Below, piece by piece: positions 1 through 64,000 of a stretch of 64,000 nt of DNA. Under the pieces are notes generated by a model, which was given only the letters and a program-made list of their open reading frames with translations, was not told the DNA's origin and did not search any database. The DNA is from Antedon mediterranea (lineage: Eukaryota > Echinodermata > Crinoidea > Comatulida > Antedonidae), in NCBI RefSeq assembly GCF_964355755.1, contig NC_092676.1, positions 22,798,288 through 22,862,287 of the forward strand. Reading direction: 5' to 3'. The translations under genes were made by a program, and so were the position numbers. The first letter of the stretch is position 1; every line of letters begins with the position of its first letter.

Positions 1-500
1 ATTAATTTTTTTCAAAAGAGGTTATTATTTTGACTATTTCAGACTCATCAACTGGGTTAAGAAATATTGAATTTGGATTTGGATTTGGTAAGAATTCTTT
101 GAATGATTTGGTAACACGGGGAATTTGGTTTGCAAGGGTGGGGCCAATTTCGACAAAGTATTTATTAAACGCATTAGAAATTTTCTCCTGATCTTCGGTC
201 AATTCGCCATCGCAGTTAAAGGGAGTATTGGATTGTTGATTGCTGTTGTTTTTGTTAATCAGAGAATTAATTGTCTTCCAAGTTGCCTTGATATCATTTT
301 TATGTTTGTGACATATATTTTGGAAGTAATTAGCTTTAGAAATTTTGATTACAGAATTCAATTTATTGCGGTATAGTTTATAAGCTTTTTCATTTATGGG
401 AGTCGGACGGTGAAGAAATTTGGCATATAATTTCTGCTTATAGGCCTATTTTATAGATTTGAGCAAGCCGTCAGACATCCATGATTTTATTTTTTTGTGT
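1..500 (-). mobile_element. Non-LTR retrotransposon (LINE) fragment, linker/RT N-terminal region, decayed
   Basis: The minus strand from about 500 down to the window edge reads as the stretch between endonuclease and reverse transcriptase of a Jockey/CR1-type LINE. It starts around a KSWMSDGLLKSIK segment and passes through KAYKLYRNKLNSVI and a TWKTINSLINK segment. It then reaches FNKYFVEIGPTLANQI and an SIFLNPVDESEIVKIITSF segment just before the RT domain. An in-frame TAG (446-448 on the minus strand) interrupts the reading frame, so this copy is dead or partial. The RT catalytic core would lie to the left of the window. The clade is not resolved from this fragment; the LINE assignment itself rests on the characteristic motif order. 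Confidence 0.75.
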
Positions 501-769
501 CTTTTTTAGTATTGTACTGGAGGGGGAAGTTTTTGTCGTATAGGGACATGTGTGTTTGTCCTGTGTCTTGTTGTGCTGATGTAGCTGAATTGTTTTTTCT
601 TTTTCTTTTTTCCCGTTATTTATTTTTTATTTTTGTATTGACTACTTTTGAAACATTTATTATAATTACTGTATATACTTTTTTGATTTTTTTTTCTTCT
701 CCTCAAAGCCCTCTGGTCTTATTTAAGTTTCTCCAGCATAAGTGCATTCTACTTAAAAAAAACTCTCTC
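501..769. other. T-rich intergenic stretch, no gene seen
   Basis: Long T-runs and no recognisable coding signal. It may be a degraded upstream part of the adjoining LINE, but nothing supports that directly. Confidence 0.3.
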
Positions 770-1331
770 AACGTCTTTTCAATTTATAGTGGGAGAGAGA
801 GAGATTATTTACATGGTTAGGGGTGTTTTTTTTGTCAACCGCAGTATGCTTTGCGTGTCATATTTCCAAATGATTCCGTTGAATTAACTTGAATATAAGT
901 GCCTAAAGGCGAAATATCATGTGAAAAAAATCACTGTTTAAGAATAAAAGCTATGGTGAGAATGTTTACTACCGATTACAGTATATAATAGTGAAAGTGA
1001 TATTCTGCTAATATAATTAACATTTCAATTCAAATTTATTTATTATTATGTTAATAATGTATCTTATGAAAATAAATTTGAATTGAAATGTTAATTATAT
1101 TAGCAGAAAATCACTTTCACTAGTATTATATACTCGGTAGTAAACATTCTCACCATAGCTTGTATGATATTTCGGTTCTCACGCCGCGCCTTTAGGCACT
1201 TATATTCAAGATAATTCAACGGAATCATTTGGAAATTTGACACGCAAAGCATACTGCGGTTGACAAAAAAAACCACCCCTAACCATGTAAATAATCTCGC
1301 TCTCCCTCCCACTATAAATTGAAAAGACGTT
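770..1331. mobile_element. Foldback/MITE-like element with ~265-bp inverted arms
   Basis: The left arm (770-1041) begins AACGTCTTTTCAATTTATAG and is repeated as its reverse complement in the right arm (1070-1331), which ends in CTATAAATTGAAAAGACGTT. Only about 28 bp separates the arms. Arms are highly similar with scattered mismatches and small indels, so the palindrome is old enough to have diverged and is not a read artefact. There is no coding capacity. A transcript through it would form a very long hairpin. Confidence 0.85.
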
Positions 1332-1420
1332 GCTCATGGGATTCGAACCCCATACATCGACATGTCCACAGTCCTCTTGACTACACAGACGGCTCGACTA
1401 CAGGAGGCGGCTTGACATTG
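1332..1420 (-). repeat. tRNA-like SINE head (putative)
   Basis: On the minus strand there is a B-box-like GGGTTCGAATCC (complement of 1341-1352 region) and, at roughly the spacing expected for a tRNA promoter, an A-box-like TAGTCAAGAGG. The T-arm pairs as ATGGG/CCCAT around an eight-base loop, one base more than a true tRNA, and no clean acceptor stem is seen. A tRNA-derived SINE head or decayed tRNA is the best reading; a functional tRNA is unlikely. Confidence 0.4.
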
Positions 1421-2272
1421 CATTAGCGAATTGTAATTAGCTTAATTCTTACGTCACACCTTATGGATATAACTAATGAATATTCATGTTTATTTTGTAA
1501 CTCCCTAATGCAAATGGGCTTCGAATCTCATGTGCAACTCATTTTTACTTTATAGTGAGAGAGATTATTTAGAGGGTTAAGTTTAGTTATTTAGGAAGTA
1601 GTTCGGCTATCTTTCACATAAGAGGTCCCCAACTTATGTATGAAAAAACTACTGAAAAAAACTACACTACGAATACATTTTAATGCATTACCGTACTAAA
1701 TGTTTTTAGTTTGTCAAGTGTTTAATTAACTCATGTAAAGGAAATTTAAACAGCTACAGGCATTATTACAAAATAAGTCTAACATGATATGGTCTAAATA
1801 TATGTGATGTTGCATAGCCATGGGGAGAAATAAAATTTAGTAACAGTAACTACCTATTTCTCTCCATGCATAAGCACAGCATCATCGGATTTTTTTAGCT
1901 GATTGTTTATGAAATATATAATTATCACTTGCTAAAAAAATAAAACTGGGCTAGATTGGTAGATAACTTAGCATGGACTTCATAGTAGTATAGTAAATTA
2001 GCTATGGCCAAATTTGAAATAATAGAGGGCACTATAGAATATTTTCCATTTTTGCAATTTTGAACTAAAGAAAGAGTAATGAAGGTTTGATAACATTTTT
2101 TGGTCGGTCTGGATTGGGCAACTTTTAAGACCTATAGTGTACAATAATTGGCATTGTACCGTTACTCAATAATACTAATAAATAGTGAATAAGGTACTGT
2201 AAGTTTAATACTTTTCCACAAGGCAGCGAAGGCTTGCCATACTTGTCGCCCTCTGTAGTTTGATGTCGTTGG
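1421..2272. other. Intergenic, no gene seen
   Basis: AT-rich unique-looking DNA. The one notable word is AGGCTTGCCATA at 2230-2241, with about 10 more matching bases upstream. It matches the right terminus of the 7.2-kb palindrome at 3632-10812 and may be a relic end of the same element family. Confidence 0.4.
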
Positions 2273-2327
2273 ATTTTTTGAGCTATATATCCAATACCAA
2301 ATTGGCGAGTAAATCATGTTTTACTTT
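2273..2327 (+). repeat. Left copy of a ~55-bp inverted repeat flanking the satellite block
   Basis: This stretch contains CCAAATTGGCGAGTAAATCA and matches the reverse complement of 18653-18708, apart from a few differences in its first part. The pair encloses 16.4 kb that also contains the satellite arrays in opposite orientations, so it could be the terminal inverted repeat of one very large foldback. No target-site duplication could be identified, so it may instead be a dispersed repeat. Confidence 0.5.
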
Positions 2328-2659
2328 AAATTAAATTTATACGCTCTTCCACAAGGTCAATTGTTAGTTATACATACAGACTATATTAAAACAATGATTT
2401 TGAACACGTAGGGCATTTCTTTGAATTCTTTCCTATTGTCGTTTTGTGGTAATTTACAGCTTTTTATATGTTTAACAAACGTACATAATCAATTGCGTCT
2501 GCATCATGCTAGACTACAACTTCCGGTAGTGACGTAATCAGCATATTTTTGGTAATAAAACTTTTTCACTAAGCTAGGGAATCTTCTGATATCAATATTC
2601 ATTAGACCGTACTTTAGTTAGCCAATCAAAATAAACGTATAAACAATTTTGCGGCGATG
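2328..2659. other. Intergenic, nothing recognised
   Basis: AT-rich; no coding signal, repeat period or TIR visible. Confidence 0.3.
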
Positions 2660-3631
2660 TTGTTGAGGTAAAATATACTGTGTTTTACAATAACCAATTT
2701 GGTTAGAGTAAAACACAATGATAAAGAATAGGAAACATTTAATAATATGATAAATGTCATTACATAGCAATTTATCACTGTGTTTTACTATAACCAATTT
2801 GGTTAGAGTAAAACACAATGATATAGAATAGGCAACATTTAATAATATGATAAATGACATTTACATAGCAATTTAGCACTGTGTTTTACTATAAACAATT
2901 TGGTTAAAGTAAAGCAGAATGATAAAGAATAGGAATTTAATAATATGATATATGACATTTACATAGCAATTTAGCACTGTGTTTTACTATAACCAATTTG
3001 GTTAGAGTAAAACACAATGATAAAGAATAGGAAACATTTAATAATATGATATATGACATTCACATAGCAATTTAGCACTGTGTTTTACTATAACCAATTT
3101 GGTTAGAGTAAAACACAATGATATAGAATAGGAAACATTTAATAATTTGATAAATGACATTTACATAGCAATTAGCACTGTGTTTTACTATAACCAATTT
3201 GGTTAAAGTAAAACACAATGATAAAGAATAGGAAACACTTAATAATATGATAAATGACATTTACATAGCAATTTAGCACTGTGTTTTACTATAACCAATT
3301 TGGTTAAAGTAAAGCAGAATGATGAAGAATAGGAATTTAATAATATGATATATGACATTTACATAGAAATTTAGCACTGTGTTTTACTATAACCAATTTG
3401 GTTAAAGTAAAACACAATGATAAAGATTAGGAAATATTTAACAATAATGATTATTTACATAGCAATTTAGCACTGTGTTTTACTATAACCAATTTGGTTA
3501 TAGTAAAACACAATGATATAGAATAGGAAACATTTAATAATATGATAAATGACATTTACATAGCAATTTATCACTGTGTTTTACTATAACCAATTTGGTT
3601 AGAGTAAAACACAATGATAAAGAATAGGAAA
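2660..3631 (+). repeat. ~100-bp satellite array, block 1 (plus orientation)
   Basis: About ten head-to-tail monomers; successive CACTGTG starts at 2776, 2877, 2975, 3076, 3176 and 3277 give a period of 98-101 bp. Each monomer carries a near-perfect palindrome of two 18-bp arms, GTGTTTTACTATAACCAA and its complement, around one T. A spacer with ATGATAAAGAATAGGAAACA follows. The array stops abruptly at AGGAAA, where the 7.2-kb palindrome is inserted, and resumes at 10813 in the same orientation. Confidence 0.93.
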
Positions 3632-6600
3632 TATGGCAAGCCTCAGCTGTCTGAAGTATTCAAAATATTATATTATTATATCATTTTTTTATTATATTAT
3701 ATATTGTATTGTAATGAATTATACGTTTTGCATTATATTACTTGGTTTAAGCATTATATTATATCTATTTCTAATATATTATGTGAAAAATGTAACAAAT
3801 TATTGACTTTTTGTATTATATTATTTGGTTTTAGCATTATATTATGAACATTTAATATTATATTATTAATAAAATACATTATATTATAATATAATTGTAT
3901 TATATTAAACGCATTTACTTTACTTTATAACATACAACATTATTATATTATACGGATTCGTTAGTTATATTATTATTTTGTATGATGTTTATTATACGTC
4001 ACGGCTTATTTTAGTTCTTCTAACTCTTTCTCTCCCTCCCCCTGTTCACTAGCAATCAGCGGCCGGCAGAATCTGAATTGTGTGACTGTTGAAGAATAAC
4101 TACGTACTAGGCCTAGCCTAGGCCTACTAGGGGATCTAATAACCTAGACAAGTGACCAAGGATCACCGGACAGCTACAACTAATACTACAATACAATAAT
4201 ACTACTACAATAACTACTACTGCTACTACCTAGGCCTAGCTAGTGAGTAGTAGGTAGCTACTACTAGGCTCTAGGGCGTATGTATGATGTTAACTGGGCC
4301 TAGGCTAGGCCTAGAGGCCTACTAGTACTAGGCTAGGCCTAGACTTAAGTTGTAGTAGGCTAGGGCCGGGCCTGCTGCCTTAGGCTAGGCTACTACTACT
4401 ACTACTAGGCAGCCCATGATGGGTACGAGTAAGCCAAAATTTTGGATATATGTAAACCAAAATTTGGGTACGAGCGTGTTGGCATGGCATGGGTACGGGT
4501 TGACCTGTATCCTTCTAGCTAATCGTACTATGCCTAGGCCTCAAGTAAGTCTACGCTACCCAGTCCGGCTACAATATGGTCTATTGTTTTATAGCTTTAT
4601 TGATAGCTGGGTTCAAATCTGGGTTGGGACGGCTTTTTCTCATTCTAAAACAGATTTCCTTATCATAATAAAATAATATATGAATTTATTTGTAATATTG
4701 TAATGTATACATAATATAAGTAATTGCCATTGCCTTTATTACTATTAATTATGTATTATACGGTTACCCCTTAATTATACTATAGTATAATTTCCTTGTT
4801 ATATTTTATTCCTAATTCTACAATTTTGTCTTTCACAGCACAAATTTATCATACTGAATCATCACACACCAAGTCTCATAAATCTCTACTGTATTTGTCC
4901 AAGCTACTCCAGCTACATTGTATTGCCTTGAGGCTAAACTACACGGTATACTGGCACTACCATCATTCCTGGCTCGTCAACCAGTACCACATAAGCACAG
5001 TTTCAGTTTATTTACCATTTCAATTTCTGAACATAAGAGATGAACAACTTATATGGATGGATAACCATAAGAGCGAAGCTCGTTTACTGGTCACCCGTTA
5101 GTGCAGTGACATTACAGACAACATAAAGACAGGACAAAGGTGCAATACTTAACAAGACATGTGAACACTTGTGTTTGCAACCCCTTGGATAAAATAATAT
5201 ATTTATATAATGGAGAAAGTTAGATATTATATTATTTCTTTTTGATCATACAATGATAATTTTTAAATTACTTCTTAAGAAGTCATACTACTGATTCAAA
5301 ATAGTGACTTACACCCTGTGGTCAAGGCTTTATTTGCTCTTATGCTTATTTCCTCCAACATACAGAGTACATAGGACTTTTTTTATTCATAACTGTTGAA
5401 TTGTTTCCCAATACATAGTACCTATTGGTATTATATCTAAAAATACAAAGGCGGCTAACACAGATAGTTCCATATATACAGTACTCTTTTATAAATAAAT
5501 GTATCTCTCCAAACTACTCCCAACTACCTAATCTAAAAATAGTACTATTAGCATACTACTATACACTTTGTAGACAAGAAATAAGTTGTATACACCTACA
5601 GGACTTATGGTAGTGCAGTCGATCGCCCTCTCACTGGCCCGGTCAACATAATCTATACCTAGATTATTACAGTAATTAAAGTACAGTATTACAGAGTTTT
5701 TTTTTTGTTGCAGAAATCAAAGTTATGTGTATAGAAAGCAGTACTCGTATTAAAAACTAAGCAGGTTGCAGGTCTTGAACGCAAACTGGCAGGATATTTT
5801 GAATATTTTTTGTTGTTGAAATGATGGAATCCTAACTTCAATTTCCACGAACCCTTTTATTTAAATTTATTTGAATAGACCTCCATGTAAACTCATTAAA
5901 GGCTACATGATTGTTTTATATTTTAATATGTGATAGTAGAAAATCATTGTGTATAATGAGGACTATGAATCTGATATTTACTTGCATTCTCATCTTTTTA
6001 AATTATTATTTATAATGCCGGTAATGAGTTTAAAATTTAATTATATTGACTATTTTTGATAATCATCATGTCCTTATAAATTCATTTATATTTCTTTTGT
6101 GTAATATAGTTCATATATTATGTATTAAGTAAATTGGTAAGGCCCTATACTGTTACTATTTAAGGAAAGTTTATATACACTATTATTTTATGCCTACCAA
6201 TATTAGTATTAATTGTTTATGTAAATATTTTGTCTAATTGCCTTGATTTTTTGTATAGGCCAATGGCATCAATGTTTTTCTCAAAGCAAATTAGCCTAAT
6301 AATGCCACATTTAGACACATGATTCATTGATTTCTGATATTCTGTACTTGTGTATGCATTACTAAAATAGTAGTTAATATATTTCATTTATAATGTATGT
6401 ATAAACATATATTCATATTTTTTTTAACATTTTTAAATTTAAAAATTATTACAATACCTATCTACCTTTCTGATATTGTTACTATTATATAATATTCTTT
6501 GAGGCAGCAATAAAAAAAAAATTAGAACAATTAATTTGAGTTATACTGTACTATGTTAGTTCAGGAGATGAAGTGTGTGTGGGCAGAAACTAGTGTGTTG

Positions 6601-9600
6601 GAGGTTGGTGGTGTGAGGTGTATAGTTGTCACTTTAAGACCTAAATTAGATGTTTTCTGAAGAAAAGAAGTAAGCGCATACGCTTTCAAACAACAACAAG
6701 AAGATTCACACAAAAATAATTACTTTCCAATAAAGTAGTATAACAGTGTATATTACAGTACATTGAATAAACTCGAGCGGAATAATAACGCACATAAAAA
6801 AACATTCATTTTCTTTTCGAAAAGTGCCCTCTCTAGTTTTCTATTAATTTATTAATAATTATTATTAATTAATGAGTAATATGAACATATTTTTAACATT
6901 CAATGCTGGAAGCTGGTTCTACTCCTAACAAAGTTTCATATCTCCAAATTTCATCAACGTATTCAAAGCACTTCAATATTAAATATCACATTTAACATAA
7001 AAATTCGGGTTTTGGATAGAATTTTGCTTAAAAACATATACAAAAAACATCGATAAAAAATACTTTTCGTATTCAAAAACATTTGATACTTGGTATAAAT
7101 GTTCACTATAGGTTGCTCTATTCACAGAAAAAAATTGCATTCATGAACGTTTTTTGTTGGTTGTTTTTTCGAAATAGTTATTAGCTTGAAAAAAATGAGT
7201 TGGAATTGTATGGTCTTTCATAAGTGTACATTTTGTAAAAACGTAAATTTAAAAAATCAGTGATATGGCTTGATAGTTATTTTTTGTTTGCAATATGGAT
7301 GGAGCAACCTATATTGAACATTTATACCAAGTATCAAATGTTTTTGAATACGAAAAGTATTTTTTATCGATGTTTTTTGTATATGTTTTTAAGCAAAATT
7401 ATATCCAAAACCTGAATTTGTAATGTTAAATGTAATTTATTTAAGCGCTTTGAATACGTTGATGAAATTTGGAGATATGAAACTTTGTTAGGCGTAGATA
7501 CAGTTTCCAGCATTACATTTTAAAAATATGTTTATATTACTCATTAATTAATAATAATTATTAATAAATTAATAGAAAACTAGAGAGGGCACTTTTCGAC
7601 AAGAAAATGAATGTTTTTTATGTGCGTTATTATTCCGCTCGAGTTTATTCAATGTACTGTAATTATTATACACTGTTATACTATTTTATTGGAAAGTAAT
7701 TATTTTTGTGTGAATCTTCTTGGAGTTGTTTGAAGGCGTATCCGCTTACTTCTTTTCTTCAGAAAACATCTAATTTAGGTCTTAAAGTGCACGACAACTA
7801 TACACCTCACACCACCAACCTCCAACACACTAGTTTCTGCCCACACACACTTCATCTCCTGAACTAACATAGTACAGTATAAGTCAAATAAATTTTTTAA
7901 TTTTTTTTTATTGCTGCCTCAAAAAATATTATATAATAGTAACAATATCAGAAAGGTAGATAGGTATTGTAATAATTTTTAAATTTAAAAATGTTAAAAA
8001 AAATATGAATATATGTTTATACATACATTATAAATGAAATATATTAACTACTATTTTAGTAATGCATACACAAGTACAGAATATCAGAAATCAATGAATC
8101 ATGTGTCTAAATGTGGCATTATTAGGCTAATTTGCTTTGAGAAAAACATTGATGCCATTGGCCTATACAAAAATCAAGGCAATTAGACAAAATATTTACA
8201 TAAACAATTAATACTAATATTGGTAGGCATAAAATAATAGTGTATATAAACTTTCCTTAAATAATAACAGTATAGGGCCTTACCAATTTATTTAATACAT
8301 AATATATGAACTATATTACACAAAGAAAGTATAAATGAATTTATAAGGACATGATGATTATCAAAAATAGTCAATATAATTAAATTTTAAACTCATTACC
8401 GGCATTATATATAATATTTTAAAAAGATAAGAATGCAAGTAAATATCAGATTCATAGTCCTCATTATACAAAATGATTTCCTACTATCACATATTAAAAT
8501 AATCATAAAACAATCATGTAGCCTTTAATGACTTTACATGCAGGTCTATTCAAATAAATTTAAATAAAAGGGTCATAATATGTCTTCGTCTCCAGTTCGT
8601 GGAAAGTGAGTTAGGATTCCATCATTTCAACAACAAAAAATATTCAAAATATCCTGCCAGTTTGCGTTCAAGACCTGCAACCTGCTTAGTTTTTAATACG
8701 AGTACTGCTTTCTATACACATAACTTTGATTTCTGCAAAAAAAAAAAAACTCTGTAATAATGTACTTTAATTACTGTAATAATCTAGGTATAGATTATGT
8801 TGACCGGGCCAGTGAGAGGGCGATCGACTGTACTACCATAAGTCCTGTAGGTGTATACAACTTATTTCTTGTCTACAAAGTGTATAGTAGTATGCTAATA
8901 GTACTATTATTAGATTAGGTAGTTGGGAGTAGTTTGGAGAGATACATCTATCTATAAAAGAGTACTGTATATATAGAACTATCTGTGTTAGCCGCCTTTG
9001 TATTTTTAGATATAATACCAATAGGTACTATGTATTGGGAAACAATTCAACAGTTATGAATAAAAAAAAGTCCTATGTACTCTGTATGTTGGAGGAAATA
9101 AGCATAAGAGCAAATAAAGCCTTGACCACAGGGTGTAAGTCACTATTTTGAATCAGTAGTATGACTTCTTAAGAAGTAATTTAAAAATTATCATTGTATG
9201 ATCAAAAAGAAATATTATAATATCTAACTTTCTCCTTTATATAAATATATTATTTTATCCAAGGGGTTGCAAACACAAGTGTTCACATGTCTTAGTATTG
9301 CACCTTTGTCCTGTCTTTATGTTGTCTGTAATGTCACTGCACTAACGGGTGACCGGTAAACGAGCTTCGCTCTTACGGTTATCCATCCATATAAGTTGTT
9401 CATCTCTTATGTTCAGAAATTGAAATGGTAAATAAACTGAAACTGTGCTTATGTGGTACTGGTTGACGAGCCAGGAATGATGGTAGTGCCAGTATACCGT
9501 ATAGTTTAGCCTCAAGGCAATACAATGTAGCTGGAGTAGCTTGGACAAATACAGTAGAGATTTATGAGACTTGGTGTGTGATGATTCAGTATGATAAATT

Positions 9601-10812
9601 TGTGCTGTGAAAGACAAAATTGTAGAATTAGGAATAAAATATAACAAGGAAATTATACTATAGTATAATTAAGGGGTAACCGTATAATACATAATTAATA
9701 GTAATAAAGGCAATGGCAATTACTTATATTATGTATACATTACAATATTACAAATAAATTCATATATTATTTTATTATAAGGAAATCTGTTTTAGAATGA
9801 GAAAAAGCCGTCCCAACCCAGATTTGAACCCAGCTATCAATAAAGCTATAAAACAAAATAGACCATATTGTAGCCGGACTGGGTAGCGTAGACTTACTTG
9901 AGGCCTAGGCATAGTACGATTAGCTAGAAGGATACAGGTCAACCCGTACCCATGCCATGCCAACACGCTCGTACCCAAATTTTGGTTTACATATATCCAA
10001 AATTTTGGCTTACTCGTACCCATCATGGGCTGCCTAGTAGTAGTAGTAGTAGTAGTAGCCTAGCCTAAGGCAGCAGGCCCGGCCCTAGCCTACTACAACT
10101 TAAGTCTAGGCCTAGCCTAGTACTAGTAGGCCTCTAGGCCTAGCCTAGGCCCTAGTAGTTAACATCATACATACGCCCTAGAGCCTAGTAGTAGCTACCT
10201 ACTACTCACTAGCTAGGCCTAGGTAGTAGCAGTAGTAGTTATTGTAGTAGTATTATTGTATTGTAGTATTAGTTGTAGCTGTCCGGTGATCCTTGGTCAC
10301 TTGTCTAGATCCCCTAGTAGGCCTAGGCTAGGCCTAGTACGTAGTTATTCTTCAACAGTCACACAATTCAGATTCTGCCGGCCGCTGATTGCTAGTGAAC
10401 AGGGGGAGGGAGAGAAAGAGTTAGAAGAACTGAAATAAGCCGTGACGTATAATAAACATCATACAAATTAATAATATAACTAACGAATCCGTATAATATA
10501 ATAATGTTGTATGTTATAAAGTAAAGTAAATGCGTTTAATATAATACAATTATATTATAATATAATGTATTTTTTTAATAATATAATATTAAATGTTCAT
10601 AATATAATGCTAAAACCAAATAATATAATACAAAAAGTCAATAATTTGTTACATTTTTCACATAATATATTAGAAATAGATATAATATAATGCTAAAACC
10701 AAGTAATATAATGCAAAACGTATAATTCATTACAATACAATATATAATATAATAAAAAAATGATATAATAATATAATATTTTGAATACTTCAGACAGCTG
10801 AGGCTTGCCATA
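3632..10812. mobile_element. 7.2-kb palindromic (giant foldback) element inserted in the satellite
   Basis: The left arm runs from TATGGCAAGCCTCAGC (3632) to about 7120. The right arm runs from about 7298 to GCTGAGGCTTGCCATA (10812) and is its reverse complement. A spacer of about 175 bp lies between them, so each arm is about 3.5 kb. AGGAAA lies directly outside both ends and occurs once in an intact satellite monomer (ATAGGAAACATT), as expected of a 6-bp target-site duplication. The arms differ by substitutions and small indels; for example the left has extra bases near 4137 and 5150. They contain TAATATA-rich blocks and a TAGGCCTAG/CTACTA low-complexity block. No transposase-like protein is visible. 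Short open frames mirrored in the two arms are explained by the duplication. Confidence 0.88.
6700..7740. repeat. Core of the giant palindrome with unpaired central spacer
   Basis: The innermost arms carry AAAAACATCGATAAAAAATA-type sequence followed by a CGTATTCAAAAACATTTGAT segment. They flank a spacer (about 7121-7297) that is not self-complementary. The spacer holds TGTATGGTCTTTCATAAGTG at 7207-7226, a motif that recurs in the loops of three other foldbacks in this window (around 13906, 14531 and 15161). Confidence 0.7.
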
Positions 10813-13550
10813 AGGAAACATTTAATAATAATGATTATTTACATAGCAATTTAGCACTGTGTTTTACTATAACCAATTTGGTTATAGTAAAACACAATGA
10901 TAAAGAATAGGAAACATTTAATAATATGATATATGACATTCACATAGCAATTTAGCACTGTGTTTTACTATAACCAATTTGGTTAAAGTAAAACACAATG
11001 ATAAAGATTAGGAAATATTTAACAATAATGATTATTTACATAGCAATTTAGCACTGTGTTTTACTATAACCAATTTGGTTATAGTAAAACACAATGATAT
11101 AGAATAGGAAACATTTAATAATATGATAAATGACATTTACATAGCAATTTATCACTGTGTTTTACTATAACCAATTTGGTTAGAGTAAAACACAATGATA
11201 AAGAATAGGAAACATTTAATAATAATGATTATTTACATAGCAATTTAGCACTGTGTTTTACTATAACCAATTTGGTTATAGTAAAACACAATGATAAAGA
11301 ATAGGAAACATTTAATAATATGATATATGACATTTACATAGAAATTTAGCACTGTGTTTTACTATAACCAATTTGGTTAAAGTAAAACACAATGATAAAG
11401 ATTAGGAAATATTTAACAATAATGATTATTTACATAGCAATTTAGCACTGTGTTTTACTATAACCAATTTGGTTATAGTAAAACACAATGATATAGAATA
11501 GGAAACATTTAATAATATGATAAATGACATTTACATAGCAATTTATCACTGTGTTTTACTATAACCAATTTGGTTAGAGTAAAACACAATGATAAAGAAT
11601 AGGAAACATTTAATAATAATGATTATTTACATAGCAATTTAGCACTGTGTTTTACTATAACCAATTTGGTTATAGTAAAACACAATGATAAAGAATAGGA
11701 AACATTTAATAATATGATATATGACATTTACATAGCAATTTAGCACTGTGTTTTACTATAAACAATTTGGTTAAAGTAAAGCAGAATGATAAAGAATAGG
11801 AATTTAATAATATGATATATGACATTTACATAGCAATTTAGCACTGTGTTTTACTATAACCAATTTGGTTAGAGTAAAACACAATGATAAAGAATAGGAA
11901 ACATTTAATAATATGATATATGACATTCACATAGCAATTTAGCACTGTGTTTTACTATAACCAATTTGGTTAGAGTAACACAATGATATAGAATAGGAAA
12001 CATTTAATAATTTGATAAATGACATTTACATAGCAATTAGCACTGTGTTTTACTATAACCAATTTGGTTAAAGTAAAACACAATGATAAAGAATAGGAAA
12101 CACTTAATAATATGATAAATGACATTTACATAGCAATTTAGCACTGTGTTTTACTATAACCAATTTGGTTAAAGTAAAGCAGAATGATAAAGAATAGGAA
12201 TTTAATAATATGATATATGACATTTACATAGCAATTTAGCACTGTGTTTTACTATAACCAATTTGGTTAGAGTAAAACACAATGATAAAGATTAGGAAAT
12301 ATTTAATAATAATGATTATTTACATAGCAATTTAGCACTGTGTTTTACTATAACCAATTTGGTTATAGTAAAACACAATGATATAGAATAGGAAACATTT
12401 AATAATATGATAAATGACATTTACATAGCAATTTATCACTGTGTTTTACTATAACCAATTTGGTTAGAGTAAAACACAATGATAAAGAATAGGAAACATT
12501 TAATAATAATGATTATTTACATAGCAATTTAGCACTGTGTTTTACTATAACCAATTTGGTTATAGTAAAACACAATGATAAAGAATAGGAAACATTTAAT
12601 AATATGATATATGACATTCACATAGCAATTTAGCACTGTGTTTTACTATAACCAATTTGGTTAGAGTAAAACACAATGATATAGAATAGGAAACATTTAA
12701 TAATTTGATAAATGACATTTACATAGCAATTTATCACTGTGTTTTACTATAACCAATTTGGTTATGGTAAAGCACAATGATATAGAATAGGAAACATTTA
12801 ATAATAATGATTATTTACATAGCAATTTAGCACCATGTTTTACTATAACCAATTTGGTTATGGTAAAGCACAATGATATAGAATAGGAAACATTTAATAA
12901 TATGATAAATGTCATTACATAGCAATTTAGCACTGTGTTTTACTATAACCAATTTGGTTAGAGTAAAACACAATGACAAAGAATAGGAAACATTTAATAA
13001 TAATGATTATTTACATAGCTAGCAATTTAGCACAATGTTTTACTATAACCAATTTGGTTATGGTAAAGCACAATGATATAGAATAGGAAACATTTAATAA
13101 TATGATAAATGTCATTACATAGCAATTTAGCACTGTGTTTTACTATAACCAATTTGGTTAGAGTAAAACACAATGATAAAGAATAGGAAACATTTTAATA
13201 ACATGATAAATGACATTCACATAGAAATTTAGCACTGTGTTTTACTATAACCAATTTGATTAGAGTAAAGCACAATGATAAAGAATATGAAACATTTAAT
13301 AATATGATAAATGACATTTACATAGTAATTTATCACTGTGTTTTACTATAACCAATTTGGTTAGAGTAAAACATTTTAACTATGATAAATGATATTTAGC
13401 ACTGTGCTGGATACAGTAAAACACAAATTAAGAATAGGAAACATATAATAATATGATACGTTTACATACAAATTTAGTATTGTGTTTTACTATAGCCAAT
13501 TTGGTTACAGTAAAACACAATGATAATGAAACATTTATTATATGATATTA
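10813..13550 (+). repeat. ~100-bp satellite array, block 2 (plus orientation)
   Basis: Continuation of block 1 after the palindrome insertion, about 27 monomers. Two monomer types are interspersed: a full type with AATATGATAAATGACATTTA and a slightly shorter type with AATAATGATTATTTACATAG. Groups of several monomers recur in the same order (compare 10990-11330 with 11380-11720), so the array has also grown by multi-monomer duplication. Monomers decay progressively after about 13190. Confidence 0.92.
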
Positions 13551-13609
13551 TTTACATAGCAAAATATTATATTAAACATATCTTATTATCTAAACGTTAT
13601 GAAAAGAAT

Positions 13610-14857
13610 AGGATACATATAATGTAATAATATAATAAATACAAGTTACATAGTTTATCATCTTGTTTTACAGAACCAATTTGGTGACACAGTTAAACAC
13701 AGTGATAAAGAATAGATACTGTTTTAGGTTATATAACCCTAACCCTAGTTTGAAGCGACATAATAAATTCATCGCGAAAAAGTACGTATCGTATTTAGAA
13801 ACTTTTGAAATTTGTTAGATATGTTTAATAGGTTCTTACGTCTATAAAACAAACAAAAAATATAAATTTCACACAAAATTCGTGATTTTAATAATTTGCA
13901 TTTCTAAAAATGTACACTTATGAAATACCATACATTTTCCAACACATTTTTACTTCATTGATGATTCCCAGAAATCAAAATAAAACAAATTATGATATTT
14001 CTTTTACATTATAGATGTAAGAACCTATATTGAACATGTACCAAATTTCAAACGTTTTTTAAGACGATACGTATTTTTATCGATGAATTAAGTATGTGAT
14101 CGCTTCAAACTAGGGTTAGGGTTAAATAACCTAACAGTTCCATTCTTTAACACTGTGTTTAACTTTTAACCAAATTGGTTTTAGTACAACACAATGATAA
14201 ACTATGTACATTTTATTTTTCATATTACATTATAGGATACATATAATGTAATAATAATAAATACAAGTTACATAGTTTATCATCTTGTTTTACAGAACCA
14301 ATTTGGTTACACAGTTAAACACAATGATAAAGAATAGACACTGTTTTAGGTTATATAACTCTAACCCTAGTTTGAAGCGATCACATACTTAATTCATCGC
14401 GAAAAAATACGTATCGTATTCAGAAACATTTGAAATTTGGTAAATATGTTCAATAGGTTCTTACGTCTATAAAACAAACAAAAAATAAAAGTTTCAAGAC
14501 AAATTCGTGATTTTAATAATTTGCATTTCTAAACATTTACACTTATGAAAGACAATACATTTCCAACACATTTTTACTTCATTGATGATTCTGAGAAATC
14601 AAAATAAAACTATTAGGATATTTCTTTTGCATTATAGATGTAAGAACCTATATTGAACATATCTACCAAATATCAAACGTTTTTCAAGACGATACGTATT
14701 TTTAGCGATGAATATTAAATATGTGATCGCTTCAAACTAGGGTTAGGGTTAAATAAACTAAAACAGTTCTATTCTTTATCACTCACTGTGTTTAACTTTT
14801 AACCAAAATGGTTATAGTAAAACACAATGATAAACTTATATGTCAATTTTATTTTTC
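13610..14857. repeat. Tandem duplication (~624-bp period) of a telomere-motif foldback, two copies
   Basis: AGGATACATATAATGTAATA starts at 13610 and again at 14234. Each unit contains a foldback (13719-14138 and 14340-14767). Its arms start ACTGTTTTAGGTTATATAAC and continue through CCCTAACCCTAGTTTGAAGC; the other end reads GCTTCAAACTAGGGTTAGGG. Each foldback is flanked by satellite-like sequence in opposite orientations on its two sides, so the inverted region extends beyond the core. The loop holds the minus-strand version of the TTTCATAAGTGT motif. There is no coding capacity. Confidence 0.85.
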
Positions 14858-15440
14858 ATAACATAAAATGTTTGATATTCTTTATAATATTTAATATTAT
14901 ATTTTAGGCCTACTATTAATGACGTATAAATGCACACTACATCTGAAATAACTTTCTACTTCATTGGCGATTCTTACCAAAAAAAGAACTAATTTTGTTA
15001 TGTATATAGAGCAACCTATTATAACATGTCTTGTATGATTTTTATCTCGTTTCAATGACATTTTATACTACAATTCAAATGAAAAAGCATCACAAAAAAA
15101 TACGTCTGGTATTCAAAAAGTTTCTAAACTCGGTACACAGAAAAAAGGAAATGTTGAAAATGTATGGTCTTTCATAAGTGTGAATTTTTAGAAATGCAAA
15201 TAATGGAAATCATCGATTTGTCTTGAAATTTATAATTTGTTTTGTCTTATTGAACATATCTATACAAAATGTCAAACGTTTCTGAATACGATACGTTTTT
15301 TTTCTCGATGAATTTATAATGTCGCTTCAAACTAGAGGGTAGGGTAGTAACCTAACAAGTATCTATTCTTTATCACTATGTTTAACTGTGTAACCATATT
15401 GGTTCTAATAAAAAACAATGATAAACTATGTAAATTGTAT
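14858..15440. repeat. Third, decayed copy of the telomere-motif foldback
   Basis: 15161-15200 has the shared loop motif in plus orientation. 15310-15350 has GTCGCTTCAAACTAGAGGGT, followed by a decayed TAACCTAACA and inverted satellite remnants (15375-15425). The left end is not clear. Its orientation is opposite to that of the two tandem copies. Confidence 0.6.
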
Positions 15441-15771
15441 GTTTCATATAATTACATTTTTGCCAAAAAAAATTATTGGGAATGTCAAATTTCTTTTTCA
15501 TGACATATATCTACAAATTTCAGAAGCTTTTGAGTACGAGTATTTTACGCGATGTTTTTTTATCCTCATTTTAATATTTTGGTAATGTAATTCACATAAA
15601 GTTTTGTATCCAAAAATTGTTTATTCTTGGGTAGAAATGAGGAAATAAATAGTATTCCTGTATAATATAATAATCAATAATAAAGTATAAAAAAAAATGT
15701 TGTGTAAACGAACGTTTTTTACGCTTCGAATTTTCTGTTACATTATGTTTGAATTGAAGCTACAGATATTG
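15441..15771. other. AT-rich, nothing recognised
   Basis: No coding, tandem or terminal repeat signal seen apart from fragments resembling the neighbouring foldback arms (for example TTTTACGCGATGTTTTTT near 15541). Confidence 0.3.
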
Positions 15772-15812
15772 AATCATGGACCTATAAATTAGTAATTTAT
15801 AGGTCCATGATT
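15772..15812. repeat. Perfect 41-bp palindrome
   Basis: Two 20-bp arms, AATCATGGACCTATAAATTA and its exact complement, surround a single G. The arms are perfect, in contrast to the diverged palindromes around it. Confidence 0.9.
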
Positions 15813-15949
15813 GAACATATCGTCACTCACCACACATTTTTTGTTTTGTATTTCGAAAGTATTTATTCTAAAGAACAATTGATGCAAACATCAACTGCGT
15901 ATCTTATTTCATTAATTAATTATATTAATTATAATTTGGCGATTATTCG

Positions 15950-17000
15950 TCACACGAAGAGTCGAATATCGATTCGTCTCGTCGTGGGAAGAAAACGTGC
16001 ATTGCGCACACTGTTTACGCGCCTCAACAATAAACGGCGAATATGCGATTCGTCACTTATGGAACGCCGTTTTACACAAGTTTTTGGCGATGATAAAAAT
16101 TGCATCGATGATGAAATTGCGTCGATGAAAATTGCATCGACGCAATGTAGATTGCGTCGACGCAATTTACATTGCGTCGATGAAAATTGCATCGATGAAA
16201 ATTGCGTCGATGAAAATTGCGTCGATGAAAACTGCATCGATGAAAATTGCGTCGATGAAAACTGCATCGATGAAAATTGATGTGATGAATTTAATTGATT
16301 ATGAAAATTCCAAATGGTTTTAATTCAATCAATGATGAAAATGACTACTAGTAAAGTAAATGATGATGTTAATAATGATGTTAATAATGTTATTATGTTG
16401 CTAAAAATTGACGGTTTCTGAATATTTTGATATGATAAACATGTTTACCGCTTGCGCTAGCGCGCGTTATAGACAAGCGCACAGTGATCGCGCACTAAAA
16501 CAATGTTGAAATATATGCACTGATTAACATTTTAGTGATTTATTGTCAACACATTTTAGCAATGGATCCATTATTGTCCTTTCGGACACATTATATCTTC
16601 TAGCTAATTGCTTCCGTTAATCCACCAGTTCAGTACATAAAATCCAGATGTCCAGCATCCATGACATCATATTCAAATCATACCGGCAGGGAGATCGCAA
16701 TTTTCATCGATGAAAACTGCATCGATGAAAATTTTTTTTTTTTTCATCGATGCAGTTTTCATCGATGCAGTTTTATCGACGCAATTTTCATCGACGCAAT
16801 TTTCATCACATTAACGCAATTTTCATTACATCGACGCAATTTTCATCGACGCAATGTTCATCACATCATTACATCAATACTATATTCATCGACGCAATTT
16901 TCATCACATCGACGCAATTTTCATTGCATCATCGACGCGATTTTATCATCGCCTAAACTGGCATTCCATACTAATTGCGTGTGATCTGATTGGTGTATTA
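15950..17000. mobile_element. Foldback element with 15-bp minisatellite arms (TU-like)
   Basis: The left arm has tandem GATGAAAATTGC(G/A)TC units of 15 bp between about 16098 and 16286. The right arm has the inverse, TTTTCATCGA(C/T)GCAA, between about 16697 and 16940. The arms are bounded by GGCGATGATAAA (16086) and TTTATCATCGCC (ending about 16951), and weaker similarity extends outward to about 15950 and 17000. The middle (16287-16696) is unique and includes a GCGCTAGCGCGCG-rich patch. Foldback transposons with 15-bp tandem units in their inverted arms are known in sea urchin (TU family); this resembles them in design, not proven homology. Open frames here are just the repeat read as CIDEN/CVDEN. 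Confidence 0.75.
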
Positions 17001-17339
17001 TAAATAAATTCATCGCGATGAATTTTTCAGTAGATGTAATGAGACAGTTCAGTAGATGTAATGACAGTTAATTTAATTGTTCTGCTCTTTTTGTACAAAT
17101 CTATACTACTTTATATTATGGATTTTGTAGTACTGTTAAAATTATTAAATCTCTGGAAGTGTGTTTTACGAGTATGTCCGCAAATTTATGCGTTTACGGT
17201 TTTAAAATGTGAGTTTTAAATAGCGAACATGATCTTGTTAGGTGCACTACGCACGCAGTATTCCAAAATGTCTTACTAATTGGGAGAAAATCATATTGTA
17301 TCATATCATATTATATCCATTCTTTAAATTCATATTCTT
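17001..17339. other. Spacer between foldback and inverted satellite
   Basis: Contains AAATTCATCGCGATGAATTT (17008-17027), a perfect 20-bp palindrome, and a near-exact direct duplication of CAGTAGATGTAATGA (17028-17065). No gene seen. Confidence 0.5.
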
Positions 17340-18480
17340 TATCCAAAACTAAATTGGTATAGTAAAACACAGTGCTAGCAATTTATCATATTATTAAATG
17401 TTTCATATTCTTTATCATTGTGTTTTACTCTAATCAAATTGGTATAGTAAAACACAGTGCTAAATTGCTATGTGAATGTCATTTATCATATTTTTAAATG
17501 TTTCCTATTCTTTATCATTGTGCTTTACCATAACCAAATTGGTTATAGTAAAACACAGTGCTAAATTGCTATGTAAATGTTATATATCATATTATTAAAT
17601 TCCTATTCTTTATCATTGTGTTTTACTCTAACAAAATTGGTTATAGTAAAACACAGTGATAAATTGCTATGTAAATGTAATTTATCATATTATTAAATGT
17701 TTCCTATTCTTTATCATTGTGTTTTACTCTAACCAAATTGGTTATAGTAAAACACAGTGATAAATTGCTATGTAAATGTAATTTATCATGTTATTAAATG
17801 TTTCCTATTCTTTATCGTTGAGTTTTACTCTAATCAAATTGGTTATAGTAAAACACAGTGCTAAATTGCTATGTAAATGTTATATATCATATTATTAAAT
17901 GTTTCCTATTCTTTATCATTGTGTTTTACTCTAATCTGATTGGTTATAGTAAAACACAGTGCTAAATTGCTATGTGAATGTCATTTATCATGTTATTAAA
18001 TGTTTCCTATTCTTTATCATTGTGCTTTACTCTAACCAAATTGGTTATAGTAAAACACAGTGCTAAATTGCTATGTAAATGTCATTTATCATGTTATTAA
18101 ATGTTTCTTATTCTTTATCATTGTGTTTTACTCTAACCAAATTGGTTATAGTAAAACACAGTGATAAATTGCTATGTAAATGTAATTTATCATATTATTA
18201 AATGTTTCCTATTCTTTATCATTGTGTTTTACTCTAACCAAATTGGTTATAGTAAAACACAGTGATAAATTGCTATGTAAATGTAATTTATCATGTTATT
18301 AAATGTTTCCTATTCTTTATCGTTGTGTTTTACTCTAACCAAATTGGTTATAATTTATTTAATTTCATTTCAAAAGACATTTACCTAAATTGCTATTTAA
18401 ATGTCATTTATCAAATTATTAAATGTTTCCTATTATTTATCTGGTTATAATAGTAAAACACTGTGCTAAATTGCTATTGT
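17340..18480 (-). repeat. ~100-bp satellite array, block 3 (inverted orientation)
   Basis: About eleven monomers of the same satellite as at 2660-3631 and 10813-13550, but reverse-complemented (CAAATTGGTTATAGTAAAAC, then ATTGCTATGTAAATGT, then TTTCCTATTCTTTATCATTG). Together with blocks 1 and 2 it makes a large inverted repeat around 13550-17340. Confidence 0.92.
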
Positions 18481-18520
18481 ATTAAGGACGAGTTCCGAGA
18501 AGATGTATTCAAAGCTACAA

Positions 18521-18614
18521 CCAATCAGAACAGTGTTAATCAATATAGTCCATGGCTACAGCCAATCAGAAACGTCCAAATCGCAATAACCCCTAGGCTA
18601 ATAGAAATTATTGG
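18521..18614 (+). promoter_or_regulatory. Cluster of three CCAAT boxes upstream of LIX1
   Basis: CCAATCAGA occurs at 18521-18529 and 18562-18570, each preceded by GCTACA and one to two bases, and an inverted ATTGG lies at 18610-18614. CCAAT plus flanking CAGA fits NF-Y sites. They are about 450-540 bp upstream of the LIX1 start codon, at a plausible promoter distance, but no TATA or transcription start is evident. Confidence 0.35.
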
Positions 18615-18652
18615 TCCGAGTAGCCTTTTCAACCAGACGTTGCGAGGTTTAA

Positions 18653-18708
18653 AAAGTAAAACATGATTTACTCGCCAATTTGGTATAGTTTATATACCTG
18701 ATTTTTTT
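18653..18708 (-). repeat. Right copy of the ~55-bp inverted repeat
   Basis: Reverse complement of 2273-2327: it contains TGATTTACTCGCCAATTTGG. See the left copy for interpretation. Confidence 0.5.
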
Positions 18709-19059
18709 ACACACAAAAAAGAAGCTGTTTTTCAGCTTGACGTGCGGTTACAGAAATATGTGGAGGTCGAAAGGCTAACTTTATAGCCATTTTTCTTTTT
18801 TCGCCAGTTATTATACTTGTGTATATTTATTGAAAGGTTTTAGATAAACTACTACTGCTGTTCTTCATATTATTTTGTATATTGTTTATATGGTGCCCTT
18901 GATTCAGCTAGGCCTAAAAAACAACGTCCGACGCCGCCTCCTGTGTTGGGTTCCCCTGTGTTGTGTGTGTGGCACTGCAGCAGGTTCAGACGGGTCAGAT
19001 TAACTAACGGATGGACAGTGAGTGCTTAGCATTTTATGTTGATTTGTACTGATCAAACA

Positions 19060-25650
<6,591 letters not shown>

Positions 25651-28600
25651 ATCGTGAACAGATTTTAATAAGAGAGTTATATATTTATATTTTTTATTCA
25701 GTGATATACGTCCATTTTTCATCGTGTTTTTTTAAAAATTATAGATAAGGCTTGTTTTACAGATAATATAAAAGCGCATTGTAGATTTAAAAATATATTT
25801 AGATTTTAACAAGTGTGAAGCATTAATGCATGATAATTTTTAGCCGATTCATGTTACTATATCTATAATTTTCTCAGAGTCATAAGCAAATTCTATGTTA
25901 CAGTGTCACGTTTGTATCACATGATATGCCTGTATTATAGTCCTTAAGTCTAGACGTTAATTAACATGTTACAGGTGCCACATGTAATACATACTGTATG
26001 TGACACTGTATTACAGAATTCTCCTATGATACTGGACATATGATGTCATATGTGGAGATGCAGTTCAGAGAATCTGGTGATAATTTTAGCTTTATAATGG
26101 CAATATTTTAGATAGTAAAATAAATAATGTAAGTAGATTGGCAGGTTGTTGTTACAATTAACAATGTTTATGGTGTTGATGATTAATACAAACATATTCA
26201 ATTTACCTTCTATGGTAGCTTATACCCGATTTACACATACAAACATCTTATACACTGTATTACATATTGTGACTAGTTGACTAGTACTCCTTTCACATTG
26301 ATTAGAAAAAAACGGTGGAGCAATACATATGCCTGTGTCGATGTTCCAGTTTTGTTACTCTAGTACAAACACCGTTTCATTCTATGTAAAATCTCGGAAC
26401 AATTCGGTAATCTATACAAGGACGATAAAAATTACATTTTTTGTGTAAACATAGCTGTATTTGAGCATGTTTATTAGACTTGCCCCAAGTCTGTATTTAT
26501 TGTCTTTTTTATTTTATTTATTTGTTTTTATTTCGACAGCGATTTTTGTCTGAAAATACACCAAACTCAAATAATACACGTATGAAACGCCATATGTGCA
26601 AAAATATTTATATTTTTACTAATATTATGACAAAACTCCGTCTGGAGCCCAGACTACATGTTTATAAACATGTAGCCTATTTTATTAGTTTTGTACACGC
26701 TGTTTACCTTCAATTACACTGCGATAAACTAGGGTTTGAAAGAGTTGTAACTCAATAAGATTATCCCAGTAACATTTGTGTTATATGTGTGAGCAAGCTG
26801 TTTTTACTTCTTTCTATTTACACATCAAACCTTGATTCAAATAACTGCTATCCCTATTGATAACTACTATCCCTATTTAATAACTACTATCTCTATTAAT
26901 AACTACTATCCCTATTTAATAATGTAGTTTTTCTATATCAATAACTATAACATTTTTTATATTAAGAGTTTTCATTAATGTACAGACTTTCTAAAACCAC
27001 CTTTTAAATTTTTTCTAAAAGAAACAGGAAGTAAAATAATTTAAACATTTTTTAAATCACTAAACAGTGTATTCAACAGATTTATAACACTGTAGTTAGT
27101 CTAGATATGTCAATATCTTAACAGCTCTTTGATCCGGTCATTAATCATCCTATAAAAATTGTTCAAAAATTTATAAATCAATATTGCGCCCTCTATCATA
27201 AAATATCTTGTGACATCGAAAGAGCTTATCAAAATAACCCTATTTATGGTGAATCACTTTTTGAAATGTAGTAACTCTCTAGTTAATTATATAACCTCTT
27301 TGGTGACATCAAACTCTACGGGCCTTTAATACTGTTATTTAATATCTCTATTAGATAGCTATTAGTAGCCCTGAATGTTGGAATCTGATACTAAGCTGTT
27401 AATTTAGTGCACTTTACATGATTAAATTATGACTTGCCACCATAAGTTATCATTTAAACTTTACCATAATTATACAAGCATTTTGTCACATATATTATGA
27501 TATTAAATATTGTAATATTTCATGCAAGTAGGCCTATCTGTGTAAAACGAAACCAATTTGTTAAAATTTCAAAATATTAGGTCTACCCTTTTAACACTAT
27601 AGAAGTTTTTATATTGTTTGTTTTACTAATATTTTGAAATTTTATTTACGCATAACTATTAACTTTTAAAAATTTGAGAGCTTAATTTCAAGCAGGATCT
27701 ACTATGATTGGTCAGTTGAATACATTACACATACTGTATGGTACTCCTTGTACAAAAACAGATCTCTTTAATACTAGAATAAAATTTGTGTTCACACTAC
27801 CGGATACAACTTGTAACAATTGTGAAAGGATTTTTATCACAATACAGTATATTATTTTTCATTTTCTATAATAATAAATAATAAAACGTTTTATTTTAAA
27901 TTTATAATAATTATATAATTGAGAATGGATTTTATTAATTCAAAGATAATCACATTATGAGCCAAGGTATGTTCTCTTCTTGTTAGTTTTTCCAATCATA
28001 GTTGGTCTACATTTGCAATAGTTCCATAACTATTACTTGATTTTTTAATATTTAATTTTTTTAAATTCATTAACACCCACCCATTTATTTATCTACTTTA
28101 TATTTTTTTATTGATTTATTTTCTGTATTATTTCATGTGTCCGTTTTCCAACCTAAACTTTATGTATATTGAAAATATACTTGTAAATAGTTGTATTTAA
28201 ACGTGTTTTTGATGGTGCAAACTTTGTGTAAAATAGTTATTTATAGAATGATACCTTAATGCGGCAAATAACGATAATATTGGTTTATTTTGATGGTTGT
28301 GTTGAAGGTGGATTTACATTAACACATTTGGTTCATTTATATTATAATATATTGTTAATTTGATGTTTTTTGGTGATTTGTTTACGTTATATGAATGCGC
28401 TGCAAATATATAAAAATATTTAAAACTTCTTGTTTGCACACAGACAAAGCTCTTAAGATTAAATATAAAAGCATAAAAAAACACCAAAAAAACGCATATA
28501 ATACTACAACTGAATAATTTGGGATACTCGGGGACACTCCTTTTAAGGGGACACTCCTTTTAGTTAAACGGACTGTCAATTTTATGTTTGTTTTTATCTG

Positions 28601-28807
28601 ATTGCATTTACGTTAAATATAATACTGTAGTGAGTTTTGCGACGACAAACCTAGATCATGCTAGTTCATTGTGCGCATGTGTAGATATTGGGAGGTGTGC
28701 CCTTGCTCTTGTGCTTGTGAAAACATTCAGTACAAACTATATTTCCTACTCAGATTTCGAATCTATAAACTTTTCAAATGAAAAAAATAAAAATACATAT
28801 TTTACTG
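25651..28807. other. LIX1 3' flank and intergenic DNA, no gene seen
   Basis: The LIX1 3' UTR presumably occupies the first several hundred bases. It holds a ~21-bp tandem repeat (26838-26926; AACTACTATCCCTATTTAAT) and a perfect 22-bp palindrome (26655-26676). Around 25980-26040 there is a dispersed-repeat-like CACATGTAATACATACTGTA segment, with echoes near 35060, 37650 and 47885. No convincing exon was found. Confidence 0.5.
26838..26926 (+). repeat. ~21-bp tandem repeat, four units
   Basis: Imperfect repeats of AATAACTACTATCCCTATTT. Confidence 0.8.
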
Positions 28808-28949
28808 TAAAGCTCTGTCTACACTATCAAACTTTATGTGACAAAAAAAAAAGATCCGATTTGCCATGGACGCGATAATCTCATATCACTGCCATGCAAA
28901 CCACACCTTTTTTTGTCAAACCAAGGTTGATAGTGTAGAGAAAGTTTTA
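28808..28949. mobile_element. MITE, 'CTACACTATCAAAC' family, copy 1
   Basis: Begins TAAAGCTCTGTCTACACTAT and ends with the inverted form ATAGTGTAGAGAAAGTTTTA. Internal sequence is more diverged than in the other copies (39262, 48368, 51141, 61091, 61374). The ends fit a TA-containing target site. Confidence 0.88.
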
Positions 28950-31900
28950 CTCTATAGACCACATATTTTATATAGGCCTACGGCACCACAATGGACACAT
29001 TAGGCGGACATAGTGGTCTTCTGTGTCTACTTTATTATATACAGTGAACGTATGCTATACTCATTATCTACTTATTTACATACACTTATATTATATCATC
29101 CATGATTTTCATAAAACACCGAATATTTATCAAATTTCGGAACGTTTTAAAAGCATTAAATTGGATTATATTTGGTTGTCTTTATAATCAAATTTAACCA
29201 TCATTTGCTCATCATTCTGTGCATTTAGTTTTCCTATTATGCAACATGATTCACAACATACAGTATCATGCATCATCTTATGTTTTGCTTTTGCGTATTC
29301 GATTTCAAATTGCAGTGATATTTTATATGTTGTAGTTGCTCTGTGAATGCTTAAACACGATCAATTGTGACGTTTAGCCGTAGGTTTAGTTTAGAGTCAG
29401 CCCTCGTTGGGCCACACCAATCCCGGCGCTCCTTGCTGTGTAAAATGCATTTACCTCTCCGGCCATGATAACCATATTTCAAAGAAATTGATTTATTATT
29501 ATACATTAAAATGTTTTAAATAAATTCAGTTACAAAATTTCTTTAAACACGTTCTCAATAAAGTAGAAAAGTGAAAAGAGTATACAGTACAAATATTCGT
29601 AATTATAACACACCTGGAGTGCATGTTTGGTTGTAGAATACTCAGATATTCATATTCACAATAAAGACTAAACGTAACTCTTGTTGCAACGAACAGAAAC
29701 GAAAATAATATTCTTTAGTTATCGTATTGTAAATTTCGTGCCTGAAATCAATCCATGGAATTTCCACAGACTGAAAAATCTAAAAAGCATCGCGGCATGC
29801 AATTGGCATGTACAGGGCATTTTCACAGAAATGCGTACGTAGGAAAAGAGTATCGCAGTGGGGGATCATTGGCCTACTACTAGACGGACGTGTGTATACC
29901 TCAGCAATGCTTCAATCCCATGCACTGATGGGCTTCCTTTTATGCATTATTGCTCAGAATACAGTACATTGCATGTAAATTACTCTTAATTAGAGTTTGT
30001 TCACATCACCCTCTTAAATATTCCATATTCATAACCTTTCTCCATATCAAAGTCGTGAACTTGTGGTCTCTTACCAACGCGCAACACATAAATAGGAAAC
30101 ATTTTCTTATATATAAGATATTAATTATTCTTGACTCGTAGGCTAGATTTACATAAATTCCTTTGAGGTGCTTTCGCTATGTGTTTGTCCTAACTTCACT
30201 TATAGTTAAACAGAGCCTAACATACATTTTTGTAATAAACTGTTCTGAAAAATAGAGTACACATTATTGTCATAAATGTTCACTTTGTAATGAATACTAC
30301 CTGTTTTAAATAAAGCAATTACAATTCATGTGTTTTTGCATTGAGTGTTTAGTGAATTGTGAAATACTAGTCTCCCTTCGGAATTGTAACCATCTGCCGT
30401 GGCACAGAAATGTTAATATTATGTGAAATAGCGCATTAGAAATGTTTTAATCTTTTTTACTGAGCTTCGTTTTACCGGAAATCGATTGAAATCACAGATA
30501 TTTTCGTTTTAATTGACATTACAATAATCGGAAGAAATATGCTCTCGTAATGTTTATAAATCGTGTTTACGTTTGCTAATAATGCGCTCAATGACTGACT
30601 TATTATTTTATTATCCATGTAGACATACTTGTATTGTTTCAATAATTATAAATAAAATAAATAAATTTTCAAAAGTGTTTTCCTATAATAAAAGAAAACA
30701 TTTGAGTCTCAGCGTAACACATTTATAAAGTTTGTTTCGTGCCTGACTTACTCGGAGAAACCGATATGAACCCTTTGCCACGAAGTGAGGGAGAAATATT
30801 TAGTGGAACACCCCTCTACCTGCCAATGGGTTTGTTTGCCGCCCTCTAGAGGATATAATCAAATCAATTAGTGAATCAACAAGTGCATGGCGCGCGAATT
30901 TACCAAATCTCACTTTTAAATACTTTAATAATATTTACTGTTCGTTATTGTATATTGTGTAAAGAAGTACGTAAAGGTTTGCCGAGATCCTTTGGTTTGA
31001 GATTTGTATTTAATTATATATTAATGAATGAATATTGCTATACATATGTGAAAACCACACCCCCTCTATAGAACCCACCTCCAACAAAGCAATGATGAGG
31101 TGGATATGGATGGCAAAGAGGACGGAACTTAACAGTGTAATGACGACACAATAATTGATAACGGAAGTCATGATACGCGTCGCGAAGGTAGTATATTGAT
31201 CACGACTATAAAGATGACGCTGACTGATAGTCGACGAGAGGCGGAGAAAAACTTACAAGCAAAGAGCGAACAGACGCTTTGTCCCAAGTGGGCATTCTAC
31301 AACACGGTGTGTAAATTAACCGAAACACCTTTAATAACCCCAACTTTTCTGATGCCGATACGATTAATGTTTAACAATAATAACTAAGTATATTACATGA
31401 TTACGATGTATGTTTTATGAGACAAAAACATCACATCTATTTAAATGTCAATTTAATACATAAAAGTCTTAGGAAACATAAACCAATGCATTCGGGAAAA
31501 AGCGTCCCTTTTATCTTTTGCTGCTTAATGTTTGATAATAATATCGCTTTCCGTCGTTTTAATAGCTGTATAATAATAGAACATTGTGCTTATTTTGTTT
31601 TAACACATTCTACATTCTTTGACTTTTTAAAGTCATAATTCATAGAATACGGTATAGTTTACCCATCAAACGGCATGATGTGTAAAGCCGTGGTTTAACA
31701 ATGAGAACCATGTTACTATAAATATATTAATTGTCATGATTTTAAACTAGAACTCGTTGATAGTAACATTGTTAACCACACACCGCTGACAGGACCATTT
31801 TATAAATCAGAAAGCATTCATCGGTGTTATTTAATACCACCTTTCATTAAAGGTGGTAATATATGAACACCGACAAATACTGGCTAAAAAATAAAACTTG

Positions 31901-32360
31901 CAGCAGACCTAATTGTTTTGAATTCATTGTAATATTTCCAAAAATCAGCATAGGCATATGTATATATAAACTTTATTTAGACACGAGACTGATGTGCAGT
32001 ACATCTCGTTCAATTAATATTGATTGTTTTTACACCAGTTCGTGACACCATATATATACGACAAAAACAATTGAAATTGAAAAGAAACTGTTGACAATTT
32101 AATTAATTAATGAGTAACCAATATTACGACCCAATACTCAAGATATACATACGTAATAATTCATTTAGTAGTGACTACTAACTCAATTATATTATGGTAT
32201 TTTCTTTCTTCAATTAAACGATAGAGATAGACAACCGAATTGTGTGACGATATAGAGGGCGTAATGCATTTAACCCTTACGACTTGGGGCCAATGGTTGA
32301 ACATTACAGTCGTGCCCAGCAGCACATAGGAGGTATACAACATAGCAGTAGTATTAAATA
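28950..32360. other. Intergenic, no gene seen
   Basis: No exon-like stretch with splice sites or recognisable protein was found. Contents are an inverted repeat (31686-31720 with 31759-31786, arms related to GTGGTTTAACAATG), a compact hairpin at 31821-31873, and isolated short open frames without homology that I can recognise. Confidence 0.45.
31821..31873. other. Compact two-stem hairpin
   Basis: TCGGTGTT (31821-31828) pairs with AACACCGA (31866-31873). An inner stem TACCACCTTT (31835-31844) pairs with AAAGGTGGTA (31849-31858) around a CATT loop. The outer and inner stems are joined by an AT-rich internal loop. It is symmetric at the DNA level, so strand and function are undetermined. Confidence 0.6.
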
Positions 32361-32870
32361 GGGAGGTTTCGCAACCTTACGAATACGATAACGAAAACGG
32401 ATACGTCATACATTTGTGAAACTTATGAGCTGATCCCCATTTCATATTCGTAAAGCGTATTCGTGATGACGAATATCACCAGTCATATTCGTGACTACAA
32501 AACGAGTATAGTTTTTGATATATTTTGCACATTTTGCATTTGAATCAGGAATGATTCATGATTATAATATAATTATACTTTTATTGAAAGTAGTTTACTA
32601 AAGTAATTTACTAAAATGCCAGGTCAATTTTGATAAATAGCAGTTTTTAAAGTTCTCACTCGCTTTGATGTTACGCTAGGCCTAGGCAGCCAAGCACCAA
32701 GCAACACACGTACCTGCGCTTCGCTCAAATTTACCACAGTCATATTTTGGACGCGCCTCAATATTTCGTTGCCATGCGAAACAGATTTTTTTTATGGCTT
32801 ACGAAAACGAATACGTGTGCGTGACGTATCCGTTTTCGTTATCGTATTCGTGAGATTGCGAAACCTCTCT
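32361..32870. mobile_element. TIR element, 'GAGGTTTCGCAA' family (~510 bp)
   Basis: The left end GGAGGTTTCGCAACCTTACG continues through ATACGATAACGAAAACGGAT. The right end is its complement, reading ATCCGTTTTCGTTATCGTAT and then GTGAGATTGCGAAACCTC. TIRs are roughly 55 bp. The middle has secondary repeats of CGTATTCGT/ACGAATA. There is no coding capacity, so it is a non-autonomous DNA transposon. Confidence 0.85.
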
Positions 32871-35800
32871 AATGTCTATTAAAATGAAAAACGATCATTA
32901 CAACATAATTAATACCTGTGCTTTGTTTAAAGATTGTCTATATATTTATCGTAAAGGTAAACTAAACTAAAAGGCAAAACATAATAATATCGGAATTTAT
33001 TAACCAGAAAATAAATGCCTTTTCGAGTAATTACTTACGAGTAACATAAATAAGTGTTTTGACTTGACATAATATTTCATTGTGGCGTTGGGCAATGTAA
33101 TACATATTTATAACCAGTGCAGTAACTTTAGGTTAGGCCTTCTCACGATTGAATGTGGCAATTCTTGAGAATAGCGAAAATTCTTTAATTTAACTCCAAC
33201 AAAGCGAGTGAGTTAAAACAACATCTCCTTTCAATTTAAGGTGTTCTAAAGAAGGGGTTCTGCTATGTTAAGATGTTTACTTAATAATGGTAATTAATTT
33301 GATTTCAATTTCTATGGTTTCCATATTTTTCAATATTTATTTATCATGTTTGGTTTGCCTATTTTTTTTAATCAACCGATACGAACTAATCTCTCTAATA
33401 TAACAGTCGTTGACATACTGGCACTGCAACAATTCTGTCAACTCAATGTCATATTATGTAACATCAGATAATAGCCATGCCATCATGGTTTCTACTTCAT
33501 TAAATTTAAATACAAACTATACACATTACTGTTGTTCCAGATGGAATACTCATCGAAAAGGGATATTTTATGTGGAAACACAGGTAATAATTCATATTGT
33601 TATTAAAATACATATTCTACTGCCGACTACCTGCGTCATTACTTTAATGACGCTCTAAATGATTTCCCCGTGACATTGAGTTTTAAAAATAAAATGCTAT
33701 TTCTAATCCAGACCCTATCATTGCCTTATAAAGGTATATGAGGTGGGCTAATAATGCGCGTATTAAAATAGTTCCACGTGACAAGATTGTCGGTATTTCC
33801 GGCAGTTTAAGAGCCCCTCATAAAAATAAACGTATTTTCTTTAGTTATTTGTTTGACGGAGACTTCAATAGTAAGAATTTCTTTTTGATTGGTCTACGTT
33901 TTATTGGCAATAATGTTTCTTCTGTTTATTGTAAGTTAAATGACATACGGTACATATTTGTGTCTATTTTATGTGTATTATGTTTCCTTCACGAATTCCA
34001 ACACGAGACTGTTTGGTTCAAATCATTTATCACAGTAACAGTAGTTTTCTCTCCTTTCTAATTATGCAATTGTAATAAATTACTGTTCTAACAAATACTG
34101 TTCTAATAATAGTATTAGGTCAAATTTCTTTTGTTGCAAATAAATTTACAAAAACAAATACGCCCCAACGTCGATGTGATTTCCCCTCTTCTTTTGTTAA
34201 CCTAACTTCTTGACCCCTTGTCCTCTATGATAGGTTTTACTGGTGTTTGGTGAGAATTGTGGCCATACCTAATGACACTGTACTTTAAAGTGTGCCCAAC
34301 AAGTATCCACCCTTTATGCAAATCAGCAAATTTGTTTTCGTGAATTACTTTATCGCAGAACTTATGATAGAAATATATGATTATGATATTTTTTAACATT
34401 ACTTTTTTTAAGTTTATAGCAGGCTGGTTTATATAGCTTCATTCAGTTGAAAACCCCGTACACATACAATAGGAACGTGAACGGACTTCGTTCTTTCAAC
34501 AAACATCCACATTTAGGCCTATGTAAATCAGCACATTTTCAGAACAGTTAACCAGTTTATCACAGAACTTCCGTATAAATTATGATTATGATTGAACTTC
34601 AGGTGAAAAAAAAAAAACGTACGCATACATATTTTGAACGTAAAACAGTTCGGCAGTACAAACAAAATTTTTAATACTATTACACATTGATGTTAATAAA
34701 AACTGAGGGTATAAACCATGACATTCCCTTTATACACGTCGTTATTAAATGGTTCGGGCAAGTCTCAGTAGTATAACAACGCTCTACGTCAGCTTTACTA
34801 TTCATAGATTTCGAATATTTAGAATTCCCTTAGTAATTAGTGCTATCTGCTGTATTTGGAAATTAAAACAACCCACATTGGGGCTTCTGATATTACACAT
34901 TCATATAATGTCACCTGATCAAATACTTTTATAAATAAATTACGTTCACTCGATATGAAAATTGTATATCATCTGTATATTACAGGTTTGAATTGTGACA
35001 AAAATATGTACAGTATGTGTGTCATAGTATCATAGCAAATTCCTCAATATATCATCCCATGTGCATCACACGTGTGGTTCTTGTATCATGGAATTTTCCT
35101 GTGATACTGTACAATTTTACAGTACCGAGAATTGGTTGATAGTATCCCGTCTAAAAGGTAGTATTATGAGTATTGAATGAACTTGCCGGATACTTCCGCT
35201 TTTATGACTGACAGACATGCCGACGTTTAATTCGAAAAAAAAATTGCTGGATTTAAAACGATAATACATATCTGCATTTGTTTCACTTATGACATCATTA
35301 TGATACGTCAAAAGTTTACGATGTAATTTGTTTTAAGAGCTGCAATACAAAAAACACTCTCAACATGTTAATCTCTATTGAAACTTGCAGGAAATATCAA
35401 CATTGGTTGTAATTTATTACATCCAAAAAGCTTAATACTACATCCACTCCCGTGTGAATTGGCTATGCGATGGGAGGATTATACGGTGATATTCAGTGAA
35501 CCTAATCCAGCGAGTAATTAGTGTTGTGAGCGGCGTATGATGTATCAATAGTCGTATAAGAATATCATATCATAACGTGCTAACTATTTTTATTCGCAGT
35601 CTTTCTCTCATCACATAACACAAAGTTTCTTTCTCACCCGAAGGTAAGTCTATGCTTTTTATTTGTATAACGATAATATGCAAATTGCATGGTTGATGCT
35701 ACTATACCTTGCGTTGTAATTGTGAATCTCGTTTCATTATTGCGCCGGTGACATCCGAGATGAAACTAGGAGATAAACTAATTCCAGCATAGGAGATACG

Positions 35801-35889
35801 TGAGTAAAACTATACAAACGACGTTTTAAGTTTTATTAATGTTAAAATGATTTATATTGACTGGACGGTGTCAGCAGCCGTTTTAGACG
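32871..35889. other. Intergenic, no gene seen
   Basis: AT-rich. A GAAG|GTAAGT-type donor-like site near 35640 follows a pyrimidine-rich stretch and could belong to an untranslated exon, but nothing else supports a gene. Confidence 0.4.
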
Positions 35890-36450
35890 TAACGTACGAG
35901 AGAAGGTAGACATAAAATGGACAGGATGATTGCTTTACGTGGATGTATATTTTGCTTTAATCGTCTCTATAAATTTATAAAATTTCGGAGAAGGTAGGCA
36001 GTATGTACGAAGTTTGTGTTTTATGTGGATACGTGCTATTCTGTCCTCGTCCCCAAATCTCATATTTGTTTAAACAAGGTAAGCTACTGCATCGTACATT
36101 ACGCTTGCGTTTGTATTTTTGTGGAGGCCTATTATTTTCTTTATTTGTCCCTATAGATAATTCGCGCATTAAAAAGGTAGAGTATGTTAACGGTACGTCA
36201 AATTATGCTTAAGTTTGTGTTTCACGTGGACATACTATCTATTCTCTCGTCTCCAAATCTATTAACAACATTTATGCCAATGTATGCTGTGTAATGTTTG
36301 TGATTTTTTTGTGAATTCCAATTTCTTTTAATTGTCATATATTAACCTCGCATTACAGTTAGGCTATATTCACGTATTCAGTGCTTTGTCTGTGCTTCAC
36401 CTTCACCTGGATACACAGAGCCTTTGTTTTAATCGTCCGTTTTACATTTC
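35890..36450 (+). repeat. Degenerate ~95-bp tandem repeat, 4-5 units
   Basis: Units begin AAGGTAGACAT, AAGGTAGGCAGTATGTACGA, AAGGTAAGCTACTGCATCGT and AAGGTAGAGTATGTTAACGG. They share TTTGTGTTT(T/C)A(T/C)GTGGA and TCGTC(C/T)CCAAATCT further on. Short open frames across 36003-36212 arise from the repeat and are not taken as genes. Confidence 0.6.
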
Positions 36451-36597
36451 TGCCATTGTCACGGCTATATGTAAATATTGAGAAAGACGCTAGCTCCCCA
36501 GCAGACGCCAAAACCTTCCCTTACAATTCTTGTCATTTTGATACATGTAGGTGGTGATGTAATATACATATAGCGGAACGTATATACTTTCACTCTA

Positions 36598-36768
36598 AAA
36601 TTTGATTTCCTACTAGGACGAAAACAGACGTAGATACAAACGCAAGCGACTTTACCAATGGCAATTAATTAGCGACAGACAACAATAATCCATAGCGTGT
36701 GATTGATCAACTCACTTGCGTTGCGCTTACGTCCTTTCGTTGCGTCCTCTAATGGGAACGAAGTTTAT
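36598..36768. mobile_element. MITE, 'GTTCCCACTAG' family, diverged copy 2
   Basis: Ends resemble TTGATTTCCTACTAGGACG and CTAATGGGAACGAAGTTTA. Internal CACTTGCGTTGCGCTTACGT matches the 24329-24513 element. Confidence 0.75.
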
Positions 36769-39261
36769 TAGCCTACATTTGGTGTTTGACGTAGATGCAC
36801 TAGGCCTAGTGTACACATTATTTTACCTGTGTAAGTACGTAACTGGGATCCTTGCTAGCTTGTCTCACGAGGACCAAGTACGATAATGTACTAAATGGTG
36901 CTGTCATTAGTATTAATTTGCTCTTAATTATAGTGCGTACTAATTCCACTTGGCTGTGAAATAAATAACATATGGCAGCAAGGCTTATAACATGAGCCTA
37001 TACTATATATAGCATAATTATATAACTATATCCAACATAACGCCGAATACAATTGTACCGAATACCGGCCAGGTCATTTGTTACTTGTAAAAATGCAAAC
37101 AGAAATATGTCGATTGTATTATGTAAAATCCACTTCATTTTTATTACCATTGTCAAACTTACTTTATTATGAGTAATTTTAGGATTGTATTACGCTTTTC
37201 GTACTGTGTTTCACTTATTAAGCATGACGTATGTATTCCTGAATATAATGTATAACATTGTTTAATTACAACGACGTTGAAATAGCGAGACATTATATTT
37301 ACCACATTCCTCTGAGGTAGGCTGCAATCGTATATACAATATATATAAAAGTAATGGGACACATTTGGCGCCCAACAAAGTGTGCCCCCCCCCCCATTAA
37401 GAGTTTACCCAGAATAGAGTTTGGTCATTGTACCCAAATACCCTCGTTTGTTTCATGAAAGCGGCCTACCAGAGTAAGGGTGTCCCCGTTCTAGTAGGCA
37501 TTATACAACGAAATATGAATGTTTTTCAAAGTCGATTCAGTTAATTCTTATAATAATATTATATACTTTTGAAATTGTATATAATTCTCTCTTCAATTTC
37601 TACCTAATTACATTATCTTTATTGTCCATCAAATTATGGAATACCCAGTGTCACATGTATCACATCTGACGTGTGTATCATGGGTCATAACGCTTATAAT
37701 ATAAACCCCTACAAAATAGACGTGCCATGTAATTTTTCGTGTTGTGAATTTTCTTTTTTTGAAATACACAGTACAGAGAATATGGTGAATGGATTTATCT
37801 ATTTTTGCTCTCATAACCCAGATAAAGAGAACAAACCTCAAAGAAAGACCTTTGTTCAGATGTTGTAAATTGTGTTGTAAATAATAAATCGTTTTTGGAT
37901 TTAGCTTTTACAATTGATAAATGTGTCCAATTAGGTAAACAAGAATTACCCTTTAAATTTGGAATTCAACCTCAACATATGGTTATAAGTTAGTTCTTTC
38001 TAACATCAGAGCATTACGCAACAGGAAAAAAATGTTATTAGGCAAATTTAGGTTTTAGGTAATTTACGAGAAGTGCAGAAATGTTGGCAAATCAGGTAGT
38101 CGATAAAGTGTGTGTACGAAGTTGTTGAGTTCATGAGATAAAATATCTCTGTTCCACTTTTAGATAACACTTGCTTTATTGTTTCTTTATTGATGAAGTT
38201 GTTCTAATTCTTCTTGAAATGTAGGTCTGTTTATGTAGCAGAGTGACGTATCTTTGCTTAATGTGGTTAATATATAGATTGTTACGAATATAGCTGGGGA
38301 TATATTAAAATAAACGACACTACATCATGACTTCTGTATACTATAAGTAGTGGAGTTGGCAATTTGACTATTGTTTGCTATAAAGGTGTATTTTCCTCCA
38401 AAAATATGAACAATAAAGATTAATTAAATCAGACTTTGAATAGGTTATTTTGTAGTTTTGATAAAGGTAATCCCTTCCGTAAAAAAAAAATAATGTTTTC
38501 TCATATAGAATGACAAAATAAATGGTCAAGTTCAACCAAAAACCCATTGGCTGGCAGCAAATGTGACTACTGTATTTTGCTTTAAATCACAGTCTTTTCA
38601 GGACAATACATTTTGTTTCGATTCATTTTTTGGTCAAAGCAGATGAGTATTATGTAACAAAAAATAAAAATAAAGGTAAATGATATTTTTTTCTAGATCC
38701 ATTTCTTGGATGTGACATTATAATGACCTGATTTTTTTTCAGGCGACAATATATAATTATACTAAAACTAACAACAGTAATCGAAAACGTTGAAGAACTA
38801 GACCAAATACCTTTTTTGAAAATAATAAAATACACATAGATAATGTTACATCAACGATAAATTTCAGCTAGTCAACGAAGTATGATATATTGTTATTTAT
38901 CTATCTTTTATGTATATCTATCTGTCATAATTATTATTCAACGAGTGTAATGGTTAAGTATAAAAGCACATATTTACGTAAATTTATACATGATCCTGCA
39001 TAAATAATGTGTGACATAGGGGTCATGGCGCATGCGACAGAGACCCCCAGAGTATACATTTGTTTAGGTAAATACCTGTAAATTAAGAAGATAATTCTCA
39101 TATTCTCCAATATAAACAACACCTATTATACTTAACATGTTATGTACAGCTCATTTAAACAGTTAGTGCCCGACACACAATTCAGTCGATTTTCAGTTTG
39201 GTTGCTTTTCTGTCGGTTGTTTTCGGTTAATACGACCAGGTTACAATAATACACGTTATTG
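36769..39261. other. Intergenic, no gene seen
   Basis: Includes a 13-base C run (37386-37398) and AT-rich DNA. No exon or repeat structure recognised. Confidence 0.4.
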
Positions 39262-39421
39262 TATTCTGACTACACTATCAAACTAGTTTGACAAAAAAGG
39301 TGTGATGTGTCCAAATATGGTAGTGATATTCCCAAATATGGTAGTGATATAACATCATTTCCATATATGGGCACACCACATTTTTTTGTCACATTAAGTT
39401 TGATAGTGTAGACAAAGCTTC
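39262..39421. mobile_element. MITE, 'CTACACTATCAAAC' family, copy 2
   Basis: CTGACTACACTATCAAACTA at the left and AGTTTGATAGTGTAGACAAA at the right are inverted. The interior repeats CCAAATATGGTAGTGATAT twice in tandem, as in copies 51141 and 61091. Confidence 0.9.
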
Positions 39422-42400
39422 ATACGTGCGCGCCGTGATTTTTGTCATTGATGACGTCGTACTGGATGAGTGTATTATACAATAACACATACGCAGACGT
39501 AATTATAATTTGAAGTCAAATGACATTCAGATGCAGTAAGTTGGATTACCATAGTTACACCTCTTAAGCGACCAGAGGCACATGCCCTCAGACGACACAT
39601 TGGAAGGAAGATTTATCTAATAAATATTCAAAAACAATGTTATTACTAATTTCAAAATATGAAATATGGAAGTGTCGGTGTTTTTATGGAATGTGTGTAA
39701 GTATCGATTCGCTGTTTATCTAATCAGGGCAACCTATTCTATATAATTTAATATGATTGAATTGAATTTGTTAGAAATTTATTAGAATCCCATTATTAGG
39801 TATAGCCCTACCAGCAGGAAAATCTGTTTCAAAATCACGAGTTAATCCAGGATTAATAAGGGGATATGGGGAGCTTATCTTTCATCTTTCACAAATGATA
39901 ATAATAACTTTAAGTTATTGGTTAATTTGCCTAAATACATGGTAATTGAACTATTTTTAGAAGCGAATTTTAACCTTATACTAAATATTAATGTGATATT
40001 ATTCCGTATTTATATTATTCAATATGTCTTCATATTCATTCTCCAATCACTAAAAATGATTACTATCAATATAAAATTTGTTTTTGTTTTAACTTAGCGA
40101 CAGCATTCACCGAAACATCCAATCAGTTTGACCATGGACAAAAATTAGAAGTGTTTTCATCGATGGCAAGTTGGTAAAGAGGGTACTATTAGTCTTTCTA
40201 TCTGATTCATGGGAAAGGATTTTGATCTTCTCCAGAATTCAGTTCAATTCAATTCAACAAACATTTCTTTCATCAAATGCCATACAAATAATACAGAACA
40301 ACATATGAGGACCAAACTAGATTTAAACTTATTTCTTTTATTTAATAATAAGAACAAGTAAAGAATTACAAACAATTATACATACTGAGTAATATAAATA
40401 TGTAGATAAAATATAGTATAGTTTGCATCTATAGAGATATTCAATCTTATATACTGCCACATTGGTGTATAATAATCCTAGAAGATATGTTTGCAACGTT
40501 CATCAACGATCATTTCTCAACGTTCAAGTTGAATTTTGATTTGCCGTGATTATTTCAGTATAGATGAGAAACATTCCATCACCGATGGGACTTAAGCTCG
40601 TAAATCTCAGTTTCATCATATAATATTCTTCTAGAATTGCAATTTAAACAATTATTTGGATAGATTTAAGCCTACCGTTCAATGGCAATTTCAACGATCG
40701 TTTCGAAATAGATTAGGCTTTATATTCTCATATTGACAGCACTGGCGCCGTTAGCTAAAGCACTCCTACTTTTCTGTTCCTCCAAGGACGATAACTTGAC
40801 AAAATTTGAAAAGAGATTATTCAGGTTGAATCTTTAACCCGATGTAAATGATATTTACTCCAGTAACGACAACATTAAGGGTATCATGCTACGGTAGTAA
40901 AAAATCATACTGCAATACAAGTTTCTAAATTAGTTAGAGAGTTCGTATATTCATCTGAGGATGCATCATAATTTTGACTTACTGCACCTCTTTTTCTGTG
41001 GCATGTAAGACCATCTCTTCTGGGTTTTTTTGCCCCTGTTTCCACCTCCATTCTTCATCACCACCATCCTGTTTATCTTCTTTTTCATTTACATGTCATC
41101 TTAGGTCTGCCTCTCTTTTCCTTTCTGGTTGTCATGTCAGTAAAATCCTACTCTTTTCTGTTGGTATCCATAGCACGATGTCCACCATTTCCGTTTCCAC
41201 AGTTTTATTTCGTATAATTGCAATGAGATGTTTTTGTAAAGCTCTATGTTGCTTATTTTGTTTAGCCATCCGAACTTCTGATTCTCCCAGAAGCAATTGT
41301 TTCAGAATGAACAGCATCTGCACGTCTTCTTTTGTCGGGGTAAATGCAAATGTTTAACTTACGTCACAATCTAACTTAAATCATGTAGTCTGTGATTTAT
41401 CAGTGGATTAAATGTATTTTGATCTAACAAACTAACACAAAAAACTACGATAAACAGTTCATCAATCCTCATTCGGAATGGTAAACTACTTCACTAGTAA
41501 TTATAAACACACAAATATTTCAATGCATATCATTAACCACACTCTCGTCTATTTGTTTATACTGATAGCCGATTTTGCTTTAATATCATATCAACGCTCG
41601 ACTAACCAAGTGCGACTGTCCGGTCGTTTATAATTTATCACATCGCGCTAAAAGCATGTAGACAACGAATTAAAATCTGATTTGATACCACTAGGGTATA
41701 ATAGATGGCGATCTTCTCTTGAATGGTTAATGACAACACGTGCTAACCGGGCCTAGACTAATTCTAAAACGTGCATTATTATTTCGAAGCATTGTGTTAA
41801 TTGAAACACACAATTTGAGTTGGTGCAACAGATTTCGCTGATTATTATTATTTTACTCTACTCCTGTCTGCCTTCGAAGTACACTGTCTTCGCAGTAAAA
41901 TGTAATTACATGTACTTTAATGTAGATATAAAACTCGCACATTGTGAGTGATAGGCCTCGTAAACACCAGTGTGACATTCAACAACTGCTTCTATGTACT
42001 AATTTTACACTTTAAGTTGAGAATGCTAGTTTGAGTTGACAATAATATGCTTTGCCTTTCAATTAGCATAGTTTGTCGATGGTATTGTTTTGCTTTTACA
42101 AAAAAAAAGTTAGTCGATTATACGACATTATTGGCTGCAATATGTAGGAACCACGAACCCCGTAAGGATCTGGTTAATTATTTATTCTTTGCTTTGTTTG
42201 TAGTCGCGTGCAAACGCGAATCTACAGCTCACTCTGTCGATCGGTCGGTCGGTTGGTCGGTTGGTTGGTCGGTCGGTCGGTTGGTCGGTGGTTGGTTGGT
42301 AACACTAACTCAAATTTGAGTACGCGACTGCAGCCATATATATGACCTTGTGATTATAATATATTATAATCCCTATGTTATTTGGTGATCTGCTTAGGTA

Positions 42401-45211
42401 CTACGGTGATTGTCAAGTTCATACAAATATTAACGGGGATGTATAGAGGCCTATGCTACATTTCTGTTCACGTCCCACACCCTCAGGACATTTCTCTGGG
42501 AACCGATGATAATCTAATGAAAAGTTGCAAATGTTTCTCTTACCGTAACAGTAGGCCTAATAAAAAGTGTTGAAATGTGTCCGAAAGTGTAGGCCTACAA
42601 ACCATGCTTGGTTTTACCGTAAACTACAAATATCATTATAATATAATGTATCAATTTTATAGGTCTTCTTTTACGATGCTTTAAAAAACAGGGCAGCCAA
42701 GAATTTCGATTTTTCTTACTTTCTACTTAAAATCAAACCAATGGCGTTTTTACGGTATAACATTTTCAGTTTCAGTTTTGAAGTATTATTTGTCATATTT
42801 TATGAGAAATGTATGATTAAAAATAAATACTGAGCTCGTATGTTGAAATCTATAAAATCCCGTCTAAGTAGGCCTTAAACGTAAAGTTCGTTTACATGTT
42901 TTCATCAAAACAAGTTTTAGTTATTAATACAGTATTTTTACGACGACGTGCTTAAAATGTCCGCAAAAATTCAATTTGCTTTTAAATGGATTCGTATTTA
43001 ATCTCGGTATGATATGTTTTTATGGATGAATATTGCTCTATATTGGCTATGATTAAACTGTTACCGTTATCGAGACAATTCCCACAGATGATGAAGTGAC
43101 GTCAGAATAGCTAAAACAGAACAATAGATTATCTATTCAATAAGCCTATAAGTCTAGATTTTCACTGGAGAAAAGTGGTCGTGTTTATAAGCTAAGCGCG
43201 CGAAATGGTAAACAAAACGGGTTTACTCAATATTATATATACAAGTACCCGGATTAGAGAGAACATTTTGTACTGAATGTTTCGCGGGGGTCCGAAAAGT
43301 ATTTACGTTTAAAATACGGAAAAATGAAAATAACGACGAGAGATTAAGATTGAATCACATTCATAATGCACACATTCTCATTGTTGTTTTAAAATATAAT
43401 AATTTAGACGCATTTTGGGTTGGGCGCAAAACTCTGCATTTAACCATTATTTGCTATTGAAAATTACTATACAAACAATATTAAATGGTAAACAATATTA
43501 AATGGTAAACAATATTAGCTCAACATTTCTAACAGGTATCTAAGCAGGCTATACAGTCGATCGGTTAGATCAGATATATTTCAGTCTCTTCTGTCTGTTG
43601 CCATTGGCTACTCGTTAGTTTCTTTTACTCGTTCAATATCAAATTAATTTTAACATAGTCATATATAGCTCAGTTGAACTCGAATTGCTAAATTAAAGTT
43701 TCAGTTATGTGGCGCTCAATCTGTTAGTTGGTATGTTTGTCTGTTTGACGCTCATGATTTTGGCAACAAAGTGTGAGTTTGCGCAGTATCTTTCATTTTT
43801 TTCAAATTAAGTGTAACTACGTTAGTGAAAAATATATATGATTTGAACTATTTAAGGAAGAATATGTGATATCTATAGAAATGTATTTCTTAATATTATA
43901 CAGACCACCTATAATTCGGAATCTTTCAAATACCAGGTTACCAGGTTTATAAATGTTTTTATATATCTTTTCACTCACATTTGTGGTAATGTCGTCCATT
44001 ATGTTGTTTTATAGTTTCGTTCGATTTCTGTACCCGTTAAGCTATTCGGTAATTTATCATCAGAATCTAGTATAAGGCACATGATAAAGGCGGTAAATAA
44101 ATCATACGTTGATATTTTTGACAACTGTGATTGATACCACAAATTAATGGATGAGTGGGGATAAGAAATGGGGGCAGTGAGTAGTATAAGGATAAACGAG
44201 ATTGAACTGGACTGAAAAAATGAATTTCTAGTGTGTGTGAGTGTGTGCAATGCATGTGTATCTACTGTATAATACATAAGCAAAGTGAAAGTTGGTTGAT
44301 CAAAAAAAGAGCCAATTTGTATTCTTTCGTTATAGTTTTGAATATTTTGAAATGATATTATTTTAAATTTAGAAATAGGAGAATAAAGTATGTTATGTAT
44401 AAATATATTACTGTATAGTATTACAAAATAGCCACGTGAAATTATCAAAATGCGAATTATAAGCTGTAATATAAAAGAGTAAAACAGTATTTTATTACAG
44501 TAGAGTGATTTATATGGTACAGAAACTCGTGTTTTATGAATTAATAAACATTAAAACCCCTCGTTGGAATGTTCGATACTTTCTTATGATGTGGTATTCG
44601 TGTAGATAGACTGTGAAAGTTGCATTATTTTGCATCGCGTCTTTTCTGCTATATCAACCGATATTGAATGAATAAATTAGGTCCTAAGGGAGGCTGAATC
44701 ATGGAGATGCAATTAATGTCAAATCCGATCCATTGTAACGATGTTTAGAATATAGTAATTACAAGTGAGATAGCAGTAGTGATTTCCCACCTTGTCCGAT
44801 GTTTCAGTGGCGATATCAAAAACTTTTTACATTGGCTTTATCATTCGTCGATATTTTTATTTATTTATTTTAAACAAAGGTTGGCCATCCATCCATCGTT
44901 AGGGACCCTCAATACAAATTAACAAGAACAATTTTATGAAAATATGACAGTAGATAACAATGAAAAAAAATTGTATATATATTTTTACTAAATAAAGATG
45001 TTTTGCCCTACTTAACTGTGATGCAATTTGTACTTTATACTATTAAGTGCATTGAGAATACTTGCAAAAAAATGCTTGTCAAAATAGGGCAAAACATCTG
45101 ACCACAATTACTCAAAACACCCTGACACAAAGCTACCCCACAGTAGTTACAAACAATTACAATCCTAACTAAGTAAAATAATGAATAAATAAAAGAAATA
45201 TGAAAATAAAT
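39422..45211. other. Intergenic, no supported gene
   Basis: A possible LINE/SINE tail lies at 40240-40330 (AATTCAATTCAACAAACATT). A tetranucleotide array is at 42239-42300. A 14-bp-stem foldback lies at 44997-45099 (AGATGTTTTGCCCTA with TAGGGCAAAACATCT). On the minus strand 41130-41350 stays open for 70-odd codons and ends near a KRGRPKMTCK-like reading in another frame, which might be a transposon relic; this was not strong enough to call. Confidence 0.4.
42239..42300 (+). repeat. (CGGT/TGGT)n microsatellite
   Basis: Alternating CGGT and TGGT tetranucleotides, for example TCGGTCGGTCGGTTGGTCGG. Confidence 0.95.
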
Positions 45212-46849
45212 GTGACCCGATCTGGCAAAACCCTACTTTTGTCGGAAATATTCATTTTGTATTTTTTTATATATTTGGATTATTTGAATCATAAGCTTTG
45301 CAATGGTGTTTATTTCATAAAAATTGAGTAAATATTTAAAAAGTTATTATATTTTAAAAACTTACAAATCATTCAATTAGTTTACGAGAAAATCGCGTTT
45401 GAAGTTTGCAATGAAATTCTTTTTGATACGCGCTGAAAACTCACTCCGTAGCAACGCGCTATGTTGGTCTAAGGCACAATGACGTCATACCAGGAAGTGT
45501 GTGCGATATAGCAGCAGCGTGGAAACTATGGTCAATTTGACTGATTTCAGACGCCGTTTTAACCTATTTAGTCACTCGAATTAACTATTTTGCACTATTG
45601 AAAAGCAGCATTATAACTACCAAGCTAATGTTAACTGGTTTCGGAAGTGTTTACGATATCAACGGCAAAAAACCAAGCAGGCCTAGGCCTAGGCGCGCCT
45701 ATTCAGATTTTCGCCGTCATCGCCTGTATTAAGACCTACTGATGATGTGTGTTCATCAGGCCGTGTATGGCAGCGGTGCATCGACACGGGGGCTAGCGTT
45801 AGTCTAGACAAGTTAGGCGCCTTGCAGAGTCACAGCTAATTGCAAGCTAACATTACACTGTATTGGCGATTACATTTGTTTTTTTTTATAACGTGGAAGA
45901 TTCGCTGTGGTGTTTGGGCTTGAATCCAATGATTTAAAAAAACATTTAATATGAAAGGAATGGACAATAAATTAAATAAATAATTAAGAGCCGATTGGAT
46001 ATATAAAATGTATAAATAAAACTATTGACAATAATATAAAGCTAGGCCCAGTAGTAGTAGGCCTACAACCATAATAAAATTAGGCCTAGGGCCTACTAGC
46101 CCAAAAAAATATAGAAAATACAATTGAATTTATGACGTGAATTGTTTTTGACTTGTCTATTTTACTATGGAATAAACAAATACACACTACAGCTATTGCA
46201 GAACACTTTACTTTGAATATTAAAATCGTTTTTTTTCCAATTTACGACATGCTGTGTGTACAATAAAAATAACCTCACAAAAATGTAAACAACTTTTTAT
46301 TTCCGCGCGTAGAGCGTATAACATCTAGCGCGTTGACCAATAACGTTTGTTATTGCGATGATGCGCCATAGCAACACACGCAGTTCGCTGTTCCAGAAAC
46401 TTCGAAGAACCGAATTTTCTGAAATGATGTCATAGTAAATCAAAGTTTTCATTGGTTCCTTCTTTAAACTCCGCCCTAAAACTTCCATATTTGGAATGTC
46501 AAATGGATGAGCTTTATTTTGATGTGTGACCTTTCAACATTGTGCAGCGAACTGGCGATCAAAATGTCGTAAAACTCGGCAACTTTCAACTGAATTTACG
46601 CAAAATTTTAGCGTAGATCGTGAATAAATTGTTAGGCTTGAGGAAAATACATGTTTTTAAAACTCTCTTTTTTCATAATTTTAGTTAAATTTCGGGAGTT
46701 TAAATCAGGTAGACGTATTCTTAGATAGTGAAATATTTCGAAAATGCAAAAACATGTAATCTGCCAGGGTAGTCGATTTGGACGTATTTTGACTGATTAC
46801 GTGAATTTTGAATTGCCGACAAAGAGAGGGTTTTGCCAGATCGGGTCAC
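45212..46849. mobile_element. 1.6-kb non-autonomous DNA transposon, 'GTGACCCGATCTGG' TIRs
   Basis: The left end GTGACCCGATCTGGCAAAAC continues CCTACTTTTGTCGG. The right end is CCGACAAAGAGAGGG then TTTTGCCAGATCGGGTCAC, an inverted repeat of about 35 bp. AAAT lies directly outside both ends and may be a 4-bp target duplication. The interior has no transposase-like protein, but includes a GC-richer patch (45670-45850) and a TAGGCCTAC block, so it may have captured host DNA. Confidence 0.85.
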
Positions 46850-47340
46850 AAATACAAATTTAGCTAATAGAAATCTTGAAAGAGAAATAATAATAACAAA
46901 ATGATAAAATAAACAAAGAATGAAGAATAAAAACAATTAAAAATAAAAAAGACAAAAATAAAGATTACAAAAATGTAAAAAAAGTTAAAAGAATAGAAAT
47001 GGTCGTCGTTGTCACAATCTTCACCAGTATAATTATTAATCCTTATCAGTGTCACAAACATTCAGTTCATTAATTATTCATTAACTTTATAATAGCAAAA
47101 TATAAATTAGATTAATTTTATGAAAGGAATCACAAACCGATAGCTAAAAGAAAATACTTTCGCGTATTTGATTGTGTTTGATTGATTGTTTGCCGACTGT
47201 AGGTACATTGGTTGCGCGTGGCAGCATCGTAATTGTTGTGAAGTATAAACAAGGCCATATACATAGCTGTAGTCACGTGCTCAAGCTAGTGTTTACCGAC
47301 CAACTGACCGACCAACAGACTAACCGATTGACATAGTGAG
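46850..47340. other. Upstream flank of the microseminoprotein-like gene
   Basis: AT-rich at first (46850-47160), then more mixed sequence leading to the promoter. Includes a CCGACCAACTGACCGACCAA direct repeat near 47298. Confidence 0.4.
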
Positions 47341-47349
47341 CTATATATA
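47340..47349 (+). promoter_or_regulatory. Candidate TATA box of the microseminoprotein-like gene
   Basis: GCTATATATAG sits about 80 bp before the start codon, so a transcript could begin near 47370. A pyrimidine tract ending in CAG (47401-47411) lies just before the ATG, so a leader intron with an upstream first exon is an alternative. Confidence 0.4.
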
Positions 47350-47420
47350 GAGAAAAATAATTGTATTTTATATTGTCGATACCTATTTTATATTTTATTT
47401 TTTTTTTTCAGATATCTAAA

Positions 47421-49176
47421 ATGTCCCCCAAGGAAATTATTGTATCGCTGTTTGTTTTGGCTTCAGTCGTGTGCCTTTCCTACGCTCAATGTGAAATACA
47501 TAGTAAGTTCATTACAGTAATTGTGTATCATTGTCACTTTTTTTTATTACCACTAAATACTCTTGTGTTATGATGTATCCCAATCCAATTTCATTTTAAA
47601 ACGTTGATGCCACATAGGTTTGTGACGCGTAAGTTATTATTTTAGGACTCATTATTTGAAAAGGTAGCCTTGCTTATTATCGCTATACATTATCTCGCGT
47701 ATTCTTGTTGTCCATAACTATATTCTTTATTGTTCTATAGTATTATAATGTGTTCATATTCTTCTTCATTTATTACGACAAAGCGCGAATGGAATTTAAA
47801 GACTATATACGTTTGAATTACCCCTTCCGTTTTGATTATTTATAGCGATTTAGTGATGCATAAAATGGCATGGAAAACGTCACATGTGACCCACCTGTAA
47901 CGTGTTTCATGGAATTTGCCGTATTACTGTTAAAGAGTGTCGGGTGTAATTGTAGGCCTAAACTAAAGACACATGACAGAAAAATCATACATTTACGTCA
48001 TTAACTTCATACCTTTGTTACCTATTCCCTTGTAACATTTGAAATGTATAAATCAACTTGTAATGTGTTTTTGTCTTTTAGAGAAGGCATGTATTTACGA
48101 AAACAACATTTACGGACCATTAGAGAAGTGGTCGACAAAGGACTGTAAAACATGTACATGTTTATATTCAGGAGACGAATATCAGTGTTGCAGCGAGTAA
48201 GTCTTTACAATTAAGCGTGTATATCAATTGGACGTAACGCAATGGTGTAGGCGCAACATGAGTGAGTTAACCAGTCACACTCGATAAATTATTCGAACTT
48301 TTGATCAACTTGCTTGCGTTGCATTTACGTCATTGCGTTCAGTCCTGTCCTAGAGGGCACCAAGCGTTAAGGTCTGTCTACACTATCAAACTAGTTGACA
48401 AAAAAAGTGAGATGTGCCCAGATATGGTAGTGATATGGCATCATCGTTTCCATAGTTGGATAGTGTAGACAGAGCTTTACTATGGGCTTACGTCATTGCT
48501 TTACTGTGAAAACCAAGCTGAAAGCTGTGAATGTTCATAGTCTTATAGATTGTTTATCCATCCCCATATCTATGATGAGAGCAATATGACGACAATATGC
48601 TGGTTAGGTAGACATTTGCTAGAAAGGTGGCAATATACACTAACAATGTGGCTAATACCTACTACTGGGTTACCGCCGTAGTAGTTATTTAAAGTTAATC
48701 GATATTTATTATACAATGATAATTATGGATCATATTGATCATGTGTTTCTGCTGCAGAAAAAAACCATACATAATTTACCAATGTAGGCTTAAGTACTTA
48801 AAACCAAGTTCTTGGTTTGGTCCAAGTATATAATAACATTGATATGTTTACATTGTTATGACGAGTATTCTTATACGTAACGACTATTATGTATTCGTTA
48901 CATTTTTGTATTTCAGATTTTGAGAAATGAATTGGAGGTTATGGGTTTCAAGTCTTAACCCGAGAAGAAATACCATAGATTATTTTTTTTTCTATTGCTA
49001 TTGCTATTAATATATTGACAATTTATTTCTCTCTTTTAATTCGTAGCGCATGGATGCCAATAGATTACTCTTGGGACGATTGCGTACCCGTGTGGGACGA
49101 AGAAAACTGCGCATATCGTCTTTTGAGAATTGACGACCCGGATGTCGAGTGTGAAGTAATGGGAGGAGTAATGTAA
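47421..49176 (+). CDS. Beta-microseminoprotein (PSP94/MSMB) family secreted protein, 3 exons, 108 aa
   Basis: Exons are 47421-47502, 48082-48196 and 49047-49176, with GT-AG introns in phases 1 and 2. The protein has a signal peptide (1-22, ending SYA|QCE) and a mature part of 86 residues with exactly ten cysteines (24, 31, 49, 52, 54, 63, 64, 78, 87, 101). WSTKDCKTCTC followed by YQCC is the family hallmark, and the late PxxY...C...C...DPxxxC order also fits. Exon boundaries match the small multi-exon layout of the family. MSMB proteins are secreted, and vertebrate members bind CRISP-type partners; the role here is unknown. The start at 47421 is chosen over an in-frame ATG at 47361 because it gives a clean signal peptide. 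A possible poly(A) signal is at 49662-49667. No close relative lies next to it. Confidence 0.9.
48229..48370. mobile_element. MITE, 'GTTCCCACTAG' family, 5'-truncated copy 3 (microseminoprotein intron 2)
   Basis: GGACGTAACGCAATGG at the left and TTGCGTTGCATTTACGTCAT then CTAGAGGGCACCAAGCGTTA at the right. The outer left end is missing. It abuts the next MITE directly. Confidence 0.65.
48368..48479. mobile_element. MITE, 'CTACACTATCAAAC' family, copy 3
   Basis: TTAAGGTCTGTCTACACTAT and TAGTGTAGACAGAGCTTTA are inverted ends. It is shorter than other copies through loss of part of the right arm. Confidence 0.88.
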
Positions 49177-50376
49177 AACATCGGCCTTTTGTACTATAAA
49201 CACATCAATTGTACCACCAGTGCGATACACGTAATCAAAATGGACAAACTTTACAGGAAAGAAATATAATTTATATAACGTTTTACTAATACTTTTTATT
49301 CATTATAAGACTGCAGAAAGAGAATATTTATCATGTCACTGGTATAATGCGATTGATATTTTATATATTATGATTGATTTTTAAGAATTGTTACGGAGCT
49401 ATAAACTGTATTACATTCCGAATTGAAATGGATTTACTTTTTTGACGCTCAGCTGCAAAGAACGTTTCTATAAATATTAATTTAAATTTTATTATTCACT
49501 ATTCTTAAAATTAAATGATGGTGCTTGTATTTTGGTAGTTACTTCTTGTTTTCTTGTTTAATATTTTTCGAGAAATAATTTTAATCCCCGGGGGAGCCCC
49601 GACATCGGTGTTTAAAGGCCCCCGCCAAACGTTTGGTAGGCCTGTCATATTATATAGCGACAATAAACATCGTACAGTTGCCTATATCTTAACTGCTGAC
49701 AACAGGCCCATTTAACACCTAACATCCACACAATTTAACATTCTATTAACTTACATTCTAAACCTCTAAATAATCTCTCTTAGTCTTACATTTGCCGTCA
49801 GCAGAATACGATACCGTTTAAACGTAAATTACAATTGTCATGAATTCCATAGACTAAACATACTGTTTGAATATGCTAACAAACTCAAATGAGTTACCGT
49901 AAGAATATCTAGATTGCGTGAAATTTTGAATCTATATTTTATCCATAAATGTAATCGATATTACCGCAATAAAATATATGCCAACATGATTTATGATGAT
50001 ATTGATGATGAGAATGATAGATTTGATGTTGATAATCATGATAATCTTTATCAGGATGTCATCAGTACACCGTTTATACGCGCGCATCAACCTTTTGATG
50101 ACTACAATACACACTTACTTTTATCGTCATTTAATGCTATTTAAAACGCAATAGTACGTATCATTATACCTCTTTACACTGTATTATGAAATAATTAATT
50201 TACATAATATCCAAGGCTACACTTCATAACAAATACAACTGAATAACCGATCAATAGCAAAGCACAAATATGTTCTTAAGATATGAAAACCAAATCGATA
50301 ATCAATAACTGATACTGACGAGTTATAAAGACTCTATAGGCACACACTCCAAAACTCAACAACAGGTTGTGGAATT
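49177..50376. other. 3' flank and intergenic DNA, no gene seen
   Basis: Contains the microseminoprotein 3' UTR and a GATGAT/GATATT-rich stretch (49990-50060) that opens short frames on both strands; these are attributed to the repeat composition. Confidence 0.45.
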
Positions 50377-50409
50377 ACGCTTTGAATAAATATTGGAATA
50401 GAGAAGTTT
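50377..50409 (+). promoter_or_regulatory. Conserved proximal promoter block of gene A
   Basis: ACGCTTTGAATAAATATTGG continues AATAGAGAAGTTT and is almost identical to 54670-54702 upstream of gene B. It ends 17 bp before the gene A start codon. AATAAATATT could serve as the TATA element, or the block may be conserved 5' UTR. Confidence 0.5.
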
Positions 50410-50426
50410 TCAACGTTTTCGTTACA

Positions 50427-53400
50427 ATGAAGGAATTAAAAACCTATATTTGTTTATTGGGTTTAGCATTTATTAATATAGTCACAGGTAAGTGTATTTG
50501 GATAGTATTTATTGGTATGTTTGTCTTGTCTTTGTTATGTAGAATATTACGCTTACTGTAGTTTTTATACTTAGCATTTTTCGGTTACCCTGAAACTAAA
50601 AGTCCTCATTACAGTTTTTGTCCTGTTTCCGGTTCCCGTGTTGTCCTGGTTTTTTTTTAATAGTTTTTATGGGCTGCCTTATACAAGCTTTGCTTTTTTG
50701 AAATTTTGCCCCTCTTATTTGAATCATATTTACTGTCAATTTTTATTTATTATGAAATTGTAAGAGAAATAAATAATGTTACTTTGATTGATTAAATAGT
50801 TGAAAAATTCATCATCATCATTATTATCATCATCATCATTATCATCATTTATCGTTGTTACGTTGTCAACAGTTAGTCTCATAATTATTTATCTTTTTAT
50901 CACCCAAACTTTATCTCTACTTTCACATCATCAATCTATGATTGATATTGATATTGATATCACCATCCTCCACATTATTATTACGTAATTCGTTTCTTAT
51001 CATTATTTTCCTACGTCATTATAATTACCATCATATTTATTATCTTATTATCGTCTTTCATTTTAACATATATTATAATTAAATTAACCCATCATCATCG
51101 TACATTTTTAAACATTGCTAAACATTCTATTGTCATAACCTAAAGCTCTGTCTACACTATCAAACTTTATGTGATAAAGTGTGATGTGCCCAAATATGGT
51201 AGTGATATGCCTAAATATGGCGTCATCATGTTCATATATGGGCACATCACATGTTTGTGTAACATAAAGTTTGATAGTGTGGACAGAGCTTTATAACGCA
51301 ATAATAATCTAAATGGTTATTTCTTCATGTAGCTGCCACAGAAAAGCCAAACAACGGCCTTTGTCCGATTAATCCCACGTTGCCGACAGACGCTGCCGGC
51401 AACACTTACGAATGTCCAAAATTCAACGATGATGGAACGGAAAATACGCATACAGAATGTTGCCATAACGACCGTCCTGATGCGGAGGGGAATTATCATT
51501 CATGTTGCCAGAATGAAGCCGATAAAACTGCAGAACAGTAAGTTGGAATATATATATATATATTTATTTATTTATTGTTTGCGGTACACCACGTATATAA
51601 GTTCTGAAAAGAACTGTTGAGTTTAAGAGTGGGACTAGTGTGAAAGCCAAAAACAATAGCAAGTTCACACAGTAGAAGGAATTGAATTCTGATTTATTTA
51701 TTTTTTATTTATTATTTTATTTCCAAACCCAATAACAAGAGGGTTACATACACAAAAAAATTTGATACAAATACAAGAAGAAATGCATAAATAATAAACG
51801 TTATAATAAGGTAGCACTTAACTTAAACTTTGTTCTTAAACTGATTCAATGAATATGAAAAAATATCAAGGCCGTTATCTTTATGTATTGTCCCTTGAAA
51901 CACAAACAAAATGAAGGTCAAAATATACTAAATTTTAATTGGCAAAGTAATATTAAAGTTATTCACTTTAAGTCGAAAATTCGAGCCAAAAACAACAATT
52001 TTACGTAATTAACAGGTAAATTAATTTGATTACATTTCGTCTGGAAAATAGTCGCAAGCGAAAGTAAACAAAGATTTCAAACCATGAGTATTCATTATGC
52101 ATGATGCTAATTAGGATTGTTTACAACTCGTCACTGTTGAGAGGGTGTTTTCACACAGATCGCGAGGACATTTTATGATTATGCATACAGAGTAGCCAAA
52201 TAAGCGCATTGCGTTATAAGATATGTTTTGATCGAAAACTTTGACTGGAAGTCAAAGTTATGTTTTGAACCAAAAAACGTCTGTATTTCAGTTAAATTAT
52301 TTTTTTTTCGACTAATTTTTGGTGAAAGTTAATAACTATTATGATACTTCAAAATGACTCACTTTTTTTTAAAATCTTTTTATTCTTATTTTTTTGGAAT
52401 TTGACAAAGGGACAATACATTTACTTAATCTACAAAACAATCCATTTTGACAGACATTCACTTTCCCGAATAGAACGAAATGTTAGTTTGGTTCTTAATC
52501 TACGAGAAGGTACTTTCTTACATGTAATCTTTTTAATATATTTTTACATGATCGAAAATCGAAGTTGATGTTTTAGTAAAAAACACATCAAAAGATTAAA
52601 AGTGTTTTTGAATTTTTCTTTCATTGTATTATGGTTTTTTTTTATTGCGCTGTCGTTTAAATCATAAATTAGCTCAAGTTGATATGACAAGCCATGTATG
52701 CCAAATATTTCTTTTAGATTTATGTTAGGCCCATATTTTGGTTGTAAAATATTAATCTGTTAATTACAATCTGTGATTACATTGATTTTTTTTTATAGAA
52801 ATGCAGCATTTTATCGGATACTAGCTTACATCGCCACTGGTACAGCAGTTTGTATTGCATTTGTGATAGTATATACATACTGTAAACCGGATACATTCCC
52901 ATGTTTAAAACCACTGAAAAGATATTCAAAAAGAGCGTTTGATTTTACTATGGATGCTATTTGTTTCTGTCCATGTTTACCCAAGTAAGAAACTTATTAT
53001 TATTATACTAATAATATTTTAAAACCTAATTTTGACATTCCCTAATTGTTGGTAGTTTGCAAAGATATACAATGTTGTATCTAGAAAGACGATATTATTT
53101 TGTATTGTATCATGTTTCTAAGAAAAAATTAAATGAAAAAAAAAATGCACTGTTGAATGTAATCATTTTAATAATATGTTACATTACATATAAATGTGTA
53201 TGACGGAACTTATATACGATACTATACCGAGCAATTTGGGAGATACCAATAAGATAATAAAGATTGGTACACTTGATGATTAGTTTAATGTAAATAATAC
53301 AAGCCCAAAAAATAATGATTTCGCACTACGATCTTTAAAAACGTTTGTAATTCAACGGATTAAACTTATGGTTCAGAAACAGCCATTTATCATTTTAAAG

Positions 53401-53995
53401 CATATTATTAAAGTAGATCTAATTATAATAGTAACTGTTCTCATTATTTTATTTATTAAAAAGATATATTGTCCCCCTAAAAAAATATTTTTTTTAATTT
53501 TTTTGTTGAATATGTTATTTTAATGTCACATAATAGTTATTCACTCTCACAAAAAATTGGGTCTGAAAAAAATCTATTTACCTGAGAAAAATGTAATTTA
53601 AAGCAAAACATGGTCAAATTGTCTGGAAGACAATGAGTTTTTGGGTAATTTAACTGTTTATTTTGTCTTTTTATAGGTGAAATAATTTTTTTCCGCCATT
53701 TTTTTTCTTATGGAAGTGAACAACTTCAATAAAACTGCAAAATGGCCTATTCAAAGTGCGATTTTAAAAATCTTTATTTTTCCTGATTTTGGGGGACAAT
53801 AGAATTTAAAAAAAGACCAAAACTCCATCAAGTTTATTAATCTTTATAATAATTTTGTTTTTTAGGCAATGTCAGCGAGGAGAACCCAAGAAAGAAAAAA
53901 AGAAACGTGAGAGAGGTGAAAAGAACAAACCAAACGTACCGCAATGGGGAGATGACAATTTAGTGAAGCCAGACAGTTGGTACAACAATGTATAA
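50427..53995 (+). CDS. Gene A: small six-cysteine single-pass membrane protein (Shisa-like/STMC6-type?), 4 exons, 193 aa
   Basis: Exons are 50427-50487, 51333-51537, 52799-52984 and 53866-53995; junction phases 1, 2 and 2 all close. Residues 1-20 are a signal peptide. The ectodomain has six cysteines (31, 48, 63, 64, 78, 79), including TECCHNDRPDAEGNYHSCC. A single helix spans about 96-116. It is followed by YCKPDTFPCLKP, then AICFCPCLPK ending at 151, and a Lys/Arg-rich tail ending WGDDNLVKPDSWYNNV. The predicted topology is type I. C..C..CC..CC before one helix is the pattern of the Shisa/CYYR1/VOPP1 (STMC6) superfamily of adaptor-like proteins, but no PPxY motif is present and I do not recognise an orthologue. 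Juxtamembrane cysteines are likely palmitoylation sites (inference). An alternative exon 2 acceptor at 51342 would remove three residues in frame. Possible poly(A) signals are at 54469 and 54491. Confidence 0.85.
51141..51293. mobile_element. MITE, 'CTACACTATCAAAC' family, copy 4 (gene A intron 1)
   Basis: The best preserved copy: TAAAGCTCTGTCTACACTAT at the left and ATAGTGTGGACAGAGCTTTA at the right. Both are followed inward by mirrored CAAACTTTATGTGA / ACATAAAGTTTG. It ends 39 bp before the exon 2 acceptor of gene A. Confidence 0.95.
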
Positions 53996-54540
53996 ACAAA
54001 AGACTTTTGAAAAAAAAACCCAAATAATCGCTGAGATTGAAACTTTTTTTTGTGGACAGCTTCTTTTGGGAACTACGACTCCATTTTCTTGGACGATTTT
54101 TAAGCCAATTTTAAAAATAGTATTTATTCAGATGGCCTTTATATAATATTTTTCATCATTTGCTATGGAATCCTACCTAGTCAGCATATGTGTATAACTT
54201 CAATAGAATTGATGAAGAAGGGGTAGTAGGGTATGGGGTGGGGAGTACTAAAGGTTTTTGCGTAGTTGTTTTAGTATATAAATGATTTACACAAAACAAT
54301 AATATTAATAGATAGATAATTAAAAAAATGAACAAAATAAAAAAGTGTATTGAATTCTTAATGCACAAACCTGAAGTATTGAGAGAACTAATGGTTTAGA
54401 TTTTCTTTTGAAATTTGTCTATTTATTAAAATTCTTGTGTTCTATTTTAGTTAATAATTTACAAGATAAATAAATATTTACTTCGATTTAAATAAAGTTA
54501 AATATAAAGATAAAGCATAGAGATAATACTATATAAAGTC

Positions 54541-54669
54541 TTTGTGGTATACATTTTTTCAACAATCTCAAAATGCGATCCGCCCTCTATTGGATTTCTA
54601 ACATAAATGTTTAATGACGAAGAAGATAAGATAGCAAACATTCTGGAGCTCAACGAAAGGCGGTGGGAT
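54541..54669. other. Short spacer between genes A and B
   Basis: Contains one CGCCCTCTA word (54581-54589). The gene A to gene B distance, stop to start, is about 730 bp. Confidence 0.4.
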
Positions 54670-54702
54670 ACGCTTTAAATAAATATTGAAATAGACAAGT
54701 TT
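54670..54702 (+). promoter_or_regulatory. Conserved proximal promoter block of gene B
   Basis: ACGCTTTAAATAAATATTGA continues AATAGACAAGTTT, the counterpart of 50377-50409. It lies 19 bp upstream of the gene B start codon. The sequence around it is much less similar between the two genes. Confidence 0.5.
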
Positions 54703-54721
54703 AACAGGTTTGAATATAACA

Positions 54722-56158
54722 ATGACGACATTTCAAATGTACTTTTTATTGACTTTAATAGTATTTATTCCTGTTGTCACAGGTACGTTTGTCTATTGTT
54801 ACTGTGGTATAAATAATTCTTATCATAATTATCATCTTAATCATCATCATTGTCAAAAGTGTCATCCTTATTAGTTAATTATCTGTTTTCCTTTTTTTTT
54901 TACTACCTGACACAATGTTCACAACCCCTCTGACACAATGTCAATGACTATTTTTTTTATCGTCCTATCGTTCAATGGTTTACCACAGGAAATCCCCAAA
55001 ATGGTCTTTGCGTCATAGAGGGCACCAGTAAGAAATACAGATGTTCAAGATACAACGATGACGGAACGGACAATACGCACACGGAGTGTTGCACTAACGA
55101 CCGTCCTGACAAGGACGGAAATTATCATTCATGTTGCCAGAATGAAGCCGATAAAGTTGCAGAACGGTACGTTACCTCTGTACAGTACACCATTTTAAAA
55201 AGTTATGCAGTGTAACAGTAACAAAGTAGAAAAAAAAAGAAGAAAAAACAAAACCAAAAACAAACAAGCAAAAAAGAAGAGATATTTTTTTTTCTTTAGA
55301 AATACAGTTTTTATAATGTTGTGTCATTATACCACACCATTAGAAATCTAGCTCAAGTTTTGGTATGAAATGCCATGTATGCCAAAATATTTCTCTTAAA
55401 TCGCCGTCTAGAACTTGCATATTAACCTGTTAAATCGGTTGGTGGAAATCGTTTCATTCCTCTTTCCATGGTTCCATTTTTGCGCAAGAGAGTCATCGAA
55501 ACATTTAGTGTGTTCATAATATTAAAACCATGTGTTTTGTTTTTATATAGAAACGCAGCCTTTTATCGCAAACTTGTTTACATCATCACGGGTACATCAG
55601 TGTGTATCGCACTCGTGATATTATTTACTTACTGTAAGGCGGATACATTCCCATGCTTGAGACCATTGAGAACATATTCAAACAGAATAATCGACATTAC
55701 GATGGATTCCATCTGTTTTTGTCCGTGTTTGCCCAAGTAAGAATGTTTCTAAAGACTTGAGATGTTATTGATTTTGATTAAACGATTGTTAATCATTTTT
55801 AGAGGCACATAAAATAAAATATGTACAGGCCTACACAGTCATTTCCACACGAAAATAAAAATGTATGTAAAGGAAATGGAAAGAAATCATGTATAAATAT
55901 TTTGAAAAAAGTATTATTTTGAAGCGTTACTATTAGCCTTAATAATCTATCTAAAGTAGTTATCCAGATTGTTAGTTTAGTTAGTATTGTCGAAGTGAAG
56001 TTAAAACATTGTTTTTCGATTTTTCCAGAAAATTTCGTCGAGGAGAACACAAGAAAGAAAAAAAGAAGAGAGAGAGGAGTGATAAGAATAAACCAAACGT
56101 ACCGCAATGGGGAGACGAAAATTTGGTGAAACTAGATAGTTGGTATGATAATGTATAA
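54722..56158 (+). CDS. Gene B: paralogue of gene A, 4 exons, 184 aa
   Basis: Exons are 54722-54782, 54989-55166, 55551-55736 and 56029-56158; lengths of exons 1, 3 and 4 equal those of gene A (61, 186, 130). The signal peptide is MTTFQMYFLLTLIVFIPVVT. Ectodomain cysteines are at 28, 39, 54, 55, 69 and 70, with TECCTNDRPDKDGNYHSCC close to gene A. The segment between cysteines 1 and 2 is six residues shorter. The helix is at about 87-107, then TYCKADTFPCLRP and SICFCPCLPK, and a basic tail ending WGDENLVKLDSWYDNV. The closeness to A in both exons and promoter block indicates a recent tandem duplication. Introns are much shorter than in A and lack its MITE. Function is unknown; see gene A for the family question. 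Confidence 0.88.
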
Positions 56159-58064
56159 AGTTCTGGAAGAAATAACATTGGTGTTGCGGTCACATGGAAT
56201 CCATTTCCAAGCACTACTGTTTTGTGGCTGGACATTTATTAGATATTTGAATTAAGAGGATACCTTTAATACTCATCACATTTTAGATATGAGATATTCC
56301 CTTTAAATATATTACCTATTTCACTTAAAGCCAATACAAATGTCCTAAGTGGTGTACCTGTAGGTATGAGATATGTAGTAATAGTGTTATGTGAAGTATA
56401 TATTCATTTTGCTATTGGTGAATACACCCACAGCTCAGTCACTAGCACCTGTATTGCAAGACAGAAAACAATGGATTTGCATATGAAAATCAGCAATGCA
56501 AAGGGGTGAAGGGAAACGCATTTTGATTACAAAAACTCGAGCCTACGCCATCAGTTGTTTAGTCCGTCTGTAGCCAACAGCAAGAAGATATGAGACTGAA
56601 TTTTCGCTGTACAGTATGTGTGTGTATATCGATCATCAATCTTTTCGTATGTAATTTTACTCCTATATAGATCATCAGTGTTTTATTTTCGATATTTTAC
56701 ATCTGTATTGGTATTATGATGAACATGTTATTTGTTACCAAATAAGTCACGACATTGAAGTTAGCAATATAAAGCAATACATTATTTTCAATACTATTAA
56801 TAGAATAGGCTTAACAATCTTTATCTATATAGTCTTATATCTCTATAGTCTTTATCTATAGTCTTATACACTAGTACCGTTGAAGGGCTAGTTTTGCACG
56901 AAAGCTCTGCTAATTTATCTGGTTGTTTTACTTTATCGTGTTGATTTAGCTTTTTGCTTATTTTATTTTGTATCTCCATTAAGATCCAGCCAATGACTGA
57001 TACACACAGCATTTTAAATTATTTCAGTAATTTACCTTTAGATTTCTATATAGCCTTATATAAATATAAAGAACGTATTATTTTTTTTTATGTTTCCAAC
57101 GATTACTTAATAAGGACAGCAATTAAATTTGCTAGATCCTTGGCAACAAGAATGATAATGCAATATTTGACTTTAATTAAAATTATCTAAATAGGAAATT
57201 CAAATAGGCATTGTACAAAGAAGAAGTTTCTGCTTGTTTCAACACGTTATTTGTATGACGATATACATCATTAATATTCATAGCCTCAATTTTCAATCCC
57301 ACAATGCACCAATCGTTACGTATTTTACTGTCAGCTGTCGTATTCCCACGGCTCGTAACTTAAATAGGCCTTAACACAAATTGAAGATGAATATTGATAA
57401 AAACAGTTCGATGTTATAAATATGTAACCTGCTAGCAACACATTGTTAATACTTATTACAGGTTATTTATAGTGTATAAATAATGAATGTTTATGAGTAA
57501 AAAATTCGTTGAAAGTTTGACTGTCCTATTCGTTTATCTTATCTTATTTCGGTTTCTATCTTACTGAATAATTATTATTTACAAACAGTTAAGTTTATTT
57601 ATAAAAAATATTAAAAAGCATACTGAAAAAAAAGGATATAAATTTATAAATGCATAATTATATCGTTAACACATTATTCTACTGTAGTGGATTCAGTAAC
57701 TAGATTTGCAACAGGCACTGTAGTAAATGGTGTGTATTGTTACCTACAGAAAGCTTGGCTAAACAATTTGTTAAAGAGATAAAATAATTTGTTAAAGAGA
57801 TAAAATAATGTAGTTTCTCTGCAGTTAAATAATGTAGTTACTGCAGTAACTGCAATAATTTCGACATGTTTCCTAAAATTATATTATATATTTAACAGTT
57901 ATTAGAAATTGTAAACAAATTGAACGTATTGTCATGAAGGTAAATATTGTTTTACAAACTAAACAAATACACTTAAGACCATATTTCGTCTTATTAATAT
58001 TACTGTCGCATTAGAACACAGTCAGAACACAAGGCATTACATGGAGGAGTAACCTAGTTTGACA
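56159..58064. other. Intergenic between genes B and C, no gene seen
   Basis: Short open frames at 56954-57190 and on the opposite strand have no splice or homology support. A 20-bp direct duplication (TTTGTTAAAGAGATAAAATAAT-type) lies at 57766-57806. Confidence 0.45.
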
Positions 58065-60099
58065 ATGCTACGTCTGCTTAAACTGGTTACAGTTTTTCTT
58101 TTATTAGGTAAGGTTTGTAGATTTTTGTATCGTACAATACATTTAATTTAATTTAATTTTATCTATTTCAACAAATATATACATATAATAAATAAGTATA
58201 AAATGAAATAAAGCGATATTTTTATTGCTTTTGACAATCCGACAGAATCGTGTCCTTATCTTATAAGTAGTATCGTATCATTTTTATTATCAAATTCAAT
58301 ATCATTGAAATCTATTTTTATAATTCTCAATATATGTATCTTTTAAATTAAATTATTGTCTTTATCATTATCATCGCCATGATCATTTTTTTTATTATCA
58401 TGTAATTGTTTTTTAGGAAGAATACTTTGTCAGGACAAACCGTGCCCTAAAGATGGCATATACGCTAACATCGAAGCAGACGACAATACATTCTATTGTA
58501 TGGCAACGGTAAACAACGAACCGAATCCTTACACAAAGTGTTGTTGGGAAGATAGACCAGTGAATGCAGCAGGGGATTATGATCCAAATGGAGATACGTA
58601 TTCGTGTTGCAAAGAAGACGCCGAGGCTAGTGCAGAATTGTACGTATTGTAGGCCTACTTTTTTAAAGCTACGTTAACACTGAGCGTGGATTCGGTCTAG
58701 TGGCCTAAAAGCCAACATAGACAGCTTCGTACGATGAAGCCAACTCCGATCACTACTTGCCCCACCCTCCTTCGACGATCTAAAAACTACGCACGACGCT
58801 ATCTCGAACGACTCGTCTCATTTGGTTTCAACTAAGACCGCGCCGACGAGTCAAGACGTTTAGTTGGGATTCCTCGTAGGACGTTGTCTGAGTTGGCCTT
58901 TTGAAACACCACCGCTTTAAGCTACTGTACACAATACATTGGAATAATACAGAGTGGGTGAGTGGATGGTTCTATTCTTAATCACTACACACATTTATCA
59001 CAATTCTACAGTCAACGTACCAGGACCAGGACTCAGTGTTAACGTAGCGTGAATTTGTACACGTATAAAGAAAACGCGTCAACATTTTTTTACGATCTAG
59101 TAGATGAAATGATTTATACAATTTGAATTATTTTCTGAAGACAAATACAGTTTAATTTAGATCATACAATCTTTCCTCATACAATATTTTACATGTGTCT
59201 TTTCAATAATGTATACTGCACGTAGTATACAGTAGTCGGTCTGTGTAACTTTTTGCCTAAATAGAGGAAAATAAATAGGGAAATTTACATAATATAAACT
59301 AATAGAGGGAGCTGTTTTTCATTATAGAGGGCGTACTTTTTCAATTCATTTATTCATCTTTTTATTTCGGAATACCATGAATACATAATATATCCATATC
59401 AAAAAAAAATTAAGCTAGCTTTATCTAAAAAATCATTAACAAAAAAAATTGCAGTGTTGATATCAAAGTGGTCTTATATTATATTATCCAGGTGGAAAGA
59501 ATTTATCCTGATTTGTGTATATGTGGGTATTGTGACGGCTTGTTTAATGACAATTGTGTTTGTGACAACATACTGCCAGGTGGACACATTCCCGTTCTTG
59601 AAACCCGCTTTAAAGAAGCTTCGATTTTGGAAAAACATAATTCTTGATTCCATTTGCTTTTGCCCCTGTTTGCCAAAGTAAGTAAAGAAAGTGTTTCACA
59701 TAACCTACTAATTATTTAAAGTACCTACTGTATTATTCAGATAACCAAGGCTTGGTTTCGATCTAAGGCGCATACGGTAAGTAATTAGACAACTGTATTA
59801 TAATATTAATGTATGCATGATGTAGGGTGAATACGACGTAATTATTACATGTAGCGAACAATTGATGCCACTTGGTTCCATTTCACTAAGTACAATTCTT
59901 GAGTACTATATTCCTACTATGTTCTTACCATTATATACATAATTTTTTTTTTCATTTTAGAAAATTTCGTCGAAAACAAAAAAAGGCTAAGCCACACCAA
60001 CCACCTCCTGAGATCAAAATTATACCGGATGAACAAGAGGTGACAAACACACCTGTGCAGGTGTTAGGAGAAGGATATGTTGGAGACGATTTTTGGTAG
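58065..60099 (+). CDS. Gene C: diverged paralogue of genes A and B, 4 exons, 196 aa
   Basis: Exons are 58065-58107, 58417-58639, 59492-59677 and 59961-60099, with the same phases as A and B. Exon 3 is again exactly 186 nt, which fixes its acceptor at the CCAG before 59492; the GCAG at 59454 would be out of frame. The signal peptide is short (MLRLLKLVTVFLLLGRILC). Ectodomain cysteines 24, 42, 56, 57, 78 and 79 keep the C..C..CC..CC order, with longer loops and a CCWEDRP segment. The helix is at about 93-115, then TYCQVDTFPFLKP, where the middle cysteine of A and B is Phe, and SICFCPCLPK is unchanged. The tail keeps KFRR but is otherwise different: proline-rich (PHQPPPE) and ending GEGYVGDDFW. 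A possible poly(A) signal is at 60450-60455. Confidence 0.85.
58668..59048. mobile_element. TIR element, 'GCTACGTTAACACTGAG' (gene C intron 2)
   Basis: GCTACGTTAACACTGAG at the left and CTCAGTGTTAACGTAGC at the right are inverted, 381 bp apart end to end. The interior is clearly richer in GC and CpG (for example ACGACGCTATCTCGAACGAC) than the surrounding intron, as expected of an insertion. There is no coding capacity. Confidence 0.85.
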
Positions 60100-61090
60100 A
60101 TTCCTAAAACGTAATTTTTATAATGTATTTAATGGCTTGTGATTATTTACTTTTGTTTTGCATCATTATGATAGAACGTATTTCTATAGAAGAAGAAATC
60201 ACAGAATTCGGTTATGAAATGCAACATCAGACTCTAGATTTGCAGTGACTGAAGTGTGTCACGTGATATTGTGACGAATAACCAACATACAATTGTCAAT
60301 ATTAGTTTCTATGTGCTGTATATGAAATTAAGTAATAATTCTTATGTAGACAACATAATAATTAGAGGCTTACATAATAAGTCACAATTGTTTTTGCTCA
60401 CCGCCGCAATGTAAGCCTACTTTCTGGTGATTGTTTAGATATTTCATCTAATAAAGTGACGTCAACACAATTCGATGTTTGCTTGGCCAGAAGTTACATT
60501 TACCCATTAAACTAACATTGACAAACTAGAAAGTGGTTAAACTATGTCAACTTGACGTCTTTGTCGAATCTAATATGCTTTTCTTGATACACTATAAAGA
60601 CAATGCAATTTAACGTAAACTAAGCTTTACACAGGCCCAATTAGTTCAGTCACAGTTTTTTACGTCAGAGGTCATTTTTCTGAGTATAGTGCTTTTGTTA
60701 TTAATTTACTTTGATAATAATGATAATAATATCAACAGAACTGTTACACAAAGGCACGTTGTGTTTCACATGAAACGACGGATCATTAAAGCCCTAATCT
60801 TATTTTAAATATTAAGACCTCTCAATTGTCGATGCTAAGACACTATTTGTTTTGTTTATTTTGTCATTGCTCTACAACGGTCAATTGTCATAAACGTTAA
60901 ACAATTCACAGGGTCATAATTCCAATAATTTGATCTTTCATTAAAAAAAATATTGCCATTGTTATGATTTATTTCCCGAATGATCGTAAAATCATTCGTA
61001 CTGGTTGCCATTCTACCTCCATGGTTTGACTAGTTATCTGGATATTGATGAAGTTAATCTATCTGTTGCAAATGGACCCGAGCCATGACC

Positions 61091-61236
61091 TAAGCCCCGT
61101 CTGCACTATCAAACTAGTTTGACCAAACAAAAGTGTGATATGCCCAAATATGATAGTGATATACCCATGATAGTGATATGACATCATCACATTTTTTTTG
61201 TCATATAAAGTTTAATAGTGTAGACACAGAGCTTTA
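61091..61236. mobile_element. MITE, 'CTACACTATCAAAC' family, copy 5
   Basis: TAAGCCCCGTCTGCACTATC at the left and TAGTGTAGACACAGAGCTTTA-like sequence at the right. The interior repeats GATAGTGATAT. Confidence 0.85.
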
Positions 61237-61373
61237 TTTAGGCATTTAGTTGATAGAAGAAAGTGATAGTGATGTACTTACTGTTGTGATATAAATGTTA
61301 TAAATAGTATATTAGATCAAAAACGATTTTCAGTATTAATTATTGACATTCCTGAGTTTAAAAATATATGATA

Positions 61374-61497
61374 TAAAGCTCTGTCTATACTATCAAATTT
61401 TGTAGTAATAGGCTCAAATAAGGTAGTGATGTGACATTATCATGCCCATATTTTGGCACATCATATTGTGTTGTCACATAAAGTTTGACAGAGCTTA
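61374..61497. mobile_element. MITE, 'CTACACTATCAAAC' family, copy 6
   Basis: TAAAGCTCTGTCTATACTAT at the left. The right arm is shortened to CATAAAGTTTGACAGAGCTTA, having lost the TAGTGTAG part. Confidence 0.85.
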
Positions 61498-62060
61498 AGC
61501 AAGGAAATCATGGATTTCGACGATCATTACAATCATTTTCCTATTTACTGTGGAAATGATAGCGTGAAATTCAGAAAACAATTATTGTATATTTACTGTA
61601 GTATTTGGCTGGTACGTTATATTGTTCTTTTTAAAAAGTATTATTATGATTGGTATGAACGCAAAAGAAGAAAACAAAACAAGAAATAATCTTCGAAATC
61701 CAATGACTTTTATAACACCTTCATAAACATACACATCTATTGATTCAGCATCGTTCCAACTGATTCACTGTCCCTGAAAATAAATCTGGATTTTAGAGCA
61801 AAACAATAAAAATTTCGGCAATTGTTTACGTACCTTTTCCGGATACCTGGTGCCAAATAAGTTCAACAAAGAAGAAAGAAAAAATTAAACCTAATTTAAC
61901 TATCGTCCCTGAACTCGAAATGAAACGCCACAAAAAAAGTGGGCGGGACTATTATTTGTTGAATGTCCATAAACATTTTTGGAAAAAAATATCGATTCTC
62001 TTCATTCAGTAGAGAAAGTTTAACACCGTCGTACTAGCTACTAGTGGTCAGGCAGGCAAT

Positions 62061-63703
62061 ATGGATCTACTATTCTTTGTCCTTTTGTCATCTTTTATCC
62101 ATGGTACATATGGCTTCGCTGCTGGCGCTGGTTCGGGCTCGTGTGAATCGTTGGTACCAAAGCATAGTGATATTGAATCGCAGCCGCCAGCTGCGTCTCC
62201 CTGGACAGTAACTTCTTCTGCAACATCTTATACATCTGGACAGACGATTGACGGTTAGTTACCATTAGTTATAAAATACATTTTATTGATTGGGAACCAG
62301 AAATAGGAGTGTCCCAGAATAATCGTTAAATAATCATTTCTAATGTTGGAAGTCAGCCCTTGGCAAAGGCATGTAATCTCAGATTGTATATTATATCTTT
62401 GCAAATTTGCATTGGAATTACACTTAGTATAGCCGTTCTAACCACATTTCTATAACATTGTTGGCTATGCAAAACGTAATAATTTATGAACCAATGTTTA
62501 ATGATCAGAAACAAATTATCAGTAAGATCATGGATATGAATATTTTATCCATGGTAAGATAGTCCTAAATACAGATTTGAAACAGATGATAGAGGGCGTA
62601 ACTTACGCATAATGACGTTTAAAGATTTCTTCCGCCATGTAAACGTTGTTTGAATTGGCTATAATCTTGTTTATGTGGACCTATCTATTATTCAACGACT
62701 GATTCGAGAAAAATGTAGTTTGTAAATGGTAAGTATCATGAATAAACGAGCTATAAAAGAGCTTATTGTTTTACTGGTGTAGGCCTATTTTGAAGTATGT
62801 TTTTCGATATTAACCGGCTCAGCTATGTTCAACGCCACTAGCAACTACTCGTGTGCATCCTATTGATGATCGCCGAACAGGTGAACAAACAATACTAAAA
62901 ACAATATAGCCATTGTGAGCATTTCTTGCAATACTGTACCTGCAACAATTTGGTTCATTGGAGAAAGGGTGAGGTAGCTCATTAAATATACCGTAACTAC
63001 AAAATAGAAAGTATAGTACAGTACAGTATCAACAACTGTATCAATATAACAATGATAAATATAATATTGAACAGAATACCACTCATATATCTCTATAAAG
63101 ATATATTTTGCTCAAAACATTACAATACAGATGAAAATATCTGTTATATAGGTTAAATAACATGTTCACTTTTTGTTGAAGCAATGATCTAACTTATAAA
63201 AAAAGATAAAATAATGTTGTTTTTTTTTCTATAAAATAAAAAAGTCAATAACAATTATGTGGCTTTAAAATGGGCTATTCAATAATATATTTTTCAGGGG
63301 ACAATACATGTTTAAACACGTGTGGAATATAATATTCATAGGTACAATAATTTTCATGTTTATCTTCCACGTGTAATAAATAATAAAAATATGTTCATAT
63401 TGATTTGAATGTTTATACACACCTAAGCATAGGCCTACTTAGTATAAACTTTTCTATTTATTTTTAAACAGTAACCATTCAAGCCTCAGGAAGTCAGCAG
63501 TATATTGGTATTCTTCTTCAGGCTCGTCCAGCTGGATCTAATGTCCCAGTTGGAACATGGGTAACGAATGTGGCAGATACAAAGCTAAAGCAATGTACGA
63601 ATGCAGACGACAGTGTAACTCATTCAAGCGATAGTTTAAAACCTGTGACGACAACATTTACCTGGATACCGCCCTCGTCCAATGTTGGATCTATAGCGTT
63701 TCA
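62061..63703 (+). CDS. Reeler-domain secreted/defence-type protein, first two coding exons, truncated by window edge
   Basis: Coding exons seen are 62061-62253 and 63472-63703 (phase 1 between them, leaving phase 2 at a GTGAGT donor), giving 141 residues. MDLLFFVLLSSFIHGTYG is a signal peptide. The rest reads as a Reeler domain: a first cysteine at 28 (GSCESLVPKH), SPWTVTSS..SYTSGQTIDVTI, YIGILLQARP, VGTWV, a second cysteine at 106 (LKQCTNADDSVTHSS) and TTFTWIPPSSNVGSIAFQ. In such proteins the Reeler domain is followed either by little else (insect and invertebrate defence proteins) or by DOMON and cytochrome b561 domains (FRRS1, ferric-chelate reductase 1 type). The missing exons would decide between these. 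Confidence 0.88.
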
Positions 63704-64000
63704 GTGAGTCTATGTTTTCTACCAAGCAATACAAATTGCAAAGTAGTATTACTAGAAAAAAATGTTTGCAAAGCATTTGGCGAGCATATTACTTAATTAT
63801 TTTATAATTGTGTTTTTGTACGATAACGTCCACAATTTCAAAGTTATCGTCATTAATATTTCGCACACAGTAAAATTGATATATTCGTATACAAGTTAAA
63901 ATGTCTTGATGAATCTCGATTTGTTATATTTTTTTTATTTAAGTTAAAATACCTCGATTTATTATATTTTATTTATATATTTTGATATATATTATTATTA
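63704..64000 (+). other. Start of intron 2 of the Reeler gene
   Basis: AT-rich DNA after the donor at 63704 with no further exon before the window end. Confidence 0.6.

Follow-up and report, generated by a model that had tools for sequence, protein, structure and literature searches.

Three tandem genes for six-cysteine single-pass membrane proteins in the crinoid Antedon mediterranea, tentatively a divergent Shisa-like branch

Proteins of the STMC6/Shisa-like class are defined by a C*C*CC*CC ectodomain that follows a signal peptide and is combined with a single helix (PMC5578492, PMC6125347). They carry a WY, WF or IW aromatic motif at the border between ectodomain and membrane (PMC6125347) and a proline-rich PPxY tail (PMC5578492, PMC6125347, PMC11399591), and they serve as adaptors (PMC5578492, PMC11399591, PMC6125347). 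Only one or two Shisa genes were counted in the echinoderms surveyed (PMC7653359). In the 354-Mb genome of A. mediterranea (11 large chromosomes and seven small scaffolds), the Shisa_N profile (PF13908) matches two genes outside the locus described here, at C6:2008974 and C10:18277612, which served as positive controls, as did two WBP1-like matches in the same genome, an ectodomain encoded on C4 and a PPxY tail encoded on C8. Going by splice sites predicted from the sequence, the ectodomain exon of both Shisa genes has a phase-1 intron on its 5' side and, just 5' of the helix, a phase-2 intron on its 3' side.

Here we describe three plus-strand genes, A, B and C, in a window of 64,000 nucleotides (the whole stretch of DNA analyzed, with a G+C content of about 31%). 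The start (50427) and end (60099) given for the locus in a preliminary description are both exact. The gene models and their parts are as follows.

50427-50487, 51333-51537, 52799-52984 and 53866-53995 (span 50427..53995), plus strand: coding sequence of gene A, 193 aa, from splice sites, phases and open frame
51333..51537, plus strand: gene A, six-cysteine ectodomain exon, phase 1 to phase 2
52799..52984, plus strand: gene A, transmembrane/juxtamembrane exon, ending ICFCPCLP(K), with CFCPCLPK from 52962
53866..53995, plus strand: gene A, basic tail exon, C-terminus WYNNV, YxxPhi-like
54722-54782, 54989-55166, 55551-55736 and 56029-56158 (span 54722..56158), plus strand: coding sequence of gene B, 184 aa, from splice sites, phases and open frame
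54989..55166, plus strand: gene B, six-cysteine ectodomain exon, phase 1 to phase 2
55551..55736, plus strand: gene B, transmembrane/juxtamembrane exon, CFCPCLPK from 55714
56029..56158, plus strand: gene B, basic tail exon, C-terminus WYDNV, YxxPhi-like, with D-N-V also compatible with a class III PDZ ligand
58065-58107, 58417-58639, 59492-59677 and 59961-60099 (span 58065..60099), plus strand: coding sequence of gene C, 196 aa, from splice sites, phases and open frame
58417..58639, plus strand: gene C, six-cysteine ectodomain exon, phase 1 to phase 2
59492..59677, plus strand: gene C, transmembrane/juxtamembrane exon, CFCPCLPK from 59655
59961..60099, plus strand: gene C, basic tail exon, C-terminus DDFW, terminal YxxPhi absent

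When the exons were joined by a script, the four-exon plan and phases first ascribed to all three genes were reproduced: all nine introns are GT-AG, every gene shows the phase series 1, 2, 2, the third exon measures 186 nt throughout, and the reading frame runs uninterrupted from ATG to stop under the predicted splicing, which we infer from the genomic sequence.

The window also holds an exon of the LIX1 (limb expression 1) gene at 25249-25650 on the plus strand (Pfam PF14954, E 7e-72), the 5' part of which may lie at 19030-19326, and a Reeler-domain (PF02014) gene at 62013-63707 on the plus strand, downstream of A, B and C. A large inverted repeat pairs 4389-5101 and 5419-5716 with 8730-9027 and 9342-10059, and the list of open reading frames shows the same open frames on opposite strands. 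A short repeated element with the terminal inverted repeats CTGTCTACACTATCAAACT occurs at 28815, 39266-39415, 48374-48472, 51148-51286, 61097-61227 and 61381, with zero copies expected by chance; it is probably a MITE, and one copy sits inside intron 1 of gene A and another inside an intron of the neighboring microseminoprotein gene discussed below.

The three translated models bear out the architecture initially proposed. Each has a signal peptide-like N-terminus, an ectodomain with six cysteines in the order C..C..CC..CC (spacings 16/14/13 in A, 10/14/13 in B and 17/13/20 in C), one strong helix downstream of the signal-like N-terminus (Kyte-Doolittle 2.2-2.7) and an ICFCPCLPK motif that is invariant across the three. 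The region of this motif is semi-hydrophobic (Kyte-Doolittle 1.15-1.6) and by that measure not a second helix. The cytosolic part spans about 80 residues and has a net positive charge in all three proteins; it was first said to end in acidic and aromatic residues, which is right for C (DDFW) but does not strictly hold for A and B (SWYNNV and SWYDNV). At the border between ectodomain and membrane, A and B carry the aromatic residues FY (AAFYR) and C carries W and F (LWKEF), with no exact WY, WF or IW. The CCG tripeptide is absent from A, B and C, which have CCH, CCT and CCW instead. We tentatively read the three proteins as type-I, probably S-acylated, Shisa-like adaptors that form a small tandem family, whether as a divergent branch of STMC6 or by convergence.

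The tails bear on a more specific proposal, that A, B and C serve NEDD4-family ubiquitin ligases as adaptors of the WBP1/VOPP1/CYYR1 type. Their cysteine order and single helix are as described for STMC6 proteins (PMC11399591), but the defining PPxY, and LPxY as well, is absent from all three tails, C having a PPP run only; the WBP-1 and CYYR1 profiles gave no match, pairwise scores were at chance, and the ectodomain exon of the genome's WBP1-like candidate has phases 0/0. We consider such a role highly improbable.

A, B and C are maintained coding genes that arose by tandem duplication, and chance is excluded as an explanation. Proteins A and B show 69% identity; between the two genes dN is 0.19, dS is 0.76 and dN/dS is about 0.25. 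Both genes are under purifying selection, strongest on the cytosolic side: by segment, dN/dS falls from about 1.0 in the signal peptide to 0.34 in the ectodomain and 0.14 in each of the transmembrane/juxtamembrane exon and the tail, values that are rough given the short segments. Synonymous sites are saturated between A and C and between B and C, which makes C an older copy. The local expansion proposed at the outset holds, in that the three tandem copies were the only ones found when the whole genome (354 Mb) was searched with B, with C, with the third exon of gene A and, as a DNA pattern, with the motif.

Intron sequence of A and B is mostly no longer alignable, with the exception of one block in intron 2 (52666-52719 in A, 55344-55401 in B) that keeps 84% identity over 58 nt and is possibly a regulatory or splicing element. 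The two genes also have a promoter-proximal block in common.

50355..50409, plus strand: promoter-proximal block of gene A, common to gene B, 84% over 55 columns, containing AATAAATATTG
54649..54702, plus strand: promoter-proximal block of gene B, common to gene A

Comparison with C shows where the family resemblance sits. The juxtamembrane segment TYCxxDTFPxLKP...DxICFCPCLPK is identical at 19-20 of 36 positions between A or B and C, the helix at just 6-8 of 26, and the ectodomain at about one third. The shared part of the three proteins is therefore mainly cytosolic, in contrast to the emphasis on the ectodomain in the preliminary description, and the juxtamembrane segment is the best conserved part.

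A neighboring gene 1.25 kb upstream of gene A encodes a different cysteine-rich protein.

47421-47502, 48082-48196 and 49047-49176, plus strand: beta-microseminoprotein (PSP94, PF05825) gene, phases 1 and 2

The Pfam query used for this gene differed slightly from the model at the last exon junction. Further microseminoprotein-like matches, some of them below the cut-off, lie on C7 at 30308613-30313618, 18895358-18896270 and 10919895-10937234, suggesting an expanded family on that chromosome. We considered whether the ectodomain of A, B and C derives from this neighbor by local exon duplication: the gene is an upstream neighbor in the same orientation, the middle one of its exons also runs from phase 1 to phase 2, and the C-x17-C-x13-CC spacing of that exon recurs in gene C. 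However, profile and shuffle tests do not support such an origin, which we judge very unlikely. The profile score was no better than that of shuffles, and pairwise scores were mostly at chance, with only C slightly raised (its score was reached by 35 of 500 and by 110 of 2000 shuffles); the microseminoprotein exon also encodes additional cysteines and lacks a second CC pair.

Relatives were then sought by profile, alignment and structure. A Pfam search of A, B and C returned no family match, neither to Shisa_N at its cut-off nor to CYYR1, WBP-1 or PSP94; weak hits to NPR3, Kazal_CFAI and Emr1 were set aside, covering the wrong region. Profile searches of the PDB gave chance matches only, and a scan of viral contigs found no relative of the three proteins. 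In the genome, three CYYR1-profile matches (L013-L015) were rejected as sub-threshold and frame-broken, and another match (L017) as a repeat artefact. Against a three-sequence Shisa ectodomain profile, A, B and C scored no better than shuffles, and the profile-profile comparison put forward as a check on kinship with Shisa turned out negative (hhalign probability 0.5%). AlphaFold2 models of the ectodomain, built from alignments of three rows, reached a pLDDT of 53 and 56, and the first, at this low pLDDT, gave no usable match to Shisa-3 (PDB 5m0w) or any other fold in Foldseek and VIA searches.

Pairwise comparisons included the genome's Shisa gene on C10 (L026). Protein A aligns with it in register along CP...DG...CC...G.Y..CC, and of 2000 shuffles that preserved the cysteines, 1988 scored lower; as one of 15 comparisons, this similarity is suggestive only. 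B is weaker, its score against the same gene being reached by 81 of 2000 shuffles, C showed no similarity to the Shisa references in shuffle tests, and the joint shuffle tests against Shisa were not significant. The best match of A to Shisa-3 was discounted, its alignment being out of register.

The placement among Shisa/STMC6 proteins that was initially suggested is thus partly supported, by topology, six-cysteine order and the 1/2 phases of the ectodomain exon, whose second intron lies just 5' of the helix in A, B and C too, but not by a Shisa_N match, by CCG or PPxY, or by the distance between the CC pairs, which is longer. Outside the cysteines, resemblance is weak to nil. The phase match to Shisa is itself weak evidence, because the unrelated microseminoprotein neighbor also has a 1/2 exon.

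The main rival, and a distinctly possible one, is that A, B and C form a lineage-specific family of their own, cysteine-rich membrane proteins that arrived by convergence at the C..C..CC..CC order of STMC6. This would agree with the lack of detectable similarity to Shisa_N, CYYR1 and WBP-1, with a gene C that resembles none of the Shisa references, with the missing CCG and PPxY, and with an ectodomain less constrained than the cytosolic part; on the other side, the Shisa genes of this genome share cysteine order, topology and intron phases with A, B and C. Members of such a family may be fast-evolving receptors at the surface, or molecules of immunity or adhesion, that signal via the conserved cytosolic segment, but there are only three copies and the A/B ectodomain is under purifying selection (0.34), which is not the pattern of an arms race. 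A narrower version, in which a new family unrelated to STMC6 has a convergent ectodomain and exerts its function through an undescribed, probably acylated cytosolic module, DTFPxLKP...DxICFCPCLPK, seems to us possible, though less likely than not.

We tentatively prefer to see A, B and C as tandem copies of one gene that work as Shisa/STMC6-like transmembrane adaptors, a view we hold with less than even confidence. As to evolutionary origin, most likely they branched off the Shisa-like (STMC6) class, diverged very far and were duplicated locally. Beyond the topology, conservation and motifs described above, we infer a mechanism in which the ectodomain, as a small module stapled by disulfides, would hold on to a partner membrane protein, either in the secretory pathway or at the surface. 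S-acylation of the invariant cysteines on the cytosolic side (TYC, ICFCPC) would pin the juxtamembrane segment, which is amphipathic, to the membrane, and the tail, with its terminal YxxPhi in A and B, would recruit sorting machinery and so set the partner's destination. The terminal YxxPhi is missing from C, which counts against this reading.

If these proteins are a divergent Shisa-like branch, the six-cysteine adaptor plan can lose CCG and PPxY and gain a different cytosolic module, and profile surveys therefore undercount such adaptors. If the resemblance is convergent, the locus adds a membrane protein family that has no name yet and whose cytosolic motif is sharply conserved and easy to test. 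Neither outcome upsets a current view.

A, B and C can be compared with three kinds of known protein. Beta-microseminoprotein is adjacent, on the same strand and cysteine-rich, with the same exon phases 1 and 2, but it is secreted, has another set of cysteines and no helix, and its similarity to A, B and C is not significant. The WBP1/WBP1L/VOPP1/CYYR1/TMEM92 branch of STMC6 has the cysteine order and topology in common with them; it differs in that A, B and C have neither PPxY nor a profile match, a far wider cysteine spacing, and ectodomain-exon phases of 1/2 as against 0/0 in the genome's WBP1-like candidate. The Shisa family is like them in the signal peptide, the C..C..CC..CC order, the single helix, an ectodomain exon flanked by introns of phases 1 and 2 and, in one of the two genome copies (L025, with the cluster CCCFRCC), cytosolic cysteines after the helix. 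Unlike Shisas, A, B and C have no profile match, no CCG and no proline-rich PPxY-type tail, their third intron is in phase 2 and not in phase 1 as in the genome's Shisa genes, and their CC-CC spacing is 13-20, about twice the 6-8 of reference Shisas. A new, invariant DTFPxLKP...ICFCPCLPK segment also sets them apart.
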